From a virus, in the IMG/VR virus record IMGVR_UViG_3300030012_002072, positions 1 through 64,000 of that record: a stretch of 64,000 bases of DNA; one strand, given 5' to 3'. Made by a program: the position numbers and the translations under genes. Below, piece after piece: positions 1 to 64,000 of this stretch. How positions within the stretch are numbered: position 1 is the first letter of the stretch; each line of letters begins with the position of its first letter. Below the pieces are notes generated by a model. That model was not told the origin of the DNA. It ran no database searches and worked only from the letters and a program-made list of their open reading frames with translations.

Positions 1-1
1 C

Positions 2-1615
2 TCTGCTCAGTTAGCTGCAAACTCAATTACATCAGCAGAACTTTCAGCAAATGCTATTGCAGAAGTAACTGTAGGAGCAAATTCAATTACAGCTGTTGAG
101 ATAGCTTCAAATGCTATTGGAGCTGTACAGATAGCCGCAAACTCAATTGCTGCAGCAGAAATACAAGCAAACTCAATAGGCACTTCAGAAATAACAGCAA
201 ACTCTGTAAATGGTACAATCATTTCGGGTAACGCTGTAGGTTCAAGTCAAATTGCGATAAATTCTGTAAATGGTATTATCATAGCAGATGGTGCTATTGA
301 TGCCGCAAGTAAACTAGGTAATGCTATTATATCTGGAGCTAAGTTAGCAGATAATGCTATCAATGATTCTAGAATAGTAGCAGCAAATACTATTGATACT
401 AGCATGATAGCTTCTAATAGTATTACAGCAGCTCTTATTGCAGCAAATCAAATTAACACTTCTGAAATAGTAGCAAACTCTGTAAATGCAGTTCTCATAG
501 CAGCAAACTCAATTAATAATAATCAAATATCAGCAAACTCTGTAAATAGTATTGTTATTCAAAACGGTTCTGTCAATGGAGACCATATAGCAGCAAACTC
601 TATTACAGCAGCTAAAATAGCAGCAAACTCAATAGATACAGCAGAAATAGTTTCAGGAAGTATAGATAATGTTCATATCAGTGCAGTAGGCACAGACAAA
701 CTATCAGGAACAATTAGTAGCGCGCAGATAGCTGCAAACGCTATTACAGCAGCTAAAATAGCGGCAAACTCGATTGATACAGCAGAAGTAAAATCAGGAA
801 GTATAGACAATGTTCATATTACAGCAGTCGGTACAAATAAATTATCAGGAACAATAAGTAATGCACAAATAGCAGCTAATGCTATTACAACAGCAAAGAT
901 AGCCGCAGGTAATATTGGAAGTTCCGAGATAGCAGCTAATGCTATTACAACAGCAAAAATAAAAGCTAATAATATTACTACAGCTACTATTGCAGCTAAT
1001 CAGATTACTACTCTAACAATAGCAACAGGTGCTGTTGGAGCAGCTCAGATTTCAAGTATCAATGCTAATACTATTAGCACAGGTACACTATCAGCAGCTA
1101 GAATAGATGTAGATAATTTAGTTTTACCCGTAGTTCATAATTCAGTTTCAGGCTTTTCAATAGGAGCTTGGAATAATGATACCATGAGAGTAAAACAAGT
1201 AGGGTCAATTGGAACTGAACCAGGAATATACACAGGATATGTAAGAGTCTTTGGAGGCAGTGGACAAGTAAAAACTTTAGAAGTTGCAGTTTCAGATTCT
1301 ACATTTGGAACATCATTTGGACAATTAAAAAGTAATCAGGAGTATGATTCAGGAACTCTAAATGGTCATTCTACTCAATTACCTATTGCAAATACAGGTA
1401 ATGGATTTGTTCAATATGCTTCTGGAGCAAGTAAGTATTGGTCAAGAGTAGATAGATTTAACCAGACATATGCGATAGCACAGATAAGTTTTAGTTTTAG
1501 AAAAACAAGTTCAAATTCAACTACAACAAATTTATATCTCAATGCTCAAGGGGATGGTAATAATAGATATTTAACAAGATGCGAATATGCATTTTACAGA
1601 TTTAGTGAGAGTTAA
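2..1615 (+). CDS. Tail fibre protein, AANSI-repeat type (5' partial)
   Basis: The frame is open from the left edge, so the N-terminus lies outside the window. The first ~370 residues are tandem ~10-residue repeats of the form IAANSITAAK, with hydrophobic residues at fixed spacing, as expected of a fibrous beta-solenoid or trimeric fibre shaft. The last ~150 residues, after a VLPVVHNSVSG stretch, lose the repeat and look like a globular tip domain rich in Ser, Thr, Gly and Tyr. The same repeat recurs in the fibre at 5125-7422. It is the first of a run of co-directional structural genes. The role in host recognition is inferred from this repeat class and context. Confidence 0.8.
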   Translation, partial: SAQLAANSITSAELSANAIAEVTVGANSITAVEIASNAIGAVQIAANSIAAAEIQANSIGTSEITANSVNGTIISGNAVGSSQIAINSVNGIIIADGAIDAASKLGNAIISGAKLADNAINDSRIVAANTIDTSMIASNSITAALIAANQINTSEIVANSVNAVLIAANSINNNQISANSVNSIVIQNGSVNGDHIAANSITAAKIAANSIDTAEIVSGSIDNVHISAVGTDKLSGTISSAQIAANAITAAKIAANSIDTAEVKSGSIDNVHITAVGTNKLSGTISNAQIAANAITTAKIAAGNIGSSEIAANAITTAKIKANNITTATIAANQITTLTIATGAVGAAQISSINANTISTGTLSAARIDVDNLVLPVVHNSVSGFSIGAWNNDTMRVKQVGSIGTEPGIYTGYVRVFGGSGQVKTLEVAVSDSTFGTSFGQLKSNQEYDSGTLNGHSTQLPIANTGNGFVQYASGASKYWSRVDRFNQTYAIAQISFSFRKTSSNSTTTNLYLNAQGDGNNRYLTRCEYAFYRFSES

Positions 1616-1617
1616 TA

Positions 1618-1968
1618 ATGGCAGTACATAATTTTAATAAAACCTTTACATATGTTTCAGCAAAGTATGTTAATAAATCAGAAAGTGATGATACACAAAT
1701 TATATCAAGTGTAACTATAAGAATAGATGCGGTAGACCAAGCAGACGATACCAAAACTATAACATTAGAAGAAGAAAGAGCATTAAATTATCACAAGTGG
1801 AAATCTGCAGAAACATTAAATAGTAGTTTTATAGAAGTTTCAAGTATAACAAATCAGAACATGATTGATTGGTTTTGTGATGGGGTATCAAATGAAGACA
1901 TGGATGGATTTCTTACTTGGCAACTTTATGGGTGGGCGGAAGTAGACCCGACTCAGACTACAGATTAA
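1618..1968 (+). CDS. Hypothetical structural-region protein, 116 aa
   Basis: It starts two bases after the preceding fibre gene stops, so it is probably translationally coupled to it. The protein is acidic, with an N-terminal beta-rich half (NKTFTYVSAKYVN) and a Trp-rich C-terminal half. I do not recognise a family. Its position between fibre genes suggests a fibre-associated or chaperone-like small structural protein. A promoter follows it, so the next gene can be transcribed separately. Confidence 0.6.
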   Translation: MAVHNFNKTFTYVSAKYVNKSESDDTQIISSVTIRIDAVDQADDTKTITLEEERALNYHKWKSAETLNSSFIEVSSITNQNMIDWFCDGVSNEDMDGFLTWQLYGWAEVDPTQTTD

Positions 1969-2010
1969 CTTTTATCTATAGGTTGAATAGTATGCTCTCA
2001 AAAATAGTTC

Positions 2011-2039
2011 TTGACATCACCTCAAGTTTTTGATATAAT
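2011..2039 (+). promoter_or_regulatory. Sigma-70-type promoter in the structural region
   Basis: TTGACA and TATAAT are separated by exactly 17 bp and preceded by AGTTC, the same extended -35 seen at the minus-strand promoters. It reads into the gene at 2061, which has AGGAG at 2049-2053. It is the only copy of this promoter found in the structural block. Confidence 0.8.
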
Positions 2040-2060
2040 TTAGCATATAGGAGTATAAAT

Positions 2061-2399
2061 ATGGCAGCAGGAACTTATGATATTGTAATCGACCAAGGGT
2101 CTGATTTCTCAATACAAATACAGATAGAACAGAATAGTGCGAATGTGAACTTAAGTACACACTCAGCACGAGCACAACTGCGCCCAACTCCTAGTTCAAA
2201 TACAAAAACAGCAGATTTCACTTGCAGTATAACAGATAGCGCAAATGGTATCCTGAAAATGGACTTATCAAATGCTACCACTGCTAATATATCTGCTGGA
2301 AAATATTATTATGATTTAGAATTAGTTAATACAGGCTCAAGTACTGTAACAAGACTAATTCAAGGCGTTGCAAGAGTCACACAAGAAGTTACAAGATAA
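2061..2399 (+). CDS. Small beta-sandwich structural protein (BppU N-terminal-like)
   Basis: 112 residues. It starts with a D-Q-G-S-D-F motif and has alternating beta strands (SIQIQIEQN, SARAQLRPT, KYYYDLELVN), a pattern seen in small baseplate or fibre-attached immunoglobulin-like proteins such as the BppU N-terminal family. AGGAG precedes the ATG at good spacing and a promoter lies 22 bp upstream. The stop overlaps the next start (TAATG). The fold assignment is by pattern only. Confidence 0.6.
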   Translation: MAAGTYDIVIDQGSDFSIQIQIEQNSANVNLSTHSARAQLRPTPSSNTKTADFTCSITDSANGILKMDLSNATTANISAGKYYYDLELVNTGSSTVTRLIQGVARVTQEVTR

Positions 2400-2788
2400 T
2401 GGCTACCAAATTAATTATAACTCCTAATACAACATCAATTAATGCGACCAGTAACACAACAACTCTTACAATATCGTCAGCTGTTGGAGGCGCCGCTTCT
2501 GACGCTGGAGGTGTGACTTTCACTTCAGCCGTATCACGGTTTAGTGATGATAACGCAGATAATAATGTTCAAGACGCATTAAATTATTTAGCCAATAATT
2601 TCTTTGTGGCAACGGAAGCACCTACTGCTAATACAACTAATTTAGCAGAGGGCGATTTATTTTATGATACTGATGATAATCAGTTAAAGATTTACCGTGA
2701 AACCTCAACGGGAACATTTGAATTCGTACCTATAATGATAGGCAACAGTTCATCAGACTCAGACACGGTAGACGCAGGGAGCTTTTAG
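2399..2788 (+). CDS. Tail fibre-associated protein, 129 aa
   Basis: It overlaps the previous gene by TAATG. The N-terminus is a Thr/Asn/Ser-rich beta segment. The C-terminal half carries GDLFYDTDDNQLKIY, a motif common in marine phage fibre and fibre-hinge proteins. No enzymatic motif is visible. It is probably a connector or short fibre component. Confidence 0.6.
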   Translation: MATKLIITPNTTSINATSNTTTLTISSAVGGAASDAGGVTFTSAVSRFSDDNADNNVQDALNYLANNFFVATEAPTANTTNLAEGDLFYDTDDNQLKIYRETSTGTFEFVPIMIGNSSSDSDTVDAGSF

Positions 2789-2805
2789 CTCGATAGGAAA
2801 CAATC

Positions 2806-4575
2806 ATGGCACAAACCATAAAAATTAAAAGAAGTAGTAGTTCCGCCGCTCCTGGTTCGCTTAGTGCTGGTGAATTAGCTTATTCAAGTAATTCACAGAA
2901 ACTATTTGTAGGAGCTCCAAGTGATGGAACAGTTACAACAATAGGTGGAGATTTATATGTAAATATGCTCGACCATACAGCTGGTACACTTACAGCAAGT
3001 TCAGCAATTATTGTTGATTCCTCTAGTAAGATTGACCAACTGAAATCTGGTAACTTAGTAGTTACTGGCTCATCAGACACAATTTCAACAAGCTCAGGAG
3101 CATTAACAATTTCAGCAGCTGGTAATCTAGTCTTAGCACATGGCGGTACTTTAGATTTAGATAATCAAGCAACCTCTTTAACAATTATAGACAACCAAGC
3201 ATCTGCTCTTGATATCAATGAAGGCGGAAATTCATATATCAAATGCACTACTACAAATAGTGGAGAAAAAGTTGTTATCGGTCAAGATATTGAAATGGCT
3301 GATGATGTCTCACTATTATCAGATGCGGCAGTTCTTAATTTTGGAGCAGACAAAGATGTAAGCCTAACACATGTAGCTGATACAGGTTTACTACTTAATT
3401 CAACAAGACAATTACAATTCGGAGATTCAGGAACATACATTCATCAATCAGCAGATGGAGTATTAGACTTAGTATCTGACTCTGAAATAGAAATCAATGG
3501 TACAACTATTGATATCAATGGCGCAGTAGATATTTCTGGCACAACAAATAGTGTAGGAAACTTATCTGTAAACACTAATAAATTTACAGTAAACGCAGGA
3601 GAAGGTAATACAGCTATCGCTGGTACACTTTCTGTTACCAATGCGGCTACTATGTCATCAAGTTTAACAGTTTCAGGAGCAGCAACCTTAAATGGAAATG
3701 TAACTTTAGGTAATGCAGGCTCTGACACAATAACAATTACAGGTACACCAACCTTTACTCCATCAGCAGACTTTGATGGTGGTTTCACAGTAGCAGGTTC
3801 TCAGACTGTTAATATGGGTGCTAACAGAGTACAAAATGTAGGCACTCCAACAGCAACAACTGATGCTGCAAACAAAGGTTATGTAGATAGTGTAAAACAA
3901 GCACTAGATATTAAAGATTCAGTAGTAGTTGCTACTGTATCTAACTTTGCTTCTTCTTACAACAATGGAGCAGGCACACTTACAGCAGATTCAAATGGTG
4001 CAATATCTATTGACGGAGTTTCACTAACTTCAGGACAAAGGGTACTTGTCAAAGACCAAACAACAAGCACACAAAATGGTATATACTCTGTAACAACAGT
4101 CGGTGACGGTTCAAATGCCGCAGTTCTTACAAGAACAACTGACGCTGATAGTACAGCAGATGTTACAGGTGGTTTATTCACATTTGTAGAAGCAGGTTCT
4201 GTAAACGCAGATAACGCTTTTGTACTAACATCAGTAACAGGTGGAGCAACACTTGGTACAGATAATTTAGTATTCACACAGTTCTCAGGAGCTGGTCAGG
4301 TTACAGCAGGATCAGGTCTTGCCAAATCTGGTAATACTTTATCAGTAAATGTAGATAATACTTCTTTAGAAATAGTTTCTGATACTTTACAAATTAAAGG
4401 ATTAGATAATGCTATATCAGAAGGTGATTTAGTATTTGGAGCAAATGGTGGAAATCAATTTACCACTTTAGCAATAGGAACATACGATTCCACTAACTCA
4501 GTAGGACAAGTACTACAAGTTGGTGCGAACGGAACAGTAACATGGAGCAACACATTAGACGGAGGAACATTCTAA
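2806..4575 (+). CDS. Tail fibre protein, 589 aa
   Basis: The N-terminal ~40 residues (IKIKRSSSSAAPG then GELAYSSNSQKLFVG) form the attachment-type module found at the start of many marine phage fibres. The middle has beta-helix-like repeats of the LNFGADKDVSL and QLQFGDSGTYI type. A stretch near residue 350 (ATTDAANKGYVDSV) is typical of phage fibre domains. The C-terminus ends in a short VLQVGANGTVTWS segment. AGGAAA precedes the start. It is likely a receptor-binding or side fibre. Confidence 0.75.
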   Translation: MAQTIKIKRSSSSAAPGSLSAGELAYSSNSQKLFVGAPSDGTVTTIGGDLYVNMLDHTAGTLTASSAIIVDSSSKIDQLKSGNLVVTGSSDTISTSSGALTISAAGNLVLAHGGTLDLDNQATSLTIIDNQASALDINEGGNSYIKCTTTNSGEKVVIGQDIEMADDVSLLSDAAVLNFGADKDVSLTHVADTGLLLNSTRQLQFGDSGTYIHQSADGVLDLVSDSEIEINGTTIDINGAVDISGTTNSVGNLSVNTNKFTVNAGEGNTAIAGTLSVTNAATMSSSLTVSGAATLNGNVTLGNAGSDTITITGTPTFTPSADFDGGFTVAGSQTVNMGANRVQNVGTPTATTDAANKGYVDSVKQALDIKDSVVVATVSNFASSYNNGAGTLTADSNGAISIDGVSLTSGQRVLVKDQTTSTQNGIYSVTTVGDGSNAAVLTRTTDADSTADVTGGLFTFVEAGSVNADNAFVLTSVTGGATLGTDNLVFTQFSGAGQVTAGSGLAKSGNTLSVNVDNTSLEIVSDTLQIKGLDNAISEGDLVFGANGGNQFTTLAIGTYDSTNSVGQVLQVGANGTVTWSNTLDGGTF

Positions 4576-4576
4576 T

Positions 4577-4786
4577 ATGGCTCAAGTGATTAAAGTAAAA
4601 AGGTCAGAAACAGCAGGGTCAACACCCTCTGGTTCTGATTTAGCAACACACGAGATTGCAATGAATGTAAATGACGGAAAGATATTTACAAAAGCTGCTA
4701 ACGGTTCGATAGTAGAAGTAGCTAACAAGGTTACACCAGGAGCAACCGAAGCAGATGTATTAGCATTTGCAATCGCATTAGGATAA
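4577..4786 (+). CDS. Short fibre-attachment-like protein, 69 aa
   Basis: The N-terminus (AQVIKVKRSETAG) is clearly related to that of the 589-residue fibre just upstream (AQTIKIKRSSSSA), so it looks like the attachment module alone, without a shaft. GGAGG lies upstream of the ATG, inside the end of the previous gene. A structural role as a connector or decoration is inferred. Confidence 0.6.
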   Translation: MAQVIKVKRSETAGSTPSGSDLATHEIAMNVNDGKIFTKAANGSIVEVANKVTPGATEADVLAFAIALG

Positions 4787-4790
4787 AATT

Positions 4791-5123
4791 ATGGCATCAA
4801 CATTTAAATCAGCAACAGCGGCGGATGTAGGAACATCACTAGTCACTGTATATACTTGCCCAAGTAGTACAACCTCAACTATTATTGGTTGTTATCTCTG
4901 TAACCAGAGTGGTGGTGCTATTGAGGCAGACTTACAGTTTTTTGATTCAAGTTCTTCTACGCACATAAATATTTTAAAGAGCACACCAATAGCTAGTGAC
5001 TCTACGATTGCTGCGATAGGGGGAGATGCAAAGGTAGTACTAGAAGCAGGCGATGCTATTAAAGTTCAGAGTAATGTTCTTAGTAGCATTGATGTAGTAC
5101 TTTCATATTTGGAGCAAACATAA
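4791..5123 (+). CDS. Small structural protein, 110 aa
   Basis: A beta-rich small protein with a single Cys pair region (GCYLCNQSGG) and repeated Ser/Thr. The sequence pattern (TSLVTVYTCPSS, DAIKVQSN) resembles small virion proteins encoded between fibre genes in marine phages. AGGATAAA precedes the start. The exact role is unknown. Confidence 0.6.
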   Translation: MASTFKSATAADVGTSLVTVYTCPSSTTSTIIGCYLCNQSGGAIEADLQFFDSSSSTHINILKSTPIASDSTIAAIGGDAKVVLEAGDAIKVQSNVLSSIDVVLSYLEQT

Positions 5124-5124
5124 G

Positions 5125-7422
5125 ATGGCACTTATAGGTAAACAAAATGCGTTAGTTTCTGTACTAGAAGCTAACTCAGTAGGGGCAACAGAGATAGTCG
5201 GTAATGCCGTAACCGCAGCAGCTATAGCAGCCAATTCAGTAGGTTCTTCAGAACTTTCTGCTAATTCTGTCGGAGTATCAGAAATAGCAACCAATGCCAT
5301 TGCAGCAGCTCAACTACAGTCCTCAGCAGTAACAGGAGTAGCAGATAACTCTATAGATTCGGCAGCTATAGCAGAAAACTCAATAGACTCCAGCGAACTT
5401 GTATCAGGTAGTATTGATACTATTCATTTATCAACTGGAGCAGTTACATCAGCAAAAATAGCTGCTAATAATATTACTACATCAGAATTAGCATTAAATT
5501 CAGTAACAGCAGGGCAGATAGCAGCAAACTCTGTTACATCAAGCGAGTTGGCACAAAATTCAGTAACAGCTACACAAATTCCGAGTGGAACAATAACAGC
5601 AGACTTAATGGGTGCAAACTCCGTAGACTCTAGTGAATTAGTAGATGGAAGTATAGATACTTCTCACATTGGAGCATTACAAGTTACAACAGCAAAGATA
5701 GCCGCAAACGCTATCACAGCCGCTAAAATAGCAGAAAATGTCGTAGGTGCTTCAGAAATAGCATCAAACTCTATTGGAGTTACACATATCGCAAGTGGGT
5801 TAATTACTGCAGATTTATTAGCAGCAAACTCAGTTGATTCAGCAGAATTAGTTACAGGTAGTATTGATACTATACACTTAGCCGCTGATTCAGTAACATC
5901 TGCAAAGATACCTGATAATGCTATAAATTCAGAGCATTATACTGATGGTAGTATTGATACAGTACATATTGCGGATTCAAATGTAACAACAGCAAAGATA
6001 GCCGATAATGCTATAACAGCAGCTAAAGTAGCGGCTAATGCAATATCTGCCTCTGAATTAAAATCAGATGCACTTGGTGGTCAAACATTCACAGGTAATG
6101 TCACACTATCAGGTAACTTAACAGTTAACGGTACAACTACTACTGCGGCATCAACAAACACAGTTATTGCAGATAAGTTAATCGAACTTGCAAATGGCAC
6201 ATCAGGTTCTCCATCAGGAGACATAGGTATTGTCGGTGAAAGAGGAAGTTCAAATAATATCTTTATCGGATTTGACGAAAGTGAAGACAAGTTTAGAATG
6301 GGTACTGGTACATTTACTGGTGCTTCAACAGGTGATTTAACAATTACAACTGGAACATTACTAGCAAATATTGAAGGTAATGTTACAGGTAACCTTACTG
6401 GTACAGCAAGTGCAGTAGCAGATAACGCAGTTACATCAGCTAAAATAGCAGCAAACTCTGTAGATTCTAGTGAATTAGTAAGTGGTAGTATTGATACTAT
6501 ACATTTAGGTAACTTACAAGTAACAGCTGCAAAAATAGCAAACAATACTATAACAACAGGTAAAGTAGCAGATAATGCTATAGACGGCACAAAGATTGCA
6601 TCAAATAGTATTTTAACAAGACATATTGATGATAGTCAAATTACTACTGACCAGATACTAGATGGAACAATCGCAACGGGAGATATCGCTGACGATGCAG
6701 TAACATCAGCTAAGATAGCAGCGAATACTATAGCAACAGGCAATATTGCAGACAACGCAGTAGATGGCACAAAGATAGCACAGAATAGTATTCTTACTAA
6801 GCATATTGATGACGCACAGGTTAATACTGCACAATTAGCAGGTAACTCTATAACAGCCGCAAAAATACAAGCAAATGCTGTTGGTTCAAGTGAGATTGCA
6901 AATAACTCTGTAACAGCTACACAATTATCAAGTGCAGGTCTATCTGGTAAAACAATGTCAGGTACAGTTACTTTCTCAGGTAATGTAAATACACAGGGAA
7001 CAACAACACTTGGTAATGGAACTGGTGATATAACAAATGCAGCTGGTGTATTAGGTATTCAAGATACAAACCCACCACAAAAACTTCACATAGACGAAGT
7101 AGCTGGTATGGATGTTGGTTCAAGTAGTTCATCAAGTACAGCAGTATTTACACTAGATTCATTTAGTGCAAGTGTATTCAGAACTGCTAAATATTTGATT
7201 CAGGTAAAAAACACAACAGATTCAGACTATCAAGCATTGGAAATAGTTTTATTCCATGATGGGTCTACAGTTTATTTAACACAATACGCTTCTATATTTG
7301 ACAATGGTGCTCAAGCAACATTTGATGCAGATATAAATAGTGGTAATGTAAGATTAAGAGTAACACCAGCAAGTGGTGATACAATGGCTTATAAGTTTAT
7401 AAGAACAACAATAGAGGTATAA
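5125..7422 (+). CDS. Tail fibre protein with AANSI repeats, 765 aa
   Basis: Residues ~10-310 and ~430-610 are ~10-residue repeats (AANSVGSSEL, DNAITAAKVA) like those in the fibre at the left edge. They are interrupted by a GNVTLSGNLTVNGTTT segment around residue 320-350 and by VIADKLIELANG, a motif common in phage fibre proteins. The C-terminal ~130 residues are globular (ESYQALEIVLFHDGS-like content) and probably form the tip. The two AANSI proteins may form a hetero-oligomeric fibre or two fibre types. Confidence 0.75.
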   Translation: MALIGKQNALVSVLEANSVGATEIVGNAVTAAAIAANSVGSSELSANSVGVSEIATNAIAAAQLQSSAVTGVADNSIDSAAIAENSIDSSELVSGSIDTIHLSTGAVTSAKIAANNITTSELALNSVTAGQIAANSVTSSELAQNSVTATQIPSGTITADLMGANSVDSSELVDGSIDTSHIGALQVTTAKIAANAITAAKIAENVVGASEIASNSIGVTHIASGLITADLLAANSVDSAELVTGSIDTIHLAADSVTSAKIPDNAINSEHYTDGSIDTVHIADSNVTTAKIADNAITAAKVAANAISASELKSDALGGQTFTGNVTLSGNLTVNGTTTTAASTNTVIADKLIELANGTSGSPSGDIGIVGERGSSNNIFIGFDESEDKFRMGTGTFTGASTGDLTITTGTLLANIEGNVTGNLTGTASAVADNAVTSAKIAANSVDSSELVSGSIDTIHLGNLQVTAAKIANNTITTGKVADNAIDGTKIASNSILTRHIDDSQITTDQILDGTIATGDIADDAVTSAKIAANTIATGNIADNAVDGTKIAQNSILTKHIDDAQVNTAQLAGNSITAAKIQANAVGSSEIANNSVTATQLSSAGLSGKTMSGTVTFSGNVNTQGTTTLGNGTGDITNAAGVLGIQDTNPPQKLHIDEVAGMDVGSSSSSSTAVFTLDSFSASVFRTAKYLIQVKNTTDSDYQALEIVLFHDGSTVYLTQYASIFDNGAQATFDADINSGNVRLRVTPASGDTMAYKFIRTTIEV

Positions 7423-7423
7423 A

Positions 7424-7648
7424 ATGGGAACTAAATTAAATTTTAACATCGAAGACGCTGGACTGTCAGTAGATGGAAGTGAAAAATTTAACGCGAGTGG
7501 AGCTGCTCAAAATATAACTATTAGCGGCGATAAGATAACATCAGGTACTGTAGCAAGTGCAAGACTACCATATACCATTAGAACAAATGCTCCAACAAGC
7601 ACTGAGTCTACAGCTAGTGGTCATATATGGTTCATATACTCGAGTTAA
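7424..7648 (+). CDS. Short fibre-linked protein, 74 aa
   Basis: The motif TISGDKITSGTVASARLPYT is typical of fibre C-terminal or linker pieces. It lies between two fibre genes with a one-base gap upstream and GAGG before the start. No catalytic motif is visible. Confidence 0.55.
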   Translation: MGTKLNFNIEDAGLSVDGSEKFNASGAAQNITISGDKITSGTVASARLPYTIRTNAPTSTESTASGHIWFIYSS

Positions 7649-7651
7649 TAA

Positions 7652-9937
7652 ATGGCAATATATGTTAACGACAGCGGAACACTTCGAGAGATTTCCTTTC
7701 TGGCAATCAACGATAGTGGTACGGTCAGAAGAATCAATGAAGTTTATGTAAATGACGGCGGGTCTCTTGAAGGCCCGTTCACTATTACACATACAACCAG
7801 TAGAGATACTGCGACTTCAACTATTACGATTTCTGGACTACAGTTAACAACATTTAATACAACTACAACTTTTGATACTAATAGAAGTACAGTAACAACA
7901 ACTGTATTTGATACAACTACAACTTTCAATACTAATAGAAGTACAGGAAGTTCTAGAAGTACAACTACAACTTTTGAAACAAATACAACTACAACTACAG
8001 CGTTTACGACTACAACAGCGTACACTACAACTACTACCTTTACAACAACACAAGGTACAACTACAGCGTTTACAACTACAACAGCGTATACTACTACGAC
8101 TACTTTTGAAACTAGTAAATCGACTACAACTACTTTTACTACTACAACTGCATACGAAACTACTACTGCTTTTGAAACAGATAAGAGTACTACAACTGCA
8201 TACGATACAACAACCGCGTATACTACAACATACGATACAACAATTAGTACAAGTAGAACTACAACTTTCGCAACCGATACTGCATATGTAGATAATACAG
8301 GTCAAAGTACTACTAGAACTACAACATTTGCTACAACTACAGCATACGAAGATACTACAACTTTTGAAACTTCAAGAGACACAGTATTCGCTACTGATAC
8401 AGCATATGTTGATAATACAAGTTTTGCTACTACAAGAGATACAGTATTTGCTACTAGTACTGCATATGTGGATAATACAGGACAGGCAACAACTAGAACA
8501 ACTACATTTGCGACAACAACCGCATATGTAGATAATACAGGTCAAGCCACAAGTAGAACAACTACATTTGCTACTACTACTGCGTATGTAGATAATACTT
8601 CACAGTCAACAGCTTATAGTACTACATTTGCAACAAACACAGCAAGAAACACTAATACAAGTAGAGGTACAGCATTTACTAATTCTACATCTTTTGCGAC
8701 AAATACAGCAAGAAATACTAATACAAGTAGAGGTACAGCATTTACAAACAATACTTCTAGAAATACAAACACTTCTAGGGCAACTGCAACAGCATATAGT
8801 TTTGACCCAGAAGCAGGTGGTACTGAGTTTGATAACACAACAACTTCATTTACTAACTCTACATCTTTTGCTACAAACACATCAAGAAATACTGCGTTTA
8901 CTAATGCAACAGGATTTACAAATAACACTTCTAGAAATACTAATACAAGTAGAAACACAGCGTTTACTAACTCAACAGGATTTACAAATAATACTACAAG
9001 AGGTACAAGTAGAACAACTTCATTTGCAACAAATACTTCAAGAAGCACAAATACATCCCAGTCAACTTCTTATACAACTACATTTGCTACAAATACAAGT
9101 AGAAGTACAAATACATCGCAATCTACAAGTTATACTACAACATTTGCCACAAATACTGCAAGAAGTACAAACACTTCACAAAGTACTTCTTATAATACTT
9201 CACAGGCAACAAATACAAGCAGAAGTACAAACACTTCTCAGAGTACAACATATAATACTAGCCAGACTACTAATACAAGTAGAAGTACAAATACTTCACA
9301 GACTACTTCGTATACAACAACATTTAGTACAAATACAAGCAGAAGTACAAACACTTCTCAGTCAACAAACTACGAAACTTCTTTTGCGACTTCAAGAGCA
9401 AGCTCACGAAGCACAGGAACAAGTAGAACTACAACTACAGTATTTGATACTACTCAAGCAACAGCTACAAGTAGAGGAACAGCAACTTCCAAATCTACTA
9501 CAACAGTATATAATACTACACAAGGCACAGCTACAAGTAGAAGTACAGCATCCAGTAGAACAACGACTACAGCATTTGATACTTCACAAAGTACAGCAAG
9601 TTCTAGAAGTACTGCTTCAAGTAGAAGTACAACTACAACTTATAATACAACTAAGAGTACAACAACTGCCTTTAATACAACAACAACTTTTGAGACAACT
9701 CAAAGTACATCTAGCTCTAGGGGTACAACTACAACTACAACATTTAATACCACTAAGGCTACCGAGACAAGTAAGAATACTGACCACTTGACAACAACAA
9801 CATTTGATACAAGTACAACAGTATTTGAAAGAACAACCGCCAGCTCAGCAGGAACTCTATTTGATACAGAAGTGTCAAGCCTAGAAGATTATGGATTCTC
9901 TTACTGGGATGGCTCACAATGGAGTGAATCTAGCTAA
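7652..9937 (+). CDS. Giant Thr/Ser-rich repeat fibre protein, 761 aa
   Basis: A short N-terminal module (AIYVNDSGTLREI, repeated twice as NDSG) is followed by about 650 residues composed almost only of Thr, Ser, Asn, Ala, Arg, Phe, Tyr, Asp and Gln. They are arranged as short units such as TTTFETN, TAYVDNTGQ, NTSRSTNTSQS and SRSTASSRST. An aromatic residue recurs every 7-10 residues. The C-terminal ~40 residues (SLEDYGFSYWDGSQWSESS) are unlike the repeat and could be a cap or binding tip. It has no predicted enzymatic motif. The stop overlaps the next start (TAATG). An elongated Thr-rich fibre is the simplest reading. Confidence 0.7.
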   Translation: MAIYVNDSGTLREISFLAINDSGTVRRINEVYVNDGGSLEGPFTITHTTSRDTATSTITISGLQLTTFNTTTTFDTNRSTVTTTVFDTTTTFNTNRSTGSSRSTTTTFETNTTTTTAFTTTTAYTTTTTFTTTQGTTTAFTTTTAYTTTTTFETSKSTTTTFTTTTAYETTTAFETDKSTTTAYDTTTAYTTTYDTTISTSRTTTFATDTAYVDNTGQSTTRTTTFATTTAYEDTTTFETSRDTVFATDTAYVDNTSFATTRDTVFATSTAYVDNTGQATTRTTTFATTTAYVDNTGQATSRTTTFATTTAYVDNTSQSTAYSTTFATNTARNTNTSRGTAFTNSTSFATNTARNTNTSRGTAFTNNTSRNTNTSRATATAYSFDPEAGGTEFDNTTTSFTNSTSFATNTSRNTAFTNATGFTNNTSRNTNTSRNTAFTNSTGFTNNTTRGTSRTTSFATNTSRSTNTSQSTSYTTTFATNTSRSTNTSQSTSYTTTFATNTARSTNTSQSTSYNTSQATNTSRSTNTSQSTTYNTSQTTNTSRSTNTSQTTSYTTTFSTNTSRSTNTSQSTNYETSFATSRASSRSTGTSRTTTTVFDTTQATATSRGTATSKSTTTVYNTTQGTATSRSTASSRTTTTAFDTSQSTASSRSTASSRSTTTTYNTTKSTTTAFNTTTTFETTQSTSSSRGTTTTTTFNTTKATETSKNTDHLTTTTFDTSTTVFERTTASSAGTLFDTEVSSLEDYGFSYWDGSQWSESS
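7831..9820 (+). repeat. Low-complexity coding repeat (ACA/ACT/AGT codons)
   Basis: Tandem degenerate units, such as ACAACT and AAYACAAGTAGAAGTACA, encode the Thr/Ser-rich region. The longest regular part, about 9010-9370, has a period near 60 bp (20 residues, NTSRSTNTSQSTSYTTTFAT). The bias creates long open frames on both strands that are not genes. Confidence 0.8.
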
Positions 9938-10101
9938 TGGATAAATTTGAAAAAGATAAAGATATTACACCAGCGTATGTAAATAGAAAAATGGAATCTA
10001 TGCTTACTGCAATTTATGATGTAATAGAAGAAAACGAACATAGAATGAGAAAGATGGAACAAGTCATCTTCGAGCTGCAGAATGGTAAAGCCGAAAAATA
10101 A
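9937..10101 (+). CDS. Small coiled-coil protein, 54 aa
   Basis: Its ATG overlaps the stop of the Thr/Ser repeat protein (TAATG) and its 3' end overlaps the next gene by 20 bases. The protein is highly charged, with a predicted helix (MESMLTAIYDVIEENEHR, MRKMEQVIFEL). Overlaps at both ends argue that it is a real coupled gene. A role as fibre chaperone or oligomerisation factor is only a guess. Confidence 0.55.
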   Translation: MDKFEKDKDITPAYVNRKMESMLTAIYDVIEENEHRMRKMEQVIFELQNGKAEK

Positions 10102-10969
10102 ATTAGAAGCTCTCAGCATTAACGAAGAAGTAGGTGATATTGTCACTCACTGGATGAAGTCAGGTTCTGCCTTTAGACCTTCTGGAGATTTATTAAAATT
10201 AAATGAATTTGGTAAGAAACTTCTGCCAAAATCTCACAGAGGTTTACCATTTGAGTATGACATATGGTTTAACACAAACGAGAACTATACCATACGAAAA
10301 TGGCTCTACACAGATTTTATGGGAAAGGGATTATACTTTCGAGTTCCTTCCATAAAGATTAATAATAAACTGTTCAAGGCAATTGTTAATTCCGACATAA
10401 AGATAGACGAGGAAAGAGTTGCCAAAGTGATGGATAATTTGCAGAACAAATATTATCTACATCCTAGTAACAAATTTTATGAAAAAGTAATATTTTTACC
10501 AGGAAGCAACTTATTATGCAAAACTGACTGTATAGACATTCAAAGATGTGATAAATTAATTAAAGAAGGATATATAATAAAACCACATCCTATAACTGCT
10601 CCTATTTTTATTGCAGAACTAAAAGCAAGATACGGAGATGATAAAGTTTTAGGAAAGAAAGAAGGTGGTCATGAACTTCTTTTAAATGCTAGTGAAATAG
10701 GTACTGCACAAAATAGTGAAATGGGTATCACAGCTTTTCTACTAGGTAAGAAAGTACAAATGGTTTCTCACCCTGTAAAGAGGAGAGAGAAAAGATTACT
10801 TACCTATGAAAGTTTTTATGATGCAGTAGCTGGCACAAATGCAAAAGAAACAATACTAAAATTGTTCTCAGCAAAAAATTCAGGGATAATATTTAACTTT
10901 GATGAGGACGCAGACGAAAGACTAGAAAGGTATCTAGCAAACTTTTGGGAATATGAAATAAAATTATGA
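10082..10969 (+). CDS. Capsule-polysaccharide-type glycosyltransferase-like protein
   Basis: 295 residues. The C-terminal half has IIKPHPITAP followed ~40 residues later by NASEIGTAQNSEMGITAFLLGKKV (positions roughly 198-221). This is the arrangement of GT-B capsule enzymes of the KpsS/KpsC type, with an HP motif and then a small-residue turn before an (A/E)xxLLGK helix. It is coupled to the next gene by ATGA. It may modify surface sugars or virion proteins; substrate unknown. Confidence 0.5.
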   Translation: MVKPKNKLEALSINEEVGDIVTHWMKSGSAFRPSGDLLKLNEFGKKLLPKSHRGLPFEYDIWFNTNENYTIRKWLYTDFMGKGLYFRVPSIKINNKLFKAIVNSDIKIDEERVAKVMDNLQNKYYLHPSNKFYEKVIFLPGSNLLCKTDCIDIQRCDKLIKEGYIIKPHPITAPIFIAELKARYGDDKVLGKKEGGHELLLNASEIGTAQNSEMGITAFLLGKKVQMVSHPVKRREKRLLTYESFYDAVAGTNAKETILKLFSAKNSGIIFNFDEDADERLERYLANFWEYEIKL

Positions 10970-11907
10970 TAGAGATATTACACGAATACAAAAAAGACTG
11001 GAGTATGTTTACTCTTGCGTCTTTGCTCGATAAGTCTAGAGATTTTAGACTACATCTCTATGTGCATGAAGATGACTGGGCAGACGCGCCTATAGATTGG
11101 GTTATTGCTAATTTTGATGAAGTAAAAATTTATCAAAGTTGGTGGAGAACAGAAAACTCAGCAAAAATGTTATGCCACTACAAAAATTGGTGGAAAGATA
11201 AAATACCAAGTTCTAACAAAAGAATATTGGTAGCAAATGGAAATAAAATTTTTCTAAGAGAAATTGTTCAAGGTAATATACCTGAGGAAAGTTTTTTCAT
11301 GAAAAGTTTATCATTTATTTCGCACAAGCATAGATTTAAAGACCACCCAAATTATAAAACTTTCTATGGAAGAATAGGCGTTCCAACAATTGAAAACGCT
11401 GCAAATCAATTAGACCCAGAGATGATAGTTCTAAATTGGGATGTATTAAAGAATTTCAAAGATGAAGATTTATTTATGCCTGCCAATGACTTACCTAGAG
11501 ATTTCTATAACCTTGACGCAAGAATAGACGCTTGTACTAATCTTGCTCTAATGAAAAATTTAATGTTATTTAAGCACAGTAAAATGCCACTATATATGAA
11601 TGGTACAACTGATGACTTAATTGAGAAAGATTGTTTAGGATTAAAAGAAGTAGCAGATTATAATAATATGCTTAGAAAAGGTTATATGCTTAGTGTTCAA
11701 CATAAGTGGGCAATGAGAGATTATACACTTACTCCTATAAGTGTTCAGTTAGGCATGCCTTGGGATTGTTATACTCGTTTAATTGATAAAATACCTATGC
11801 AATGGAGAAATGCAAGATTGAATGAAAGGTTGTTGCAAAAAGCGAATAAACAGAAAGCTACTCTTGGAAAGTTATTACAAACTGGATTTAAGTTAGGTAA
11901 ATTATAA
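10966..11907 (+). CDS. Glycosyltransferase-like hypothetical protein, 313 aa
   Basis: Start overlaps the previous stop (ATGA). It is rich in Trp, Lys and Asn, with an N-terminal beta-alpha pattern (RLHLYVHEDDW, EVKIYQSWW, KRILVANGNK) that suggests a glycosyltransferase fold. I see no clear DXD motif. It is the last gene of the rightward structural block, and its stop overlaps the stop of the convergent minus-strand gene by six bases with no terminator between them. Confidence 0.45.
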   Translation: MIEILHEYKKDWSMFTLASLLDKSRDFRLHLYVHEDDWADAPIDWVIANFDEVKIYQSWWRTENSAKMLCHYKNWWKDKIPSSNKRILVANGNKIFLREIVQGNIPEESFFMKSLSFISHKHRFKDHPNYKTFYGRIGVPTIENAANQLDPEMIVLNWDVLKNFKDEDLFMPANDLPRDFYNLDARIDACTNLALMKNLMLFKHSKMPLYMNGTTDDLIEKDCLGLKEVADYNNMLRKGYMLSVQHKWAMRDYTLTPISVQLGMPWDCYTRLIDKIPMQWRNARLNERLLQKANKQKATLGKLLQTGFKLGKL

Positions 11908-12543
11908 TATTTCTTCTTTTAGGTCTGACAAGATTTTCCACTCTAGTAATCCCCTATCTCGCATTTCAAGTACAAGCTCTTTTTCCTTTTTAGAATGAAT
12001 CTCAATCTTTTGACTACTAACTGGCATATGCCAACTAGTCGGATTGTTTTTCCCTGTTTTAAAAGGTAACTTCTTAGAAAAGAAATCAAAACCTATCAAA
12101 GTAATACTCTTACAGTTACATTTTCTTAAAAAGAATAATATTGCAACAAATCCTTGTGAAGGTCTCCAGCCAACTGGCTCATTGGGAATCACTCCTAAAG
12201 TCTCATGAATATCTATAATCTCTTCATCTGAGAACATATCAATATACTCAAAATCTTCAGGTATCTTTTCTCTAGGTGGTTTGTCCATATGAATACGACT
12301 ACGATTTAATAAATTAACACAGTTAAAAAACTTTCTACAGTTTACACGAAGAAATCCTGTAACCCATATATCTGTTCTCTTACCTAAACTTGCTTTATAA
12401 TCGTAAGGCATACCTCTTCCAAAACGAACAATAGTATCAAAAGATTCTATGTAATCTCCATATTGATATTGTAGAATCTCAACTGAGTTTCCTACTAATA
12501 TTAATCTTTTTCCTTCTGTAACTTTTTGTAAATTTGTTTCCAT
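11902..12543 (-). CDS. Sialyltransferase-like (GT29 type) protein
   Basis: 213 residues. RLILVGNSVEIL near the N-terminus matches the sialylmotif L start (LVGNS). It is followed by SFDTIVRFGRG, GKRTDIWVTG and a C-terminal GWRPSQGFVAILFFLRK plus SITLIGFDFF, the typical order in GT29-like phage and bacterial proteins. It overlaps the upstream glycosyltransferase gene by 43 bases. It probably transfers a nine-carbon or related sugar; the acceptor is unknown. Confidence 0.65.
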   Translation of the reverse strand: METNLQKVTEGKRLILVGNSVEILQYQYGDYIESFDTIVRFGRGMPYDYKASLGKRTDIWVTGFLRVNCRKFFNCVNLLNRSRIHMDKPPREKIPEDFEYIDMFSDEEIIDIHETLGVIPNEPVGWRPSQGFVAILFFLRKCNCKSITLIGFDFFSKKLPFKTGKNNPTSWHMPVSSQKIEIHSKKEKELVLEMRDRGLLEWKILSDLKEEIL

Positions 12544-13157
12544 TCGTTTGAATATAGTATGTTATCGTGGATATTGTGCCATGGTCCGCCATCGGTGAAA
12601 TGGACTGCTTTTGGACTCTTGAAGTCATAATAATTAACCATAGCATTGTATTCTGCGGGAATGTCGCCGATTGATTCTGCCCATTCCATTTCATGTAAAT
12701 CACTCGCAGGTGCATGATTTACATACTCTAAAGTAAGTGTTTGACAATCAATATTATTAAACCACATTAGAGATGACCAATATTTTTTAGGATAAGCAAG
12801 ATTTATTTTATTATTCATCTTTATATCTGGTACTAAAAACTGTGGGTGTTTTACACAATATACATCGTGGTCTGTATCTGTAACTTCTACTATTTCTTGT
12901 GGGTCACATTTCCACATAAAATCACTATCACAAAATAACGCACACCCTTGGTACATTGAAAGATAAGGAACTAGAAACCGTGTAAAAGCAAACTCTGTGC
13001 TTTCATTTTGGTACGGTCTCCAGTATAATCCTTCTCTTTCTAATTCTTCTTTTACAAGAGGTCTGATATCATGTCTACGAGTGTATCTTTCTATAGATGC
13101 TTTACACACCTCATACGCCTCATGTTGTTTTGAATCATACCCAATGTAAATTATCAT
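12501..13157 (-). CDS. GT-A glycosyltransferase (GT8-like)
   Basis: 218 residues starting MIIYIGYDSKQHEAYEVCKAS, as in GT8-like phage and bacterial enzymes. It has STEFAFTRFLVPYL and the metal-binding CDSDF (DXD) motif near residue 76-80. VHFTDGGPWH near the end resembles the C-terminal H-x-x-G-x-x-W element. It belongs to the four-gene end of the leftward operon and overlaps both neighbours. Confidence 0.7.
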   Translation of the reverse strand: MIIYIGYDSKQHEAYEVCKASIERYTRRHDIRPLVKEELEREGLYWRPYQNESTEFAFTRFLVPYLSMYQGCALFCDSDFMWKCDPQEIVEVTDTDHDVYCVKHPQFLVPDIKMNNKINLAYPKKYWSSLMWFNNIDCQTLTLEYVNHAPASDLHEMEWAESIGDIPAEYNAMVNYYDFKSPKAVHFTDGGPWHNIHDNILYSNEWKQIYKKLQKEKD

Positions 13158-13345
13158 GACTTAAGTCTTTCTCCTAAATCATTTACATAGGCTTGTCGAG
13201 CAGTCTTTACAGCGGCAAGTTCATTCTGAAGTTCTATTGTTTTAACATCACAAAATTTAACTGCTTGTACTAAAGACCTTTGCTCATTGTCCATGTTTTC
13301 GATAAGATATTCTTTCTCATCTATAGTTATAGTTTCTGAACTCAT
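13154..13345 (-). CDS. DUF6447-like small protein, 63 aa
   Basis: The pattern ITIDEKEYLIENMDNEQRSLVQAV, then FCDVKTIELQNELAAVKTAR, matches the small two-part DUF6447 family (a beta-hairpin followed by a helical coiled coil). It overlaps nrdB upstream and the glycosyltransferase downstream by four bases each. The function is unknown. Confidence 0.6.
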   Translation of the reverse strand: MSSETITIDEKEYLIENMDNEQRSLVQAVKFCDVKTIELQNELAAVKTARQAYVNDLGERLKS

Positions 13346-14301
13346 TTAAAAACATCCTGCCAATTTCCTTGTGTACTAGCCTTAGCATACTCGGTAGCAC
13401 GGTTTTCGAAAAAGTTGGTATGCTCAACCGCATTTATCTGCATATCAATCCATGGAAGCGGATTTTCAGTGCTATGGAATATTGCTTTCATACCAAGACC
13501 GAGTAATCGTCTATCGGCGATGTATCTTATGTATTCTTTCACTTCTCTTGCTGTTAAATCAGGTATGTCTGCTTTATCAAAACAAACATCAATAAATTTA
13601 TCTTCTAATTCAACAACGCGTTCCGCTGCACAATATATCTCATATTTTAGTTTATCTGTCCATATATCTGGATTTTCTGCAATAAAAGTTCTAAAGAGTT
13701 TTGATAGTCCTTCAACATGAAGGGACTCGTCTCTTATAGACCATGTTACTATCTGCCCCATACCTTTCATAAGGTTATGTCTAGGATAGTTTAGAAGTAT
13801 AGCAAAACTACTAAATAGTTGTACTCCTTCTGTAAATCCACTATAAACTGCCATTGTTTTTGCCATTTCATGTGGACTGTTCATATTAAAGTCAGTAAGA
13901 TACTCATGCTTTTCTGACATAGCTTGTATATCAAAAAACTCTTGATACATATCATCTGACTTACCTAAAGTTTCTAATAGTAAAGAGTATGCTTCTTGGT
14001 GAACTGCTTCCATAGCAGCATAGCTCACTAACATCATTCTTACTTCAGGTTGTTTGAATGTTGGTAGATAATGCTTTGCATATCCACAACATACATCAAC
14101 ATCAGCTTGGGTAAAGAACTTAAATATATTATCTATAAGTGTTCTTTCTCCGTCTGATAATTTTTGGTTATAATCCTTGATGTCATCTTGTAGTGGCACT
14201 TCATCAGGTAGCCAATGCATTTGCTGTTGTTTTTTGTAAAACTCAAATGCCCAAGGATAAACAAAAGGTTTATAATATTCTCTTTCTTCTAATAAATTCA
14301 T
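13342..14301 (-). CDS. nrdB: Ribonucleotide reductase class Ia beta subunit
   Basis: 319 residues. It supplies the di-iron/tyrosyl radical for NrdA, converting NDPs to dNDPs. Metal ligands are visible as D67, E98, H101, E158, E192 and H195. The radical tyrosine is Y105, four residues after H101, as in Escherichia coli (E115, H118, Y122). The start directly follows the nrdA stop. Location beside nrdA and glutaredoxin makes a complete dNTP-supply module. Confidence 0.93.
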   Translation of the reverse strand: MNLLEEREYYKPFVYPWAFEFYKKQQQMHWLPDEVPLQDDIKDYNQKLSDGERTLIDNIFKFFTQADVDVCCGYAKHYLPTFKQPEVRMMLVSYAAMEAVHQEAYSLLLETLGKSDDMYQEFFDIQAMSEKHEYLTDFNMNSPHEMAKTMAVYSGFTEGVQLFSSFAILLNYPRHNLMKGMGQIVTWSIRDESLHVEGLSKLFRTFIAENPDIWTDKLKYEIYCAAERVVELEDKFIDVCFDKADIPDLTAREVKEYIRYIADRRLLGLGMKAIFHSTENPLPWIDMQINAVEHTNFFENRATEYAKASTQGNWQDVFK

Positions 14302-16077
14302 TTAGCCCTCGCAACTTAAACAATCTTGTTGTTCAAAGATTATTTCTCTCTTTGCCTGAGAAGTTACATTATCAGCACGGCTAATAGCTTCACTCCTAAG
14401 GTAATATAATGTTTTTAAATTCTTTGCCCAAGCCAACATATGAACATTGTGTAAGTCACCTTTGTTCACATCTGGTGGGAAGAATAAGTTTACACTTTGT
14501 GACTGACATATAAAAGGTTGTCTAACTGCAGCATGCTCAACTACCCACGATTGGTTAATTTCAACAGCTGTTTTAAATACATCTTTCTCCCAGTCATCTA
14601 GTAAATCTAAGTGTTGTACACTTCCTTTGTTTGCAACTATACTTTTCCAAGTTTCTTCGTATGTTGGTAAATGTCCTATTTTCTGCATTAGAAGTCTATC
14701 TAAGAATTTATTTTTAACTAGATTACTTCCTGTTTTGGTTTTCTGAGTATAGGCATTTGCTCTAAACGGTTCAATACTTGGTGAAGTATTACCACAAATA
14801 ATACTAGAACTTGCATTAGGAGCGATAGCTAGTAAGTGAGCATTTCGCACAGAAGCAGTATCATCATCAGGACATGCCCCTCTTTCTACTGCAAGTTGTC
14901 TAGTAGTTTGTTCTGCGTTTGACTTTATAAAATCAAACATTTCTATATTAACAGAATTAGCCATTCCACTTTCAAATGGTATACTGTTCTTTTGTAAATA
15001 GGCATGGAATCCCATTGCTCCAAGTCCAATGCTTCTCTCCCTCATAGCACTAAACTTAGCTTTTTCTAATTGACTTGGTGCATTCTCGATAAATGAATCT
15101 AATACATTATCAAGCATACGAATCAAGTCAGGAACAAATGAACCATGAGTTTTCCACTCGTCATAATATTCCAAATTCACACTAGAAAGACAACATACTG
15201 CTGTTCTTTCTTCATCTGTAGCAAGAGTTATTTCACTACAAAGATTACTGTGATGTACCTTTAATCCTTTTCGTTTTTGGAAGTCTGGTAAATCATTATT
15301 TACTGCATCCTCAAACATTAGATAAGGCTCTCCTGTTTCCATTCTATTCTGTAGAATTTTTACCCACAAAGCTCTAGCACTTACTGTTTTAGTGACTCGT
15401 CCGCTATGAGGGTCAATAAGAGGCCAGCTATCATCGAAATTATCAAACTTGGTAGCACTGTGAATGAGTTCCATAAACTCATCTGGAACAACCACAGCAT
15501 GATGTAAATTAAGGCACTTACGATTGGTGTCACCACCAGTAGGTTTCCTAACATCTAAAAACTCCTCTATTTCGGGGTGGCTCATATGTAGATACCCAGC
15601 GTATGAACCCCGTCTTGTCACACCCTGACTAAATGCTAACATTTCTGCATCTACAACTTTTACAAAAGGTATTACTCCAGTAGACTCTGAGCCTTTCGAT
15701 GTCTTAGTTCCTACAGAACGAACATCACTCCAAGTTCCTCCGATACCACCACCAAAACTACTTAGAAAAGCATTTTCAGTAAAATGGTCTGTAATACCCT
15801 CTCTACTATCATCAACATAATTAAGAAAACAACTAATTGGTAAGCCTCTTCTTGTACCACCATTAGATAGTACGGGAGTTGCAAACATAAACCATAGTTT
15901 ACTTACATAATCATATAAACGCTGTGCATGGTCATCGTCATCTGCAAATGTTTCTGCAGCACGAGCAAATGCTTCCTGAGGTGATGTTTCACCTGGAATC
16001 ATGTATCTATCTTTTAAAGTTGCTATTGCAAATTCGCCAAGCAACTCATCTCTACTATAATCTATCTTCACTGACAT
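14302..16077 (-). CDS. nrdA: Ribonucleotide reductase class Ia alpha subunit
   Basis: 591 residues, shorter than the ~760 of E. coli NrdA. Catalytic residues are present: C83 (PISCFLNY), N278, C280 and E282 (SNLCSEI), C295 or C296, the radical-transfer pair Y558-Y559 and the C-terminal redox pair C586-x-x-C589. The N-terminal ATP-cone is absent, so the dATP overall-activity brake is probably missing. That would suit a phage that needs sustained dNTP supply. Its start overlaps the flap nuclease gene. Confidence 0.93.
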   Translation of the reverse strand: MSVKIDYSRDELLGEFAIATLKDRYMIPGETSPQEAFARAAETFADDDDHAQRLYDYVSKLWFMFATPVLSNGGTRRGLPISCFLNYVDDSREGITDHFTENAFLSSFGGGIGGTWSDVRSVGTKTSKGSESTGVIPFVKVVDAEMLAFSQGVTRRGSYAGYLHMSHPEIEEFLDVRKPTGGDTNRKCLNLHHAVVVPDEFMELIHSATKFDNFDDSWPLIDPHSGRVTKTVSARALWVKILQNRMETGEPYLMFEDAVNNDLPDFQKRKGLKVHHSNLCSEITLATDEERTAVCCLSSVNLEYYDEWKTHGSFVPDLIRMLDNVLDSFIENAPSQLEKAKFSAMRERSIGLGAMGFHAYLQKNSIPFESGMANSVNIEMFDFIKSNAEQTTRQLAVERGACPDDDTASVRNAHLLAIAPNASSSIICGNTSPSIEPFRANAYTQKTKTGSNLVKNKFLDRLLMQKIGHLPTYEETWKSIVANKGSVQHLDLLDDWEKDVFKTAVEINQSWVVEHAAVRQPFICQSQSVNLFFPPDVNKGDLHNVHMLAWAKNLKTLYYLRSEAISRADNVTSQAKREIIFEQQDCLSCEG

Positions 16078-16912
16078 AATTATCCACCAATTTTGTTATT
16101 TCCTCTCCATGTCCTAGCAATGCGCCATCGACATCATATGTTAAATCCATAAGTTTGATACCGATTTCTAATCCATCACTTCCAAACTCATTTAAGTTCT
16201 GAATGTATTTATATCTTCCATCGATAGGCAAACTTGCCATAATATCAAAAACATCTCCATACTGTTCGATTAATTGAGTTGCACGCTTTGGCCCAACTCC
16301 ATCAACTCCTGGAACATTATCTCCTTTATCTCCTGTTAAGCACTTATAAGTAAGAAAGTACTCAGGGTCAAAGTCATAGTGTTCATCCCAGTTATGAACT
16401 GTTGTTTCTTTTCTTGTGACAGTCGAAAAACGACTGACTTTATCATTGACTAGTAAATCCCAGTCTTTATCTGATGATATTAACCATATTTCATCTATAC
16501 CTAAGTCTTCTCTTTGACTACAGATATAAGCTGCTATATCATCTGCTTCTACGCCTTGATACTTAAGTGTAAGATATCCCTTACTCTTAAGAGTATTCAT
16601 GGTCGTTTGGAACTCCGCTAAGAACTCTAAAAACTCTTGTTCTTCTTCGGGAGTTTGTTCTGCATATCGTTCTTTACGATTTGCTTTGTACTCTGGATAG
16701 ATTTCTTTACGATAGTTACTACCGCCGTCACCTAAGACTACTATCTCTCCACAGTTGTAGGACTTTGCCAAGGATTGAACTGTTCTAACATAATCATGTT
16801 CGAAGTCGTTGCGTCCTTGATGTTTCCATCGAAAAGCCAGATTGAGTCCATCAACAATCAATAAGTTCCCATTCGGGATCGGCTTTCCATGGCTCGTAAA
16901 TTGTATCGCCAT
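16055..16912 (-). CDS. 5'-3' exonuclease / flap endonuclease
   Basis: 285 residues of the FEN superfamily (T5 D15, T7 gp6 class). LLIVDGLNLAFRW carries the first metal-binding Asp. YRKEIYPEYKANR is the arch region, GVEADDIAAYI and SSDKDWDLLV are the acid clusters, and LTGDKGDNVPGVDGVGPKRA is the helix-hairpin-helix. It removes RNA primers and flaps. The first 62 bases overlap the resolvase gene; a TTG start at NLLIVDG, preceded by GGGAAC, is an alternative. Confidence 0.9.
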   Translation of the reverse strand: MAIQFTSHGKPIPNGNLLIVDGLNLAFRWKHQGRNDFEHDYVRTVQSLAKSYNCGEIVVLGDGGSNYRKEIYPEYKANRKERYAEQTPEEEQEFLEFLAEFQTTMNTLKSKGYLTLKYQGVEADDIAAYICSQREDLGIDEIWLISSDKDWDLLVNDKVSRFSTVTRKETTVHNWDEHYDFDPEYFLTYKCLTGDKGDNVPGVDGVGPKRATQLIEQYGDVFDIMASLPIDGRYKYIQNLNEFGSDGLEIGIKLMDLTYDVDGALLGHGEEITKLVDNYVSEDRL

Positions 16913-17339
16913 TTGTAAATTCTATTTCCTCGGTTTCTAAAAATTTTTCGGCAAAGGTAACATAGCACCCTAGCCAGTTTATATACATATGTTTTTTGTA
17001 CTGTGGCTTTCTTGTCGTTGCCACATACCATTGAGAGTGGTTTTCTTTGAAAATAAGCAAAGGTTCTTGTTCCATTTGTTCTGCTTGTTTACAAAGTTTA
17101 GACCACCACCCAACAAAGGTATTACTTTTTTGAGTGAAGATTTTATGGTTAAAAGCCATATCACGATAGAACTTAACTTCTATTGTAAATATGTTATGCT
17201 TGTGTGGTATATAAAGGTCTCCTTTAATTTTACCACTACCACTACCTGGAGTCTGCGTGAAGGTTAGACCTGTATGTCTATGGAGCATGCCAGCGACTTT
17301 TAATTCTGCGTCATGTCCTTTCCTTCTTGAATTAACCAA
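16851..17339 (-). CDS. PDDEXK nuclease, Holliday-junction-resolvase-like
   Basis: 162 residues. The N-terminus RRKGHDAELKVAGML, then TQTPGSGSGKIKGDLYIP and TIEVKFYRD, gives the E, GD and ExK residues of the Hjc/RecB-type PDDEXK fold. It would resolve branched replication intermediates. It lies between glutaredoxin and the flap nuclease and overlaps both. Confidence 0.75.
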   Translation of the reverse strand: MVNSRRKGHDAELKVAGMLHRHTGLTFTQTPGSGSGKIKGDLYIPHKHNIFTIEVKFYRDMAFNHKIFTQKSNTFVGWWSKLCKQAEQMEQEPLLIFKENHSQWYVATTRKPQYKKHMYINWLGCYVTFAEKFLETEEIEFTNGDTIYEPWKADPEWELIDC

Positions 17340-17559
17340 TCAACTTCTCCAGTTCTGTGTAACCTCCAATCTTCTCGCCATCTACCACTATCTGTGGAAA
17401 TGTACGAGCACCAGGGAATAATTCCCTAACATCAGCAGCAAGATAATCCTTGCCCATCATTTTATACTGTACTTCAGTTACTTCATCCGCCATGTCAGCT
17501 AAGAACTTAGCTTTTGTACAATACGGACAGTTTGGTATGCTGTAGATTTCTACTTTCAT
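17332..17559 (-). CDS. Glutaredoxin
   Basis: 75 residues with the C11-P-Y-C14 redox motif, TFPQIVVDGEKIGGY (cis-Pro and GSH-binding loop) and normal length for a phage glutaredoxin of the NrdC type. It most likely re-reduces the C-terminal disulfide of NrdA. It is coupled to the cytochrome gene by an ATGA overlap, so it might also serve that module. Confidence 0.9.
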   Translation of the reverse strand: MKVEIYSIPNCPYCTKAKFLADMADEVTEVQYKMMGKDYLAADVRELFPGARTFPQIVVDGEKIGGYTELEKLIG

Positions 17560-18002
17560 TCCATTGTCTCCTCAATAAATTTTCCTATTGTTTCTATTTC
17601 TTGTTCTGAGAGCATAGCTGCTTGAGCCCACATTGTAGAACTCATGCTTCCAACCTCTCCTCTGTTTTTGTATACAGTTAATCTGTCAATTATATACTCA
17701 GAACTTTGTCCTGCCAGTTTAGGAAATACTGCCATACCCTGTCCTTCATTACCGTGACAAGCTGCACAACCAGCCCATAGACTTCTAATAGAACTGAAAG
17801 GGTCACCTTCAGCGGCTGCTTTCTTTCTTTGCTCTATCTGTGCAGGTGTGCCATGTATTTTAACATATTCTGCATAGCACTCTCCTGTGCAAGAGTGTGC
17901 ACTATCATATCCTTTATAATCTAGGCTACTATAAGCAAATGTTATAGTTCCTATCATAAATGCTGTTATTGATATAACATATCCTTTCACTCGTCTCTCC
18001 AA
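17556..18002 (-). CDS. Membrane-anchored class I c-type cytochrome
   Basis: 148 residues. A hydrophobic segment at ~8-24 (GYVISITAFMIGTITFAYS) should act as signal anchor. A single haem-binding C79-A-A-C82-H83 motif follows. G-N-E-G-Q-G-M then L-A-G-Q-S follow, typical of cytochrome c553/c5-like domains; M120 or M124 is a candidate distal ligand. Two extra Cys (C38, C42) precede the haem domain. Haem attachment would need the host maturation system in the periplasm. It overlaps small membrane-protein genes upstream. It would move electrons at the host membrane; the partner is unknown. Confidence 0.85.
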   Translation of the reverse strand: MERRVKGYVISITAFMIGTITFAYSSLDYKGYDSAHSCTGECYAEYVKIHGTPAQIEQRKKAAAEGDPFSSIRSLWAGCAACHGNEGQGMAVFPKLAGQSSEYIIDRLTVYKNRGEVGSMSSTMWAQAAMLSEQEIETIGKFIEETME

Positions 18003-18289
18003 TTTTTAAGCCATTGGGCTCCGTCTCTTTCTGCGTCTAAGAATACTGCATTTGTAAATGCAACAGGTAATATTACTGCTATGTGTACAATTATACTTGT
18101 TAATGTACTATACCCTAGCCATCCCATATAAAATGAGGCAACAAAGCCAAAGTACACACTCCACATAACAAATAATACTAATGTAAAATAAGTTTGTAAA
18201 CTTGGGTCGGCAATATGTCTAAGTGGATTATATCTATTATCCATTACTAATCTCCAAGAATCAACTATAAATAAAATAAGTTTTTTCAT
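17987..18289 (-). CDS. Two-TM membrane protein next to cytochrome
   Basis: 100 residues. Two hydrophobic helices at about 34-56 (YFTLVLFVMWSVYFGFVAS) and 63-84 (LTSIIVHIAVILPVAFTNAV) are visible, with charged termini. It overlaps the cytochrome gene by 16 bases and the next small membrane gene by four. I do not recognise a family. It may be a membrane partner or anchor for the cytochrome. Confidence 0.65.
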   Translation of the reverse strand: MKKLILFIVDSWRLVMDNRYNPLRHIADPSLQTYFTLVLFVMWSVYFGFVASFYMGWLGYSTLTSIIVHIAVILPVAFTNAVFLDAERDGAQWLKNWRDE

Positions 18290-18480
18290 ACTGCTAGTCC
18301 TATTAAGTAAAATGCCGCCAGCATACAGCCGAAAACAAATACCTGAACGAAAGCCATAAAAGCTACGAAAGGTATTTGTCTATCTCCATACCAATCAAGT
18401 TCCTCTTTTCGCCACTTCTCAAATTCTTCAGGAGTAGCGTCTTTAGGTTTGTTTAGTAATAACTCTAACTGCTGAGGCAT
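18286..18480 (-). CDS. Single-TM small membrane protein, 64 aa
   Basis: An N-terminal charged cytoplasmic-looking part (ATPEEFEKWRKEELDWYGD) precedes one long hydrophobic helix at ~37-62 (IPFVAFMAFVQVFVFGCML). It overlaps the SbcC-like gene by 16 bases and the two-TM gene by an ATGA. The architecture resembles small accessory subunits of respiratory enzymes, but no specific family is recognised. Confidence 0.6.
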   Translation of the reverse strand: MPQQLELLLNKPKDATPEEFEKWRKEELDWYGDRQIPFVAFMAFVQVFVFGCMLAAFYLIGLAV

Positions 18481-20282
18481 GATATATTATCTTCTTTAAT
18501 TATTTCTATTTTTTCAAGTAGTGGGTGAGTCCAACCGTGAGAAACTAAATATGTATTTAGATTTTCTTCTTTCAGCAGGACTTCAACCACTTTTTCTTTT
18601 CCTTGTTCATCTAATGCTTGATTAACTTCGTCAAGGAAAAGAACATTAATTTGACTTCTACTTATAGAAGTCATTAGCTTTCTAATGGCAACTAGAGTAG
18701 CAATATTTACTCTCGCTAGTTCCCCACTTGAAAGCGCAAGAATATCAATAATGTTTCCATTATCTGATACTTCTACATTGAGTTTGTCGTTTTCTACAAC
18801 AAAATTGATACTGAACCTGCCGTCACTAAACTCTGCAAGATATTCGTTGGTAAGTATCTCTAGTTCTTTGACAAGGGATTCGATTTTGTACGCGAGTAAA
18901 CCGTTTGTACTAAATGCTTTTTTAAGTATTTCAAGTACCGTAAGTTTGTCTTCTGCACTCTGTAATCCATTTTCGAGTGATACCAACTGCTCTTGAAACT
19001 GTGCAGTTTGTTCCTGTATGATACCAATTCTAGTATTATGTCGTTCCCTTCGTTCATTTTCTTCTACGACCTCCGAAAGAGCTTGCCTAGTAGTGGCAAT
19101 CTTCTCACGAAGCGTTTGAATCTGATTTTCCAACTCTTCTCCGTTAATGACTTGTGAAGGGAGTTCGTTGTCGATACTGCGGTAGATATCTTCCCAAGAT
19201 TTGATGTTTTTGGTTGCTTCCCTATGTATTTCATTTTGCTCCTCTATTTGTTGCAGTCTTTCTCTATCTTTATCTGCAAACTTCTGACATTGTTGTATTC
19301 TTTCTTCATGCTCTTTTATCATATTACTTACGAAAACTTGGTCAATGTCTCCATCGCAAGTAGGACAAGTAGCATTTTCCATACCCGCTAGGGTTTGGTA
19401 TTTTTCTAGCATCTTTTCCTCGTGCATTTGTTCTGACTTCCAAGACCCTAATCCTGTAAGATAACTAGAAGTGTCAAGAAGTTCTGGATGCTCTGCTAAT
19501 AATCTTTTGTTTTCGTGCAGGTCTATTGTTTTTAACTGCTCTTTCAGATGATTATTAGTATTTATATTTTTATTCTTCTGAGAGATATTTTCAAATTCTA
19601 TCTGTAAAGAACTTAAAGACTTCTCATCTTCTTCTGACTGAAATGGTAAATCCATCTTCTCAAGTAGTCTAGTATCTTCTAAAAAATTATCCTCGAGCCA
19701 TTTTTCAATTGTTGCAATTTTCGCGTTGCTTGTAGTAATATCACTTGAAGCTACGCGTACTGCTTCTTTGAAAGTCTCAAAGAACGATACATATTCGTCT
19801 AATTTTAATAGGTCAATCAGGAACTTTTTCCTGTTTGTGTCTGTCGCTGTCAGAAATTGTAAAGACGCATTAGTATTCTGATATACTAATTGACTGAATG
19901 TTTTGAAGTCTATACCTAAAACTTCTCCCAAAGTTTTGTAAGTATTCGATGCGGTATGAGAACTTATGTCCTCTCCGTTCTTTGTAAGTTTACACTTTAG
20001 TGTAGACCTACGACTAACAGAAATGCAGTAAGCATCGTTATCGACACTAAATTCAAGAGAGATATCATATCCCTTATTAACATATCTGTTTGCAATGTCT
20101 GCCTTTTTAACATTTTTACTATTCTTATTAAATAAAACTTCCTCTAATATTAATGGTATAGAGGATTTACCAACTCCATTAGTTCCAACTAATTGTGTAA
20201 GTGTGTCAGATGATAAATCTAACTCATTGTTTGCTCCATACGAGAAACAATTATCCCACTTCAGTTTTTGTAGAATAATCAT
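18465..20282 (-). CDS. SbcC/gp46-like recombination nuclease ATPase
   Basis: 605 residues of the Rad50/SbcC type. Walker A G-T-N-G-V-G-K-S-S lies at 33-41. Long coiled coils flank a zinc hook C-P-T-C near residue 305. The signature LSSGELARVN and Walker B NVLFLDEVNQALD are near the C-terminus. With its SbcD-like partner, which it overlaps, it processes DNA ends for recombination-dependent replication. Confidence 0.9.
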   Translation of the reverse strand: MIILQKLKWDNCFSYGANNELDLSSDTLTQLVGTNGVGKSSIPLILEEVLFNKNSKNVKKADIANRYVNKGYDISLEFSVDNDAYCISVSRRSTLKCKLTKNGEDISSHTASNTYKTLGEVLGIDFKTFSQLVYQNTNASLQFLTATDTNRKKFLIDLLKLDEYVSFFETFKEAVRVASSDITTSNAKIATIEKWLEDNFLEDTRLLEKMDLPFQSEEDEKSLSSLQIEFENISQKNKNINTNNHLKEQLKTIDLHENKRLLAEHPELLDTSSYLTGLGSWKSEQMHEEKMLEKYQTLAGMENATCPTCDGDIDQVFVSNMIKEHEERIQQCQKFADKDRERLQQIEEQNEIHREATKNIKSWEDIYRSIDNELPSQVINGEELENQIQTLREKIATTRQALSEVVEENERRERHNTRIGIIQEQTAQFQEQLVSLENGLQSAEDKLTVLEILKKAFSTNGLLAYKIESLVKELEILTNEYLAEFSDGRFSINFVVENDKLNVEVSDNGNIIDILALSSGELARVNIATLVAIRKLMTSISRSQINVLFLDEVNQALDEQGKEKVVEVLLKEENLNTYLVSHGWTHPLLEKIEIIKEDNISCLSS

Positions 20283-21204
20283 TAAAAACTCCCATAATAT
20301 TTCTTATCTTGTTATCGTCAAGAGATAATATTTCTTTTAGGTACACACCTAACTCATCAGAAATAGTCATATCTCCATGTAAGTCTAAAGTTGCTTCAAC
20401 CTCTCGTTTTACAACTTTTTTATCAAGTAAATCAGAGTTTTTAACTTTTGCCAAATCTTGCACATCTCCTTCTAATTCGTATATAGTATGGTGAAAGTCT
20501 GTTTGCACCATTTCAGCTGGGTCTTCCACAGTCTTACGAATAAGTTGTGGTAAGTCAAACTGATGCCATGTCCAATCAAAGTTATCATCAATAATTAGAT
20601 ACCCCGTTTGGACTTGGTTTCTATGAAAAGATGTTGTCATTGGGCTTCCTGGGTACACAATATTTCGTTGAGTATTCTCGTGAGCATGTAAGTCTCCAGC
20701 AAAAACCGTTTTGAACTTGTCAAATCTCTGTAATTCTACTTCTGGTATAACATGAGGTGGTATCTCTCCACGCACATGAGTAAATAAGATATCTGCTTCA
20801 ATATCTTCTATGTGATTCTTTTTATGCAAGTCTGCGTAGGGAAGAATCGCCCAGTTATCCTCATAGTAAGTTTCTGTTATTACTTCTACTAGAGGGTTAA
20901 TATCTTTTGTGGCACGAATTAAATTACTAAAGAATGTATAATTCTTCTTAGTTGCTTCGTGATTTCCGTCATAGATAATTGTTCTTACTTTTTGTTTTGC
21001 TACAAAATCAAAATATAAAGTAAGTTCATCCATTGAAGGGACTCGGTCAAACAAGTCCCCTCCAATGATATGTAGAGTTACTTCGTGTTCATCTATAGCT
21101 TCTTGCACTTGTTCAAAGAACATCTGATATCTAGTACATGCCCAAGGGACAGGTACATTCTTTTGTCCTAATTTAATATGCCAATCTGCTGTAAATAAAA
21201 TCAT
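20251..21204 (-). CDS. SbcD/gp47-like recombination endonuclease
   Basis: 317 residues from the chosen start. Phosphoesterase motifs are visible: FTADWHIKLG, GGDLFDRVPS, YDGNHEA, LFTHVRG and AGDLHAHEN. The start at 21204 is chosen because it couples to the peroxiredoxin stop (ATGA) and has AGGAGA upstream; the frame extends 11 codons further without a better site. It is the partner of the SbcC-like gene that follows. Confidence 0.9.
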   Translation of the reverse strand: MILFTADWHIKLGQKNVPVPWACTRYQMFFEQVQEAIDEHEVTLHIIGGDLFDRVPSMDELTLYFDFVAKQKVRTIIYDGNHEATKKNYTFFSNLIRATKDINPLVEVITETYYEDNWAILPYADLHKKNHIEDIEADILFTHVRGEIPPHVIPEVELQRFDKFKTVFAGDLHAHENTQRNIVYPGSPMTTSFHRNQVQTGYLIIDDNFDWTWHQFDLPQLIRKTVEDPAEMVQTDFHHTIYELEGDVQDLAKVKNSDLLDKKVVKREVEATLDLHGDMTISDELGVYLKEILSLDDNKIRNIMGVFNDYSTKTEVG

Positions 21205-21707
21205 GCTACGAAGTCTTCTCCTGGTTGCCATTCGCAACCTGTTAGTCCACCTGCTTTGAGTGCCTGTAAAGTTCTAAGAACTTCACTTGCATTTCTGCCT
21301 GTGTCTAGTGCATTAACTGATACATGTTGAACAATGTTATCCATATCAACTATGTAAGTTGCTCTGTAACAAACTCCCTCATTCTCATTAACTATCTCTA
21401 GTTCTTCAGATAAAGAAAGTCCGCAATCAGCTGCAAGAGTATGGTTGATGTTTTGGATAATATCATTACTTTGTTTCCAAGCAAGTTTACAAAATTCATT
21501 GTCTCCGCTGAATCCACAAACATCTGCTTCAGATACTAACATATCCATTCCTGCGATTTCTGTTGGGCAGATAAAAGTAAAATCTTTTGGGTAGAAGTAA
21601 AATACTTTCCACTTTCTAAAATCATCTCTTGATACTGTGCCCATATTATTATCACAGTCTACACCTTGCAATTCAAAGTAAGGAAACTCTTCTCCTACTC
21701 CAATCAT
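21201..21707 (-). CDS. Peroxiredoxin (AhpC/Prx type)
   Basis: 168 residues. The peroxidatic C47 sits in FTFICPTEI and the resolving C158 in TGCEWQPG, with the family order and near-normal length. It reduces hydrogen peroxide or organic peroxides using thiols. It is coupled to the SbcD-like gene. In a phage, it may protect replication or the RNR radical from oxidative stress. Confidence 0.9.
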   Translation of the reverse strand: MIGVGEEFPYFELQGVDCDNNMGTVSRDDFRKWKVFYFYPKDFTFICPTEIAGMDMLVSEADVCGFSGDNEFCKLAWKQSNDIIQNINHTLAADCGLSLSEELEIVNENEGVCYRATYIVDMDNIVQHVSVNALDTGRNASEVLRTLQALKAGGLTGCEWQPGEDFVA

Positions 21708-22336
21708 GATACATCAAACTCCTCTGAAACTTCCTCAGAAGGTTCATCGCCTTGATTGTTAATTCTTCTCAATAACTCTAGCTGTGCGTCAGCTGTTGGT
21801 CTTGGAAGAACATCATCCATAGACTTTAGATTTGCAACTAAGTCTTTTTCCCAATCTTCAAGTTCTCTTGGTTTGCACTTAAGAACTTGTAATTGATATT
21901 CGACATTAAACACCTGTGGGCCAGTCTTCTTTCTTTTGAAATGGATGTCATATCCTGTGACTGGGTCAGTTGGGTCTCCCAACTCTTCCATGGCGACTAT
22001 AACTTGGTCGAATAATTTTCTTTTTAGATTAAGAACTTTTACAGATTTATCAGCGTAGTCTATGCACTGAACGGCATAAGACCATCCGCATTTTAAGTCT
22101 GGGTAAAAGTCTCGAACATGGTCATGTTCTTTGTTGTTAAAGGTTTCAGAATTTCTGTCAAAAGACAAACACTCCATAGGAATGTTTTTATTATTCTCAC
22201 CTTTTATCCAATACACATATCTAGGTAATAAATCACCAACAAGTCTTACATGATGGTCTTCTTTACCTGCATAGTTATAAGTATCGATTTTATCTTTTTG
22301 GGCTGAGCCCTTGGTTTGGTTGAATCCAATTGCCAT
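21704..22336 (-). CDS. gp32-like single-stranded DNA-binding protein
   Basis: 210 residues. It has a basic N-terminus, an aromatic and Lys/Arg-rich core (YVYWIKGENN, DFYPDLKCGWSYAV) and an acidic tail (DEPSEEVSEEFDVS), the classical SSB architecture for binding partner proteins. Position between replication genes supports this. Primary-sequence identity to known gp32 is too weak to judge by eye. Confidence 0.65.
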   Translation of the reverse strand: MAIGFNQTKGSAQKDKIDTYNYAGKEDHHVRLVGDLLPRYVYWIKGENNKNIPMECLSFDRNSETFNNKEHDHVRDFYPDLKCGWSYAVQCIDYADKSVKVLNLKRKLFDQVIVAMEELGDPTDPVTGYDIHFKRKKTGPQVFNVEYQLQVLKCKPRELEDWEKDLVANLKSMDDVLPRPTADAQLELLRRINNQGDEPSEEVSEEFDVS

Positions 22337-22338
22337 TT

Positions 22339-22734
22339 TTATTTCTCCTGTTGTGTCTCCTCGAACATAAAGTGAATCCGACCTTCCTTAATATCGAGCA
22401 GTCTGTTTGCTTTTATTATGTCTATCGAAATTGGACATTCCAATAGGTCTAATGTGGTGTCTTTACTATTAACATAGTTGTGATAATTACGAAATGATGC
22501 GACACCTGCATATTCCGCAACTTCCTTATCACTATATGACCGACCAATTTCCATCAAATCTTTCGGATTCTTCAGATATGATTTCCCACCAAAACGATAC
22601 TTATAAAATTTAAAAGTCTTATCGTAATAGTTTTTCGGTTGGATTTTGTATGTAATAATTCTAAGGATTGTGATTATATCACCAACATTCCCTTTGCTTA
22701 TTTTTACAATTTTATCCCAGTTATATAGTAACAT
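22339..22734 (-). CDS. Conserved-looking hypothetical protein next to SSB
   Basis: 131 residues, basic in the first half (KIQPKNYYDKTFKFYKYRFGGK) and helical later (DKEVAEYAGVASFRNYHNYV). No family is recognised. Its ATG lies only two bases downstream of the TATAAT of the promoter at 22737-22765, upstream of the expected transcription start. It must therefore be read from a longer transcript, or else it begins further in. Confidence 0.6.
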   Translation of the reverse strand: MLLYNWDKIVKISKGNVGDIITILRIITYKIQPKNYYDKTFKFYKYRFGGKSYLKNPKDLMEIGRSYSDKEVAEYAGVASFRNYHNYVNSKDTTLDLLECPISIDIIKANRLLDIKEGRIHFMFEETQQEK

Positions 22735-22736
22735 AT

Positions 22737-22765
22737 ATTATATCAAATATTTGAGTTCGTGTCAA
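22737..22765 (-). promoter_or_regulatory. Sigma-70-type promoter overlapping a start codon
   Basis: AGTTCTTGACA, a 17-bp spacer, TATAAT and then ATATG. The ATG of the following frame is inside the ATATG element. Confidence 0.75.
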
Positions 22766-22768
22766 GAA

Positions 22769-23665
22769 CTATTTTTCTGAGCTATCATCTTCACTCTTCT
22801 TTTGGATTTTTTCTGCGTGGGCAGGGTCAATCGTAGCATGAACACCCATGAACGCCATGTCAATCATCTTACCTTCAAAAGTGTAACCACCAGAGTGTAA
22901 GAGTTCAATCATAGGTAATGCCCATATGTCAATACCTATCTTCCTACAGTATTCTGAGAACATGTAATCCTCACTTAAATATCTGTTTTGGTCGTTTATT
23001 ATACAATCAAAGAAAGCATGAATCGTTTCTCCTGCTTTAAACTCTCCTTCTCTAACATGGTCAGGAGTATATTCTAGTTCAGGATATGCTTCTGCATATT
23101 CTTCAAACACTTTTCTTTCAATCATCATAAACCCTGTTGCTCCCTCTTTGATTTTTACTGGTTCAAATATAGGTGCTTGACCATCTGGGTATGCTTCAGG
23201 TAATGGATTGAATACCATATCTCCTGCAACCTTAGATAGTAAAGTCGGGTCATTTTCTATGTGTTCATGTCCTTGTTTTGCAACATGAAGCACTTTTTCC
23301 CAAGCGATTGTTTTCTTTGGGTATAGTCCACACATTATTCTTATGTCATCTCTTTCAGCAACATTGTGCATCATAAACATCAAATCCATAGCTTTCCAAG
23401 CTATATCACTATCAATAAACATCAAGTGAGTAGCGTCAGATTTGAGAAAGTTTGCAACACAATAGTTTCTTGCTCTAGTAATCAAAGATTCATTAAACAA
23501 ATAATAAATTTGTGACTGAATACCATGATTCATTAGCACTGCTGTAGTATCCATAAGGGACTTGGTGTATAAACCGTGACACATACCACCATACATAGGT
23601 GTAGCTATAAATAACTTCATCTTTTGCATTTCAGGTATATTTAGTTGTATTTGTTTACTTTTCAT
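22769..23665 (-). CDS. GT-A glycosyltransferase (family 2-like)
   Basis: 298 residues. MKLFIATPMYGGMCHG begins a nucleotide-sugar-binding fold. ITRARNYCVANFL and the metal-binding F-I-D-S-D-I motif near residue 89 follow, and EDYMFSEYCRKIG is the base-like region. The start overlaps the UvsW-like stop (TAATG); an internal ATG at MKLFIATP is possible. Similar proteins occur in marine myoviruses, acting on DNA or surface glycans; the substrate here is unknown. Confidence 0.7.
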   Translation of the reverse strand: MKSKQIQLNIPEMQKMKLFIATPMYGGMCHGLYTKSLMDTTAVLMNHGIQSQIYYLFNESLITRARNYCVANFLKSDATHLMFIDSDIAWKAMDLMFMMHNVAERDDIRIMCGLYPKKTIAWEKVLHVAKQGHEHIENDPTLLSKVAGDMVFNPLPEAYPDGQAPIFEPVKIKEGATGFMMIERKVFEEYAEAYPELEYTPDHVREGEFKAGETIHAFFDCIINDQNRYLSEDYMFSEYCRKIGIDIWALPMIELLHSGGYTFEGKMIDMAFMGVHATIDPAHAEKIQKKSEDDSSEK

Positions 23666-24945
23666 TATAGTATATTTACCTCGTATCCTTGTTTCATGTA
23701 GTAGCCCATTCTAGCACTTGCTTGTCGGGCTGCTGTTTTACCTTTCAGATGTATGTCTACAACTACTGGTTGTTTCTTTCCATCTACCTTTCTTATTATT
23801 CTACCAATTAACTGTGTAAGCAATGGGTCATTGTTTACAGGTGTGCCTAATACTAGACAACTTAGTTCATTGATAGAAATACCTTCCGAGAATATAGACT
23901 GTGTTCCAAATAAAATCTTTTTCTCATTTTTTATTTTTTGCATAGTTCTTTCTCTTTCAGCAAAATCCATATCCCCTGTTATAGAAACTGCACTATCTCC
24001 TACTAGAGCAGCGCAACTTTTTAAAAACTTTACTCGGTCTGATACAACAAGAACTTTATGTCCTTCTGCAGCATAACGAGCAGCGGTCATTGCTACCCCA
24101 TGCACATACTCTGCATCCATCGTTAAGTGATTTATGCGTTCTGCCCAAGGAGTATAACTACCATCCAAGAATCTAATCTCTGACTTGAGAATGTCTACTT
24201 TTGGAGTAAGGTAGTTTTCTTTTGGCGGCTTCATTACATTGTTACCAAAATAATCTCTGAAAACAACATGTCTTCCGTCTTTTCTTTCAAGAGTTCCAGT
24301 AAGTCCTATCTTATAACGGGTCGGCATTTCATCCACAATCCTGGTAAAGGTTGGACTGCTGACATGGTGCATCTCGTCAAGTATAAGAGTCCCGAACTCC
24401 TTTTTTATATCGTCCATACGACGGTATAAAGTCTGAATATTCCCGCAGACGATAGGAGCATCAATATTGAACATTCCGCTACCTACTCTCCCTGCTGTAT
24501 ATCCAAAGCATTTTTTCACCTCTTTTTCCCACTGATTTCGTAGGTTAGTCGTGTGAGTAACTACAAGTGTCTTTTGACCAAGCTTCGCTGCGATAGCTAA
24601 ACCTGTAAAAGTCTTTCCCCAACTTACCCAAGCGTTAATTATAGCGTTGTCCTGCACTTCGTCATAGACAATCTTTTGGCTTGGTCGTAAATCAAACTTA
24701 AAGTCAGGATGTTCAATTTCATTTACCACTCGTTTATCTACTATCTCGTAGTCTGATGGGATTAAATCTTCTCTACCCATTGGTATGGAAACTAAACCTT
24801 CTCTAACAAATCTAAATGTTTTAAACACGATAGGAGGGTCACTCGGTATTCGTGGAGCAATAGTATAAGTCAGTTCTCTTTCCAATTGATTAGTTTGTTC
24901 TTTATTAACGGAAAGATATATTCTATTACTTAGTACTGCTTTCAT
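23665..24945 (-). CDS. UvsW-like SF2 DNA helicase
   Basis: 426 residues. The P-loop AWVSWGKTFTGL, DEMHH (DExH box), GLTGTLERKDG (motif III), SDRVKFLKSC and QLIGRIIRKVDG (motif VI) are in SF2 order, as in T4 UvsW and T5 D10. It would promote branch migration and resolve R-loops at origins. It overlaps the nucleotidyltransferase gene upstream. Confidence 0.88.
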   Translation of the reverse strand: MKAVLSNRIYLSVNKEQTNQLERELTYTIAPRIPSDPPIVFKTFRFVREGLVSIPMGREDLIPSDYEIVDKRVVNEIEHPDFKFDLRPSQKIVYDEVQDNAIINAWVSWGKTFTGLAIAAKLGQKTLVVTHTTNLRNQWEKEVKKCFGYTAGRVGSGMFNIDAPIVCGNIQTLYRRMDDIKKEFGTLILDEMHHVSSPTFTRIVDEMPTRYKIGLTGTLERKDGRHVVFRDYFGNNVMKPPKENYLTPKVDILKSEIRFLDGSYTPWAERINHLTMDAEYVHGVAMTAARYAAEGHKVLVVSDRVKFLKSCAALVGDSAVSITGDMDFAERERTMQKIKNEKKILFGTQSIFSEGISINELSCLVLGTPVNNDPLLTQLIGRIIRKVDGKKQPVVVDIHLKGKTAARQASARMGYYMKQGYEVNIL

Positions 24946-25327
24946 TTATTTTATTTCTTAGATTCGTACTTGAAAAAGAATGGTTTCTACTTGTATAGTA
25001 GATTTCATGTAATCCTTTCCCAGTAAAATGTTTTTCTGACCAATCCTCTCCTACAAATCGTATATGGATTGGTGTTGCCTCTAGTAAATCTAGTAGACTT
25101 TGTTCTGTGTCGTAAGGTATGATTTCATCTATATACTTTACTGCTTGTAACTGCATATATCTTTCATATACAGTTTGAATTGGTTGATTCTTTTCTTGTC
25201 TATCAATGCTTGGGTCTGTTTGTAATCCTACTATTAAGTAGTCGCACTCACTCTTTGCCTCTTTTAGCATTACAATATGTCCTGCATGGAGTAAATCAAA
25301 TGCTCCACAAGTAAAACCTATCCTCAT
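24926..25327 (-). CDS. TagD-like cytidylyltransferase
   Basis: 133 residues from the start that couples with the asparagine synthetase stop (ATGA). The motif CGAFDLLHAGHIVML (HxGH) begins the protein and FSSTNLR gives the C-terminal ISSTxxR-type signature. It transfers CMP or AMP to a phosphorylated alcohol or sugar, for example glycerol-3-phosphate. It is grouped with asparagine synthetase and sulfation enzymes, suggesting glycan precursor synthesis. Confidence 0.85.
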   Translation of the reverse strand: MRIGFTCGAFDLLHAGHIVMLKEAKSECDYLIVGLQTDPSIDRQEKNQPIQTVYERYMQLQAVKYIDEIIPYDTEQSLLDLLEATPIHIRFVGEDWSEKHFTGKGLHEIYYTSRNHSFSSTNLRNKINESSTK

Positions 25328-26832
25328 GTTAGTTCTTTCATGTACTGCCAATCTCTATTCCTCCATTCTATTGCTAAAGTTTTATGGTTGTTATCCCACG
25401 GACTACTCCAACCAGTTTTTCTTTTTCTGTCTTTTATGTGGTCAGGAATCATATCGCCCATTACTTCTCTTAGTAAGTATTTATATGTGCCTGTATCCCA
25501 ACCAAACTTTTGTGTAAATTTTGTCATACCATCAAACTCATAACAGTAACGCACAAAGTTTTGACCTAAATATACAGGTCTACTTTCCATGCCGAACATA
25601 CCACAAGTTTGGTCTGTTGCTAGTATATTTTGCTCTGAAGTTATCAATAAATCTGATAATAACATATTGTTCCATTTATCTGTATCTGACCACTCTATAT
25701 TTGGCCACCAGTTCCAAGTTTTATACCATTCTAACTTTTCTTCACAATAGTTTTCTATCCAAAACTTATGGTGGTGCATATATCCTGAAAATAGTTCATC
25801 TGCGCTATCTCCTGTAAGTATCACTTTACAACCATCTTTTGCTGCTTGTTCGCATAAAAAGTATCTTGGTACTCGTCTATTTCTATCTGACCAAGGAAAT
25901 CTAGCATTATTTAGCCATCTTCTATCATAATCATAAATTTTATCTTGTTGTAATACTACTATTTTATGTTTTACACCCCATTGTTTACAGGTTTCTGCAG
26001 CTAATCTAGCTTCGTGTCTAAAAGTATTATGATTATGATACAGTCCACTACTATTATCATATGCACAGATATAAACAGTTAAATCTAAATCCATGTCTTT
26101 TACTACTGAAAGAGCAAATGTACTGTCAAAACCTCCGCTTAGAAATAATCCTGTCTTTTGTCTACTAGTCGCTATCTTTTGTATATTAGCTATTAGTCTT
26201 GCCCTAAAATCTGCTTTACTAAAAGGATTACTTCTTACTTTAAAACTGTTCCAGAGATTCTTATATATAATTTTGTTTTTATTAAAATCAAATATTACAT
26301 ACTCTCCTGGAGCAACTTTTACTACATCTTTATAAGGACTTTCATTACCCTGTAGTAAAGCATTAACAATAAATCCTTTCTTATTTGCACGATTCTCTTT
26401 CATATCGCTTAAACTTCTCAAACTTGTTGTTACTGTTACATGCTTACCTTTTTTATGTATCCACAAAGGTTTTGCTCCAAAATGGTCTCTACATACAATT
26501 AGTTTATTCTTCTCAGGTTGATACCATGCTAAACTACCATGCCAATCATTCCATTCTAGAAACTTGAATCCATAGTGTTCTAAGCCATCTGCTAAGTATT
26601 TTGTATCATTCTGTATGTTTGTATCATACATTTCTCCATTAAATACTAAATAATTATTCTTTTTTGTTTTATACGGTTGTAATTGTTTCTTGCCACTAAT
26701 ATCTAGCAAACCGTGTGCCATAGCTATCTTATCATTTTTCCACATAGCCATACCATCAGGCGCACGAAATCTTTGTCGCTCCATCATTTTGCCACAATTT
26801 TCAATGTCAGTTGTAACTACAAATCCGCACAT
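25324..26832 (-). CDS. asnB: Glutamine-hydrolysing asparagine synthetase-like protein
   Basis: 502 residues. C2 after the initiator Met is the N-terminal glutaminase nucleophile. RAPDGMAMW and YLVFNGEMYD are GATase II motifs. TGLFLSGGFDSTFAL is the PP-loop and LTGDSADELFSGY completes the synthetase site. It converts aspartate to asparagine, or amidates a related substrate. In a phage, amidation of a sugar or peptide acid is possible, as in O-antigen AsnB homologues. Confidence 0.88.
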   Translation of the reverse strand: MCGFVVTTDIENCGKMMERQRFRAPDGMAMWKNDKIAMAHGLLDISGKKQLQPYKTKKNNYLVFNGEMYDTNIQNDTKYLADGLEHYGFKFLEWNDWHGSLAWYQPEKNKLIVCRDHFGAKPLWIHKKGKHVTVTTSLRSLSDMKENRANKKGFIVNALLQGNESPYKDVVKVAPGEYVIFDFNKNKIIYKNLWNSFKVRSNPFSKADFRARLIANIQKIATSRQKTGLFLSGGFDSTFALSVVKDMDLDLTVYICAYDNSSGLYHNHNTFRHEARLAAETCKQWGVKHKIVVLQQDKIYDYDRRWLNNARFPWSDRNRRVPRYFLCEQAAKDGCKVILTGDSADELFSGYMHHHKFWIENYCEEKLEWYKTWNWWPNIEWSDTDKWNNMLLSDLLITSEQNILATDQTCGMFGMESRPVYLGQNFVRYCYEFDGMTKFTQKFGWDTGTYKYLLREVMGDMIPDHIKDRKRKTGWSSPWDNNHKTLAIEWRNRDWQYMKELT

Positions 26833-27074
26833 TATTCTACTACTTTAAATTCTAGTATTGTATCAACTTGTAAATCTTCCCACTTCTGAAACTCCACATC
26901 ATAACATATAAGTTTATCTCCGTTTTGTTTTTTAATATGTTTTGGAATACTCATGTATTTCTCACATAAAGTATACTCTCTATCATACACTCTCCTAGAT
27001 TTGAGACTTTCAAATTTAATTAATACTATATTTGTTTCTAACTTTTGTTTAAGTTTTTCGATATCCATATCCAT
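26832..27074 (-). CDS. DUF2693-like SH3-barrel protein
   Basis: 80 residues. The pattern IVLIKFESLKSRRVYDREYTL, SIPKHIK and CYDVEFQKWEDL follows the small DUF2693 SH3-like barrel family that is common in phages. The stop overlaps the asnB start by one base. The function is unknown. Confidence 0.55.
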   Translation of the reverse strand: MDMDIEKLKQKLETNIVLIKFESLKSRRVYDREYTLCEKYMSIPKHIKKQNGDKLICYDVEFQKWEDLQVDTILEFKVVE

Positions 27075-27244
27075 GCCTTTTCATGACCCATATATGCAAA
27101 CAATTTTGCTACCATATCTAGCCATGCTATGCCTGCGGCATACTCTACTTTACCAAGTATTGCCCAAGCGATTAAAAATGTTATTGTTGTTGCAATAAAT
27201 CTCCAAGTTATTGCTTTGTAAATTATTGTAAAGTTTTCTGTCAC
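27038..27244 (-). CDS. DUF2061 membrane protein
   Basis: 68 residues. AITWRFIATTITFLIAW gives the first transmembrane helix and the motif, and KLFAYMGHEKAWIWI matches the family end (K..xYxxHExxW). DUF2061 proteins are small inner-membrane proteins of unknown function found in bacteria and phages. It overlaps the genes on both sides. Confidence 0.75.
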   Translation of the reverse strand: MTENFTIIYKAITWRFIATTITFLIAWAILGKVEYAAGIAWLDMVAKLFAYMGHEKAWIWISKNLNKS

Positions 27245-27495
27245 CTTCTTTTTTTCATCCTTTTCTTCATTTTCTTTTCTCTTGCTACCCTTTTATTCTC
27301 TACTATATCTAAGTCAACTAATCCTGCCTCACATAACAGATTCATCATGGCGAGTACATCTCCAACTTCTTCTGATAAAAGTTTTCTATCTCTTTTCTTA
27401 TTTCGATGTCTATATACTTTAGAGCATGCTTGTACTAACTCGCCGCACTCTTCCATAGTGACTATTAATAAAAACGGACTTATATTTTTCGCCAT
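27241..27495 (-). CDS. MazG-like nucleotide pyrophosphohydrolase
   Basis: 84 residues. EECGELVQACSK and SEEVGDVLAMMN provide the ExxE and ExxD magnesium-binding motifs of the all-alpha NTP pyrophosphatase fold, followed by a very basic tail. It may hydrolyse non-canonical dNTPs or alarmones. A second MazG-like protein is at 58537-58971. Confidence 0.75.
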   Translation of the reverse strand: MAKNISPFLLIVTMEECGELVQACSKVYRHRNKKRDRKLLSEEVGDVLAMMNLLCEAGLVDLDIVENKRVAREKKMKKRMKKRR

Positions 27496-27950
27496 GTATC
27501 TTTTTTCTTTTCTTCACAGTATTCCCATATTTTCCAAGGAATACCTTTTTGATATAATACACCTGCCCAAGTGTTGCCTTCTGCTGGAGGTCTAGCCTCT
27601 ACAAAAGGAAATGGCACATCTTTTAGCCATACAACTGCGGCAACTTCTTTCTTTTCTACTTTCCTTATCTTATGATATTTTAAAGGTGTAGTCTTTGTTT
27701 TTTCATCATACCAATATATACCATTGGTATCTATAAAATGTTTTCCCCTGTGTTTCATCATACCCACTTCATCATCTACTTGATATCTGAGAGGGTATAT
27801 ACTTTTCATTGGTGTTTGTAATCTTCTCATTCCAATAGTTTTTCCTGTCATATTCCTATCATCTACTACTTGGTCACCTATTAACACCAAGCCATCTATT
27901 TCTTCTGGCTCTTCTGATAGTACATATATTGGAAACTCAATCTTTTTCAT
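27480..27950 (-). CDS. Hypothetical phage protein, 156 aa
   Basis: Start at 27950 chosen for coupling to the upstream gene and the clean beginning MKKIEFPIYVLSE. The protein contains GLVLIGDQVVDDRNM, PMKSIYPLRY, GMMKHRGKHFID and a Trp-rich end (GIPWKIWEYCEEKKKDTWRK). No fold or motif is recognised. It looks like a conserved orphan of marine myovirus-type gene sets. Confidence 0.6.
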   Translation of the reverse strand: MKKIEFPIYVLSEEPEEIDGLVLIGDQVVDDRNMTGKTIGMRRLQTPMKSIYPLRYQVDDEVGMMKHRGKHFIDTNGIYWYDEKTKTTPLKYHKIRKVEKKEVAAVVWLKDVPFPFVEARPPAEGNTWAGVLYQKGIPWKIWEYCEEKKKDTWRKI

Positions 27951-28425
27951 AACCCATAAACTTTTTAGCAAAATTACCTGCTAGTTCTTCGTAAGAAGTA
28001 TCAAAACAAGATAATTTAAATAATACTCTTTCTGATTCTATCCCTGTAACTCTATGTTCTTTAGTTGTATCTACTATCGCAGTATCATAATAATATGATT
28101 TATCTCTAAACTCTAACTTATCTTTGCCATGTAATTTCCACATGACTGCTGATTTTGTTCCCTTATCAGTATGCCAGTCTAACTTAGTAAAAGGTTGTAA
28201 GAATATAAACTTAAAATTATATCTTCCTCTTGGATTAAATATATTTCTAACTTCATTAAGCACTTCATCTTCCCAAGGTGCATAGTGATATCCTTCTACT
28301 AATTGTTTTTTGTAGTAAAATAACTTTCTTGGTAAAGTATAAGCTACTTTTTCAAGATATTCATAGTCTAAATCATACTTAATATGTAATAGATTATTTG
28401 GAATCTTCTCTAATCTTCGTGGCAC
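27937..28425 (-). CDS. Putative 2OG-Fe(II)/aspartyl hydroxylase-like protein
   Basis: 162 residues. FIFLQPFTKLDWHTDKGTK carries an HxD pair and TTKEHRVTGIESERVLFKLS a downstream His and Arg at double-stranded beta-helix spacing. This suggests an aspartyl/asparaginyl beta-hydroxylase-like fold. The substrate is unknown. It is one of several oxygenase-like proteins in the window. Confidence 0.5.
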   Translation of the reverse strand: MPRRLEKIPNNLLHIKYDLDYEYLEKVAYTLPRKLFYYKKQLVEGYHYAPWEDEVLNEVRNIFNPRGRYNFKFIFLQPFTKLDWHTDKGTKSAVMWKLHGKDKLEFRDKSYYYDTAIVDTTKEHRVTGIESERVLFKLSCFDTSYEELAGNFAKKFMGYEKD

Positions 28426-29155
28426 TGATATCCTCTATTTCTTTGTCAAAATGTTCTTGTTCTATCGTATATCCAACTTTTCTACCATATGTAATATTTA
28501 CTATATTTGGCACTATAGATATAGATACTATACCAGCTAAATGTGCTAGTTTGTTTTTTAAATTGTTTTCAACTTCATGCACACTAAAGGGATTATTGTC
28601 ACCCCAGGGCATTGTTCTTATCATAATGTCTACTTGTGGAGCTTTCTCTAAACACCTATCTAGTAACGCTTGGTGTCCGTCATGCCATGGTTGCCATCTA
28701 CCTAGCATTTGTACTGTAGGCATATCATCTTGCCATATATGTCTACCTATGCTCCAACATACATCAACAGGGTCATCATCATCCCACTCATGTATATCGA
28801 AATCATACTCACTCCAATGAGGCCATTCAAATACTTTGTTAGTATCTTCATACTTACTATTTACTACTGTAGACATAAAAATAGTCAGGTCAGCATCAAA
28901 CTGCTCTCTACCTGACTTGTATGGGCAGATAAAATCTACCAAAGCAATTTTACCGTTATTTTCGGCTTCCTCTGCTTTATTTACCATTCTTCTATACTGT
29001 CTCCAACGACCTTGTTCTGAGAAATCCCAGTCGTCAGCTTCTTTTCTTACTTCATCCGCGTTGATATGGGCTACTCTATCTCCCATTATCTTAACTATGT
29101 TTTTACATAGTGTAGTTTTGCCAGCTCCAGACTGACCAAATATTAAAACTTTCAC
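28394..29155 (-). CDS. Fused adenylylsulfate kinase and nucleotidyltransferase
   Basis: 253 residues. The N-terminal ~120 residues match an APS-kinase-like P-loop kinase: Walker A FGQSGAGKTTLC and HINADEVRKEA, with DFICPYKSGRE. From residue ~145, MLGRWQPWHDGHQALLDRC is the HxGH-type nucleotidyltransferase start, and ISATKIRE is the C-terminal signature. The kinase would make PAPS or phosphorylate another nucleotide. It neighbours a sulfotransferase gene, so the PAPS reading fits. Confidence 0.75.
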   Translation of the reverse strand: MKVLIFGQSGAGKTTLCKNIVKIMGDRVAHINADEVRKEADDWDFSEQGRWRQYRRMVNKAEEAENNGKIALVDFICPYKSGREQFDADLTIFMSTVVNSKYEDTNKVFEWPHWSEYDFDIHEWDDDDPVDVCWSIGRHIWQDDMPTVQMLGRWQPWHDGHQALLDRCLEKAPQVDIMIRTMPWGDNNPFSVHEVENNLKNKLAHLAGIVSISIVPNIVNITYGRKVGYTIEQEHFDKEIEDISATKIREDSK

Positions 29156-29892
29156 TTTAATAAATCCTCGTAATTCTTTCCTATTTTTACTTTTAACATA
29201 GCTCTTTCTGCTATGTGTACTGCTGACCTATACTCAACACACTTCTTACACACTTTACATGGCACCCATCTTTTATCTTCTTTTACTTGACTAGGGTTCA
29301 TGCAAGTCCATGCATAATCTACAAGAGTAGGATGTTGTCTTTTTATAAAAGAATATATCTCCGACTTTGTATTATGCTCAAATGGAAATAACATAAGTGG
29401 TGTTCTTAGTTTCTTTTCCCAAGATAATCCATGTATTTCCCACTCGGTATTTCTAATCATTTCTATACTTCTTTGGACATTCTTTAACATTCCTCTTTGT
29501 TGTCCACTATCTTCTGTATTTGTTCCAAATATTACTGCATTTATAGCCCATTGAGGATTGCCTGCAATTATTTTTGCTACATTATCTACACAAATAAATC
29601 CTGGTGGTATATTAATATACTTCATAGGTATAGTTTCAGTACTTAATATAAAAGGAACTTTAAAATGGTCTGCACTCTTTCTAGCTGCAAGAACTAAATT
29701 ATGAGTTCCTGGTACATCTGCCACTACATAAGTCCATACTATAGGTTTTCTACCTGTATCTATAGCCCATGCTAAAGCTGCCATGCTTTCTATCCCACCA
29801 CCATGTGGAATAACACAATCTACACCATCAAAAGTGGCTTCTCCTTCTTTACTGTTTCTATCTTTGAAATCTATGTAAGTCTTAGGCTCCAT
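29152..29892 (-). CDS. QueC-like PP-loop protein 1
   Basis: 246 residues from the ATG with GAGGA upstream. VIPHGGGIESMAAL is a PP-loop variant with SGG changed to HGG. PCKVCKKCVEYRSA with TCMNP forms a QueC-type Cys zinc site. QueC makes preQ0 from CDG using ATP and ammonia. No QueD, QueE, FolE or DpdA is seen here, so the reaction may differ: ATP-dependent activation and amidation of another carboxylate is possible. Confidence 0.7.
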   Translation of the reverse strand: MEPKTYIDFKDRNSKEGEATFDGVDCVIPHGGGIESMAALAWAIDTGRKPIVWTYVVADVPGTHNLVLAARKSADHFKVPFILSTETIPMKYINIPPGFICVDNVAKIIAGNPQWAINAVIFGTNTEDSGQQRGMLKNVQRSIEMIRNTEWEIHGLSWEKKLRTPLMLFPFEHNTKSEIYSFIKRQHPTLVDYAWTCMNPSQVKEDKRWVPCKVCKKCVEYRSAVHIAERAMLKVKIGKNYEDLLK

Positions 29893-30559
29893 AGTAAAAT
29901 TCCTCAAAATCTCTCTTGTAATAATCGTATATTAACTTTCTATTCTCGTCTGTCCACTCATGAGTAGGTTGAAACTTATTTTTACTAACATTCCATTTAT
30001 CGTTTTCAAATCCCTCTAGTCCTATTTCTTTAAATATGGTAAGATTCTCTAGTTTATGTATTTCTACCTCAGGTAATCTTACAAAAGTCCATTGAGGTTT
30101 CATAACAATACTAGGGTCAAAAGAAGGCTTCATAATATGTAATTCATATAGCGCATCCATATCATCTATACAATTATGCCATTTGCCCTCTCTCATGCTT
30201 TCTATGGCACGAGGCACCCAATCTTTGAAGGGTGTCTTTACTAAAACAAGGTCAGATAGATGACTCCATGCACTACGAAAACGAGTATATGGATGTCTAA
30301 CTTGTGCAACAAATTTCCAATCATTACCATACTGTAAAGCATACTGGTCATATGTAGCATGTAAGTTTGTCACATACATATAATGTTTACTATGACTTCT
30401 ATATCCTCTTATACAAGCAGTAGCAAACCCTTGACTCCAAGTTTGACTTGCAAATTTATATTCTGATACACCATGTTGTCTTGCATATTGATTGACAATA
30501 GATGTACCTCCACATTTTGGTATGTGAATAAATACTGTTTTATGTTTATGCAATATCAT
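29882..30559 (-). CDS. PAPS-dependent sulfotransferase
   Basis: 225 residues. VFIHIPKCGGTSIVNQY is the 5'-phosphosulfate loop and VRHPYTRFRSAWSH the 3'-phosphate-binding motif of the sulfotransferase family. Start 30559 follows GGAAAG; the frame opens earlier at a TTG. It would sulfate a sugar or other acceptor using PAPS, which the adjacent kinase could supply. Confidence 0.82.
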   Translation of the reverse strand: MILHKHKTVFIHIPKCGGTSIVNQYARQHGVSEYKFASQTWSQGFATACIRGYRSHSKHYMYVTNLHATYDQYALQYGNDWKFVAQVRHPYTRFRSAWSHLSDLVLVKTPFKDWVPRAIESMREGKWHNCIDDMDALYELHIMKPSFDPSIVMKPQWTFVRLPEVEIHKLENLTIFKEIGLEGFENDKWNVSKNKFQPTHEWTDENRKLIYDYYKRDFEEFYYGA

Positions 30560-32813
30560 AGAGCTTTCCAAACTTCCCTAAGCTGTAATCATCAGCTATA
30601 TCGAAGTCACACCCAATAGGTGCTCCTGGTATAGAAAGACCACGGTCTCTCTGTATACACTCTCTAAGTTTCTCTACATATAGTTCAATCTCATCTTCGG
30701 GAACTTCTGCTAATACAGAGTCATGAACAAGTGCAAATATCTTTGCTTTCATTCCTGTCTTAACAATGTATTTCTGCATTTCAATAGCACCCAGTAAGTT
30801 CACATCTGAAGCCACAGATTGAACAAGAGCATTTACACCACTACGAACTTCATGTGATGCAATACCTTTATCTTTACTAAATACATTCGGTAATCTTCTT
30901 TTTCTACCGAAATGACTGTATATAAATCCATTTGCTTGAATAAATTTTTGAGTATTATCCAACCATCCCTTTAGTTTAGGGAAAGCTGCGAAATAGTCAT
31001 CAATCGTTTGTTTTGCTTCTGCTGGACTAAAATATTGTCCTGAGTCCTTGGTAACTTGTTCACTGATTTTTGCTGGTCCAGCTCCATACATGATACCAAA
31101 GGTAACGGCTTTTGCCTGTTGTCTTTCTGCTGTGTAATGTTCAGCGACATCGTCGACCTCACATGGTAGTCGAAATACTTGTTTCGCAATCGTACTGTGA
31201 AAGTTACCACCATCTTTGAAAACTTTTTGAAGGTTTTTATCATCTGCTAAGACCGCTGCACAATAAACTTCTGCAGTTGTCAAGTCCATTGCAACAATCT
31301 TATTTCCACTCTTTGCCTTGATACAACCTTTTACTGTGGGGTTGTCACGAGGAAGTTGTTGCATATTTAATTTTCCGCTGGAGGATAGCCTTCCTGAAGT
31401 TGTTCCATGAAGATTAAAGTTTGTTCTTAATCTTGCATCCATGTCAAGCGCAGGAATAATCTTATCCAAGTATGTGGTTTTAATTTTTACTTTCTGTCGA
31501 ATCTCAAGAATTAGTTCAGGTATCTCGTGTTCACTCGCAAGTTTCTGTAAACTCTCTGCGTCTGTGCTATCAGCTCCTGTACCCGTTTTCTTACCCGTTG
31601 GGGCTAAGCCTACATAATCGAATAATAGACTTCGTAATTGTACTGTTGAGTTTGGATTGAATCCGTCTTTGTCTTTGATAAATTGTCGCACTTCTGGATA
31701 ACCATTTAGTTTCTCTACTGCTGCGTCAATATCTTCTTGCATACGCTTTTGACCAAACTCTAGTCTTGTCTTGTCGAATGGTACACCGTTGCTTTCTACT
31801 TGTGTCAAGAATCTGCACCCTTCAATAAGAATATTTTTATATACCCAATATAGTTTTTCATTTTTGAGTATTGCCTTTTCAAACTTTTGGAATAGCAAGA
31901 AGGTAACAACTGCGTCCATTGCAGCATAGTTCTTCATAACATCAAAAGGAACTAAATCCCAACTAAATGATTGTTTAAGTATTCCTGTTCTTTTACGATA
32001 GTCTGTAATCCATGTGTCAAGTTCTGCTTCATAATCACCGTAGTCTGTATGTTTGATAGCAAGTTGTTTCAGACCATGTGTGCCTGGGTTCTCGTCAAAC
32101 ATATAGTGCATAAGCATTGTATCTTCAAAATGAGGAAACTCAAAGTTGAAATGATACTGAAACCATTGTAAATCAAACTTAGCATTATGAAATACTACTC
32201 TTTTCTTGTTGAATATTTGTTGCATAAGTGCTTCACAAGTTTGGTCAATAGCATCGCAGTCTACATAAACGCCATGCTCTGGCTCATAACTCATTGAGAA
32301 GCCTAGCATATAACCATCTCTACAGTATAACGCTGATGTCTCGGAGTCAAGTCCTATAAAGTCATAATCTTCACAATCTCTTGCTTTGATAAGAAAACGA
32401 CTTAGTTCTTTACTATCTGTGATACCATAACATTTATCTTCACTCAAGGTTTTTTGTGTGAGTTCTCCGCTTACATATCCCGATATACTCTCGACAGCTT
32501 CCTCGAATGACTTCTTTGCCTCTGGTCTGAACTTTATCATAGCAGGGTTAATTAGTGCCAAAAACTTATCATCAATTATTTTTCCATTGTACTCAGTTAT
32601 TGATGTCTTTCTCGTAAAGTTTTTGAAAGGCTCTGAACCTACTAGAATCAGCCAATCATACGAGTCGGTATCGATTTCAATATCAACATCTCGTTTCAAA
32701 ATTTTTCTTTTGCTCGAATCACTACATAACGCAAATCTATCAAACTCAAACTTAAAATATTTGTCAAAGTTTGTAGAACTTGGTGTAGTTTCTATTAGTG
32801 CTACTTTAGCCAT
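30546..32813 (-). CDS. polA: DNA polymerase I-family replicative polymerase
   Basis: 755 residues. The 3'-5' exonuclease motifs are FIGLDSETSALY (D156, E158), VVFHNAKFDLQWF and NYAAMDAVVTF. Polymerase motif A is AMDLTTAEVY, motif B is RQQAKAVTFGIMYGAG and motif C is ALVHDSVLAEV. The position equivalent to E. coli 762 is Phe. Motif C has HDS in place of the usual HDE. There is no 5'-nuclease domain; this is supplied by the separate gene at 16055. It overlaps the primase upstream. Confidence 0.93.
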   Translation of the reverse strand: MAKVALIETTPSSTNFDKYFKFEFDRFALCSDSSKRKILKRDVDIEIDTDSYDWLILVGSEPFKNFTRKTSITEYNGKIIDDKFLALINPAMIKFRPEAKKSFEEAVESISGYVSGELTQKTLSEDKCYGITDSKELSRFLIKARDCEDYDFIGLDSETSALYCRDGYMLGFSMSYEPEHGVYVDCDAIDQTCEALMQQIFNKKRVVFHNAKFDLQWFQYHFNFEFPHFEDTMLMHYMFDENPGTHGLKQLAIKHTDYGDYEAELDTWITDYRKRTGILKQSFSWDLVPFDVMKNYAAMDAVVTFLLFQKFEKAILKNEKLYWVYKNILIEGCRFLTQVESNGVPFDKTRLEFGQKRMQEDIDAAVEKLNGYPEVRQFIKDKDGFNPNSTVQLRSLLFDYVGLAPTGKKTGTGADSTDAESLQKLASEHEIPELILEIRQKVKIKTTYLDKIIPALDMDARLRTNFNLHGTTSGRLSSSGKLNMQQLPRDNPTVKGCIKAKSGNKIVAMDLTTAEVYCAAVLADDKNLQKVFKDGGNFHSTIAKQVFRLPCEVDDVAEHYTAERQQAKAVTFGIMYGAGPAKISEQVTKDSGQYFSPAEAKQTIDDYFAAFPKLKGWLDNTQKFIQANGFIYSHFGRKRRLPNVFSKDKGIASHEVRSGVNALVQSVASDVNLLGAIEMQKYIVKTGMKAKIFALVHDSVLAEVPEDEIELYVEKLRECIQRDRGLSIPGAPIGCDFDIADDYSLGKFGKLYDIA

Positions 32814-33645
32814 ATAATTTTTCCTTTAATCTTTCTATCTCACTAGCAACAAGGTTGCCAGGGTCTACATTGTCTCTTAATTTTACTATTCTTGCAGACA
32901 TTTCTAATTTCTCTGCAATCTCTTTCGCTTTTTCACTAGCTTGTCTACCCGCCTCATCCCCGTCAAACATGATGTCAATACCTTGTACGCCTTGTAGCTT
33001 CAGTAAGCTCAGTTTGACCCAATTCACTTGTTGTGTACCAAAACAGCACACTGTATTTTTGAGACCTTTGTCCCAAAGGTTGAGAGCATCAAATATACCC
33101 TCCACCAGTATAACTCTATTCTGTATAGGTTTTACCTTTGCTGGACAAAAGGGCATTTCTGCACCTTGTGGATAGATGTAATACTTCATCTTACTAAAGT
33201 CGTCCAGACTTCTACCTATCAATGAAACTGTTTTTCCTGTAATGTCACGAATTGGAAAGATGATACGGTTTTCGAACTGAGGTACATTCCAAGTGAACGC
33301 ATCCCATATATCAAGAGTTTCCTCAGATATGTTTCTAAAACCACCACCTTTCCATTTCAGTCTATCCTTCGGGAGTTGGATTCCGACAGTTTCGCTTTTA
33401 ACTTTTTGTATCTTTTCTTTTATTCTGTGTATACGAACTTCTGTTGGAGAAGCTGGTGCACCAAAATAGGTAAATAAATTACCTTTGTACCCACATGAGA
33501 AACAGTGAAATATACCTGTTATTCTATCTACTCTCATAGATGGGTTAGTATCATCATGCTCTGGATTAAGGCATGATATGACAGCGTCCTTTCCACTAAG
33601 GCGATACTGTATTCCTTTGCTTTGTAGTAGTTCCTCTGCTATCAT
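32806..33645 (-). CDS. DnaG-type DNA primase
   Basis: 279 residues. A CHC2-type zinc finger (C25-L-N-P-E-H-D and FHCFSCGYKG) is followed by a TOPRIM domain with ILVEGIFDALNLW and MFDGDEAGRQA. It lacks a helicase domain; DnaB is encoded separately at 34802. The promoter 11 bases upstream leaves a predicted leader of only ~4 nt. Confidence 0.9.
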   Translation of the reverse strand: MIAEELLQSKGIQYRLSGKDAVISCLNPEHDDTNPSMRVDRITGIFHCFSCGYKGNLFTYFGAPASPTEVRIHRIKEKIQKVKSETVGIQLPKDRLKWKGGGFRNISEETLDIWDAFTWNVPQFENRIIFPIRDITGKTVSLIGRSLDDFSKMKYYIYPQGAEMPFCPAKVKPIQNRVILVEGIFDALNLWDKGLKNTVCCFGTQQVNWVKLSLLKLQGVQGIDIMFDGDEAGRQASEKAKEIAEKLEMSARIVKLRDNVDPGNLVASEIERLKEKLYG

Positions 33646-33655
33646 ATTTACATAT

Positions 33656-33684
33656 ATTATATCAAAATTTTAAGTTGATGTCAA
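33656..33684 (-). promoter_or_regulatory. Sigma-70-type promoter for primase-polymerase operon
   Basis: AGTTCTTGACA, 17-bp spacer, TATAAT, then ATATG. The primase ATG begins 11 bases after the -10, so the leader should be about 4 nt. Confidence 0.85.
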
Positions 33685-34181
33685 GAACTATTTTCCACAT
33701 TCTTGGCTTTTACCTTCCAAGTGTAGCCGTTCCTAGTTATTGTATACTGTCCGCCATGACAATTAATTATATCCTTACCTGTGTACTTAGCTACAGCTAC
33801 TGCTGCTGTACCACAACTTTGAACATATCCTACTCCTCTTTCGAATACAATCATAAATACACTACCATCATAACTAGACCAGCACAGTATTTGATTTTCA
33901 TCTAGTGAATCATCTATATTATCCACTATTGTATGTGTTGTGCACTCTCCATTTCTCCAACAATCTATTATATTATCAGTAATAAGTGTTGGAGAAAGAA
34001 TATCTATTTCTCCTTGTGCTTCAGATATATCTGCGTTATAGCAAACATTGGCTCTACTACCATCAACATTCCAAGTGTCGCCAGTTTTTACTAGACGCCA
34101 TTGGTCATATCCATGATGGTATAAAGGTTTAGTGTCTGCTAGAATTATAACTTGCCCATTAACTTTGACTTGTGTTTCCAT
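33681..34181 (-). CDS. Diaminopimelate-epimerase-like protein (short)
   Basis: 166 residues versus ~274 in DapF. GSRANVCYNADIS resembles the N-terminal catalytic-Cys motif (GNGxRC region) and VFERGVGYVQSCGTAAVAVAKY matches the C-terminal DapF motif ERGVGxTxxCGTGA with its Cys. So both catalytic-site halves appear to be present in shortened form. It may act on a DAP-like or other amino acid, or on peptidoglycan precursors. The shortened length makes activity uncertain. Confidence 0.6.
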   Translation of the reverse strand: METQVKVNGQVIILADTKPLYHHGYDQWRLVKTGDTWNVDGSRANVCYNADISEAQGEIDILSPTLITDNIIDCWRNGECTTHTIVDNIDDSLDENQILCWSSYDGSVFMIVFERGVGYVQSCGTAAVAVAKYTGKDIINCHGGQYTITRNGYTWKVKAKNVENSS

Positions 34182-34627
34182 TCTAACTCATCTCCTAGTG
34201 CTTCGTGTTCTAAAAATGTGGGGTCGTCTTCATAATACATTGACTTCCACACTAATTCTGCCATTTGAAACCAAACAGCAACCGCTTTGTCTCTAAAATC
34301 TGTGTCACCCCATAGATAATATAAAAGCCACCACTCTTCATCAAATCTACAAACTCTTACTTCTTGTTCGTGCAACTCTGGTAATTCTGTCAATACTCTT
34401 AATCTTTGACTCCCTGCGATTGGGTACCAGTTAGGCATACATAAAAAGGGTGAGCGTATGCCTTCATTTTTTAGTGCTTCTTTTAGTGGTTCATTTGCTG
34501 GAACATTCTTTATATTTTCTTGCACTTTTTCTTGTTCTAGCAACCACCCTACTGTTCTTACATACCAAGTATGTGGTGGAAGTGGTATTAGTTCTGCCGT
34601 TTCTCTACTAACTCTATCATTAGCCAT
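34145..34627 (-). CDS. ParB/sulfiredoxin-like domain protein
   Basis: 160 residues from the internal ATG (MANDRVSRETAELI), which fits coupling better than the longer frame. LKEALKNEGIRSPFLCM and WYPIAGSQRLRVL are typical of ParB-like nuclease domains (GxxR motif). The C-terminus is Trp-rich and acidic. A second ParB-like protein is at 52484-52927. Confidence 0.6.
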   Translation of the reverse strand: MANDRVSRETAELIPLPPHTWYVRTVGWLLEQEKVQENIKNVPANEPLKEALKNEGIRSPFLCMPNWYPIAGSQRLRVLTELPELHEQEVRVCRFDEEWWLLYYLWGDTDFRDKAVAVWFQMAELVWKSMYYEDDPTFLEHEALGDELEWKHKSKLMGKL

Positions 34628-34805
34628 CTTCATCACTCCAAAAATCATCATGTAAGATTTCTTCCCAACCAGGTTCAAATATTTCTCTCCTATATTCTTC
34701 TAGGCTAGGTATTAATCTTATCCCCAATACTGGGGGTAGTTGTTTTATTGCAACAAGAAACTTTGCATATGACTCATTTAATTGTTTTTCTGTGTACATT
34801 ATCAT
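34620..34805 (-). CDS. Small acidic hypothetical protein, 61 aa
   Basis: Its start is coupled to the helicase stop by ATGA and its stop overlaps the ParB-like gene. A helical start (YTEKQLNESYAKFLVAIKQL) precedes an acidic end (HDDFWSDEDG). No family is recognised. Confidence 0.55.
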   Translation of the reverse strand: MIMYTEKQLNESYAKFLVAIKQLPPVLGIRLIPSLEEYRREIFEPGWEEILHDDFWSDEDG

Positions 34806-36160
34806 AAATCGTATGTATCTTCTCCTGTTGTCATTGTTTCTTTTAGTTCTGCTTTTTCATCTGGGTCAAGAGCAGTGTGTGGTCCAATCTTTAGTGTCTC
34901 CCAGTTCATTTCTGATACGAATGTTTCTGCTTTTCCATTTCTCATTTTATCACATTTGAACTTAATACAAGGCTCTGCATCACCCCAGTGCTGAACAGAG
35001 TAAGCTGCATCAACAGCATCCAAGATACCTTTTGAGAATCTTGCCTCGCCTTTTTCATTTGTTTGGAAAGCAGATAGAACTAGAACTTGATTCTCCTGCG
35101 CTAAAGATTTTAGACCTTTTGATATCTCTATCTGCTCAGTCCAATCATATTGACCTGAGCGACCGGGGGCGTTATGGCGTCTAACTTGGTTTAGATAGTC
35201 TACTATTACTATACCTAAATCGGGCAGCTGTGCTTGTTTCTGCCTTACTGTGCTAATAATTTTAGCAAGTGTAAGTGCAGGGTCATAGAACACATCAATC
35301 TGAGGTTTGTCTGCCAACTTATTTCTTGTAAGTTGATAATGGAACTTGTCAAAGTCACGATGACCTTTGAACTCAGTTAGACATTCTTGTCCGTTATCAA
35401 AACGGTCTGCCCACCACTCCGCAACCTTTTCCCACTCCAAAGGAGATAGGTTTTTGGTTTTAATACGATTGGTAGGCACTCCCGTAGCAACGGCACATAC
35501 TCTTTGTAGTATTTGTCTACTGTCCATTTCTATAGTAAAATATAGAACAGACTTATCTTTCATGTGTGCTGCCTGTGCGATGTTACAGCAAGTAAAAGAC
35601 TTACCTCCACCACGCTGTCCGCCAATAACGACCAGGTCTTTGGGAGAGAAAGTGTAGTCTAAATCGTACTCTTGATTTAGACCAAGTGGCAAAAACTTTT
35701 TCAAGTCTTCTTCACTATCAAATAACTCTATCGTTTCCATACTTTCATTATCGTCTGAGGTCTCGACTTGGTCTTCGACCTGTACTACAATCTCTTGTAA
35801 TAAGTCAATGTTCTCACGAGCATCGCCTATCGCAATTTGATTTTCTACGAAGTATTCGACTTTAGTAAGTATTTCTGATTGAGTAAATTGATTCTTGAGA
35901 TAGTCCAACAACAAAGGTGCTGGAACATCCGTTTCGACTGTTTCGATAGCATATATCTTCTCCTGAAGCTCTCTAGAACGAACTTCTAGTTTGAGGTCTT
36001 CAAAAGAAGGTAAAGCATGATACTTGTGAACATGTTTGTCTACTATTTTCCACAGTTTTCGGTACTCACCTTCAGGGAAATAGTGTTCCTTGAGACTATT
36101 CCATGTCCCAAAGTCTGTGTTCGTAAGTATTTGCTTAAGTAATGCTGATTCTAAAGTCAA
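34802..36160 (-). CDS. DnaB-type replicative helicase
   Basis: 452 residues from a TTG start preceded by GGGAGAG; a GTG upstream lies in the preceding terminator hairpin and is rejected. Walker A GGQRGGGKSFTC and Walker B LGIVIVDYLNQV mark the RecA-like domain; DnaB N-terminal features precede it. LSAFQTNEKGEARFS is motif H4-like. It unwinds DNA at the fork with the separate DnaG-type primase. Confidence 0.9.
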   Translation of the reverse strand: MTLESALLKQILTNTDFGTWNSLKEHYFPEGEYRKLWKIVDKHVHKYHALPSFEDLKLEVRSRELQEKIYAIETVETDVPAPLLLDYLKNQFTQSEILTKVEYFVENQIAIGDARENIDLLQEIVVQVEDQVETSDDNESMETIELFDSEEDLKKFLPLGLNQEYDLDYTFSPKDLVVIGGQRGGGKSFTCCNIAQAAHMKDKSVLYFTIEMDSRQILQRVCAVATGVPTNRIKTKNLSPLEWEKVAEWWADRFDNGQECLTEFKGHRDFDKFHYQLTRNKLADKPQIDVFYDPALTLAKIISTVRQKQAQLPDLGIVIVDYLNQVRRHNAPGRSGQYDWTEQIEISKGLKSLAQENQVLVLSAFQTNEKGEARFSKGILDAVDAAYSVQHWGDAEPCIKFKCDKMRNGKAETFVSEMNWETLKIGPHTALDPDEKAELKETMTTGEDTYDL

Positions 36161-36177
36161 GTTGTCTCTCCCAAAAC

Positions 36178-36211
36178 AAAAAAGGGCAAGTGAACAGAAG
36201 CCCACTTACCC
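36178..36211 (-). terminator. Intrinsic terminator between HTH gene and helicase
   Basis: On the minus strand GGGTAAGTG pairs with CACTTGCCC (one G-T) and is followed by a T-run. It sits after the stop of the HTH gene and just upstream of the helicase start, so it may attenuate helicase transcription. Confidence 0.75.
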
Positions 36212-36226
36212 ATGCGAAATTAGTTA

Positions 36227-36943
36227 TTAACCTATTTCTTTTCTAGCTGCGCCATTGTAGTCAGCACATTGTAAGCCTCTTCTAGTTAGCATTGTTTTAA
36301 CACCTCTAACTGTTTTGCCGATTTGGTCAGCAATTTCTTCAACAGTCATACCGTCTATTTCAACATCTGCTAATGGGTCAGCTTTGCTGCTACCTTTAGT
36401 TTCTTTTTGCTTTGGAATAGCATTGATTTCACCAGCTCTAAGTAGTGATAATGCTTTACCTCTGATTGAGTTAACGCTTCTGCCCATAGCTTCTGCGATG
36501 TCCTCAATAAAAGCTCCATCGTTTACTAGAGAAACGAATTGGCTTTCCTCATCTTCGCTGTAAGTTTTTACAGTTTCAACTTTAGGAGCAGGTTTAACAT
36601 GCTCTGTTAGTTGCATAGATAAGATTTTACCTTGAATTGATTTAGCAGAGAAATGTCCGCCTTCAAAGTTTTCAGCAATCTCTGCGTATGTGTAAACACC
36701 TGAGTTATCAGTTACAAAGTTGCTTAAAGTAGCTTCTTGCTCGTCTGAAAAAGACTTAGAAGCATTTGCTGATGCTAATTCAACATCATATCCCATTTTT
36801 CTCAATTTAGAACTTACACTTCTAACTGAAGTTTCAAGTTCGTCAGCTGCGTTTGCAACTGTATCTTGAGAGATAGGGCTTTCAGAACCTACAAAGTCTA
36901 CAAGAGCTTGGGTTCTTTCATCTGTCCATTTTGGTAATGCCAT
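36227..36943 (-). CDS. Triple HTH-repeat DNA-binding protein
   Basis: 238 residues with three related helix-turn-helix-like segments: a WTDERTQALVDF start and VRSVSSKLRKMGY; FSDEQEATLSNF with AKSIQGKILSM; and YSEDEESQFVSL with VNSIRGKALSLL. A fourth resembles MTVEEIADQIGKTVRGVKTML. It belongs to the same family as four smaller proteins in the window. AGGAGA precedes the start. It is probably a transcription regulator and is abundant-looking in context. Confidence 0.7.
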   Translation of the reverse strand: MALPKWTDERTQALVDFVGSESPISQDTVANAADELETSVRSVSSKLRKMGYDVELASANASKSFSDEQEATLSNFVTDNSGVYTYAEIAENFEGGHFSAKSIQGKILSMQLTEHVKPAPKVETVKTYSEDEESQFVSLVNDGAFIEDIAEAMGRSVNSIRGKALSLLRAGEINAIPKQKETKGSSKADPLADVEIDGMTVEEIADQIGKTVRGVKTMLTRRGLQCADYNGAARKEIG

Positions 36944-36948
36944 AATGA

Positions 36949-37704
36949 TTATTCTCCTAAAAATAAATTTAAATTGTTTATAATTTGAACACCTCGGTCA
37001 CGAGCTGTTTTCGTTTTTGCTGATTCAATTCCAGACTCATTTATAAGATGAGTACAGTCTTTAGTCAGCGATGATTTAACTACATATCCATATTGATTAA
37101 GTACTTTTTCTGCGTGGGCTTTGGTGGAATAACTTTTCAGTTTACCACTGATACAAACAACTCCATTGACCTCTTTCTTCTTACTAATTTTATTTTTCCA
37201 TTCGAAAGGTAATGTTGTCTTGTAATCACTAGGGTAGTATTCAGTCTCTAACCATTTAAGTAAGTTAGCTGTCGCTTTTGGACCGATACCTGCTTCAGTA
37301 CAACTTTTCTCGCTAATATCTTCGATGTGTGATATTCTATCGCATAATTTTTGAGAAGCCGACCGACCAATAAGGGGTATGCTGAAAGCTGGTATCAAAT
37401 CGACCAACTTAGAACTCTTTGACTTTTGTATTTCATCATAGAGTTTCACAGCCATTTTCTCACTACCTAGTCTATCCTGTATTTCACTTACAGACAGTTC
37501 ATATATTTCACAATAATCTTGAACTTGTAGTTTGTTTATAGTTGCAGGGCCGAAGCCCTTTATCTTAAGAGCTGAAACAAAAGATTCAACTTTCTTATCC
37601 CATTGTGCAGAACATTGACTGTTTCTACAAAATAATTGGTCGTTTACTAAGTCCAACTTGTCTTGACAAGCTGGGCAAACGACTGGTGGAATAATTGCTA
37701 TCAA
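36949..37704 (-). CDS. NAD-dependent DNA ligase, C-terminal half (Zn, HhH, BRCT)
   Basis: 251 residues from a TTG start with AGAGAGAG upstream. Zinc-finger cysteines C10, C13, C26 and C31, then helix-hairpin-helix repeats (IKGFGPATINKL, SIPLIGRSASQKL, EAGIGPKATANLL) and a BRCT-like domain (GVVCISGKLKSYSTK...GYVVKSSLTKDCTHLI) match the LigA C-terminus. The adenylation/OB half is a separate gene at 43570-44517, about 6 kb away. It has its own copy of the common promoter. Confidence 0.85.
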   Translation of the reverse strand: MIAIIPPVVCPACQDKLDLVNDQLFCRNSQCSAQWDKKVESFVSALKIKGFGPATINKLQVQDYCEIYELSVSEIQDRLGSEKMAVKLYDEIQKSKSSKLVDLIPAFSIPLIGRSASQKLCDRISHIEDISEKSCTEAGIGPKATANLLKWLETEYYPSDYKTTLPFEWKNKISKKKEVNGVVCISGKLKSYSTKAHAEKVLNQYGYVVKSSLTKDCTHLINESGIESAKTKTARDRGVQIINNLNLFLGE

Positions 37705-37734
37705 ATCTGTTTCTCTCTCTAAAATATATAATAT

Positions 37735-37763
37735 ATTATATATAATTTTTGGGCTTGTGTCAA
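37735..37763 (-). promoter_or_regulatory. Sigma-70-type promoter for ligase C-half
   Basis: AGTTCTTGACA, 17-bp spacer, TATAAT. It has a ~25-nt leader with AGAGAGAG before a TTG start. Confidence 0.85.
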
Positions 37764-37784
37764 GAACTATTTTTTGATTGCCAC

Positions 37785-37821
37785 CTACGAGAAGAGATTA
37801 AAATTTTAATCATCCTCGTAG
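37785..37821 (-). terminator. Large inverted repeat, likely terminator
   Basis: CTACGAG pairs with CTCGTAG, enclosing a perfect 16-bp palindrome (GATTAAAATTTTAATC). It lies downstream of the SGNH gene and upstream of the ligase C-half promoter. The interval 37764-37881 otherwise holds no convincing gene; a 16-codon acidic frame (MNRWSYEEDTHIYEDD) is present at 37807-37857. Confidence 0.5.
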
Positions 37822-37881
37822 ATGTGGGTATCTTCTTCATACGACCAACGATTCATTAGATAGAACCATAGAGCTCGTATT

Positions 37882-38634
37882 TTATTTACTAAAGAGTTTA
37901 TCCAGTTCATACTTGTATATATCTCCTATTATTCTATTTGCCATCAACTTATGACCTTCCTCTAGTGGATGGTCTCTCGGTCCGAATGGCACCTTTGCTT
38001 TCTTACACATATCATAGAAAGGTTCTTCTTCCAAGCACGGAAGCTCTCTTATGTAATCCTCTTTCTTCATGTGGGGAACTTCCCACACTATGTTTGCTCC
38101 CTCTAATCTATCTTCATCAAGATAGTCTAGCATATTTGTTAATTGTCCACTAGACATTGTGTAGAACAAATAAGGTATTCCTTTTGCTTCTAAAAAATGT
38201 TTGGTAGACATCATATAGTGTAAAGTGTAAATTAAATTCATCTTTGGATTTCTTACTTCTTTTGCATATCCATTCAACCCTTGCCATTGTTTGAGGGATA
38301 GGTCTGGATGAAAATGCACTTCACTATCATCTGTTAGTTTGAGAGTTGCTCTATTGAATCTATGTGAAACCCAAACAGCACTTCTCCAAATATTGGTAGA
38401 TAGGTTAAGAAACTCAAATCTATTTGGACCTGACCACAATATTACTACTAGTGGCATTGGAGTCCTGGTCATATCATCCATGGTAGTTCTCCATATTCTA
38501 TCATTACTACCACCGACTTTGGAGTTTCTCCAAGTGTCTTGTTTGAAATGACTTCCAACTAGATAAGGGAATTGGTCTTTCCGCTGTTCGACTTCCATTC
38601 CTTGAACAAAACTACAACCATTCCAATATATCAT
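37882..38634 (-). CDS. SGNH/GDSL-type hydrolase-like protein
   Basis: 250 residues. WNGCSFVQGMEVEQ carries the block I Ser region, GGSNDRIWR the block II and III Gly/Asn-like residues, and RDHPLEEGHKLMANRI the D-x-x-H block V-like motif. Such enzymes deacetylate or esterify glycans. It is coupled to the carbamoyltransferase gene (ATGA), suggesting joint modification of a sugar. Confidence 0.65.
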   Translation of the reverse strand: MIYWNGCSFVQGMEVEQRKDQFPYLVGSHFKQDTWRNSKVGGSNDRIWRTTMDDMTRTPMPLVVILWSGPNRFEFLNLSTNIWRSAVWVSHRFNRATLKLTDDSEVHFHPDLSLKQWQGLNGYAKEVRNPKMNLIYTLHYMMSTKHFLEAKGIPYLFYTMSSGQLTNMLDYLDEDRLEGANIVWEVPHMKKEDYIRELPCLEEEPFYDMCKKAKVPFGPRDHPLEEGHKLMANRIIGDIYKYELDKLFSK

Positions 38635-39953
38635 AATACTTTTACTCTATACTTTTTCATAAAATCTTCTGCGTCTTCCCATGTATTTACCATTGGTTGT
38701 CCTTTTATATTTAAACTTGTGTTTAATAACATAGGACAGTTTGTTACATCATACCAACACTCTAAAATCTTTCTCATGTTGCTACCATCATCTTTAACAA
38801 CCTGTACTCTGCTAGTTCCATCTACATGAGTTACGCTTTTATAATCATGCTTTGCTTTACATACAAACTGCATAAATTCATTCTGTACTCCATCAAAGTA
38901 AGAATCAAAATGTTCTTCTAATATTGCAGGAGCAAAAGGTCTAAACTTTTGTCTACGCTTGATACTATTAACATAATTCTTAACATCTTTACGAGGGTCA
39001 GCAAGTAAAGAACGATTACCTAACGCTCTTGGACCAAACTCTGCTCGTCCATTTGCTACGCCTACAACTTTCTTGTCTAGTAATTCTTTTACTACTTCAT
39101 TGATATTTAGTTTTCTTTGTATGTTATATCCCCAAAAAGTATGAGGGTAATGTAATCTCTTTTTAGTTTTTGCTAGAATACAACCCAATGCTGAGCCTGA
39201 ATCTCCAGGGTTAGGGAATATCCAAAACTTATCAAACATAGGAGCTAGCTTTGAGTTTGCAACACAGTTGAGTGCAACTCCGCCAGCATATGCAACTTTG
39301 TTTCCATACTTACGAGCTTCTGTAAATATTTGTATTAACTCGTGTTCTAGTTGCATTTGTGCACTTGCTGCTATATCCTCTGGTTTATGCCAAAACCATT
39401 TCTTTAGAGGTATGCCTGTATGTAAGTATTCATCTAATACATCTTCCATATTTATACAAGGTTTACCAAACGCTGCCATGCCCATTGTGATATATTCATC
39501 TTCATTAGGTTTTAATCCTACACGCTTAGTTATAGCACTATAGAATAATCCTAGTGACCATGGATATTGTCTACTCCAGACTTTCTCATGGTTTACCCAA
39601 ATACTTGCTGTATCATACTCTCCAATAGCATCAATTACTACTGTAACATCTGGAACAAAAGGAGCAGTATAATATGCTGCAGCCATATGGCTTTCGTGAT
39701 GTAATACACACTCTACATCTTCAAAGTAGTGTATCTCTCTTTGTCCATAGGTTTGCCTTCTTTGATTCTTTAATCTCCAGTCTTCGTAGAATATATGTTC
39801 ATCACAAGGAATCCGTCTTAGTTCATCACAAATTCTTCTGTCGTTCTTTTTTCTACTAAATCTTTCTGAAGATGATGCAAATAATAATTTATCTCCTTCC
39901 ATTACAGCTACAGCTGCATCATGAAAGTTTTCACTCATACCTTTTATTACCAT
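38631..39953 (-). CDS. Carbamoyltransferase (NodU/TobZ-like)
   Basis: 440 residues. The N-terminal half has VLHHESHMAAAYY (the HxxxH-type metal site) and VVIDAIGEYDTASI. YAGGVALNCVANSKL and GDSGSALGC are ASKHA nucleotide-site motifs. EFGPRALGNRSLLADPR and KFRPFAPAIL are C-terminal YrdC-like motifs. It would carbamoylate a sugar or nucleotide hydroxyl using carbamoyl phosphate and ATP. Start 39953 avoids overlap with the next gene's body. Confidence 0.85.
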   Translation of the reverse strand: MVIKGMSENFHDAAVAVMEGDKLLFASSSERFSRKKNDRRICDELRRIPCDEHIFYEDWRLKNQRRQTYGQREIHYFEDVECVLHHESHMAAAYYTAPFVPDVTVVIDAIGEYDTASIWVNHEKVWSRQYPWSLGLFYSAITKRVGLKPNEDEYITMGMAAFGKPCINMEDVLDEYLHTGIPLKKWFWHKPEDIAASAQMQLEHELIQIFTEARKYGNKVAYAGGVALNCVANSKLAPMFDKFWIFPNPGDSGSALGCILAKTKKRLHYPHTFWGYNIQRKLNINEVVKELLDKKVVGVANGRAEFGPRALGNRSLLADPRKDVKNYVNSIKRRQKFRPFAPAILEEHFDSYFDGVQNEFMQFVCKAKHDYKSVTHVDGTSRVQVVKDDGSNMRKILECWYDVTNCPMLLNTSLNIKGQPMVNTWEDAEDFMKKYRVKVL

Positions 39954-40471
39954 GTTATATCTCCATAACAAAATATATTCATACTATATCTAGTTCCTTT
40001 TGTTATCACATTTACATTATGAGGAGTAACTGCGTGGAATATATGTAAATCTCCCATGCCTCTACTCATCTTTTCTCCACTTACTATCAAATCTCCACCT
40101 TCATAATCTGATGGGTCACTTAGTTGTATTGCACAACTTATCTTTCTAACTTGTCTTTGTCCTAGCATTGAATCATTAAATATAATATCAATGTGTGTAT
40201 CAAAATATTGTCCTTCTCCATACTTATTTACAGCACATTGTAAGTCTCCACTCAAAATCATATTGTGATGTTCTGAATTAAACTCTAATATATGCTTCGC
40301 AATATCAGGCAATCGAAGTGGACTAGCTTTGCCTATTTCAGCATTTCTATATCCATCTACTTTTGGTTTGCCATCTATTCCAATAGAATGTGACTTAGAG
40401 AAGTCTTTTGCACTTTCTCTAATCTTGATACACTCCTCTGGTGTATAAAAACTTTTAACTGTATGTTTCAT
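39947..40471 (-). CDS. 2OG-Fe(II) oxygenase (PKHD type)
   Basis: 174 residues. YGEGQYFDTHIDIIF contains the HxD pair, CAIQLSDPSDYEGGDLIV is the prolyl-4-hydroxylase-like strand and FHAVTPHNVNVITKGTRYSM gives the distal His and the 2-oxoglutarate-binding Arg. It hydroxylates an unknown target. It overlaps the carbamoyltransferase gene. Confidence 0.82.
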   Translation of the reverse strand: MKHTVKSFYTPEECIKIRESAKDFSKSHSIGIDGKPKVDGYRNAEIGKASPLRLPDIAKHILEFNSEHHNMILSGDLQCAVNKYGEGQYFDTHIDIIFNDSMLGQRQVRKISCAIQLSDPSDYEGGDLIVSGEKMSRGMGDLHIFHAVTPHNVNVITKGTRYSMNIFCYGDITW

Positions 40472-40832
40472 GTTTCTTTGGGAATGATTCTAGTATCTTT
40501 GATTTCATACTAAAACATTCCGTGTGTCCTCCAAACTTGTGGGCAGTTTTATGTCTATCTTTCTGATACATCTTGTGAAGTTTCTGTTCGAATCTCCAGC
40601 AGTCGTATAGATTCCCCTGCCATAGTCTTTGTATTCTGATGTCGTAGTTTGTGAAGCCACGCCCTCTTTTTACTGCGTCTTTGAATGTTCGCCCTTTTGC
40701 GATGCCTACTTTTATAGTTTCTCGTTCCCATGTTAATTGATTTACCAATACAATTCCATAAAGAATTCCGTCCACCTCTTTTTCTTCTGGGTAGTTTTTA
40801 AAATAAGTTTCGTTGTATATGCCGCCTGCCAT
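40455..40832 (-). CDS. GIY-YIG-like endonuclease domain protein
   Basis: 125 residues from the ATG in a TAATG overlap. GILYGIVLVNQ and TIKVGIAKGRTFKDAVKRG give the GIY-YIG-like start, with a conserved-looking Arg and a distal WRFEQKLHKMY. It resembles the T5orf172/MUG113 group. It could be a homing-type or repair nuclease. Confidence 0.55.
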   Translation of the reverse strand: MAGGIYNETYFKNYPEEKEVDGILYGIVLVNQLTWERETIKVGIAKGRTFKDAVKRGRGFTNYDIRIQRLWQGNLYDCWRFEQKLHKMYQKDRHKTAHKFGGHTECFSMKSKILESFPKKHETYS

Positions 40833-41128
40833 TATAATGGACCAAACATTTTGGTTAGTAGTCCAGTTAATAGTATAAAACAAGCGATAGCATTAAGCAT
40901 AATTAATGCTCTATCCTTCCAAGCAAATGCTACGAATAACCAACCTAAGCACCCAAGAAACGAAAGTATTGTATCAAGAGTGTTTGATATGTCGGCTGAC
41001 CTAACAACCATAGCTGTAAGAAGGACAAGGCTACTAGCCCACTTAACATACCAGTCAACAGTTTGTTTCGGTGTAGCACTTTTATATATTCTTTTACTGT
41101 TTTCAACTTCTTCCTTAGTATATTTCAT
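40832..41128 (-). CDS. Three-TM small membrane protein
   Basis: 98 residues. Three hydrophobic segments are visible: WASSLVLLTAMVV, DTILSFLGCLGWLFVAFAW and ALIMLNAIACFILLTGLL. A basic N-terminus precedes them. No family is recognised. It overlaps the QueC-like gene upstream. Confidence 0.6.
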   Translation of the reverse strand: MKYTKEEVENSKRIYKSATPKQTVDWYVKWASSLVLLTAMVVRSADISNTLDTILSFLGCLGWLFVAFAWKDRALIMLNAIACFILLTGLLTKMFGPL

Positions 41129-41795
41129 ATTTTCCTTCCTGTACTTTATACAAAGACTTAGCTGCTACATGCTTAGCATACTTCCATTCTAGACACTTTG
41201 TACAAACACCGCACGGTCCTTCATCTGTGAAGTCTCCGCTACAAGTCCATACCATTTCTAGTATTCCTGGATTGTCTTTCATGATTAGACTTACCATTTC
41301 TGATTTAGTCATCCACTCAAAAGGAAATAAACTTATTGGAGCAGATAATAAATGTCTAGGATTTAATCCATGTAAATCTAAACTTCTACTTCTACCTGCC
41401 ATCATAGCTCTCAAAGGATATCTCAACTGAAGTCTTTGTCTAAAAGAATCATCAGCATTTGCTCCCCAGATGTGCCATTTAAATTTTATATGTCTATTAC
41501 CTTGTATCAGCATAGCGATAGCTGATTGTCCTTGTAATACAGAATAATTATTAACATCTGTTTCTTGTGGCAAACTTGATTTATCATCCACTACTAATGG
41601 AACTTTAAAATACTTTGCCTGTAATTTTGCAGCTCTTAGTTCTGCATCTGCGAATCTTCCTTTCGCATTAGGATTATAAAGAGCTAGGCATACTGGTTTA
41701 TAACCTTTATTTATTGCATACCACAAAGCGGCAAGGCACTCAAACCCTCCACTTAAATTAACTATGCAGTCTGTGTCTTGTGGGATTTTAACCAT
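41115..41795 (-). CDS. QueC-like PP-loop protein 2
   Basis: 226 residues. CIVNLSGGFECLAALW is a PP-loop (SGG-x-E), and WTCSGDF with GPCGVCTKCLEWKYA is the QueC-type Cys zinc site. It is a distant paralogue of the protein at 29152-29892 (shared LFPFEWMTKSEM / LFPFEHNTKSEI region). It follows a radical SAM gene, so the pair may act together on a nucleoside or sugar acid. Confidence 0.7.
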   Translation of the reverse strand: MVKIPQDTDCIVNLSGGFECLAALWYAINKGYKPVCLALYNPNAKGRFADAELRAAKLQAKYFKVPLVVDDKSSLPQETDVNNYSVLQGQSAIAMLIQGNRHIKFKWHIWGANADDSFRQRLQLRYPLRAMMAGRSRSLDLHGLNPRHLLSAPISLFPFEWMTKSEMVSLIMKDNPGILEMVWTCSGDFTDEGPCGVCTKCLEWKYAKHVAAKSLYKVQEGKYEIY

Positions 41796-42538
41796 TTTAA
41801 TCTTTCTCTATCTCTTTTATCTAGTCCTCTGTTGCACATACTACAGGTCTTACTATATCGCCTGTTTCCTTGCAGTAAATTGTCTTGTAATTCCTTAAAT
41901 GCTTTGCTGTGCCAAACATCTAGGATATTGTCTGTTTCTATGTTGCCATAAATTTCTGAGTTAGTCCAGTCATTGCAACACTTTTGTATTGTTCCATCCC
42001 AATGTACCCATATTTTTACTGATGGAAAGGTACAGGGTGTATCTATTTCGGAAGTATCAGTTGCGATTCGATTATAAATATCGGCTCGATTACTAACTAT
42101 GACTTCTGTTTCTCCCCATTCCTCTGGTTTCATATTCTGATTCCAATATCTATGTTTTGCACGAGGCATTAACTTTTTTCTTTCTTCCATCATTTCTTCA
42201 CTATCATAACTATTTATGATTAGATAATCAAACTCATCAAAATAATGTAGTCTTTGTTTTAACTTATATCCATTAGTTATTATACGAGTTGTGTACTTTC
42301 TATTCGGATGGTGTAGTAATTTTACTAATAAACCAAACTCGGGGTGTAAACTATTTTCTCCCCTGCCTGTAAAACATACTGTGCCTGTATAATCATCTAA
42401 GTCTTGTACAAACTTTCTAAATAGTTCCCAAGACATATACTCTTTTTCATTAGGGTATCCTTGGCTTCTTGGACAGTAATTACAGGTTTTATTGCAGATG
42501 CCACAAACATCTATATTAATGAGGCCTGGCTGTTTCAT
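41762..42538 (-). CDS. Radical SAM/SPASM enzyme
   Basis: 258 residues from the ATG with GGGAG upstream. C-N-K-T-C-N-Y-C is the CxxxCxxC [4Fe-4S] motif. VCFTGRGENSLHPEF is the GxGE-type SAM site. KCCND...TCSMCNRG gives SPASM-like auxiliary cysteines. The SAM-cleaving cluster will start a radical reaction; the substrate is not evident. It overlaps the QueC-like gene by 34 bases and the GNAT gene by 23. Confidence 0.82.
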   Translation of the reverse strand: MKQPGLINIDVCGICNKTCNYCPRSQGYPNEKEYMSWELFRKFVQDLDDYTGTVCFTGRGENSLHPEFGLLVKLLHHPNRKYTTRIITNGYKLKQRLHYFDEFDYLIINSYDSEEMMEERKKLMPRAKHRYWNQNMKPEEWGETEVIVSNRADIYNRIATDTSEIDTPCTFPSVKIWVHWDGTIQKCCNDWTNSEIYGNIETDNILDVWHSKAFKELQDNLLQGNRRYSKTCSMCNRGLDKRDRERLKWLKSHKTQTA

Positions 42539-43046
42539 ACTCCCACCCTGGTGCTTCTTCGTCCATGACAAACACCCAGTTCTTTCTACCTGCTGGGTCA
42601 ATATTTGTTCCTATTTCTCTACAACCTAAATCGAAAAAGACTTGTCTGCCTTTTTCATAGGTTATTTCTAACATCCTTCGTGGTGTACCTAATTGTTTTA
42701 TAAGAAAGTCTCCTCCAGTATTAAAATCATGTATGGACATGCCACCTTTGTAGGCATCCTCACATGCTTGCCGTCTAGCTGCTGGGTATTGATATTCTCT
42801 GCCATCGTCTCCTGTAAAAGTTTTATTTAAACACCATGAGATACAGCCAACCATATTTTGTGGCTCTAATCCTAATACTGTATCATAGTTCATCATCCAA
42901 TAACTATTTTTGTCATAGTGTGCTTCTAAGTCTTGATAACATACTTGATTTCTTACTATGAAACCTTGTATTCGTAACTGTATAATTCTATACAATTCAT
43001 TTGTAGTCAACTCGTCATAATGTTTTACTACTGTTAATATTGACAT
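42516..43046 (-). CDS. ElaA-like GNAT acetyltransferase
   Basis: 176 residues from the internal ATG preceded by GAAGAA. LYRIIQLRIQGFIVRNQVCYQDLEAHYD matches the ElaA start (LR..VF.veQ...y.e.D). A basic stretch near residue 100 (YPAARRQACE) could bind acetyl-CoA. It has a longer insertion than ElaA. The substrate is unknown. Confidence 0.65.
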   Translation of the reverse strand: MSILTVVKHYDELTTNELYRIIQLRIQGFIVRNQVCYQDLEAHYDKNSYWMMNYDTVLGLEPQNMVGCISWCLNKTFTGDDGREYQYPAARRQACEDAYKGGMSIHDFNTGGDFLIKQLGTPRRMLEITYEKGRQVFFDLGCREIGTNIDPAGRKNWVFVMDEEAPGWEYETARPH

Positions 43047-43573
43047 ATTTCTTCTATAATCTCCCAACATCTTTCCTCTGGTGTCACAAAGTCTGCTATT
43101 GGACACAGAGGACTTTTATTAATATCATAAACTGCCATACCTGGAGTTTCTTCGCCTCGTTTTCGAACTAGTTTGGTAATAGTAGGTTCTTTAACCCATG
43201 CTTTGTGCATATCTCTTGAATCCATAAAGTAGGATTCTCCTTCCTCTATTACTTCAGTTTCAAACTCATGTATTCCTATTTCATCTTTTATGACTGGAAA
43301 ATCTGGACTCTCTCCTTTCTTTAGATAAGAGATACAGTCTATTGTTCTCATGACTTGTTCGCCAATTACTATTAGTCCTCTTTTATTATAGAGTTTACCT
43401 TTTATAACTGTACTTTCAAAGCTAGTTCTATGATTATGATATTCATTTACTACTACTGGAGTAAGAGTAGGATGATAAAAATTCCATCTTTCTCTTGGCG
43501 ATTTGTTTAGCCAAATAAAACCAAGCCCATTCATCTGTGGTTTACGATTCCACTTTTTAAGTGTTTCAATCAT
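43034..43573 (-). CDS. Cupin-like protein
   Basis: 179 residues from the ATG coupled to the ligase stop (ATGA). VNEYHNHRTSFESTVIKGKL gives HxH and E-type cupin metal ligands; ESYFMDSRDMHKAWVKEP gives the second motif with its His. It may act on a small molecule. It overlaps both neighbours. Confidence 0.6.
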   Translation of the reverse strand: MIETLKKWNRKPQMNGLGFIWLNKSPRERWNFYHPTLTPVVVNEYHNHRTSFESTVIKGKLYNKRGLIVIGEQVMRTIDCISYLKKGESPDFPVIKDEIGIHEFETEVIEEGESYFMDSRDMHKAWVKEPTITKLVRKRGEETPGMAVYDINKSPLCPIADFVTPEERCWEIIEEICQY

Positions 43574-44517
43574 ACCCGTTTGACTATTCTTGGAATTATC
43601 TCTCCACTTCGTATAACTTCTACCATGCACCCGATTTCTAATCCAAGTGCCTCTATATAACCCATATTATGTAGTGTAGCTCTACTAACTGTAGCTTCTC
43701 CTATAACGCAAGGTTCTAAGATAGCAACTGGAGAAACTGCACCAGACTTGCCGACATTCCATTCAACATCTAACAATTTAGTAACAACTCCTGCCTGTCT
43801 TGTTTTTATAGCAAATGCGCCACGAGGATGGTGTGATGTGTAGCCTAACGATTCAAATATACTGTTAGAGTCGACTCTTACAACTTTACCATCATTTGGG
43901 AACATGGAGTAATCACTTAGTGTGATTGACTCAATGCCGCTGTCAGATACAAGTTTCATATCTTCTACCCAACTATCAGTTGGACACGGCTGTACACCGT
44001 AAGCTATAAAATCCAGCTCACGATTTTTAAACTCATCTACATCTTTTAGGTTAAGTGCGCCAGAAGCATAATTTCTGGCATTTGGAATAGACTTGGGAGC
44101 TACAACCTCTCCTGTGATTTGGACTAGTCCTTCAATACGAATGTATCTAGGCACAAGAAAGCGCATCTTATCTGTGATGTCTAGTCCTTGTTTACCATCG
44201 CCTCTAGTAAGTGCTTGATGTAACTCTCCGTCTATATAAGTTAAAGAAACTGCAGCACCATCTAATTTAGTTGTCATTATATGTGCGTGTTTAGTAGTCC
44301 ACTCGGGCTCTTTGTCCTCGCCCACAAATACTTTCTGCAAAGAATACATTTGATACGGATGTTTGTATCTTTGCTCGCCAACTTCAATATGCCCAACTTC
44401 ATTTTCCAACTCAGTATTTTCTACAAGTCGGTCATATACTTCGTCAGGGATTAATGGGTTGCCTTCGGCATATGCTTGATTGCATAGGCGAAGATATGCT
44501 TCTAGTTCTTTATTCAT
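43570..44517 (-). CDS. NAD-dependent DNA ligase, N-terminal half (adenylation, OB)
   Basis: 315 residues. The adenylated lysine is K84 in TTKLDGAAVSL; LTRGDGKQGLDIT is the nucleotidyltransferase core. ITGEVVAPKS is motif III-like. VEWNVGKSGAVSPVAIL through CMVEVIRSGEIIPRI is the OB fold. It ends where the zinc finger begins in full-length LigA. The C-terminal half is at 36949-37704. The ATG starts exactly 7 bases after the -10, so the mRNA should be leaderless. Confidence 0.88.
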   Translation of the reverse strand: MNKELEAYLRLCNQAYAEGNPLIPDEVYDRLVENTELENEVGHIEVGEQRYKHPYQMYSLQKVFVGEDKEPEWTTKHAHIMTTKLDGAAVSLTYIDGELHQALTRGDGKQGLDITDKMRFLVPRYIRIEGLVQITGEVVAPKSIPNARNYASGALNLKDVDEFKNRELDFIAYGVQPCPTDSWVEDMKLVSDSGIESITLSDYSMFPNDGKVVRVDSNSIFESLGYTSHHPRGAFAIKTRQAGVVTKLLDVEWNVGKSGAVSPVAILEPCVIGEATVSRATLHNMGYIEALGLEIGCMVEVIRSGEIIPRIVKRV

Positions 44518-44523
44518 ACATAT

Positions 44524-44552
44524 ATTATATACGATTTTAAACTTGTTGTCAA
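44524..44552 (-). promoter_or_regulatory. Sigma-70-type promoter, predicted leaderless start
   Basis: Variant AATTCTTGACA, 17-bp spacer, TATAATATATGT and then ATG. The A of the ligase N-half ATG is seven bases past the -10 hexamer, at the expected +1. Confidence 0.85.
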
Positions 44553-44555
44553 GAA

Positions 44556-44861
44556 TTATTTTTGATAGATGTTGTCGAGGGTCTCTTTGAAATAAGTTGA
44601 CAGAACATCTTTTACTTCTGATATAGACAAGATTTCTACTAAAGAATCGAATAGTGCACGAGTATTCTCAAAGTCCATGCGAATAGCTATACCATCTCTC
44701 GTTGGTTTCCATTCTTCGTCAAAGTCTTGATAATATTTTCTTATGTGTAGATACTCCTCTCCTCGAAAAGTATTTATCATAACAAATATTTTCTCGTGCT
44801 TGTCTTCGTTATAGTTTATTTCTTTTTCGTAAACTGGTGGTGCGCTATGTAATTCTATCAT
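44556..44861 (-). CDS. PC4/p15-like ssDNA-binding protein
   Basis: 101 residues. VMINTFRGEEYLHIRKYYQDFDEEWKPTRDGIAI followed by a helix (RALFDSLVEIL) matches the PC4 (SUB1/YdbC) pattern of strand-strand-RxYY-KPxxxGIxL-helix. PC4 domains bind ssDNA or transcription bubbles. In phages they may help transcription or replication. It overlaps the gene upstream by 17 bases. Confidence 0.65.
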   Translation of the reverse strand: MIELHSAPPVYEKEINYNEDKHEKIFVMINTFRGEEYLHIRKYYQDFDEEWKPTRDGIAIRMDFENTRALFDSLVEILSISEVKDVLSTYFKETLDNIYQK

Positions 44862-45117
44862 TCTTCAGTATCTTTGCTAAAGGCACGATAGAAGTTACAT
44901 TGCTTGGTTGTAGTAATCTAAAAGAATCAGTATCCCAACAAAATAATAGTACTTGACTATTATTTGGTCTTGCTCTATTCTTTTTAGACTGTATATACTT
45001 ATTATCAAAATCCATAGTGCAAACATTATATTTCAGTCTGCGACTATTTTGACTTCGATAGGTGATTATTGCATCACCTGCATCGTTTACTATTTTAGTA
45101 AAGTCGTCTTTCTTCAT
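44845..45117 (-). CDS. Hypothetical protein, 90 aa
   Basis: A basic small protein (KKDDFTKIVNDAG, NSQVLLFCWDTDSFR). No motif is recognised. It follows a terminator after the HTH gene. The gap 45118-45240 holds the terminator and no other gene. Confidence 0.5.
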   Translation of the reverse strand: MKKDDFTKIVNDAGDAIITYRSQNSRRLKYNVCTMDFDNKYIQSKKNRARPNNSQVLLFCWDTDSFRLLQPSNVTSIVPLAKILKNDRIT

Positions 45118-45193
45118 CCGTATCCTTGTGGGTGGTTAATATCTATTAGCGTCCCATCAATGGTTAGGTTGTTGAAAGCTCCTTTTTAAAGAT

Positions 45194-45228
45194 GCAAAAA
45201 TAGTGGAGAGCAGTTTCCCACTCCCCAC
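45194..45228 (-). terminator. Intrinsic terminator after HTH gene
   Basis: On the minus strand GTGGGGAG pairs with CTCTCCAC (one G-T), followed by TATTTTT. It separates the HTH gene at 45241 from the downstream pair. Confidence 0.75.
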
Positions 45229-45240
45229 ACTCAGGGGTAG

Positions 45241-45687
45241 TTAATCGTTTAACTTATTTAATAATTCTGCGAAATACATGGCGGCTTTCCCTGTGAGCCT
45301 ACCAATAATAGCGCTGTCTGGTTCTTGTCCCATATCGCTAATCGCATTAGTCAAGGTTTCTTGAGCTGCGGCAACATTAACTCTGCCACCACCTGTCGAA
45401 CCTCCACTAGATTTAACAGCAGGTGTTTTTCTGACATATACACCAGCTTTTGTCAATATCATGCGAACTCCGTTTGGGCTCTCGCCTAACTCTTCTGCAA
45501 TCTGTTTGACTATCTCCATACTATTTTCTGGAGTGGGTTCTTCTGCAGTATACATCTCTACTGCTTGAGCCTTTGCTTCATCAGTCCAAGGCATTTTTCT
45601 TCTCCTTTTATTTTGTTTGTAAGACTCAGGTAGACCTGGTGCCCAACCTGTAGCCTCACGCATTTGCATATAAAATCTGTCACTCAT
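45241..45687 (-). CDS. HTH DNA-binding regulator
   Basis: 148 residues. From residue ~32 (MPWTDEAKAQAVEMYTAEEPT) it matches the phage HTH family: EIVKQIAEELGESPNGVRMILTKAGVYV. A Gly/Ser-rich linker and a C-terminal helix follow. Two starts have Shine-Dalgarno signals: 45687 (GGAAAG) and 45594 (AGGAGA, giving MPWTDE). The shorter protein may be a second product. Promoter and terminator flank it. Confidence 0.65.
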   Translation of the reverse strand: MSDRFYMQMREATGWAPGLPESYKQNKRRRKMPWTDEAKAQAVEMYTAEEPTPENSMEIVKQIAEELGESPNGVRMILTKAGVYVRKTPAVKSSGGSTGGGRVNVAAAQETLTNAISDMGQEPDSAIIGRLTGKAAMYFAELLNKLND

Positions 45688-45713
45688 AGACTTCTTTCCA
45701 TTAATATAAATAT

Positions 45714-45742
45714 ATTATACAAGATGTTTAAGCATGAGTCAA
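45714..45742 (-). promoter_or_regulatory. Sigma-70-type promoter for HTH gene
   Basis: AGTTCTTGACT, 17-bp spacer, TATAAT; a normal ~22-nt leader with GGAAAG leads to the ATG at 45687. Confidence 0.85.
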
Positions 45743-45752
45743 GAACTATTTT

Positions 45753-46109
45753 TTAGAAGCTATAACCATAGGTCATTATATCATCTTTAAATAGTACGGC
45801 AACATAAGTTTTACTCTTAATAGTATACCACCTTCTCCAATCTTCTATTATCTTAACATCATCTAAAATTGATGTATCTTTTGGATGTAGTTTAAACTCT
45901 TTTAGTTCTTGTTGCCAATCATTAAAATTTACAATGTAGTCGCAATCTTTATAAAGCTCTACTTGTGATTTAGGAGCATGGTCTGTTAGCCACTTATCGA
46001 AACCTATATAATTAAAAGAGTAGAAGTATTCTGTCACTACTCTTTCGTATGGATTTCTTATCACTCCTATACTTTTATTATCGCAGGTTAGTAATAAAGC
46101 GTGATTCAC
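45753..46109 (-). CDS. Short sulfotransferase-like protein
   Basis: 118 residues. SIGVIRNPYERVVTEYFYSF matches the 3'-phosphate-binding motif (RxPxxRxxS) of sulfotransferases, but the N-terminal PAPS loop (KCGGTS-type) is missing. It is too short for an intact family member, so it may be a remnant or a repurposed fragment. It overlaps the 56-residue gene upstream by 32 bases. Confidence 0.5.
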   Translation of the reverse strand: MNHALLLTCDNKSIGVIRNPYERVVTEYFYSFNYIGFDKWLTDHAPKSQVELYKDCDYIVNFNDWQQELKEFKLHPKDTSILDDVKIIEDWRRWYTIKSKTYVAVLFKDDIMTYGYSF

Positions 46110-46248
46110 TTTTTAACTCCCTTGCCAATTCTTTTGCATTGTCTACACGATATGGCAATGTATTTGAGTTGAATCTATCTATTCTTTCAACAGCGTCTAT
46201 TAACGCTATAAGTTTTTTAGTACACTCCTGTATTTGATGCTCACTCAT
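46078..46248 (-). CDS. Small helical protein, 56 aa
   Basis: It starts by an ATGA overlap with the gene upstream. Charged helices (HQIQECTKKLIALIDAVE, KELARELKSESRF) are visible. No family recognised. The coupling and codon pattern support a real gene. Confidence 0.55.
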   Translation of the reverse strand: MSEHQIQECTKKLIALIDAVERIDRFNSNTLPYRVDNAKELARELKSESRFITNLR

Positions 46249-46448
46249 ATTAATTCCTCTAGTGCTTCTAGTTTATCTTTAGCCTCAGCTAGTACAGCTA
46301 CCCATTTATCAAACTCTGGTAGTAATTCTGAATGTTCTCCAATACCAACAGAGTTCTTGAAGTATGTGCCTAGCACTGCTTCTGCTTCTGCAATTTCAGC
46401 TAGGTATTTAAGTTTTAGTGCTTCAAAATAAGCATTTCCTCTATACAT
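46245..46448 (-). CDS. Small helical coiled-coil protein, 67 aa
   Basis: Heptad-like acidic helices (KLKYLAEIAEAEAVLGTY, EAKDKLEALEEL) are visible. It overlaps both neighbours. No function can be assigned. Confidence 0.55.
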   Translation of the reverse strand: MYRGNAYFEALKLKYLAEIAEAEAVLGTYFKNSVGIGEHSELLPEFDKWVAVLAEAKDKLEALEELI

Positions 46449-46719
46449 CTTTTTCTCCCATTAGTGAGGGTATAAACCCACTCATAAATCTTTCCTTCCT
46501 CTTGTCATCAAGAAGAACTGTTATTAAAAATGGTAATAAAAATAAAGTAAAGAACACCCAAATTACTGAGCATAACCAACTCCATTTTACTACTATATTT
46601 TCAGGTTGTAGTTTTTTCACTATTTGTATTGAAGGTATATAGACTTGAAAAAATAACAAGACTACACCTGCTAACCAAAAAGCAAAAATAACATTATATA
46701 TTGAATACGTCCACTCCAT
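46441..46719 (-). CDS. Two-TM membrane protein
   Basis: 92 residues. Hydrophobic segments at ~8-26 (YNVIFAFWLAGVVLLFFQV) and ~48-68 (LCSVIWVFFTLFLLPFLITVL) flank a positively charged loop. It overlaps the HTH-like gene upstream by 26 bases. No family recognised. Confidence 0.55.
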   Translation of the reverse strand: MEWTYSIYNVIFAFWLAGVVLLFFQVYIPSIQIVKKLQPENIVVKWSWLCSVIWVFFTLFLLPFLITVLLDDKRKERFMSGFIPSLMGEKDV

Positions 46720-47413
46720 ATTTTTCTAAGTGTCTTAAGCTTCCTAAGTCATAAGCTAGTGCTGTGCTGTACTTCCCTGCAAATCGTAAGTTTGGAAAAA
46801 AGGTATTACTTAAGTCTGTGCTCTCGATTGTATATATTAGATACATCTTTGCTCCATACTTTTCTTCATAGTTAACTGCCTTTTTAGGGTCGCCTTGACA
46901 AGCATACCCTGCATTTTCAACTTGATGTTGAACAGTTATCTCTCTTTTTATTATTGCTGGGTAATTCTGTCGTATCGCCCAAACTATTTCGCCTTCTTCA
47001 AAACTATCAGATACGCACTGCTCTGGAAGCATTGCATTTCTTATTCCTTCATAGTCGCTTTCTGGGAGTTTCATTGGAACTCCGATTCTTTCGATAATTG
47101 ACTTAACAAAAGCAGGAGAACGATATATTCTCTGTGCTATGTTAGACACATTATCCCCTTGTAAATATCCCTGCACTACAAACTTTATGTCTGATTCTGA
47201 TGCAGGAGTACCTCTGAGTTTGGCTTTCATCCTAGCAGTTCTTTCTATATCTTGTTTATGTTCTGCTATAATATTTCCAAGTCTTGTAGTATTATAAGTT
47301 ATATTTAATATACCACAAGCCTCTTTCTTTGTTATCGGCTTATCTGCCTCTAGCAACTCAATAACTTTTGTTATGTTTTGCTTAGTCAGATTTTCATGTT
47401 TTTTGATTCTCAT
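46694..47413 (-). CDS. HTH-containing phage protein, 239 aa
   Basis: ITKVIELLEADKPITKKEACGILNITYNTTRL is a helix-turn-helix-like start; NVSNIAQRIYRSPAFVKSIIERIGVPM is a second one. The C-terminal ~120 residues (EIVWAIRQNYPAII, GAKMYLIYTIESTD) are beta-rich. AGGGG precedes the start. It likely binds DNA; the role is unknown. Confidence 0.6.
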   Translation of the reverse strand: MRIKKHENLTKQNITKVIELLEADKPITKKEACGILNITYNTTRLGNIIAEHKQDIERTARMKAKLRGTPASESDIKFVVQGYLQGDNVSNIAQRIYRSPAFVKSIIERIGVPMKLPESDYEGIRNAMLPEQCVSDSFEEGEIVWAIRQNYPAIIKREITVQHQVENAGYACQGDPKKAVNYEEKYGAKMYLIYTIESTDLSNTFFPNLRFAGKYSTALAYDLGSLRHLEKYGVDVFNI

Positions 47414-47672
47414 TTTCTACCCCTAGTAAAATAATTGCGTAATGTATTATCTTTAACAAATCGTCTTGGCTCTTTCCATTCTTCTTGCCATATCTTTGGG
47501 CATACTTTATGATATTTCCTAAGCAAAACCCTTCTCCATGACCTGCATCAAATATGAACTCAGTCGATTGTATTTTATTCATGCTGTAATGAGCATGATA
47601 TGTTTGTATTATATGATTTTGTACTTGTTGTAATGTTTCAAGTTCATTAAATTTATATTTATTATCACTCAT
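47394..47672 (-). CDS. DUF3310-like protein
   Basis: 92 residues. FCLGNIIKYAQRYGKKNGKSQDDLLKIIHYAIILL matches the C-terminal DUF3310 pattern (CLGNxxKYxxRxxxK...DLxKAxxY). This family is common in phages, with unknown function. Its start overlaps the upstream stop (TAATG). Confidence 0.7.
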   Translation of the reverse strand: MSDNKYKFNELETLQQVQNHIIQTYHAHYSMNKIQSTEFIFDAGHGEGFCLGNIIKYAQRYGKKNGKSQDDLLKIIHYAIILLGVENENQKT

Positions 47673-48304
47673 TAACTTTTCTCAGTCGTAAAAAAGCAGA
47701 CTTGCACTAGTCTGCCTGATTTCTTATCATGCCCCCAACCTGCATTGAAAGGTGCATGCCAATATTTTGCTGGATACATAACCAATCGGTTATACACATT
47801 ACCAACATAAGTGTGTAATTCAAACTCCTTTGAATTATCAGACTCCCAGAATCCTCTGAAAGATTCCATACTTATTTTTAAATCTTCTGTTTTTTCAACA
47901 CTTTGTGTTTTAGTATCTCTAAACAACCCTGTTCCATGAGTTACAGGGGCATTAGGAGTAAGATATATTACACTAGCCCATGCTTCTCCATCAATTTCAT
48001 CAGTTACTTTTTCGATGTAATTAGAGAAGTCATGATGTACCCAATTAGTATAGTTTTTTGTCTCCAAACCAAGCGTGAACGCAGTATTGCTATTCTTCTT
48101 GGGAAACCAAACAGCTTGTCTGTTTAGTATGTGTTGTAATCTATTCTTTAAATAAACGAAGTTCTCATTAGAAAAAGAACTTATAGTTCTTTGACCTGGG
48201 AACATAATCTTTTTACCTTTCCGTCCTGGATAGAAAAACTCTTCAAGAGCTTTCTCCCTTATCTCCTCGGGATTAGGATAAAAGTCGTCCTGAATTACAA
48301 TCAT
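47672..48304 (-). CDS. DUF6445 family putative 2OG-Fe(II) oxygenase
   Basis: 210 residues. NYTNWVHHDFSNYIEKVTD carries the HxD-like metal pair, AWASVIYLTPN and TGLFRDTKT are mid strands, and YNRLVMYPAKYWHAPFNAGWG carries the distal His. This is the DUF6445 pattern. The substrate is unknown. Confidence 0.65.
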   Translation of the reverse strand: MIVIQDDFYPNPEEIREKALEEFFYPGRKGKKIMFPGQRTISSFSNENFVYLKNRLQHILNRQAVWFPKKNSNTAFTLGLETKNYTNWVHHDFSNYIEKVTDEIDGEAWASVIYLTPNAPVTHGTGLFRDTKTQSVEKTEDLKISMESFRGFWESDNSKEFELHTYVGNVYNRLVMYPAKYWHAPFNAGWGHDKKSGRLVQVCFFTTEKS

Positions 48305-48516
48305 TTCTGTAATTCATCAAGTACATCTAATCCGCCCTCAATCTTTGCGAGGTATTCTCTTTTGTCTGCTAGTTGTTTCTCTAGCAATCCCACTTCAGCA
48401 CTTGTTTTCTCGTGCTGAATTTTTAAATTATTACGAAGCATATCACTGTGAGACATAGTCTCAACTGGTTCTTTTGTTATTCCTAATAATTTATCAAGAG
48501 GTATGTCGTTTGCCAT
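48301..48516 (-). CDS. Small coiled-coil protein, 71 aa
   Basis: NLKIQHEKTSAEVGLLEKQLADKREYLAKIE is a predicted coiled coil with charged termini. It overlaps both neighbours. A scaffold or regulator role is possible but unsupported. Confidence 0.55.
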   Translation of the reverse strand: MANDIPLDKLLGITKEPVETMSHSDMLRNNLKIQHEKTSAEVGLLEKQLADKREYLAKIEGGLDVLDELQK

Positions 48517-48688
48517 GTTTTCTTACTCCTGTGCCTAAATGTGTTTCTGTTCCATTAGACTTTCTTAATATTAATTGTCTACGATGGTTTAGAAATTCCA
48601 TTCTTGATTTTAAATAATTTTCTAGTTCTGTGCTTTGTAAATTACTTGGCACAAAAAATGTATACTTCCCTGATTCTACTTTTTTCAT
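48494..48688 (-). CDS. Basic hypothetical protein, 64 aa
   Basis: YTFFVPSNLQSTELENYLKSR is followed by a basic segment (HRRQLILRKSNG). No motif is recognised. It overlaps its neighbours by 23 and 4 bases. Confidence 0.5.
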   Translation of the reverse strand: MKKVESGKYTFFVPSNLQSTELENYLKSRMEFLNHRRQLILRKSNGTETHLGTGVRKHGKRHTS

Positions 48689-49284
48689 TTTGCTGTTATT
48701 CTTTTGTCATACCATGCGAGACCTTCATCCCACCAATCGGGAGTGTCTCGGTGTGACCACTTGGCAAATGTTGCTTTGTCAGTATGGTAGTATAAACGAT
48801 AACTACCGACTACATCATCTTCGTCTTTCAACTCATCTGGCATAGCCATACCAAAGGGTGTTTGCCCCTTACGAGGCATATTCTTTGGCTCAGGTAATTT
48901 ATTTATCACTTCCATAACTGACTTGTGCAACTTACCATAACGATAATAATACTCATCATTGAGTGCGTTTGCATAGCAATGCACCCATTCAAAGTTGTCG
49001 AGGCTAGACCTTGTCCATATCGTGCAAGGATGATTATACATCATTGGTAAATATGGAGTTATTGGTCTCTCCTCTAGTGGCAAATGTTTAATCTTTGCCT
49101 TTTCTTCATTCAGAATTTTACTTTCTTCTTTGTTCAATGCACGAGGCACAAAACCAAGAACTTCATCTACCCACACCGCTGTGCACAATAGCTGTGCTGC
49201 CTCGAGAGGCATCTTAACTATATGCTTATCTACATGGTACTGTGCAGATTTATCAAAGTCTTCATCTAAATAAAATAAATTCAT
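48685..49284 (-). CDS. Conserved phage protein, 199 aa
   Basis: Start 49284 is coupled to the upstream stop by ATGA, giving MNLFYLDEDFDKSAQ. DKHIVKMPLEAAQLLC, NHPCTIWTRSSLDNF and EYYYRYGKLHKSV are conserved-looking motifs I associate with a widespread myovirus protein of unknown function. Several His and Cys residues might bind metal. Confidence 0.6.
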   Translation of the reverse strand: MNLFYLDEDFDKSAQYHVDKHIVKMPLEAAQLLCTAVWVDEVLGFVPRALNKEESKILNEEKAKIKHLPLEERPITPYLPMMYNHPCTIWTRSSLDNFEWVHCYANALNDEYYYRYGKLHKSVMEVINKLPEPKNMPRKGQTPFGMAMPDELKDEDDVVGSYRLYYHTDKATFAKWSHRDTPDWWDEGLAWYDKRITAK

Positions 49285-49484
49285 GATATCCAACACTTGT
49301 ATTTGGGACATTCTCCAGTTCGTTCATCGACTGGTGTGCAACAAAAATCACACTCTCCCATATACCATTTTTCAAATTCTCTTGTATCTGAGTTCCACAT
49401 CTGGAAAGAACGAACCGATTCTTTTGGTAAGTCTTCGACCCAGTAGTTGCCAACTCGTTTTAGTTTTGTATTGTCATTTTTCAT
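49281..49484 (-). CDS. Small zinc-ribbon-like protein, 67 aa (leaderless)
   Basis: The C-terminus C-D-F-C-C...C-P-K-Y-K-C could form a zinc site. The ATG begins seven bases after the promoter TATAAT (49491-49496), at the expected transcription start, and no Shine-Dalgarno sequence is possible. It is coupled to the next gene by ATGA. Confidence 0.65.
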   Translation of the reverse strand: MKNDNTKLKRVGNYWVEDLPKESVRSFQMWNSDTREFEKWYMGECDFCCTPVDERTGECPKYKCWIS

Positions 49485-49490
49485 AATAAT

Positions 49491-49519
49491 ATTATACTAA
49501 ATTTTTTACTTATTGTCAA
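49491..49519 (-). promoter_or_regulatory. Sigma-70-type promoter, predicted leaderless start
   Basis: AGTTCTTGACA, 17-bp spacer, TATAATATTATT, then ATG of the 67-residue gene at +1. Confidence 0.85.
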
Positions 49520-49522
49520 GAA

Positions 49523-49891
49523 CTATTTTCCAAATGCTCTTCCTGCTTCACTGATACCAAATGCTCCTAATGTGACCACTACTAATGAGGTATAGATTGT
49601 ATCTGAAAATAACAAATCTTGTCCCATAAATGCAGTAATCAAGTCGCAAATGGCAAAAATCATCATAAAGCCGAAAGAGATAAAACCTATAATGGCTTTC
49701 TCGTTTACATCATTGTCATCTAAGAATAAATCAATAAACTTTCTTTTAGGAGGTGCAAGTCTTTTCTTAGCTTCTGCAGCTTCGAGTTGCATTTCCTTAA
49801 TAGTATCTTCTGCATTATCGAGTTTTTCGATAAGCGACATATACTTATCTAAGTCTATCTCTACTTCATTCCTGTCATTATCCTTTCCCAT
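49523..49891 (-). CDS. Two-TM membrane protein with charged N-terminus
   Basis: 122 residues from the ATG with GGAGA upstream. An acidic, helical N-terminus (NEVEIDLDKYMSLIEKLDNAEDT) precedes two hydrophobic helices (~69-90, IIGFISFGFMMIFAICDLI, and ~96-116, IYTSLVVVTLGAFGI). The architecture resembles phage holin-like and small sensor proteins. No clear holin function is shown. Confidence 0.55.
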   Translation of the reverse strand: MGKDNDRNEVEIDLDKYMSLIEKLDNAEDTIKEMQLEAAEAKKRLAPPKRKFIDLFLDDNDVNEKAIIGFISFGFMMIFAICDLITAFMGQDLLFSDTIYTSLVVVTLGAFGISEAGRAFGK

Positions 49892-49899
49892 AGTATCTC

Positions 49900-50598
49900 C
49901 TATGGTTTCCAGTCGTACCACTCCCTTCTTCTGTAAGGCTTCCCTGGGGTTGCCTCTTGAAAATGAAACGAGATTGATATTCGTGGGCTTAGAGTATCAA
50001 CTCTATGAAATTTTCCTTTCGGAATATATAGCAAATCCCCGTCATCAAGCTCCACAACCTCTTCTAATGTTGCGTCTCCTAGCCTTTGATGACCGAGGTC
50101 TTTGCTAAACTCTTCATAAATGTACCAGCGTATTTTACCTGATACATGAAATAAAAAATTATCTGTTGAATCTGCGTGTATTGGAAAGCAGTGTGCATCT
50201 TTACGCTTACTGCAATATATGTTTGCCTGTCCTATACCATAAACCTTTTCAAACTCTTGGCATTGTTTCCACATATTTCCATTCAAAAACTCACTTAGTG
50301 TGAGTATGAAACTACTTCCTTGATTCCAAAAATCTAATATCTGTTCTCTACTATATTGTTCTTTATGTTTCTTTTTACACCACTTATTACCATTTGGTAA
50401 TACTACTTGTAGTTGGGGAGTTCTATCCCATTGTCCGACTTTTATCTGATTAAGATAGTTATCAAACTCATGCCAACTAAAATGGTGTTTAAATATATTA
50501 GTTTTTGACTTTATTACAAAGTGCTTCTTGCCTTTAAACTCATCAAAGAATCTTTCACGAGTTATTGGATTAATTAAGTTATCAAAGGGAATTGGCAA
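49900..50598 (-). CDS. JmjC/cupin_4-like oxygenase
   Basis: 232 residues. CFPIHADSTDNFLFHVSGK carries HxD, ELDDGDLLYIPKGKFHRVD carries the distal His, and ISISFHF closes the cupin. It resembles ribosomal oxygenase (RoxA-type) enzymes, which hydroxylate protein side chains. The target could be ribosomal protein or a phage protein; unknown. Confidence 0.7.
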   Translation of the reverse strand: MPIPFDNLINPITRERFFDEFKGKKHFVIKSKTNIFKHHFSWHEFDNYLNQIKVGQWDRTPQLQVVLPNGNKWCKKKHKEQYSREQILDFWNQGSSFILTLSEFLNGNMWKQCQEFEKVYGIGQANIYCSKRKDAHCFPIHADSTDNFLFHVSGKIRWYIYEEFSKDLGHQRLGDATLEEVVELDDGDLLYIPKGKFHRVDTLSPRISISFHFQEATPGKPYRRREWYDWKP

Positions 50599-51370
50599 TT
50601 TTTGCTAACCTCCACCACTCTCTCATTAAGTCAGGTCTAGGGTGAGTAGCCTTTGCATGAGGTGTGTACTTTGGATGCCATGGCTGATAACTTAACGAAG
50701 TTAAATGTAGTTGCCAAATCATATCCAATTCTAAATGTTCTTTATCTTCCCACTTTGGACTTTCTTTACTCCATAAATCATATCCTCTAGGGATTGCTGC
50801 TGGATTAGTTCCATCAAAAGAGTTCCATCTAGCGTCTAACATATGTACTAACTCTTTTGTCTTTTCTTTATGTGGACTGCCTAACTTTCTCATAACTTCC
50901 CACTTGTAAGAATAATTCCTATTCCAGTTTATTATATCATCTATGGGGTCTACAAATTCTTGTGCTTTCTCACAATCAATCAAAAGAACACTATCACACC
51001 AGAAACCTCTAGGGTATCCTTCTTTTGCACCAGCTTTACCATTATCCTGTAAAGCATCCCATACCATACCAAATGCTTTCCCTTCTAAATCAGTTTTATA
51101 CAATGCAGCGATATCTCTAAAGTTTACCATATCTACATCAGTATATAAAGCTCTTCCTTTATATCCCATTAGATGAGGTACTGCATATCTATAACAAGTA
51201 AAAGGTGTTCCCCAAGTTCTTCTATTCCAACCTGGAAAATCTTTTGGTCGTAAATATACTATATCAATAGGCATACTAGCATTTTTAAACAAGGTATATA
51301 AATATATCTTCTGTGCTAAATCGTCATGGTTATCACTTGTTCCGATAAATAATTTAACCGTATCTTGCAT
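50582..51370 (-). CDS. GT8-like glycosyltransferase
   Basis: 262 residues from the ATG that overlaps the upstream gene. VKLFIGTSDNHDDLAQKIYLYTL begins the fold, YLRPKDFPGW and TPFTCYRYAVPHLMG match the family, and YTDVDMVNF is the DXD metal site. YPRGFWCDSVLLIDC is the substrate loop. It is a second GT8-like enzyme, distinct from 12501-13157. Confidence 0.7.
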   Translation of the reverse strand: MQDTVKLFIGTSDNHDDLAQKIYLYTLFKNASMPIDIVYLRPKDFPGWNRRTWGTPFTCYRYAVPHLMGYKGRALYTDVDMVNFRDIAALYKTDLEGKAFGMVWDALQDNGKAGAKEGYPRGFWCDSVLLIDCEKAQEFVDPIDDIINWNRNYSYKWEVMRKLGSPHKEKTKELVHMLDARWNSFDGTNPAAIPRGYDLWSKESPKWEDKEHLELDMIWQLHLTSLSYQPWHPKYTPHAKATHPRPDLMREWWRLAKIANSL

Positions 51371-51860
51371 GAATAACCTCTTGTCCTTCTTCCATATGCA
51401 ATGCATGAGCAAACCTATTTCCTATTACAAAGAAGTCTCCCTCTTTTATAATATTTAGAGTTATCTTTCTATTACTCCAATTAAATAAGTCATAATCATG
51501 TATTGCCATTACATAATTAAGTCTATCTCTATTTTCACATACTAATAATTTTATATCACCTTTTAATGCCCATATAATTGATGTATTCTTTTGTGGTATA
51601 TGTACACCTCTATTTGTTTGTTTAGCAAATATAATTTCTACTGGGTCAATTCCCCACTCTTTTTGTCCTATTGTATCAAAGAACTTATGAAACTCTTCTT
51701 TGTGGTCTTGATACTCAGGAGTTGATGTGTAGTAATTATCTCTTGAATCTCTTTTAAAGAAAGGAAAAGAATCCATCCAAGGAAATGATTGTTCATGTTG
51801 CCACACTCCATAATCATGTAAACTATTAAATATATGTTTTATTTCTTTAGTAAGCTGCAC
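51354..51860 (-). CDS. Putative cupin-like protein, 168 aa
   Basis: IFAKQTNRGVHIPQKNTSI, LKGDIKLLVC and GDFFVIGNRFAHALHMEEG suggest a cupin or 2OG-oxygenase-like beta-helix with a terminal His. The usual HxD pair is not obvious. It overlaps the two flanking enzymes, as part of the oxygenase-glycosyltransferase cluster. Confidence 0.45.
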   Translation of the reverse strand: MQLTKEIKHIFNSLHDYGVWQHEQSFPWMDSFPFFKRDSRDNYYTSTPEYQDHKEEFHKFFDTIGQKEWGIDPVEIIFAKQTNRGVHIPQKNTSIIWALKGDIKLLVCENRDRLNYVMAIHDYDLFNWSNRKITLNIIKEGDFFVIGNRFAHALHMEEGQEVIHARYG

Positions 51861-52503
51861 CTTTTCCTCTCATAAATCCTACTACTATATCTCTTTTACC
51901 CCACTCTAGTGGTTTGCTTTCATGTTCGTGTATGCTAGTAAAAATAGTTAGACTTCCCTTTTTTCTCATTGTTGGGAAACTATGTCTAAAATCTTCTCTA
52001 ACTTTCATTGTTTCTGGTAAGAAATTACTGTCCATAAATACATCAGGAACAGTATAACTTTCTACTATTTCTAAGTCTCCACCACCATATTCTTCCGAGT
52101 GGCTCAATTGTATACTTAAACTTATCTTCCTAACTGTAGGCGATGACATCGCTTCTAAACTAGGTCTATGGTCACGATGTGGGCAGAAAAACATACCTTT
52201 CTTATCGTATCTAACCATATTTATCTCATGCCTTCGTCTTTCTTGATGTAGATGAAACTTATAAGTTCTATCATTATAAAGATTAACTGCTTGCATTAGT
52301 CTATCATAGTAAGGAAACTTTATATTACTTCTTTTCTTACAACTTCTTATCTTAGTATTATACCCAGACCATCTTGTTCCTGCAAGTTTCCATGGCATAT
52401 CTCCGTTTAGTTCAAATAAACTATCACATTCTTCTTCAGTCATAAAGTCTGGAATATGACCTACTATATCATGTGTTTTATACTTACTCACTAATAATTT
52501 CAT
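51847..52503 (-). CDS. 2OG-Fe(II) oxygenase (PKHD type)
   Basis: 218 residues. GMFFCPHRDHRP contains HxD, SLSIQLSHSEEYGGGDLEI is the central strand, and TIFTSIHEHESKPLEWGKRDIVVGFMRG gives the distal His and the 2OG-binding Arg. It has a long N-terminal part with basic residues (KIRSCKKRSNIKF). Confidence 0.75.
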   Translation of the reverse strand: MKLLVSKYKTHDIVGHIPDFMTEEECDSLFELNGDMPWKLAGTRWSGYNTKIRSCKKRSNIKFPYYDRLMQAVNLYNDRTYKFHLHQERRRHEINMVRYDKKGMFFCPHRDHRPSLEAMSSPTVRKISLSIQLSHSEEYGGGDLEIVESYTVPDVFMDSNFLPETMKVREDFRHSFPTMRKKGSLTIFTSIHEHESKPLEWGKRDIVVGFMRGKGAAY

Positions 52504-52927
52504 TGTTTATCACTCCATCTTGTAGCGTAAGCTGATATGAATGTGCCCAATGCACATCTTCTGCTATGATACAAGTTATCGTATCATATCCTAACTTTCT
52601 TGCTAGTGTTAATCTTTGGTTGCCTGTATAGGCGAGAAGTGGATAAGACTTTAGCCAAGGAGTATGACTTTTTACTCCTCTTACTGCTTGCATCCAATTA
52701 CCATATGTATTTGGTATTACAATAATCGGGTCTAATAATCCTTGTTCGTTGAAGGACTTTGTGAGAGATTTATGAACTCTCTCATGCGTTACTGCTCTGC
52801 AAATGAGGTTTATCGCAGCATCCATTGGTATAAAGGTTTCATCCTTTAGTCCTTGTTCTGTCATTAAATATGTAGTTATTTTACTACTATTCTTCGCTAT
52901 TAACCTTCTCGGCTGTGGCTCTTCCAA
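52484..52927 (-). CDS. ParB/sulfiredoxin-like domain protein
   Basis: 147 residues. FNEQGLLDPIIVIPN and LLAYTGNQRLTLARKLGYDTI show the ParB-like GNxR motif. No HTH domain follows, so it is the nuclease-like module alone. It could be a DNA-binding or modification accessory protein. Confidence 0.6.
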   Translation of the reverse strand: MEEPQPRRLIAKNSSKITTYLMTEQGLKDETFIPMDAAINLICRAVTHERVHKSLTKSFNEQGLLDPIIVIPNTYGNWMQAVRGVKSHTPWLKSYPLLAYTGNQRLTLARKLGYDTITCIIAEDVHWAHSYQLTLQDGVINNEIISE

Positions 52928-53165
52928 TTTCCTCCCTTGCTAATTTTCTAATTGTTTCTAATAATTGTGGGTAGCTTTCAAAGTTTTCTATGTCCTTTGC
53001 TGGATGAGCAATCTGCTCCAGTTCATCTACCCTTTCTTCTAATTCTTCTAACCATTCTTCGTTTTCTTCGAATCTTGCTTGTGCTGGTTCATGTTTATCA
53101 AACCAACGAGAGTGTTTGTCCATCTCGTTTTTCCACAATAACATTTTGAATAAGTTTCTAAACAT
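52887..53165 (-). CDS. Coiled-coil protein, 92 aa
   Basis: An acidic heptad-rich segment (NEEWLEELEERVDELEQI) and a Lys/Arg-rich N-terminus are visible. It overlaps the ParB-like gene by 41 bases. The function is unknown. Confidence 0.5.
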   Translation of the reverse strand: MFRNLFKMLLWKNEMDKHSRWFDKHEPAQARFEENEEWLEELEERVDELEQIAHPAKDIENFESYPQLLETIRKLAREEIGRATAEKVNSEE

Positions 53166-53754
53166 TTCTTATTATTTCTTTTGCTTTCTCCCATTCTGCC
53201 ACATTTTTGTTTGGAATGGATATTTCAAGTATAAACCTAGGAGTATGCAGTCCTGTATTTCTATCACATAACCACTGCTCTCCTGTCATTTCTCCAGCTA
53301 ATATTGTCCAGTTATTCCCTTGATGTTGGTCTGGTATTTGTTTACTCTCACCATTATCTACCCATAAAGTATAACCTGTGCTTCTATTATATATAAATCT
53401 AATAAATTTTCTACTTTTTAGATGACTATTGTTCCATGCAGTCCATCCCCATTTCTTAGGTTGCACTGAAAACTCACTTACATACCAGTTTTCTGTATTA
53501 GTGCTTTTATTCATTGCCCCTACAAAAGACAATACTGCGTCTTTTATCTGAAAGTTAGGGTATCTTTCTGTATAGTCAATAGTATTTGTTCTGTCTACTG
53601 TTGGCGTTGCCATCGCCATCTTTTCTCTTAATCTTCTAAAAGAAACATCTGGCTGAGGTTTTGGGTTATATAATGCTATTTGTTGAAATAAATACATTGC
53701 ACAATAGTGCAACTTCCCCTGCATTACTCCGTTATTTAGTGTTATCTTCTCCAT
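53158..53754 (-). CDS. Hypothetical protein, 198 aa
   Basis: An N-terminal helical part (GKLHYCAMYLFQQIALYN) is followed by a beta-rich, Trp-rich part (WGWTAWNNSHL, GYTLWVDNGES, EQWLCDRNTGLH). No family recognised. It ends the lysis-linked gene run. Confidence 0.5.
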   Translation of the reverse strand: MEKITLNNGVMQGKLHYCAMYLFQQIALYNPKPQPDVSFRRLREKMAMATPTVDRTNTIDYTERYPNFQIKDAVLSFVGAMNKSTNTENWYVSEFSVQPKKWGWTAWNNSHLKSRKFIRFIYNRSTGYTLWVDNGESKQIPDQHQGNNWTILAGEMTGEQWLCDRNTGLHTPRFILEISIPNKNVAEWEKAKEIIRNV

Positions 53755-54106
53755 CTGTTGTCGTTACCTCACGATAATATATTACTACCTCTTTGAGTTC
53801 ACGAATATATCGTTTTAACTCTTGTGTGTTGTATGCCATTAACTCATAGTCTGGCACACTCATGGCAAAGAATACTACTTGTCCATGTTCTTTTTCTACT
53901 CTTGCTAAAAACTCTTCCAAGTTTTTATCACTAACCACATACCAATATGGTTCTTTTAAATCTATCTCTCTTGGAAGAACTGGTTGTGCTATCTGCCTAT
54001 CTATAGGCTTGGCACTAACCTCTAATGTCTTCGTTGGTAACAGGCTGCACGATGAGGTCATCATCAGCAGCATCGATGTCACGGCTATCTTGTTCAATTC
54101 CATCAA
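53732..54106 (-). CDS. Outer-membrane lipoprotein, o-spanin-like (Rz1)
   Basis: 124 residues. The signal peptide MMELNKIAVTSMLLMMTSSC ends in a lipobox-like T-S-S-C, so the mature protein would be lipidated. A Pro-rich start (PREIDLKEPYW) follows, as in Rz1. It overlaps the Rz-like gene by 92 bases in another frame, the classical nested spanin arrangement. Confidence 0.7.
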   Translation of the reverse strand: MMELNKIAVTSMLLMMTSSCSLLPTKTLEVSAKPIDRQIAQPVLPREIDLKEPYWYVVSDKNLEEFLARVEKEHGQVVFFAMSVPDYELMAYNTQELKRYIRELKEVVIYYREVTTTDGEDNTK

Positions 54107-54425
54107 ATACCTCTTTGGTTGCCTTGTTCACTCTTGGCTCTATTAGTCCAGGCTTTGCTGCTGCTAACTTAGTCAAGTTGTGTCTTTTAAATATATCTAA
54201 ATAACGATTCATTTCTAACTCTATCTCGTTATTCTTACTTTGTAAATTGTTTAATGCTTTTGTTTGATTTGCAAAATCGGTTTGCAAGGTGCTGATTGTT
54301 TCTTCTTGCATTTGTACTGCACCTTCTAATTTAATATTGTTTGCTTTTAGTGTTTGGTTTTCATTCCACAGATACCAAGAGCCTAGTCCTAATACTAGAA
54401 TGATTGCCATAAAAAATTGATTCAT
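54015..54425 (-). CDS. Inner-membrane spanin-like protein (Rz)
   Basis: 136 residues. One N-terminal transmembrane helix (FFMAIILVLGLGSWYLW) is followed by a long periplasmic coiled coil (LEGAVQMQEETISTLQ...NNLQSKNNEIELEM). With the overlapping lipoprotein it would fuse inner and outer membranes at lysis. The downstream lysozyme gene is four genes upstream in the same operon. Confidence 0.72.
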   Translation of the reverse strand: MNQFFMAIILVLGLGSWYLWNENQTLKANNIKLEGAVQMQEETISTLQTDFANQTKALNNLQSKNNEIELEMNRYLDIFKRHNLTKLAAAKPGLIEPRVNKATKEVFDGIEQDSRDIDAADDDLIVQPVTNEDIRG

Positions 54426-54646
54426 AATTGTTTAATCCTGTAGTTCAATCCTTCTGCTCCTCGGATTTCTACCACTTCCTTGTCCTCTGTGAGAAAACTA
54501 AGATATTTATCTTGTTTTTTGTAAAATTTACGAACTATATAACTTGTGTCGTCAGCGTCTCCCCATGTGTGATTATAACTAACAGTTAACTTATATCTTG
54601 GCGAGAAATAATACTTTATTTTCAACCAAAGTTCTTTCACTTCCAT
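54422..54646 (-). CDS. Hypothetical protein between lysozyme and Rz
   Basis: 74 residues. A basic beta-rich protein (YYFSPRYKLTVSYNHTWG, EVVEIRGAEGLNYR). It overlaps lysozyme by 10 bases and Rz by 4. No family recognised; it sits inside the lysis cassette. Confidence 0.5.
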   Translation of the reverse strand: MEVKELWLKIKYYFSPRYKLTVSYNHTWGDADDTSYIVRKFYKKQDKYLSFLTEDKEVVEIRGAEGLNYRIKQL

Positions 54647-55074
54647 TCCTTTCCCACGAACATATCTGCTTCGGCTTGTCGTCTTCGAACTAAGCCTTCA
54701 AGCACTTTACCCCCTGCTTTATTCCATCTCTTGATTTGATTTGGAACTTCTTCATAATCGCCTGAGTTTAGTACTTTTAACATGGTTGACGCTTTTAAGT
54801 TGCCTCCACCTAAATTGTAAGTCCAACTAACTAAAGCATCAAATTGATTCTGTCCAAGAGGAACATCTACTAATGTATTTACATAGTTTTCATACTCCTC
54901 TAACTCTACTAATAGCATATGGTCTGCGTGGTCTTCACTCCACTCATCTCCTTCTTGCACACCCTTTGTATGACCATATCCAATAGTCCATACACCAGCT
55001 GGGCATTTATACGCCTTTAGTTCACAACCTTCAAAATGCTTTATTAGGTCAATTCCATACTGTGATATTTTCAT
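54637..55074 (-). CDS. GH24 lysozyme endolysin
   Basis: 145 residues from the ATG with AAGGAGA upstream. E15 (F-E-G), C24 in place of the T4 Asp, and T30 follow the E-x8-[CD]-x5-T spacing of GH24. WTIGYGHTKG and SWTYNLGGGNL match the family. There is no signal-arrest segment, so export needs a holin. It cleaves peptidoglycan. A hairpin covers part of its ribosome-binding site. Confidence 0.88.
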   Translation of the reverse strand: MKISQYGIDLIKHFEGCELKAYKCPAGVWTIGYGHTKGVQEGDEWSEDHADHMLLVELEEYENYVNTLVDVPLGQNQFDALVSWTYNLGGGNLKASTMLKVLNSGDYEEVPNQIKRWNKAGGKVLEGLVRRRQAEADMFVGKEWK

Positions 55075-55081
55075 AATTCTC

Positions 55082-55110
55082 CTTGAGAGTGAGGGGTTTT
55101 CACTCTTGAG
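55082..55110 (-). promoter_or_regulatory. Hairpin over the lysozyme ribosome-binding site
   Basis: On the minus strand a 10-bp stem (two G-T) whose 3' arm ends with AAG of the lysozyme AAGGAG. It could block translation of transcripts that read through from Hsp20. Confidence 0.55.
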
Positions 55111-55136
55111 AAACACCCCTCGAAAAACTTGACAGT

Positions 55137-55268
55137 TTATGTTAATGCCTGTAGGTTTAGCACTATTACACTAGCACCAAAACTTAACAAAAAGAGTTGA
55201 CTAACTGTGTTACAAAACTCTCCATTTTCACATATACTATCACGAACTTGCATCATTAATGCTTTCAT
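55137..55268 (-). CDS. Small hydrophobic protein, holin candidate (43 aa)
   Basis: The frame starts one base after the Hsp20 stop. MKALMMQVRDSICENGEFCNT is followed by one hydrophobic helix (QLFLLSFGASVIVLNL). It lies just upstream of lysozyme on the same strand. Size and context fit a small holin-like or lysis-linked protein, but no family is recognised. Confidence 0.5.
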   Translation of the reverse strand: MKALMMQVRDSICENGEFCNTVSQLFLLSFGASVIVLNLQALT

Positions 55269-55269
55269 T

Positions 55270-55650
55270 TTATTTTATCTCCAAGATTTTCCTCTTAGAA
55301 TTTGGAGTTCGTGACAGAGTGATTGTCAGTAATCCGTCTTGTAGATTTACTTTATCTACTTGTAAGTCAGCATTAAGAATAAATCTTCGTTCAAAAGACT
55401 TTAGACTTAATCCTTGATGAACAAAGCGTTCATCTCCGACTAGTTTGTGTTCTTTTTTACCCTTTAACTGAAGTTCCTCACCATCAGCGATTATCTCCAG
55501 CTCTTCTTTTTGCCAGCCTGGTAAAGCAATTTCTATACGATAATTACCTTTACTTTCGATTATATTATATCTTGGATAACTTGTCTCCGTATAAGTTGGG
55601 AGCGTTGGCATATCCAATCCAAGCCAAAATTTACTTAAATCAATACTCAT
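55270..55650 (-). CDS. Hsp20/IbpA small heat-shock protein
   Basis: 126 residues from the ATG preceded by GGAGG; the longer TTG frame includes the Shine-Dalgarno and is rejected. YRIEIALPGWQKEELEI and DGLLTITLSRT are alpha-crystallin beta strands; KRKILEIK is the IxI-like tail. It is a holding chaperone, and may help virion assembly. Confidence 0.88.
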   Translation of the reverse strand: MSIDLSKFWLGLDMPTLPTYTETSYPRYNIIESKGNYRIEIALPGWQKEELEIIADGEELQLKGKKEHKLVGDERFVHQGLSLKSFERRFILNADLQVDKVNLQDGLLTITLSRTPNSKRKILEIK

Positions 55651-55744
55651 AATATTTTCCTCCAAAATTCCTTTTCAGTAAATTTCCATGCCTCCTTTCG
55701 GTAGACATACTAAAACGCAAGTGAAACCTATCACTTACATACTA

Positions 55745-55773
55745 ATTATACTAAATTTCTAACCTTATGTCAA
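55745..55773 (-). promoter_or_regulatory. Sigma-70-type promoter for Hsp20-lysis operon
   Basis: AGTTCTTGACA, 17-bp spacer, TATAAT; an ~88-nt leader precedes the Hsp20 ATG. Confidence 0.85.
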
Positions 55774-55776
55774 GAA

Positions 55777-55923
55777 CTATTTTTCGGAGTCATCGAAGGT
55801 AAGGATTCCTTCTTCTTCCAAATAGTCAATTGTGCCTCTTATTCCAGTTTGTTTTCCAAAATAATAAGCACCAGTAACACTAAAGAATAGAAATATTAGA
55901 TAGCTTATATCATTTTCATTCAT
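55777..55923 (-). CDS. Single-TM membrane protein, 48 aa (leaderless)
   Basis: MNENDISYLIFLFFSVTGAYYF gives one N-terminal membrane helix, then an acidic tail. The ATG is eight bases after TATAAT (55931-55936), so the mRNA has no leader; the longer frame upstream would run through the promoter and is rejected. Divergent from the HTH-S21 operon. Confidence 0.6.
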   Translation of the reverse strand: MNENDISYLIFLFFSVTGAYYFGKQTGIRGTIDYLEEEGILTFDDSEK

Positions 55924-55930
55924 AGATAAT

Positions 55931-55959
55931 ATTATAACCAATTTGCCACCAAAAGTCAA
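55931..55959 (-). promoter_or_regulatory. Sigma-70-type promoter, predicted leaderless start
   Basis: TTGACT, 17-bp spacer, TATAATATTATCT then ATG. It is back to back with the rightward promoter at 55991. Confidence 0.8.
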
Positions 55960-55990
55960 GACAAAAATTATAGTTAACCAAAAATAGTTC

Positions 55991-56019
55991 TTGACTTTTA
56001 TCCGAAATTCGAATATAAT
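55991..56019 (+). promoter_or_regulatory. Sigma-70-type promoter for the HTH-S21 operon
   Basis: AGTTCTTGACT, 17-bp spacer, TATAATATATGT then ATG. The A of the HTH ATG is seven bases past the -10, at the expected +1. Confidence 0.85.
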
Positions 56020-56025
56020 ATATGT

Positions 56026-56202
56026 ATGAATAAAAGATGGACTGATACAGAGCGTGATTTTCTGAAGCGACATTATAACGACTTGTCGACAGAGGAAATT
56101 GCACTCAAACTAGACAAAACAAAAGAACAAATACATTCACAAGTTTACTACTTGCGAAAGCGAGGATGGACTTTCAATCGGAGGAAAGATGCCGTCAGTT
56201 AA
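56026..56202 (+). CDS. Small Myb/HTH-like protein, 58 aa (leaderless)
   Basis: RWTDTERDFLKRHYNDLSTEEI, then LDKTKEQIHSQVYYLRKRGW, matches a Myb/SANT-like or GcrA-like helix-turn-helix and the other small HTH proteins here. The ATG lies at the predicted transcription start. Its end overlaps the S21 gene by 14 bases. It likely regulates transcription, perhaps of its own operon. Confidence 0.7.
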   Translation: MNKRWTDTERDFLKRHYNDLSTEEIALKLDKTKEQIHSQVYYLRKRGWTFNRRKDAVS

Positions 56203-56425
56203 TTGTAAAGGAATGTCCTTCGAAAAATCTATGCGTATATTCCGTAGAAAAGTCGAGAAAGCAGGAATCAAAGATAGAATCCGAGAGAAACAATACTATG
56301 AAAAACCTGCGTCTGCTAAAAATGATGCGAATAACTATAGGAAACGCAAACGCAAATTAGACAAACAAAAGGAACACGAACTCGATTTAAAAAGAAGATT
56401 GATAATGAGACATGGAGGTCGATAA
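56189..56425 (+). CDS. rpsU: Ribosomal protein bS21 homologue
   Basis: 78 residues. FEKSMRIFRRKVEKAGIKDRIREKQYYEKPASAK follows the bS21 pattern (F..al..Fkr..ekaGil...r.r..YEKPs..rk), with a basic tail rich in Arg and Lys. GGAGG precedes the start at five bases. bS21 sits near the anti-Shine-Dalgarno end of 16S rRNA and affects start selection. A phage copy may join host ribosomes and favour viral messages. Confidence 0.85.
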   Translation: MPSVNCKGMSFEKSMRIFRRKVEKAGIKDRIREKQYYEKPASAKNDANNYRKRKRKLDKQKEHELDLKRRLIMRHGGR

Positions 56426-56540
56426 AATTTTCTTGAACAACATAACTAAATTTTACAACTCTCATTTATCCACTAAAATATTTTTTCGTATCTAAATCGA
56501 ACTACAACCCACCAACACATATACCTATGAAAAACAGTTC

Positions 56541-56569
56541 TTGCATTCTGCTAAAAGTTATGGTAAAAT
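56541..56569 (+). promoter_or_regulatory. Sigma-70-type promoter for a short intergenic transcript
   Basis: CAGTTCTTGCAT, 17-bp spacer, TAAAAT. It has the extended -35 of the common phage promoter but a weaker hexamer. It reads into 56576-56750. Confidence 0.6.
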
Positions 56570-56575
56570 AATACT

Positions 56576-56750
56576 ATAAATTATGATAGTTAACCAAAAC
56601 AAATCACTGATTAGAGTCGCTTATCTAATCCATGCTGAGAGCCGAGAGGAGCGAAGCGGGAACGAGGCGAGCATCTAATATGATAAATATAGACTCTTAA
56701 TTGTGTTAACAATATCATTCAATGAAACCAAACAACCCCGTTCTGGGGTT
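56576..56750 (+). ncRNA. Candidate small structured RNA
   Basis: Nested complementary segments GAGTC/GACTC, TTATC/GATAA and ATGCT/AGCAT enclose a purine- and GC-rich loop at 56641-56668, unlike the AT-rich surroundings. A hairpin AACCCC-GTTCT-GGGGTT at 56734-56750 could end it, though without a T-run. A 31-codon frame (56583-56678) covers the same bases, so a peptide is the alternative. The rest of 56426-56835 has no gene that I can see. Confidence 0.45.
56583..56678 (+). CDS. Possible 31-aa peptide in the structured transcript
   Basis: MIVNQNKSLIRVAYLIHAES followed by a charged end. The ATG is 14 bases after the -10, leaving a leader of ~7 nt. It may be a chance frame in a structured RNA. 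No family recognised. Confidence 0.25.
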   Translation: MIVNQNKSLIRVAYLIHAESREERSGNEASI

Positions 56751-56835
56751 AATAAATTCCAATATAACAATTAAATTACTAAAAACTTACCCTCAATAAC
56801 CACAACTTGCGCAAACCGAAAATTTTTTAAGCAAT

Positions 56836-56858
56836 AAAAAAGGGAGCAAAATACTCCC
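56836..56858 (-). terminator. Intrinsic terminator at the end of the early operon
   Basis: On the minus strand GGGAG pairs with CTCCC around TATTTTG, followed by TTTTTTATT. It lies ~20 bp after the stop of the gene at 56881. Confidence 0.75.
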
Positions 56859-56880
56859 CTCTCATACAAGTTTCCCTTAG

Positions 56881-57084
56881 TTAGAACCAACCATCTTTAG
56901 ACCTAGGAACATTGTCGTCCTGTAGCACTCTTATTCTTTGTGTTGCTACAACTTCTCTATGTCCACTAGGAAATCTTAATCTAGCTTTTACACCCGTTGG
57001 GGTTTCGATTAAACCCATGACTTCGGCGTATCTACCATGTTTCTCCACTAGCTCGTCAATCTTGCTTAGCTTACATACTCTCAT
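56881..57084 (-). CDS. Hypothetical protein, 67 aa
   Basis: A basic beta-rich protein (AEVMGLIETPTGVKARLRFPSGHREVVAT) of SH3-like appearance. It is the last gene of the early operon and overlaps the HTH gene upstream by 14 bases. Function unknown. Confidence 0.55.
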   Translation of the reverse strand: MRVCKLSKIDELVEKHGRYAEVMGLIETPTGVKARLRFPSGHREVVATQRIRVLQDDNVPRSKDGWF

Positions 57085-57379
57085 ATAATCTCCTTAGCAC
57101 AGTCTTTGGTGCTTTCTCTAAACCCGCTAGGGCTTCGTTAGGTATTCCTAATTTTTCAGCTAGATTTTCTACTATTTGTATTTTTGTTATCGGTTTTTCA
57201 CCAGTTTTGGTAGTATATTCAGTCTTTTTATATACTCCTTCCCTACTTAACTTACCTATAATCGATTTTACACTTTTGTTTAGTTCATCTGCTAACATTT
57301 CTACTGTTTCTCTATTAGGGTTGAGCCTATATTGATTAACAATGTATTCTACTTGGTCTTGTGTATAGTTTACAGCCAT
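57071..57379 (-). CDS. HTH regulator, paralogue of 61755
   Basis: 102 residues from the ATG with GGGAGG upstream. MAVNYTQDQVEYIVNQYRLN, ETVEMLADELNKSVKSIIGKLSREGVYK and TTKTGEKPITKIQIVENLAEKLG align along most of their length with the protein at 61755. The KSIIxKLSREGVYK and TTKTGE motifs are shared. It is probably a DNA-binding regulator. Confidence 0.75.
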   Translation of the reverse strand: MAVNYTQDQVEYIVNQYRLNPNRETVEMLADELNKSVKSIIGKLSREGVYKKTEYTTKTGEKPITKIQIVENLAEKLGIPNEALAGLEKAPKTVLRRLYESM

Positions 57380-57522
57380 AGCATATCCTCCCATCTTCTG
57401 ACTAACATTTCTACTTGGTATACTGACATACCCCATTCTTCACTAGCAATTCGTATTGCTTCTTCACGACCATGAATCTTCTCCCAGTCGTAGTATTCAA
57501 ACTCTCTATCGTCTTTCTGCAT
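57370..57522 (-). CDS. Small acidic protein, 50 aa
   Basis: MQKDDREFEYYDWEKIHGRE then helical EAIRIASEEWGMSVYQVEML. It overlaps its neighbours by 10 and 17 bases. The end resembles an HTH helix pair. No family recognised. Confidence 0.5.
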   Translation of the reverse strand: MQKDDREFEYYDWEKIHGREEAIRIASEEWGMSVYQVEMLVRRWEDMLWL

Positions 57523-57790
57523 TGTGTCTTTCAAACTCCATAACTAATTCTTCACCAGTTAATTGCTTACCGATATATACTATTGCTCCGTTGTCTAGTG
57601 TTCTTTCCACTAAACCATCATTAAACATTCTATCACAAACGGACTTACCATTTTCAGTATCTTTAGGTCTGGTATCATACCACATCGAACTTAAACTATG
57701 ACAATGAATACCTTTTACACCTTTTGCCCATTCTTCTGCTTCTAGAAGTAATCGTTGTTTTTCTACTTTATCACTAAACTGTCCCATCAT
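57506..57790 (-). CDS. Hypothetical protein, 94 aa
   Basis: Helical N-terminus (FSDKVEKQRLLLEAEEWAKG) and mixed C-terminus (GLVERTLDNGAIVYIGKQL). The C-terminal half resembles a small winged segment. It is coupled to the gene upstream by ATGA. No family recognised. Confidence 0.5.
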   Translation of the reverse strand: MMGQFSDKVEKQRLLLEAEEWAKGVKGIHCHSLSSMWYDTRPKDTENGKSVCDRMFNDGLVERTLDNGAIVYIGKQLTGEELVMEFERHNAERR

Positions 57791-57912
57791 GTATTGTCTC
57801 CATCTCTATACTCTACTGAATGTTTAGCAAATATTTTGTTCGCTTGTCTTTGGAATGACTTTTCTATAATTCTATCAATCCATTTCCTTAGTATCTGCCT
57901 AAATTTCCCCAT
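57787..57912 (-). CDS. Small basic protein, 41 aa
   Basis: MGKFRQILRKWIDRIIEKSF then basic helix (QRQANKIFAKHSVEY). ATGA couples it to the next gene and it overlaps the previous one by 14 bases. An amphipathic helix is likely. Function unknown. Confidence 0.45.
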   Translation of the reverse strand: MGKFRQILRKWIDRIIEKSFQRQANKIFAKHSVEYRDGDNT

Positions 57913-58537
57913 TCAATTCTCCTGTATCAAAGAAGTTATACACAACTTCGTCTAGCCACTCCTGTGGAACTATACCTGTGTCTTTGTATTCTTCCCACCA
58001 GTCAAAGTCATCACTAGATAGGTCACATTTCAACTTATCTTCTAGCATTGCATTTAAATCGCCACCATCAATATATTCTTCACTATGACAGCAATACCAC
58101 TCATCATCTTTATAAGTTTCAAAGTTATCTCTACCTATGAAGTTTCTGAACTCATCTTCATATGTCATAATTGCACTTAGTTCAACATTAAATCTATTAC
58201 TTGCATACTCCAATAGATTTTCTACCATAGAAATAGGTGCTGACCATGCACTGTAGCCTTGTAGTCTAGGATAATCCCATTCATCTACACTTACCCACTT
58301 TGCACCACAATTATTTACATACCACATATAAGAATCTTCAATCCAACCCTCTTTGTCGTATGTTCTGTCCACTTTAGACATGAAAGGTTGCTCATGAATC
58401 TCTACGAGTTCTTCATACTCTATTTCTTCCTTGCCGTTCCAATGTGGTCGTTTTACTACTTCACTTTTGAACAAGCATGTATGCTGTTCTTCAGTTAAAC
58501 CATCAATTTCGATGTTAAAATACACATGATTTGCCAT
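57899..58537 (-). CDS. Api92-like phage protein, 212 aa
   Basis: MANHVYFNIEIDGLTEEQHT begins like the Api92/DUF1281 family, which starts MANxxxNxLxIxG. It is acidic and Trp-rich (WVSVDEWDYPRL, FDWWEEYKDTG). This family is encoded by many phages, with unknown function. It shares one base with the MazG-like gene. Confidence 0.55.
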   Translation of the reverse strand: MANHVYFNIEIDGLTEEQHTCLFKSEVVKRPHWNGKEEIEYEELVEIHEQPFMSKVDRTYDKEGWIEDSYMWYVNNCGAKWVSVDEWDYPRLQGYSAWSAPISMVENLLEYASNRFNVELSAIMTYEDEFRNFIGRDNFETYKDDEWYCCHSEEYIDGGDLNAMLEDKLKCDLSSDDFDWWEEYKDTGIVPQEWLDEVVYNFFDTGELNGEI

Positions 58538-58971
58538 TATATATCCCCCTTTTCTCTGACTTCACTTCTTATTACCTCAAAACCATTAGGATATCGCTTT
58601 TCTAGCTTCCTAATGTTTTCATCCATTACTTCATCAGGTGTAAAACCTAATGCTTTGCATCCTTGAACCCAATACCATAATACATCACCGAGTTCTCGTT
58701 TCATATGGAAAATTTCATCGTTTGAGAACTTACTATCTGCTTGAAATACCTTTTTCTTTACAACTTCAGCAAATTCTCCACTTTCTGCCATCATTCCTAT
58801 CAATGCAGTCATCAATCTTGCCATATCTACCTCTTGTTCGAGGACTTCATTACCTTTCATTGAGTAATTACCTCTTAAATAATCCAATCGTTCACACATT
58901 TTAGAGGTATCCTTAGATGTGTTTGAGGTGCAATGGTCAACGAACATAGCATATTCGTTTATTTTACTCAT
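58537..58971 (-). CDS. mazG: MazG-like nucleotide pyrophosphohydrolase
   Basis: 144 residues. MMAESGEFAEVVKKKVFQ and MKRELGDVLWYWVQGCKALG give the ExxE and ExxD metal motifs and the GFTPDEVMDENIRKL end of the MazG fold. It may hydrolyse dNTPs or ppGpp to alter host physiology. It overlaps the genes on both sides. Confidence 0.85.
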   Translation of the reverse strand: MSKINEYAMFVDHCTSNTSKDTSKMCERLDYLRGNYSMKGNEVLEQEVDMARLMTALIGMMAESGEFAEVVKKKVFQADSKFSNDEIFHMKRELGDVLWYWVQGCKALGFTPDEVMDENIRKLEKRYPNGFEVIRSEVREKGDI

Positions 58972-59189
58972 TTAGCACCTCCTATTACGATTTTAAACTT
59001 GTTTTCTGGTATCAAAACTTCACTACTGATAACTTTACCATTAGCAAGTTCTACATCCATGTGTGGAACACAGTTCCTAGCAGGACAACCATTGAATTTA
59101 GACTTTGGTTGAGTCCCTTCAGGATATCGAATTGCTACTATAGTGCTACCATTTGCTTTCATACCTACTTTATAATGTTTACTTGCCAA
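58968..59189 (-). CDS. Hypothetical protein, 73 aa
   Basis: A basic beta-rich protein (YKVGMKANGSTIVAIRYPEG). It includes GCPARNC, two cysteines that could bind metal or form a disulfide. Overlaps neighbours. No family recognised. Confidence 0.45.
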   Translation of the reverse strand: MASKHYKVGMKANGSTIVAIRYPEGTQPKSKFNGCPARNCVPHMDVELANGKVISSEVLIPENKFKIVIGGAK

Positions 59190-59457
59190 TGTCTTTCACT
59201 TCTCCTTTTGGTATCACTTGGTATGCACCTTTGTTGTAAGCAATCGATACCGTGTATTGCTTACTGATGTCTTTCTTGTATGAAGTATCTTCAGGCACAG
59301 TATATTCTCCAACTGGTGCACTTGGATAATCTTCACTCTTTTTAAATTGTTTACTTTGTTGCTTAGTAAAATTTGGTTTCGCTTTTTTACTTCGCTTTCC
59401 TACTTGTTTGCGTTTACGACCATGAATGTCGTATCCTAGACTGCCTTTAATTATCAT
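59179..59457 (-). CDS. Basic hypothetical protein, 92 aa
   Basis: Start 59457 (AGGATT upstream) gives MIIKGSLGYDIHGRKRKQVG. A very basic N-terminal half (RKRKQVGKRSKKAKPNF) suggests nucleic acid binding. The C-terminal half is beta-like (KQYTVSIAYNKGAYQV). No family recognised. Confidence 0.5.
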   Translation of the reverse strand: MIIKGSLGYDIHGRKRKQVGKRSKKAKPNFTKQQSKQFKKSEDYPSAPVGEYTVPEDTSYKKDISKQYTVSIAYNKGAYQVIPKGEVKDIGK

Positions 59458-59653
59458 AATCCTCCAAACTGATGTTATATATTTCACACAGTCGATTTAA
59501 CATTGTTTCATATTCAACTGTCAACTCGACTATATGTTCGTTAAGATGTTGTAAATCATCAAGGCATAACTTGATTTCTTCTTCGTGAAGTTTAAGTTCT
59601 GCCTTGATTTTCTGCCCCTCTGTAATGGTAGGGAATTGTATGACCTTACCCAT
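59447..59653 (-). CDS. Small acidic coiled-coil protein, 68 aa
   Basis: Start 59653 gives MGKVIQFPTITEGQK, then a coiled coil (LHEEEIKLCLDDLQHLN). Earlier codons begin at TTG and would overlap the membrane-peptide gene. No family recognised. Confidence 0.5.
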   Translation of the reverse strand: MGKVIQFPTITEGQKIKAELKLHEEEIKLCLDDLQHLNEHIVELTVEYETMLNRLCEIYNISLEDYDN

Positions 59654-59729
59654 ATTTATTATTGTCGTTGTTGTCAAAATACATATAGATTAAGAACATT
59701 GCCACTAGAATTAATACTGTTAAGTCCAT
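59646..59729 (-). CDS. Tiny membrane protein, 27 aa
   Basis: MDLTVLILVAMFLIYMYF is a hydrophobic helix followed by an Asn/Asp tail. Its start overlaps the upstream stop (TAATG), and it overlaps the next gene. Too short for any family call, but the coupling supports expression. Confidence 0.4.
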   Translation of the reverse strand: MDLTVLILVAMFLIYMYFDNNDNNKYG

Positions 59730-59905
59730 TATCCACACACCTCGTCCCATTTCTTTGCATCGATTGGTGTATGCATTGTTACTTTTACTTTCTTGTGGTT
59801 AGGTTTTGCTACTGAATACTCTAATTCAATACCTGCACCTCTTAGAATTGCTACTTTCTTTTTGAAAGTCTGAAAGTCTTTTTGTGATAGAATTGCTACT
59901 GTCAT
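59729..59905 (-). CDS. Hypothetical protein, 58 aa
   Basis: MTVAILSQKDFQTFKKKVAI followed by beta-like EYSVAKPNHKKVKVTM. AGGGGG precedes the start. It overlaps both neighbours. It looks like a small mixed alpha/beta protein. No family recognised. Confidence 0.5.
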   Translation of the reverse strand: MTVAILSQKDFQTFKKKVAILRGAGIELEYSVAKPNHKKVKVTMHTPIDAKKWDEVCG

Positions 59906-60039
59906 TTGCCTTGCCCCCTGTATTTCTTGTAAGAACGCTTTTTGTTCTTGTTCATATTGATACTAAATGTGCCACGACCATTGCCTTGTGAAGTTTTCTT
60001 CTTGTGCGACACATGATTATTTCCCCATGCTTTTGCCAT
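59902..60039 (-). CDS. Small highly basic protein, 45 aa
   Basis: MAKAWGNNHVSHKKKTSQGN then NMNKNKKRSYKKYRGQGK. It is lysine-rich and starts by a TAATG overlap. It may bind nucleic acid. Resembles small basic early proteins of other phages only in composition. Confidence 0.5.
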   Translation of the reverse strand: MAKAWGNNHVSHKKKTSQGNGRGTFSINMNKNKKRSYKKYRGQGK

Positions 60040-60257
60040 TATGCACTCTCCTTAGTATTCCATACCACTTTTATACCTCGTCTTGCGAGTTCGTTTAGGC
60101 ACTTCTGCCTTTGCTTTGGTTTCACATTAGATTTGTTAATCTCTGCGAATAATTCTTCCTTTGGTGTATTCTTGAGATAGTAGTGTCTTACAGGTAGTTG
60201 ACTTGCAGGAACACCTCTCTTATACACTTTTTCTGATGGTTTAAACTTTGCTGGCAT
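60039..60257 (-). CDS. Hypothetical protein, 72 aa, first gene of early operon
   Basis: The start with AAGGAGGG at 60257 is preferred to the longer frame. Contains PVRHYYLKNTPKEELFAEIN and KQRQKCLNELARRGIKVVW, a helical basic protein. It begins the operon that ends at the terminator at 56836, after a ~130-nt leader. Confidence 0.55.
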   Translation of the reverse strand: MPAKFKPSEKVYKRGVPASQLPVRHYYLKNTPKEELFAEINKSNVKPKQRQKCLNELARRGIKVVWNTKESA

Positions 60258-60392
60258 TATGCCCTCCTTATAAATAAAAATTGTTAATCTAAGTGTAGTG
60301 TCTACCTCCTCCACTACTGCTGATTGTCGGTATCAGAACCCCACACTCATTAATCTAGGAAAATGTGGTTTCCTTTTTCTTTTTATACATAT

Positions 60393-60421
60393 ATTATACT
60401 CACTTTTATACTGATTGTCAA
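60393..60421 (-). promoter_or_regulatory. Sigma-70-type promoter for the early operon
   Basis: AGTTCTTGACA, 17-bp spacer, TATAATATATG. The ~130-nt leader 60258-60386 holds the AAGGAGGG site and no other gene. Confidence 0.85.
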
Positions 60422-60472
60422 GAACTATTTTGAATTAAGGTAGGAAATTTCGTGTGTCTACTTTTTGAAGAT

Positions 60473-60505
60473 AAAAAAAGAGGGAAGCGTTGATTAACTT
60501 CCCTC
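60473..60505 (-). terminator. Strong intrinsic terminator of the large RNA
   Basis: On the minus strand GAGGGAAG pairs perfectly with CTTCCCTC around a 10-nt loop, then seven Ts. Confidence 0.88.
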
Positions 60506-61449
60506 CAAAAAACTGTTTGTTTTTTACTTGAAGACTTACTGCCCCACTAAGTAGTTTACTCTGGGAGGGGGACTTGCCCACCAAACCAATCTTTCAACTA
60601 TCCTCGCAGTAAGTGTGGAGTTCTCTATACGCCACTCAGTCTGCAATTAGATTATAAGCATCGCTTCCTCTAATCTCGTGATGTGGCTCTATAAACTCCT
60701 TCGCCCATGACACCTATGCTCGCATTTACTTGAGGGTGAGGATTGAAGACTTGGGGTGTTCACATCGAAATGCTACTTACTGGTATCTTCCAAATCACAT
60801 CACTTGCACACTGAAGTGTCGTTTTTCTACTTTGACAGGTAAACCATGAATCGCCGTAGAGTTAAGTGCTGTCCGTTCACAGTCGACAGCATACTGATTG
60901 CAATAAGTGTGTTGCAATCCACATTGAGTTTTCTCCTTGTATCCACTCTTTATACATCAGTCGCTCTACCTAAAGTATATGCTGTTGTGTATAAACCCTG
61001 TTTCGTGTCAGCGTGGTTTCTTCACTCTATCTGATATTATCGTAGTATCTGATGTCAATCACGGTGTAATTTTGGATTTGCACTTGCTAATATACACTAA
61101 CACAAGGTTTTTAAGTGCCGACACACTCCTGAAGGGGTTTCTCTCTACGCTACTTACCACCAGTGGACTACAATCATGGGTGTTGACCTATGTAGTTTGG
61201 CATTACTGATAAGAGTAGAATCCTTACTTCTTTACCGACCAGTCAATCGAATATGCACTCCCTTTTATGTTCGCAAAATATGTCTGCATACGACTATCAA
61301 AACTACGCATATTATCTCTCTGTTACTGCACCTCTCAATATGTTTTGAGCATCAGGCATTTTTTATGTGATGCCTCACGAAGTAGCAATCCTTTGTCGTG
61401 GTAAAACATTACGCACTTGGTTTGCTTTATTTGTTTCTTTTCAGAATAT
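60473..61449 (-). ncRNA. Large structured non-coding RNA candidate (~0.97 kb)
   Basis: No long frame covers this interval. It has its own promoter (61456-61484) and terminator (60473-60505). Perfect helices are visible by eye: AGGCAT/ATGCCT at 61354 and 61370; ACTACA/TGTAGT at 61167 and 61191; GCACTT/AAGTGC at 61080 and 61113; GATTGCAA/TTGCAATC at 60896 and 60912; TGCTGTC/GACAGCA at 60867 and 60885; AGATTA/TAATCT with AAGC/GCTT inside at 60649-60676; and a long-range 9-bp GCAGTAAGT/ACTTACTGC at 60606 and 60534. A CAT-TTCG-ATG hairpin is also present. This resembles the style of giant ornate phage RNAs (GOLLD, ROOL), but homology is untested. Only frames of 15-28 codons exist; one, 61224-61310, has a weak Shine-Dalgarno. 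Confidence 0.68.
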
Positions 61450-61455
61450 AAGTAT

Positions 61456-61484
61456 ATTATATCCGCTTTTTAACCTTTTGTCAA
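61456..61484 (-). promoter_or_regulatory. Sigma-70-type promoter of the large RNA
   Basis: TTCTTGACA, 17-bp spacer, TATAAT. The next gene on this strand lies more than 1 kb away, beyond the terminator. Confidence 0.85.
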
Positions 61485-61506
61485 GAAAAATTTTGATTTA
61501 TTTCTT

Positions 61507-61577
61507 GAAAGGTGGGGTCGAGTTGCTACCATCAAATTGGTCTGTTATCTCGACCCCTTCTCTCTTTTCTCAAATAT
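61507..61577 (-). ncRNA. Candidate small hairpin RNA
   Basis: Between the promoter at 61584 and the next promoter, GGGGTCGAG and CTCGACCCC form a perfect 9-bp helix (61514-61557) around a 26-nt loop. The only frame here is 20 codons and runs into the next promoter. A short T-rich stretch follows, without a clear T-run. Confidence 0.4.
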
Positions 61578-61583
61578 ATGTAT

Positions 61584-61612
61584 ATTATACATACTTCAAG
61601 ACCAGTTGTCAA
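61584..61612 (-). promoter_or_regulatory. Sigma-70-type promoter for small hairpin RNA
   Basis: TTGACA, 17-bp spacer, TATAAT on the minus strand. Confidence 0.78.
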
Positions 61613-61642
61613 TAGAAAATGTGATTTATTTTCTACTTAACT

Positions 61643-61725
61643 CACTTTTAAACTGGGTGTAGGAGTCGAACCTACCACCACCCCAACGGGTATGCTTCCA
61701 TAGACACTTCCCCAGTTTAAAAGTG
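61643..61725 (-). ncRNA. tRNA-like element in a 15-bp inverted repeat
   Basis: A perfect 15-bp repeat (CACTTTTAAACTGGG and complement) closes the element. Inside, GTAGG-TTCGACT-CCTAC is a perfect T-arm with a canonical T-loop. An ACCC-GTT-GGGGT mini-hairpin stands where an anticodon arm would be, and a D-arm-like GTG...GG...CAT precedes it. No CCA and no normal anticodon loop are present, so it is not a standard tRNA. Confidence 0.5.
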
Positions 61726-61754
61726 GATTACTTAGGGTAATCACTCCTTGACAC

Positions 61755-62066
61755 TTATTGTGAGATTGCGTCAACTAATCTTTGTAGGTCTTGCTTACCT
61801 GCTTTGACAAGTGTTGGAAGTTCAATTCCAAAGTGTTCTGAGATAGTTGCTACAAGTTCTGCCTTTGCTACAACTGGTTCGCCAGTTTTAGTAGTTCTTG
61901 GTTGTGCCTTGTAAACGCCTTCTCTTGAAAGTTTAGCAATGATACTTCTTGTAGTTTTGCCAAGTTCTCTAGCAAGTTCATCTACTGTTTCCCTAGTAGG
62001 GTTTGCTGTGTATTGCTCAGTCATTTGAGCAACCATTTCGTCTGTATAATTTTTAGCGTTTGCCAT
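61755..62066 (-). CDS. HTH regulator (short isoform), paralogue of 57071
   Basis: 103 residues from the ATG with GGGAG upstream. YTDEMVAQMTEQYTANPTRETV, ELARELGKTTRSIIAKLSREG and TTKTGEPVVAKAELVATI parallel the protein at 57071. It is expressed from the promoter at 62094. The frame stays open upstream to an ATG with GAGGAGAG at 62171, which would add 35 basic residues. It probably binds DNA as an early regulator. Confidence 0.78.
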   Translation of the reverse strand: MANAKNYTDEMVAQMTEQYTANPTRETVDELARELGKTTRSIIAKLSREGVYKAQPRTTKTGEPVVAKAELVATISEHFGIELPTLVKAGKQDLQRLVDAISQ

Positions 62067-62171
62067 TTTGTTTTTTCTCCCGATTAAAATAATATTATAT
62101 CCAATTTGTCTTGTTTTGTCAAGAACTTTCTTGAAAAACTTTGATTTATTTTTTTGCTTTGATTTTTTCAT
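62067..62171 (-). other. In-frame N-terminal extension with embedded promoter
   Basis: The ATG at 62171 has GAGGAGAG at good spacing and follows the promoter at 62200. It encodes a basic MKKSKQKNKSKFFKKVLDKT segment fused in frame to the HTH protein. The TTGACA and TATAAT of the promoter for the short form lie within these codons. Confidence 0.55.
62094..62122 (-). promoter_or_regulatory. Sigma-70-type promoter, short HTH isoform
   Basis: AGTTCTTGACA, 17-bp spacer, TATAAT; ~21-nt leader with GGGAG. Confidence 0.85.
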
Positions 62172-62199
62172 CTGTTCTCTCCTCATTCAATATACATAT

Positions 62200-62228
62200 A
62201 TTATATACGCTTTGTCGAGGATAGTCAA
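62200..62228 (-). promoter_or_regulatory. Sigma-70-type promoter, long HTH isoform
   Basis: TTGACT, 17-bp spacer, TATAAT; the leader carries GAGGAGAG before the ATG at 62171. Confidence 0.78.
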
Positions 62229-62241
62229 GAAAAACTTTGAT

Positions 62242-62859
62242 TTATTTTAGATTTTCTACTACTTTGTTAATCAAAGCAAGACGACCTTCTGCTTTCACAT
62301 TGTAGTCAATGCTATGCCATTCTCCAAGTGTAGTGAACACTCTCTCCTTAAGAATTGTCATCTGGTCATATTTTGACAGTGCTATCGCATCGTTGGGTGA
62401 GAACTTCCACTTTGTTAGTGGTGAACTCTGTCTTTTGTCGATGCGATACTCCTGTTCTTCTTCGGAAATTGACAACCAGCATTTGATAAACTTTACACCA
62501 GACTGTCTGCTTTCCCATTCTAGCACATTGTCCATGAACTCATTGTATTGATACTCTGTGCACCAACCATTGAGGTATTGAACCATTGCTCTTGAATACC
62601 AACTTCTGTCGAAGAATACGATTTGATTATCACTTGGCAACTTATGTTCCCAACTTTCCAACCAGTTCGCCATTTCTACTTCTGTCGGTTTAGAACTGAA
62701 TGACACGCTGTATTTACTTGTCGGCAAATAGTGGGTAAGTTCACGGATTGTCCCTGTTTTACCTGCTGTATCACGACCTTCTAGTATTACAGCAACTCTG
62801 CCAAAGTCATGCTCAACGATTTGATTGAGTTTGATTTGTGCTTGTTGTAGTTGTGTCAT
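62242..62859 (-). CDS. ppk2: Polyphosphate kinase 2 (PPK2)
   Basis: 205 residues. VILEGRDTAGKTGTIREL is the Walker A-like PPK2 motif (G-x-D-x-x-G-K), FFDRSWYSRAMV is the Walker B DRSWYxRA motif (D84, R85) and IDKRQSSPLTKWKFSPND is the lid region. PPK2 uses polyphosphate to phosphorylate NMPs or NDPs, or makes polyphosphate. It is the first gene of the leftward early region, which would help nucleotide supply early in infection. Confidence 0.9.
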   Translation of the reverse strand: MTQLQQAQIKLNQIVEHDFGRVAVILEGRDTAGKTGTIRELTHYLPTSKYSVSFSSKPTEVEMANWLESWEHKLPSDNQIVFFDRSWYSRAMVQYLNGWCTEYQYNEFMDNVLEWESRQSGVKFIKCWLSISEEEQEYRIDKRQSSPLTKWKFSPNDAIALSKYDQMTILKERVFTTLGEWHSIDYNVKAEGRLALINKVVENLK

Positions 62860-62882
62860 GTCGTTCTCCTAAATATGTATAT

Positions 62883-62911
62883 ATTATACTCGCTTTTATA
62901 CTCATTGTCAA
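62883..62911 (-). promoter_or_regulatory. Sigma-70-type promoter for ppk2
   Basis: TTGACA, 17-bp spacer, TATAATATATACAT; AGGAGA precedes the ppk2 ATG. Confidence 0.85.
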
Positions 62912-63025
62912 CAAAAAATGCGAAGTATTTATAAAAAACCACAGTTTAATTCGGGGGGCGGGACGCGAAACCTGTTCGGGTGCTTCGCAAAACTTCCAAA
63001 AAACGCAAAAAACTTGCATTAATTG

Positions 63026-63054
63026 TTGACAACCCCGCAAAAGCGTGTTATACT
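63026..63054 (+). promoter_or_regulatory. Rightward sigma-70-type promoter 1
   Basis: TTGACA, 17-bp spacer, TATACT. It shares CGCAAAAGCGTG-type spacer sequence with the promoter at 63718 and reads into the first iteron block. Confidence 0.7.
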
Positions 63055-63079
63055 ATAATTAACCTAATTATAGACTAGT

Positions 63080-63143
63080 GCATCACTTTGACACTTCGTT
63101 TTAGCACTCACGCATCACTTTAGCACTCATCACTTTTGCACTC
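63080..63143 (+). repeat. Iteron-like repeats, block 1
   Basis: Four imperfect units of the form CATCACTTTnnCACTC, about 15-19 bp apart, ending in TGGCGC. Confidence 0.65.
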
Positions 63144-63291
63144 TGGCGCGGTTCGCGCAAACGATTCGACCTATAAAACCGCTGTTTTAGCGGGGTTAGG
63201 CGAATATTGGGGAAACGATGTGGCTAATAATGGAATACAGCGCAGGCAAGACTTAATAAAGTGAAATAGTGATAAAAAATTAAAAAAACGC

Positions 63292-63320
63292 TTGACACCC
63301 GCAAAAGATTGTGATATAAT
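63292..63320 (+). promoter_or_regulatory. Rightward sigma-70-type promoter 2
   Basis: TTGACA, 17-bp spacer, TATAAT; the first DnaA-box pair lies ~8-27 bases after the predicted start. Confidence 0.78.
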
Positions 63321-63334
63321 CGGCGCGATTTGCC

Positions 63335-63354
63335 TGTGGATAACTTGTGGATAA
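63335..63354 (+). promoter_or_regulatory. DnaA box pair 1
   Basis: Two perfect TGTGGATAA sites (complement of TTATCCACA) start 11 bp apart, on the same helical face, followed by the AT-rich AAATATTTTTAAAATAATTT. Confidence 0.75.
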
Positions 63355-63382
63355 ATATTTTTAAAATAATTTGCTTTTCCTA

Positions 63383-63410
63383 TTGACAATGCTTGAAAAA
63401 TCATTATAAT
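63383..63410 (+). promoter_or_regulatory. Rightward promoter of the tiny gene
   Basis: TTGACA, 16-bp spacer, TATAAT, AGATAGC then ATG, eight bases after the -10. Confidence 0.72.
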
Positions 63411-63417
63411 AGATAGC

Positions 63418-63558
63418 ATGAAAAACGAAAAGAAAGTTGAAAAAACAAAAGCAACATTAGTTCGTGAAGTAGAAGTAAAATTCAAAAAGGACAAAGGTTT
63501 CTTTGACTCCTTAGAAAGAGCAAACAAAGAAACAATCGTCAAATTACTCTCTCTTTAG
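63418..63558 (+). CDS. Tiny charged protein, 46 aa (leaderless)
   Basis: MKNEKKVEKTKATLVREVEV followed by KFKKDKGFFDSLERANKETI. It is rich in Lys and Glu. The ATG coincides with the predicted transcription start, as at the other leaderless genes. A terminator follows ~90 bp later. No family recognised; it may be an early regulator or origin protein. Confidence 0.6.
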   Translation: MKNEKKVEKTKATLVREVEVKFKKDKGFFDSLERANKETIVKLLSL

Positions 63559-63650
63559 TCGACAGTTGTTAATAGTTTCCGAAGTGTAAGTTACTTTGTT
63601 CCTCAAAACTAATCATCTGTTCCTATTGGCACGGAGCAGGTGGTCGCCAA

Positions 63651-63694
63651 CCCGACAGATGTCCTAGAGGAACGGACAAATGTCGGGTTTTTTT
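63651..63694 (+). terminator. Intrinsic terminator after the tiny gene
   Basis: CCCGACA (63651-63657) pairs with TGTCGGG (63681-63687), followed by seven Ts. An alternative inner pairing with GGACAAATGTC is possible. Confidence 0.8.
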
Positions 63695-63717
63695 GTTAAA
63701 AAATTTTAAAAAACCTC

Positions 63718-63746
63718 TTGACAAATGTGAAAAAGCGTGCTACAAT
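63718..63746 (+). promoter_or_regulatory. Rightward sigma-70-type promoter 4
   Basis: TTGACA, 17-bp spacer, TACAAT, followed by a GC-rich stretch and the second DnaA-box pair. It reads out of the window to the right. Confidence 0.72.
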
Positions 63747-63778
63747 ACTAGGGTGGCGGGCGGGATACCCACGAGACT

Positions 63779-63798
63779 TGTGGATAACCTGTGGATAA
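63779..63798 (+). promoter_or_regulatory. DnaA box pair 2
   Basis: Two perfect TGTGGATAA sites again 11 bp apart, the same arrangement as pair 1. Confidence 0.75.
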
Positions 63799-63817
63799 GT
63801 CGGCTTCGCCCAGGTAG

Positions 63818-63887
63818 ACTTTGCACTTGCTTCACTTTTCCACTCTGGCGCAGACGCATCACTTTAACACTCATCACTTTTCCACTC
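63818..63887 (+). repeat. Iteron-like repeats, block 2
   Basis: Four units of the CATCACTTTnnCACTC family, two copies followed by TGGCGCAG. It repeats block 1 with changes. Confidence 0.65.
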
Positions 63888-64000
63888 TGGCGCAGGGGCG
63901 CGCTGTAAATCGCTGTAATTTTATATCACGCAGGGGGTGTCCCTCAAAATTAATTGACGAAAAAAAAGTGGTGGAAGAATCCAGCAATCTTTGATATAAT

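Follow-up and report, generated by a model that had tools for sequence, protein, structure and literature searches.

To our knowledge, bacteria and phages have yielded only a handful of RNA classes of the size and complexity considered here; for two of them, GOLLD and ROOL (Rumen-Originating, Ornate, Large RNA), the function is, as far as we know, still open. GOLLD has a conserved 3' part, assembles into a 14-mer RNA-only cage (PMC12286853) and accumulates in lytic infection (PMC7567579). ROOL also forms an RNA-only cage, the solved example measuring 659 nt, and OLE dimerises (PMC12286853). In the lytic Vibrio phage ICP1, the most abundant infection transcript comes from an ORF-less interval of ~1 kb, gp139-gp140 (PMC7567579).

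The locus described here lies in a stretch of 64,000 bases (the window), the first part (1-64000) of a virus record 75,569 bases long whose source is an uncultured marine virus of bacteria. The genome carries tailed-phage genes. Among their products are an SbcCD-like nuclease, a terminase small subunit, a DNA polymerase that shares 47% identity with its counterparts in T5-like phages, a ribonucleotide reductase with 65% identity to Pelagibacter phages, and a 594-aa protein whose identity to one from Pelagibacter phage HTVC008M is 36%. These matches to T5-like and Pelagibacter phage proteins make a marine heterotroph the likely host. Near the end of the window, on the minus strand (the strand was not given in the preliminary description), comparative sequence analysis identifies a gene for a large structured non-coding RNA of ~970 nt (Table 1).

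Comparison with known large RNAs

In keeping with the loose criteria for large ornate phage RNAs, the RNA is non-coding, longer than ~600 nt and phage-encoded, with an elaborate secondary structure and pseudoknots supported by covariation. It resembles GOLLD in its length class (~0.8-1 kb), complexity, carriage by phages or prophages, marine examples, a tRNA nearby in some members, and the combination of one conserved with one variable half. Unlike GOLLD, however, it has a different signature pseudoknot and no detectable sequence or covariance-model match, and its conserved islands are 5' and central with the variable half at the 3' end, whereas the universally conserved part of GOLLD is the 3' part (PMC12286853). 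With ROOL it shares carriage by phages and richness in pseudoknots, but it gives no match in Rfam scans and spans ~970 nt with a modular 3' domain, as against 659 nt for the solved ROOL. OLE and HEARO are likewise large structured bacterial RNAs; the present RNA differs in matching neither, and the neighbours characterised (a D5-like protein, PPK2, MazG and small basic proteins) include neither an IS605-type transposon nor an OLE partner gene.

Rfam scans of the window and its relatives returned no family match, only tRNAs and chance matches. The covariance models of GOLLD, ROOL, OLE and HEARO, proposed at the outset as the check to run, gave none up to E=10 on 60400-61800 and none up to E=1 at the loci of ten relatives. 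The preliminary description had left the choice between a GOLLD- or ROOL-like RNA and a new class; the first half of that proposal is not supported, while the second is supported by sequence comparison, which points to a new class of the large-ornate-phage-RNA kind without an Rfam family.

The ICP1 transcript is similar in coming from a phage and from an ORF-less interval of ~1 kb. Its interval (L267 4098-5108) gave no match to the core profile or to the models R1 and R2 introduced below, and was thus rejected as a homologue and is best regarded as an analogue by size; its neighbouring genes also differ from those found here. Against Rfam, the same interval gave no credible match, the best being isrJ at 28 bits against a cut-off of 37 bits, in the terminal region.

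A non-coding transcription unit and its relatives

The transcription start (~61449) was inferred from the -10 box, and the 3' end was taken as the T-run of the terminator. The promoter is a near-consensus site, sites of the general TTGACA/TATAAT shape occurring ~20 times across the window, and a site of this type lies upstream in most homologues whose contig reaches far enough. T-run terminators stand at the RNA end in many relatives, with stem sequences that differ from relative to relative, so that termination itself appears to be selected. The GC content of the gene is 0.41, against 0.36 for the window, and its flanks are a small DNA-binding-like gene on one side and a gene for a 72-aa basic protein on the other.

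Evidence for coding was sought within the gene and across its relatives. The longest ORF inside it, of 90 codons, is antisense to the RNA; among 38 homologues, the longest ORFs lie at differing positions and are mostly antisense, with a mean of 88 codons, somewhat above the Markov null of 72 +/- 3. Substitutions between close relatives show no 3-periodicity, being spread evenly over positions modulo 3, and most indels have lengths that three does not divide. A consensus phage promoter, a strong terminator and the lack of any real frame, all read by the preliminary description from the single sequence, are therefore borne out, and conserved protein frames in related phages, which it had named as counter-evidence, were looked for in the relatives and not found.

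Folding of the single sequence is weaker ground. The claim of at least seven perfect helices of 6-9 bp holds: 32 of at least 6 bp are present (20.0 +/- 4.4 in dinucleotide shuffles, p ~0.005) and 13 of at least 7 bp (5.2 in shuffles), with one helix of 9 bp (60614/60534) that by itself is not beyond chance. The minimum free energy z-score is only -2.3 for the RNA strand and similar, -2.0, for the plus strand, which makes single-sequence folding weak evidence. In one sequence alone, promoter, terminator, missing frame, modest folding and stem excess are suggestive only.

Relatives were fetched as viral contigs by anchoring on the upstream DNA-binding-like gene and a PPK2-like gene. By blastn, L047 aligns at 83% over 1173 bases and L048 at 78% over 1291, and conserved islands occur in many others. 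Searched with a profile of the core (RNA positions ~140-450), viral contigs yielded 76 distinct loci with a homologue; for the weakest of them, E lies between 0.01 and 0.4. The unit from promoter to next promoter is kept in most homologues, mostly at 0.85-1.33 kb. Model R1, which covers the 5' part, is confined to closer relatives; model R2, built on 43 positions of the central pseudoknot, had a single match in each of 46 sources out of 100, every one of them oriented as the RNA should be. Compact versions of 350-560 nt occupy the space between the same two genes in L035-L041 and keep the central motif; they have no clear promoter of their own, so the compact RNA may there sit in an mRNA. In L178 and L181, long apparently non-coding stretches with promoters, lacking the central motif, follow the DNA-binding-like gene and may be RNAs of other types that take the same place.

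Beyond viral contigs, the exact central-motif pattern was absent from the 84,980 prokaryote species genomes scanned for it, and a protein-anchored scan returned one real relative, a 4.45-kb contig with the flanking gene and a weak motif, binned in a Flavobacteriaceae MAG and probably a stray virus contig. Among cultured phages, a DNA search with the region and tblastn searches with the DNA-binding-like and 72-aa proteins gave no match. A limited literature search, with subscription papers and preprints mostly outside it, yielded no description of this RNA.

Pseudoknotted core, variable domain and neighbouring RNAs

Covariation among relatives is the decisive evidence for an RNA here. In a 35-sequence core, an APC-corrected G-test against columns simulated on a tree placed 15 pairs at the lowest attainable E of 0.025, of which 14 are canonical in 83% of cases or more and one in 74%; of the 21 best covarying pairs on the alignment of full-length sequences, 19 also reach at least 83%. 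A core model of 47 pairs, pseudoknots included, was then counted on an independently made alignment of 35 sequences: 94.8% of 1625 cells are canonical, and 37 of the 47 pairs change on both sides. Compensatory cells number 351, against 111.5 +/- 10 in shuffles and 32-61 with partners slid by 1-3 columns, and the covariation score is 0.603 against 0.205 (shuffled) and 0.07-0.09 (slid partners). The structure was partly derived from the sequences used for counting, so the sliding controls favour the model, though the margin is very large. One encoded helix (216-218/247-249, core numbering) is only 71% paired on the independent alignment. Owing to pseudoknotted pairing and variable lengths, RNAalifold run on the full set recovered no more than some of the local hairpins. 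The alignment of homologous intervals suggested in the preliminary description thus came out in favour of co-varying stems.

The structured core, made up of the 5' and central domains, is predicted to hold at least four pseudoknots (Table 1). All seven pairs in the long helix of the first H-type pseudoknot vary on both sides among relatives, and a lone tertiary pair joins loop residue 61122 to tail residue 61107 (AU:14 GC:11 CG:8). The central pseudoknot of 43 nt is the signature that members share, kept even in the compact relatives.

Table 1. Features of the RNA gene and its surroundings (window positions; helices are given strand by strand in RNA order).
Feature	Position	Strand	Support or remark
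Predicted large structured non-coding RNA gene	60473..61449	-	no coding signal; 76 homologous loci; covariation; GC
Promoter, TTGACA-N17-TATAAT with AT-rich upstream flank	61456..61484	-	near-consensus site
Intrinsic terminator, GAGGGAAG/CTTCCCTC hairpin (60505-60480), then T-run	60473..60505	-	
5' domain pseudoknot, CTG/CAG (61355-61353/61328-61326) and CTC/GAG (61349-61347/61334-61332)	61308..61355	-	covariation
5' domain pseudoknot, loop strand CATATT pairing with AATATG	61342-61337/61313-61308	-	covariation
H-type pseudoknot 1, stem GTC/GAC (61294-61292/61284-61282); loop GTATGCA (61291-61285) pairing with TGCATAT (61257-61251)	61251..61294	-	
H-type pseudoknot 1, inner stem TTT/AAA	61278-61276/61266-61264	-	
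Hairpin TCGAT/GTCGG (61250-61246/61239-61235)	within 61129..61250	-	covariation
Long-range pseudoknot, hairpin loop CTG (61242-61240) and downstream AAG pairing with one strand CTTCAG	61134-61129 (CTTCAG)	-	covariation
Hairpin AGTGT/GCACT (61127-61123/61118-61114)	61107..61127	-	covariation
Stem	near 61097/61064	-	
Central 43-nt signature pseudoknot, hairpin ATCAGAT/ATCAGAT (61053-61047/61035-61029)	61028..61068	-	R2 matches, covariation
Central pseudoknot, second helix, loop ACG pairing with upstream CGT	61043-61041/61063-61061	-	
Variable modular 3' domain	60533..61011	-	closed near 3' end by 9-bp stem
9-bp closing stem, ACTTACTGC/GCAGTAAGT	60614-60606/60542-60534	-	compensating changes in relatives
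tRNA-like structure, 15-bp acceptor-like stem, D-arm-like AAGTGTCTACGGAAGCAC and canonical T-arm-like GTTCGACTC hairpins	61643..61725	-	
Separate short RNA unit, hairpin GGGGTCGAG/CTCGACCCC, loop ATAACAGACCAATTTGATGGTAGCAA	61512..61577	-	own promoter 61612-61584
Upstream DNA-binding-like gene, 103 aa, weak match to T5 D5-like regulator family	61755..62066	-	synteny anchor
Downstream gene for 72-aa lysine/arginine-rich protein	60039..60257	-	own promoter 60421-60393

The fast-evolving 3' domain looks modular; it aligns poorly, and its structure is therefore only partly supported. The 9-bp long-range closure pointed out in the preliminary description is present and is kept in relatives with compensating changes, as TCATACTGC/GCAGTATGA and GCTAACTGC/GCAGTTAGC. 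Small elements (a GATTCA..TGTCAA hairpin, GGGCAAGTCC, CAAGTAATGnGAGCATAG, TCAGTGTGC and ACCATAAGAACGG) occur at differing positions across relatives, one recurring element being found even within terminator hairpins.

The large RNA is part of an RNA-gene island that also comprises a tRNA-like structure and a short hairpin RNA, joined in L047-L049 by a tRNA-Glu. The tRNA-like structure follows the DNA-binding-like gene and is without a normal anticodon arm. ARAGORN does not call it as a tRNA and finds none in the window, and the tRNA-Sec model gives it only 20 bits (E=0.57). The motif recurs in 30 of 63 representative loci with stems that appear to covary; the tRNA-like element noticed at first is thus real and conserved, and possibly a second undescribed phage RNA motif. 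The loop of the short RNA recurs in L048, L047, L049, L063, L066 and L070. Between these two elements lies tRNA-Glu(UUC) in L047 (471-545), L048 (2216-2290) and L049 (577-651), a gene absent from the window.

On the other side, 39 of the 40 loci that bear the RNA have a homologue of the 72-aa protein beside it, with the family pattern MPAKFKPSEK...KPKxRQKCLNELxRRGIKVVW. It has no Pfam match; its AlphaFold2 model reaches a mean pLDDT of 89, and a fold search for a known RNA-binding fold gave no significant match. The protein is a weak candidate for an RNA partner: the conservation extends to other genes nearby and so does not single it out.

Elsewhere in the window, a non-coding stretch on the plus strand (63550-63690) that follows a 46-aa gene and carries the inverted repeats AACCCGACAGATG...ACAAATGTCGGGTTTTTT is probably either a further small RNA or a terminator; 63060-63180 and 63800-63960, where coding is sparse, hold repeated blocks, e.g. 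GCATCACTTT.GCACT/CTCTGGCGC.

Modes of action and competing explanations

The explanation to which we give slightly more than an even chance is a trans-acting large structured RNA gene that founds a class outside Rfam, its product being stable and acting through three-dimensional shape during infection. In most relatives the RNA is a separate unit with promoter and terminator signals of its own. A host-type RNA polymerase would transcribe it during infection, the RNA would accumulate as a stable transcript, and its shape would act in trans either by self-assembly into a multimer, as in GOLLD and ROOL, or by binding a small basic protein, for example the 72-aa neighbour. Multimer formation is put forward purely by analogy with these two RNAs. 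Its retention in the compact relatives marks the central pseudoknot as a possible functional centre.

A trans-acting regulatory or decoy RNA, pairing with or sequestering host or phage RNAs or proteins and using its fold to present binding sites without forming a particle, is possible, if on the unlikely side; it could take the form of a sponge, a polymerase or ribosome binder, or an anti-defence decoy. Such a role would fit the company that the RNA keeps in its island (a tRNA-like structure, a short RNA and, in L047-L049, a tRNA-Glu) and the recurrent small hairpin modules of the 3' domain, which resemble repeated presentation elements. Conservation is highest, however, in a rigid pseudoknotted core and not in long unpaired stretches suited to binding a target. 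More speculative, and in our judgement doubtful, is a modular phage RNA machine in which the central pseudoknot would be an 'engine' (binding or catalytic) set in a scaffold with interchangeable 3' hairpin modules, the ~1-kb forms self-assembling and the compact forms representing the minimal unit.

Control of the flanking genes by a long element acting in cis (a leader, a 3' UTR or a riboswitch-like element) would account for the same two genes flanking the RNA nearly everywhere and for the compact L035-L041 forms lying between them without an evident promoter. This reading is nevertheless unlikely: in the window and most relatives the RNA is bounded by a promoter and a terminator of its own, the next gene has a new promoter before it, and the RNA is far longer than known riboswitches. 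A highly diverged GOLLD, ROOL or OLE homologue beyond the reach of Rfam models, for which similar length, phage location and a tRNA nearby in some relatives can be cited, is very unlikely in view of the failed model searches at both thresholds and of the opposite placing of the part conserved in GOLLD. We consider it highly improbable that the locus encodes a mobile-element or catalytic RNA (group I/II intron, OMEGA/HEARO guide RNA, retron RNA or known self-cleaving ribozyme): pseudoknots nested round a small invariant core are in the style of catalytic RNAs, but Rfam gives no match and the RNA always occupies one syntenic locus, in a single copy per genome fragment, with no insertion behaviour. 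A degenerate or unrecognised protein-coding region, to which antisense ORFs slightly above the Markov null might have pointed, was rejected as practically negligible on the missing periodicity, the indel lengths, the scattered ORFs and the compensatory pairs across the core.

The RNA represents an independent class, with dozens of diverse homologues, naturally compact versions and a core supported by covariation; it provides material for both structural and functional work, and it illustrates that viral 'intergenic' kilobases can be RNA genes. The class could also be used to test whether large phage RNAs generally form particles.

Follow-up and report, generated by a model that had tools for sequence, protein, structure and literature searches.

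A mostly non-coding gap next to the dmp homolog of an uncultured T5-like phage is probably an injection-stop (iss)-type element

What is the function of a gene-poor stretch of phage DNA in which perfect DnaA boxes, direct repeats and strong promoters are found next to each other? The DNA analysed here, referred to as the window, comprises 64,000 nucleotides and represents the leading 64 kb of a virus fragment record of 75.6 kb. For its right end the original prediction suggested a bidirectional replication origin using host DnaA and an iteron-binding phage protein, or alternatively a plasmid-like state. The analysis presented here points to a different role: the region probably corresponds to the injection stop signal, iss, of T5. 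Such a control element is largely non-coding, is bound by proteins and borders, on the inner side, the genome part that enters first, i.e., the terminal repeat. This assignment is based on the homology of place, neighbours and motifs.

Judged from its genes, the contig is a T5-like phage, uncultured and only distantly related to T5. The DNA polymerase shares 47% identity with the enzyme of T5-like Salmonella phages, a D5-like regulator (36227-36943) matches the D5 family from end to end (phrog_323, E 2.5e-46), and the leftward gene order D5, D6 DnaB-type helicase, primase, polymerase, D10, D11, D12/D13, D15 is the order of T5. Megablast against cultured phages returned no match, and the clade is apparently marine, judging from the character of its phages. 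The gene for the terminase small subunit, terS, is located just right of the window and is homologous to T5-like terS (903 phage records). Relatives of terS are encoded by ~590 IMG/VR stretches and relatives of PPK2 were found at 42 IMG/VR loci; the order A2L, PPK2, gap, dmp, exonuclease, terS is kept in dozens of contigs. The protein encoded by the first gene right of the gap is homologous to Dmp, with 29% identity to the T5 protein (E 6e-16) and 30% to that of Vibrio phage D135 (E 1e-20), all three proteins belonging to phrog_415. It is followed by a DEDDh-type exonuclease with the invariant motifs DTE, NxxFD and HTALxD and then by terS. In T5, dmp is a pre-early gene inside the terminal repeat, the iss (AY543070, annotated at 9140-10149, within the 10.2-kb terminal repeat) is located at the inner edge of the repeat where the early genes begin, and terS is found immediately beyond the right repeat. 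Synteny with T5 and Cilsick therefore places the gap in iss position, with the PPK2 and A2-like early genes on one side and the dmp homolog and then terS on the other (positions crossing or beyond the window end are also given as L002 coordinates):

61755-62066, minus strand: A2-like HTH DNA-binding protein of 103 aa, homolog of T5 A2 (hhalign 96.9%, E 2e-10, 99 columns)
62242-62859, minus strand: PPK2-type polyphosphate kinase, the first early gene left of the gap (Pfam PF03976, E 1.1e-44)
62860-64000, on to ~64354 (L002:7291-8785): probable iss-type, mostly non-coding gap from PPK2 to the dmp homolog
62883-62911, minus strand: perfect promoter-like TTGACA-17-TATAAT for the leftward PPK2/A2-like unit

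Further features were observed around this block. A second gene-poor stretch of ~1.4 kb is located at 60315-61754, and at 61633-61735 an inverted repeat resembles a tRNA T-arm/acceptor (GTAGGAGTCGAACCTAC), for which neither ARAGORN nor Rfam gave a call; ARAGORN predicted no tRNA within the window, and Rfam gave no match above the gathering score for 54-64 kb. On the late side, right of the window (L002:13234-19939, ~68.8-75.5 kb), the contig encodes NifU/IscU-like and apparently IscA-like proteins, a CsgG homolog, a curlin-repeat-like protein, a FecR-domain protein and a CHASE2-adenylate/guanylate cyclase, a cargo unusual for a T5-like phage.

The gap has a length of ~1.5 kb and crosses the window end. 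The originally proposed extent, 63026-63900, does contain the features predicted there, but its end at 63900 does not hold since the gap spans 62860 to ~64354. It is gene-poor as predicted, with one short plausible gene only, and the higher GC content turned out to be real but mild (39% compared to ~36% around). Promoters are in fact abundant, with 12 sigma-70-type matches in the gap compared to 3.6 expected. The plus-strand elements within the gap are:

63026-63054: sigma-70-type promoter-like TTGACA-17-TATACT (11/12 match)
63080-63149: repeat cluster 1, GCATCACTTTGACACTTCGTTTTAGCACTCACGCATCACTTTAGCACTCATCACTTTTGCACTCTGGCGC, ending in an R/GCGC nick-like motif at 63145
63239-63245: isolated R/GCGCRG motif match, AGCGCAG
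63292-63320: perfect promoter-like TTGACA-17-TATAAT (12/12), followed by CGGCGCGATTTGCC and DnaA pair A
63335-63354: DnaA-box pair A, TGTGGATAACTTGTGGATAA, then AT-rich DNA; conserved upstream of terS in relatives
63383-63410: perfect promoter-like TTGACA-16-TATAAT (12/12)
63418-63558: 46-aa ORF, MKNEKKVEKTKATLVREVEVKFKKDKGFFDSLERANKETIVKLLSL, the C-terminal domain of the A2-like family as a protein of its own (96%, E 4.7e-9)
63649-63689: terminator-like hairpin AACCCGACAGATGTCC/GGACAAATGTCGGGTT with T-run, after the small gene
63718-63746: promoter-like TTGACA-17-TACAAT, upstream of DnaA pair B
63779-63798: DnaA-box pair B, exact match TGTGGATAACCTGTGGATAA
63829-63893: repeat cluster 2, TCACTTTTCCACTCTGGCGC...TCACTTTAACACTCATCACTTTTCCACTCTGGCGC, with R/GCGCRG at 63847 and 63889
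63970-64023 (L002:8401-8454): hairpin with conserved loop TCCAGCAATCTTTGATATAATCTCNGTATGAGT and compensating stem changes, only its left part in the window

The two repeat blocks of the original prediction were recovered. The repeat TCACTTTNNCACTC is found exactly at 63115, 63130, 63832, 63859 and 63874, and a further copy at 63083 deviates by one mismatch; in the window 7 matches compare to 0.65 expected, the seventh being isolated at 46106. The spacings are irregular (32, 15, 702, 27, 15) and the core TTTGCAC is kept in one window repeat only (63130). A search of IMG/VR with the exact double-repeat pattern gave no match, because the relatives vary the repeat. At 63145, 63847 and 63889 a repeat runs into a nick-like site, and the motif at 63889, GGCGCAGG, is the full T5 nick consensus R/GCGCRGG. 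In 45 homologous gaps of relatives the repeat-plus-R/GCGC composite is ~80-fold enriched: CAC[TC]N0-6RGCGC occurs 89 times on the plus strand of 76 kb of gap sequence compared to 20 times in 1,339 kb elsewhere. Moreover, R/GCGCRG is strand-biased in the gaps (79 vs 20) and unbiased elsewhere (58 vs 51). The composite is missing from the most distant relatives. The repeat clusters were rejected as RNA structures, as their folding is no better than that of shuffles.

According to PMC13250531, which cites the iss work of Heusterspreute et al. 1987, the T5 iss contains DnaA boxes and palindromes together with multiple repeats and inverted repeats. All of these were found for the region studied here. 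The T5 iss contains two DnaA-like pairs (9437, 9498) and at least 8 copies of TGTGCAAATCCGACA, which is TGTCGGATTTGCACA on the other strand. This repeat core is present in Klebsiella phage Spivey and Vibrio phage Cilsick, and a related core (AATCCGCACTCACA, ACTTTTGCACTC) in Vibrio phage ValDsh2. In the map direction from early to pre-early genes, the repeats of these four phages are of (T/A)TTTGCAC-type; the window repeats have the same orientation, but are mostly TCACTTTNNCACT and not CGGATTTGCACA. The last T5 repeat continues directly into the major nick annotated at 9748/9749 (GGATTTGCACAAAA/GCGCAGGGC); the counterparts are GGATTTGCACCCAGGCGCAGG in Cilsick, TTTCGCACTCCCTGGGGCGCAG in ValDsh2 and CACTTTTGCACTCTGGCGC in the window, and TCGGATTTGCACTTGTCGGATTTGCACCCAGGCGCAGG of Cilsick and ACTTTTGCACTC...CCTGGGGCGCAG of ValDsh2 are similar in plan to CACTTTTGCACTCTGGCGC. 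Within the sequence sampled, the TTTGCAC...RGCGC composite is found once in T5, at this major nick, and in Spivey, ValDsh2 and Cilsick in the iss gap only; Vibrio phage D135 is an exception with a single match outside of the iss gap. The major single-strand interruptions of T5 have the consensus R/GCGCRGG (PMC3517423). The window repeats similarly end in G/GCGC, and the plus strand corresponds to the nicked strand of T5 after alignment of the maps, the window sites being motif matches, as sequence data cannot show nicks.

The likeness to the T5 iss thus includes a gene-poor gap by pre-early genes including dmp, tandem DnaA boxes, and many TTTGCAC-core direct repeats of the same map orientation that run into R/GCGC. 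It extends to palindromes and, in relatives of the window, to Fur-like inverted repeats. Long AT-rich palindromes (ACACCTTTAAACTTAAAC.../GTTTAAAATTACTGTAAGTAATTTTAAAC) are located at 64246-64288 (L002:8677-8719) and L002:11374-11407, and similar ones are TTTAAAATTTG in relatives and the TTTAAATTACT repeats in the T5 iss. Fur-like inverted repeats were called with the Fur consensus AATGANAATNATTNTCATT. They occur in T5 (9552-9715, the one at 9656 being perfect), Spivey (9184-9272), ValDsh2 (84109-84546) and the gaps of relatives, with 28 sites carrying no or one mismatch in the 76 kb of homologous gaps compared to 14 in 652 kb elsewhere; in this genome the only one is at 67388 (L002:11819). These sites suggest that host Fur might bind the injection stop, an idea open to testing, and a literature search on it returned nothing. 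In contrast to T5, the DnaA pairs run in the opposite direction along the map, and pairs and repeats follow each other in another order. The gap moreover harbours a micro-gene for an A2 domain as well as four strong promoters, and the terminal repeat, which is known for T5, is here predicted from synteny. Spivey, Cilsick and ValDsh2 (Demerecviridae) also have DnaA boxes in the terminal-repeat zone, but their pre-early block, which in Cilsick is present at both record ends, is longer and encodes A1 and A2 in addition to Dmp.

Turning to proteins that might bind the region, the claim of an iteron-binding phage protein holds in so far as genes for a DNA-binding family lie both next to the region and within it; an initiator of the Rep_3 type was not found. 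The A2-like protein at 61755-62066 matches the D5 profile more weakly than that of T5 A2. The 46-aa ORF is located between the DnaA pairs and is conserved in the same gap in many relatives; in L033, L035, L038 and L039 a full A2-like protein replaces it. By BLAST the 46-aa ORF, the A2-like protein and T5 A2 do not match each other, so profile comparison is needed to detect the A2 homology, and the direct comparison of the 46-aa family with T5 A2 is weak (13.6%). The genome encodes two A2-like paralogs (57071-57436 and 61755-62066) in addition to the D5-like protein. In T5, A1 is essential together with A2 for second-step DNA transfer. Of these two, only A2 has a counterpart here (61755-62066): A1 was not found in the contig, which is an incomplete record, or in 10 relatives, while the T5 and D135 controls were positive. 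Since A1 is missing, the phage is not assigned to the A1/A2-dependent two-step system.

The two DnaA-box pairs were confirmed as predicted: TGTGGATAA is found at 63335, 63346, 63779 and 63790, all on the plus strand and with 11 bp from start to start within a pair, and the pair pattern TGTGGATAANNTGTGGATAA (TGTGGATAA-N2-TGTGGATAA) has 2 exact matches compared to 0.01 expected from dinucleotide shuffles of 20 kb. In relatives, 32 tandem pairs lie upstream of terS (31 on one strand) and 0 downstream, and 14 of 37 distinct homologous gaps contain pairs, adding up to 27 perfect boxes, all on the plus strand. As sequence, strand and spacing of the boxes are conserved in these 14 distinct relatives, host DnaA very probably binds them, a part of the original prediction that is retained without the origin role. 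The remaining 23 gaps show no DnaA pair and no box excess, and 15 of these carry the repeat-R/GCGC composite, suggesting that DnaA binding is a common but optional part of the element. The pair TGTGGATAACCTGTGGATAA alone is found in at least 120 IMG/VR stretches, counted irrespective of phage type, so a bare pair is not specific for this phage family. Furthermore, a perfect box at 8467 lies inside a repetitive fibre-like gene, whose 60-bp unit creates near-boxes at 8287, 8407, 8527 and 8587, a reminder that single DnaA boxes carry no meaning.

Could the pairs nevertheless serve replication? In a DnaA-dependent origin, DnaA would bind the pairs and melt the AT-rich stretch after pair A, supported by transcription from the upstream promoter; the phage DnaB-type helicase would be loaded and the repeats would bind an A2/D5-type protein. 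Four perfect boxes in helical phase with AT-rich DNA right after pair A, seen also in relatives L004, L178 and L215, resemble bacterial oriC and other DnaA-box clusters; pair B has no such tract. Searches of the contig and four relatives did not detect T5.108, annotated as putative origin-binding protein of T5, which leaves room for such an origin; if active, it must use another initiator. In contrast to oriC, there are two pairs only, they are not conserved across the clade, and an origin-specific helicase loader was not found. In favour of an origin, the cumulative GC skew has its minimum near 66.5 kb, ~3 kb away. It does not switch at the boxes, however: the skew is negative through the dmp/exonuclease block and changes sign only where transcription diverges. 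Rep_3 was not found in the contig, with positive controls, and the genes right of the window were scanned as well. Moreover, no perfect box of the sequence sampled for T5, Spivey, ValDsh2, Cilsick and D135 falls outside the iss/terminal-repeat or pre-early zone, and the constant part of the element is the repeat-R/GCGC composite, which is no origin signature. With the many gaps lacking pairs and the iss-type position, neighbours and motifs, the bidirectional origin is unsupported; an origin is a live but weaker rival, which we regard as unlikely, and both roles could coexist.

The promoters could also indicate a pre-early transcription hub, in which strong same-direction sigma-70 promoters produce short RNAs and the 46-aa protein, and DnaA and A2-type proteins act as roadblock repressors just downstream of the starts. 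Four strong plus-strand promoters lie within 720 bp, two of them with a 12/12 match, the distance from a -10 box to the DnaA pair downstream of it is 15 to 32 bp, and a terminator is placed after the small gene. For the latter the -10 box of the promoter at 63383-63410 ends 7 bases before the ATG; judged by this layout its transcript would be leaderless. The hairpin at 63970-64023 fits as well: 8 pairs are changed on both sides in 6 sequences and its loop is nearly invariant (TCCAGCAATC..TTGATATAATCTC.GTATGAGT), making it a candidate RNA or DNA element. However, the hub explains neither the repeat-R/GCGC composite nor the iss position, nor why the element is common to T5-like phages whose iss gaps have little annotated transcription machinery. 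As the sole explanation it is slightly less probable than the origin, and transcription may be an additional role of the element that does not compete with the iss reading. An iteron-type plasmid replicon supporting the plasmid-like state is highly improbable and unsupported: with the DnaA boxes and promoters beside them, the direct repeats do resemble iteron origins, but their spacing is irregular, neither a Rep_3 initiator nor an integrase was found in the contig, and the contig encodes lytic T5-like replication genes, terminase and endolysin.

The iss-type element is the reading we prefer, with some observations counting against it: the reversed DnaA pairs and their absence from most distinct relatives, the missing A1, the single TTTGCAC copy in the window and the distant relatives without composite. 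A terminal repeat is predicted for this phage by analogy of gene order. A second copy of the region was not found in the 75.6-kb fragment record, where a terminal repeat would be collapsed, and contig ends occur in excess just upstream of terS, which is suggestive only. Since A1 was not found and the terminal repeat is not visible in the contig, the claim is limited to an iss-type element and two-step injection is not proven. As a model, a nucleoprotein block would form when host DnaA occupies the tandem boxes and an A2-type phage protein the repeats, with a strand nick at R/GCGC perhaps being part of it, and DNA entry would pause there once the pre-early genes are inside. The published description of the T5 iss is of this kind (PMC13250531). 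The strong gap promoters would support early synthesis of the 46-aa A2-domain protein, which may tune or release the block.

How T5 halts and resumes the entry of its DNA, including second-step transfer, is as yet little understood (PMC13250531), and its fixed nicks have no known function (PMC3517423). As a tentative generalisation, which is possible but for now doubtful, the core of the stop in the T5 family might be a TTTGCAC-type array that places a nick at R/GCGCRGG, rather than the DnaA boxes; bound by A2-family proteins including the 46-aa one, by DnaA and by Fur, it would act as a gate for staged entry that is A1-free in a large environmental clade. Widespread uncultured T5-like phages that kept the repeat-nick-motif core, varied the DnaA boxes and in which A1 is undetected represent a natural dissection of this element. 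Comparison across the clade separates constant from optional parts of the iss and provides short mutable motifs that are testable in T5.
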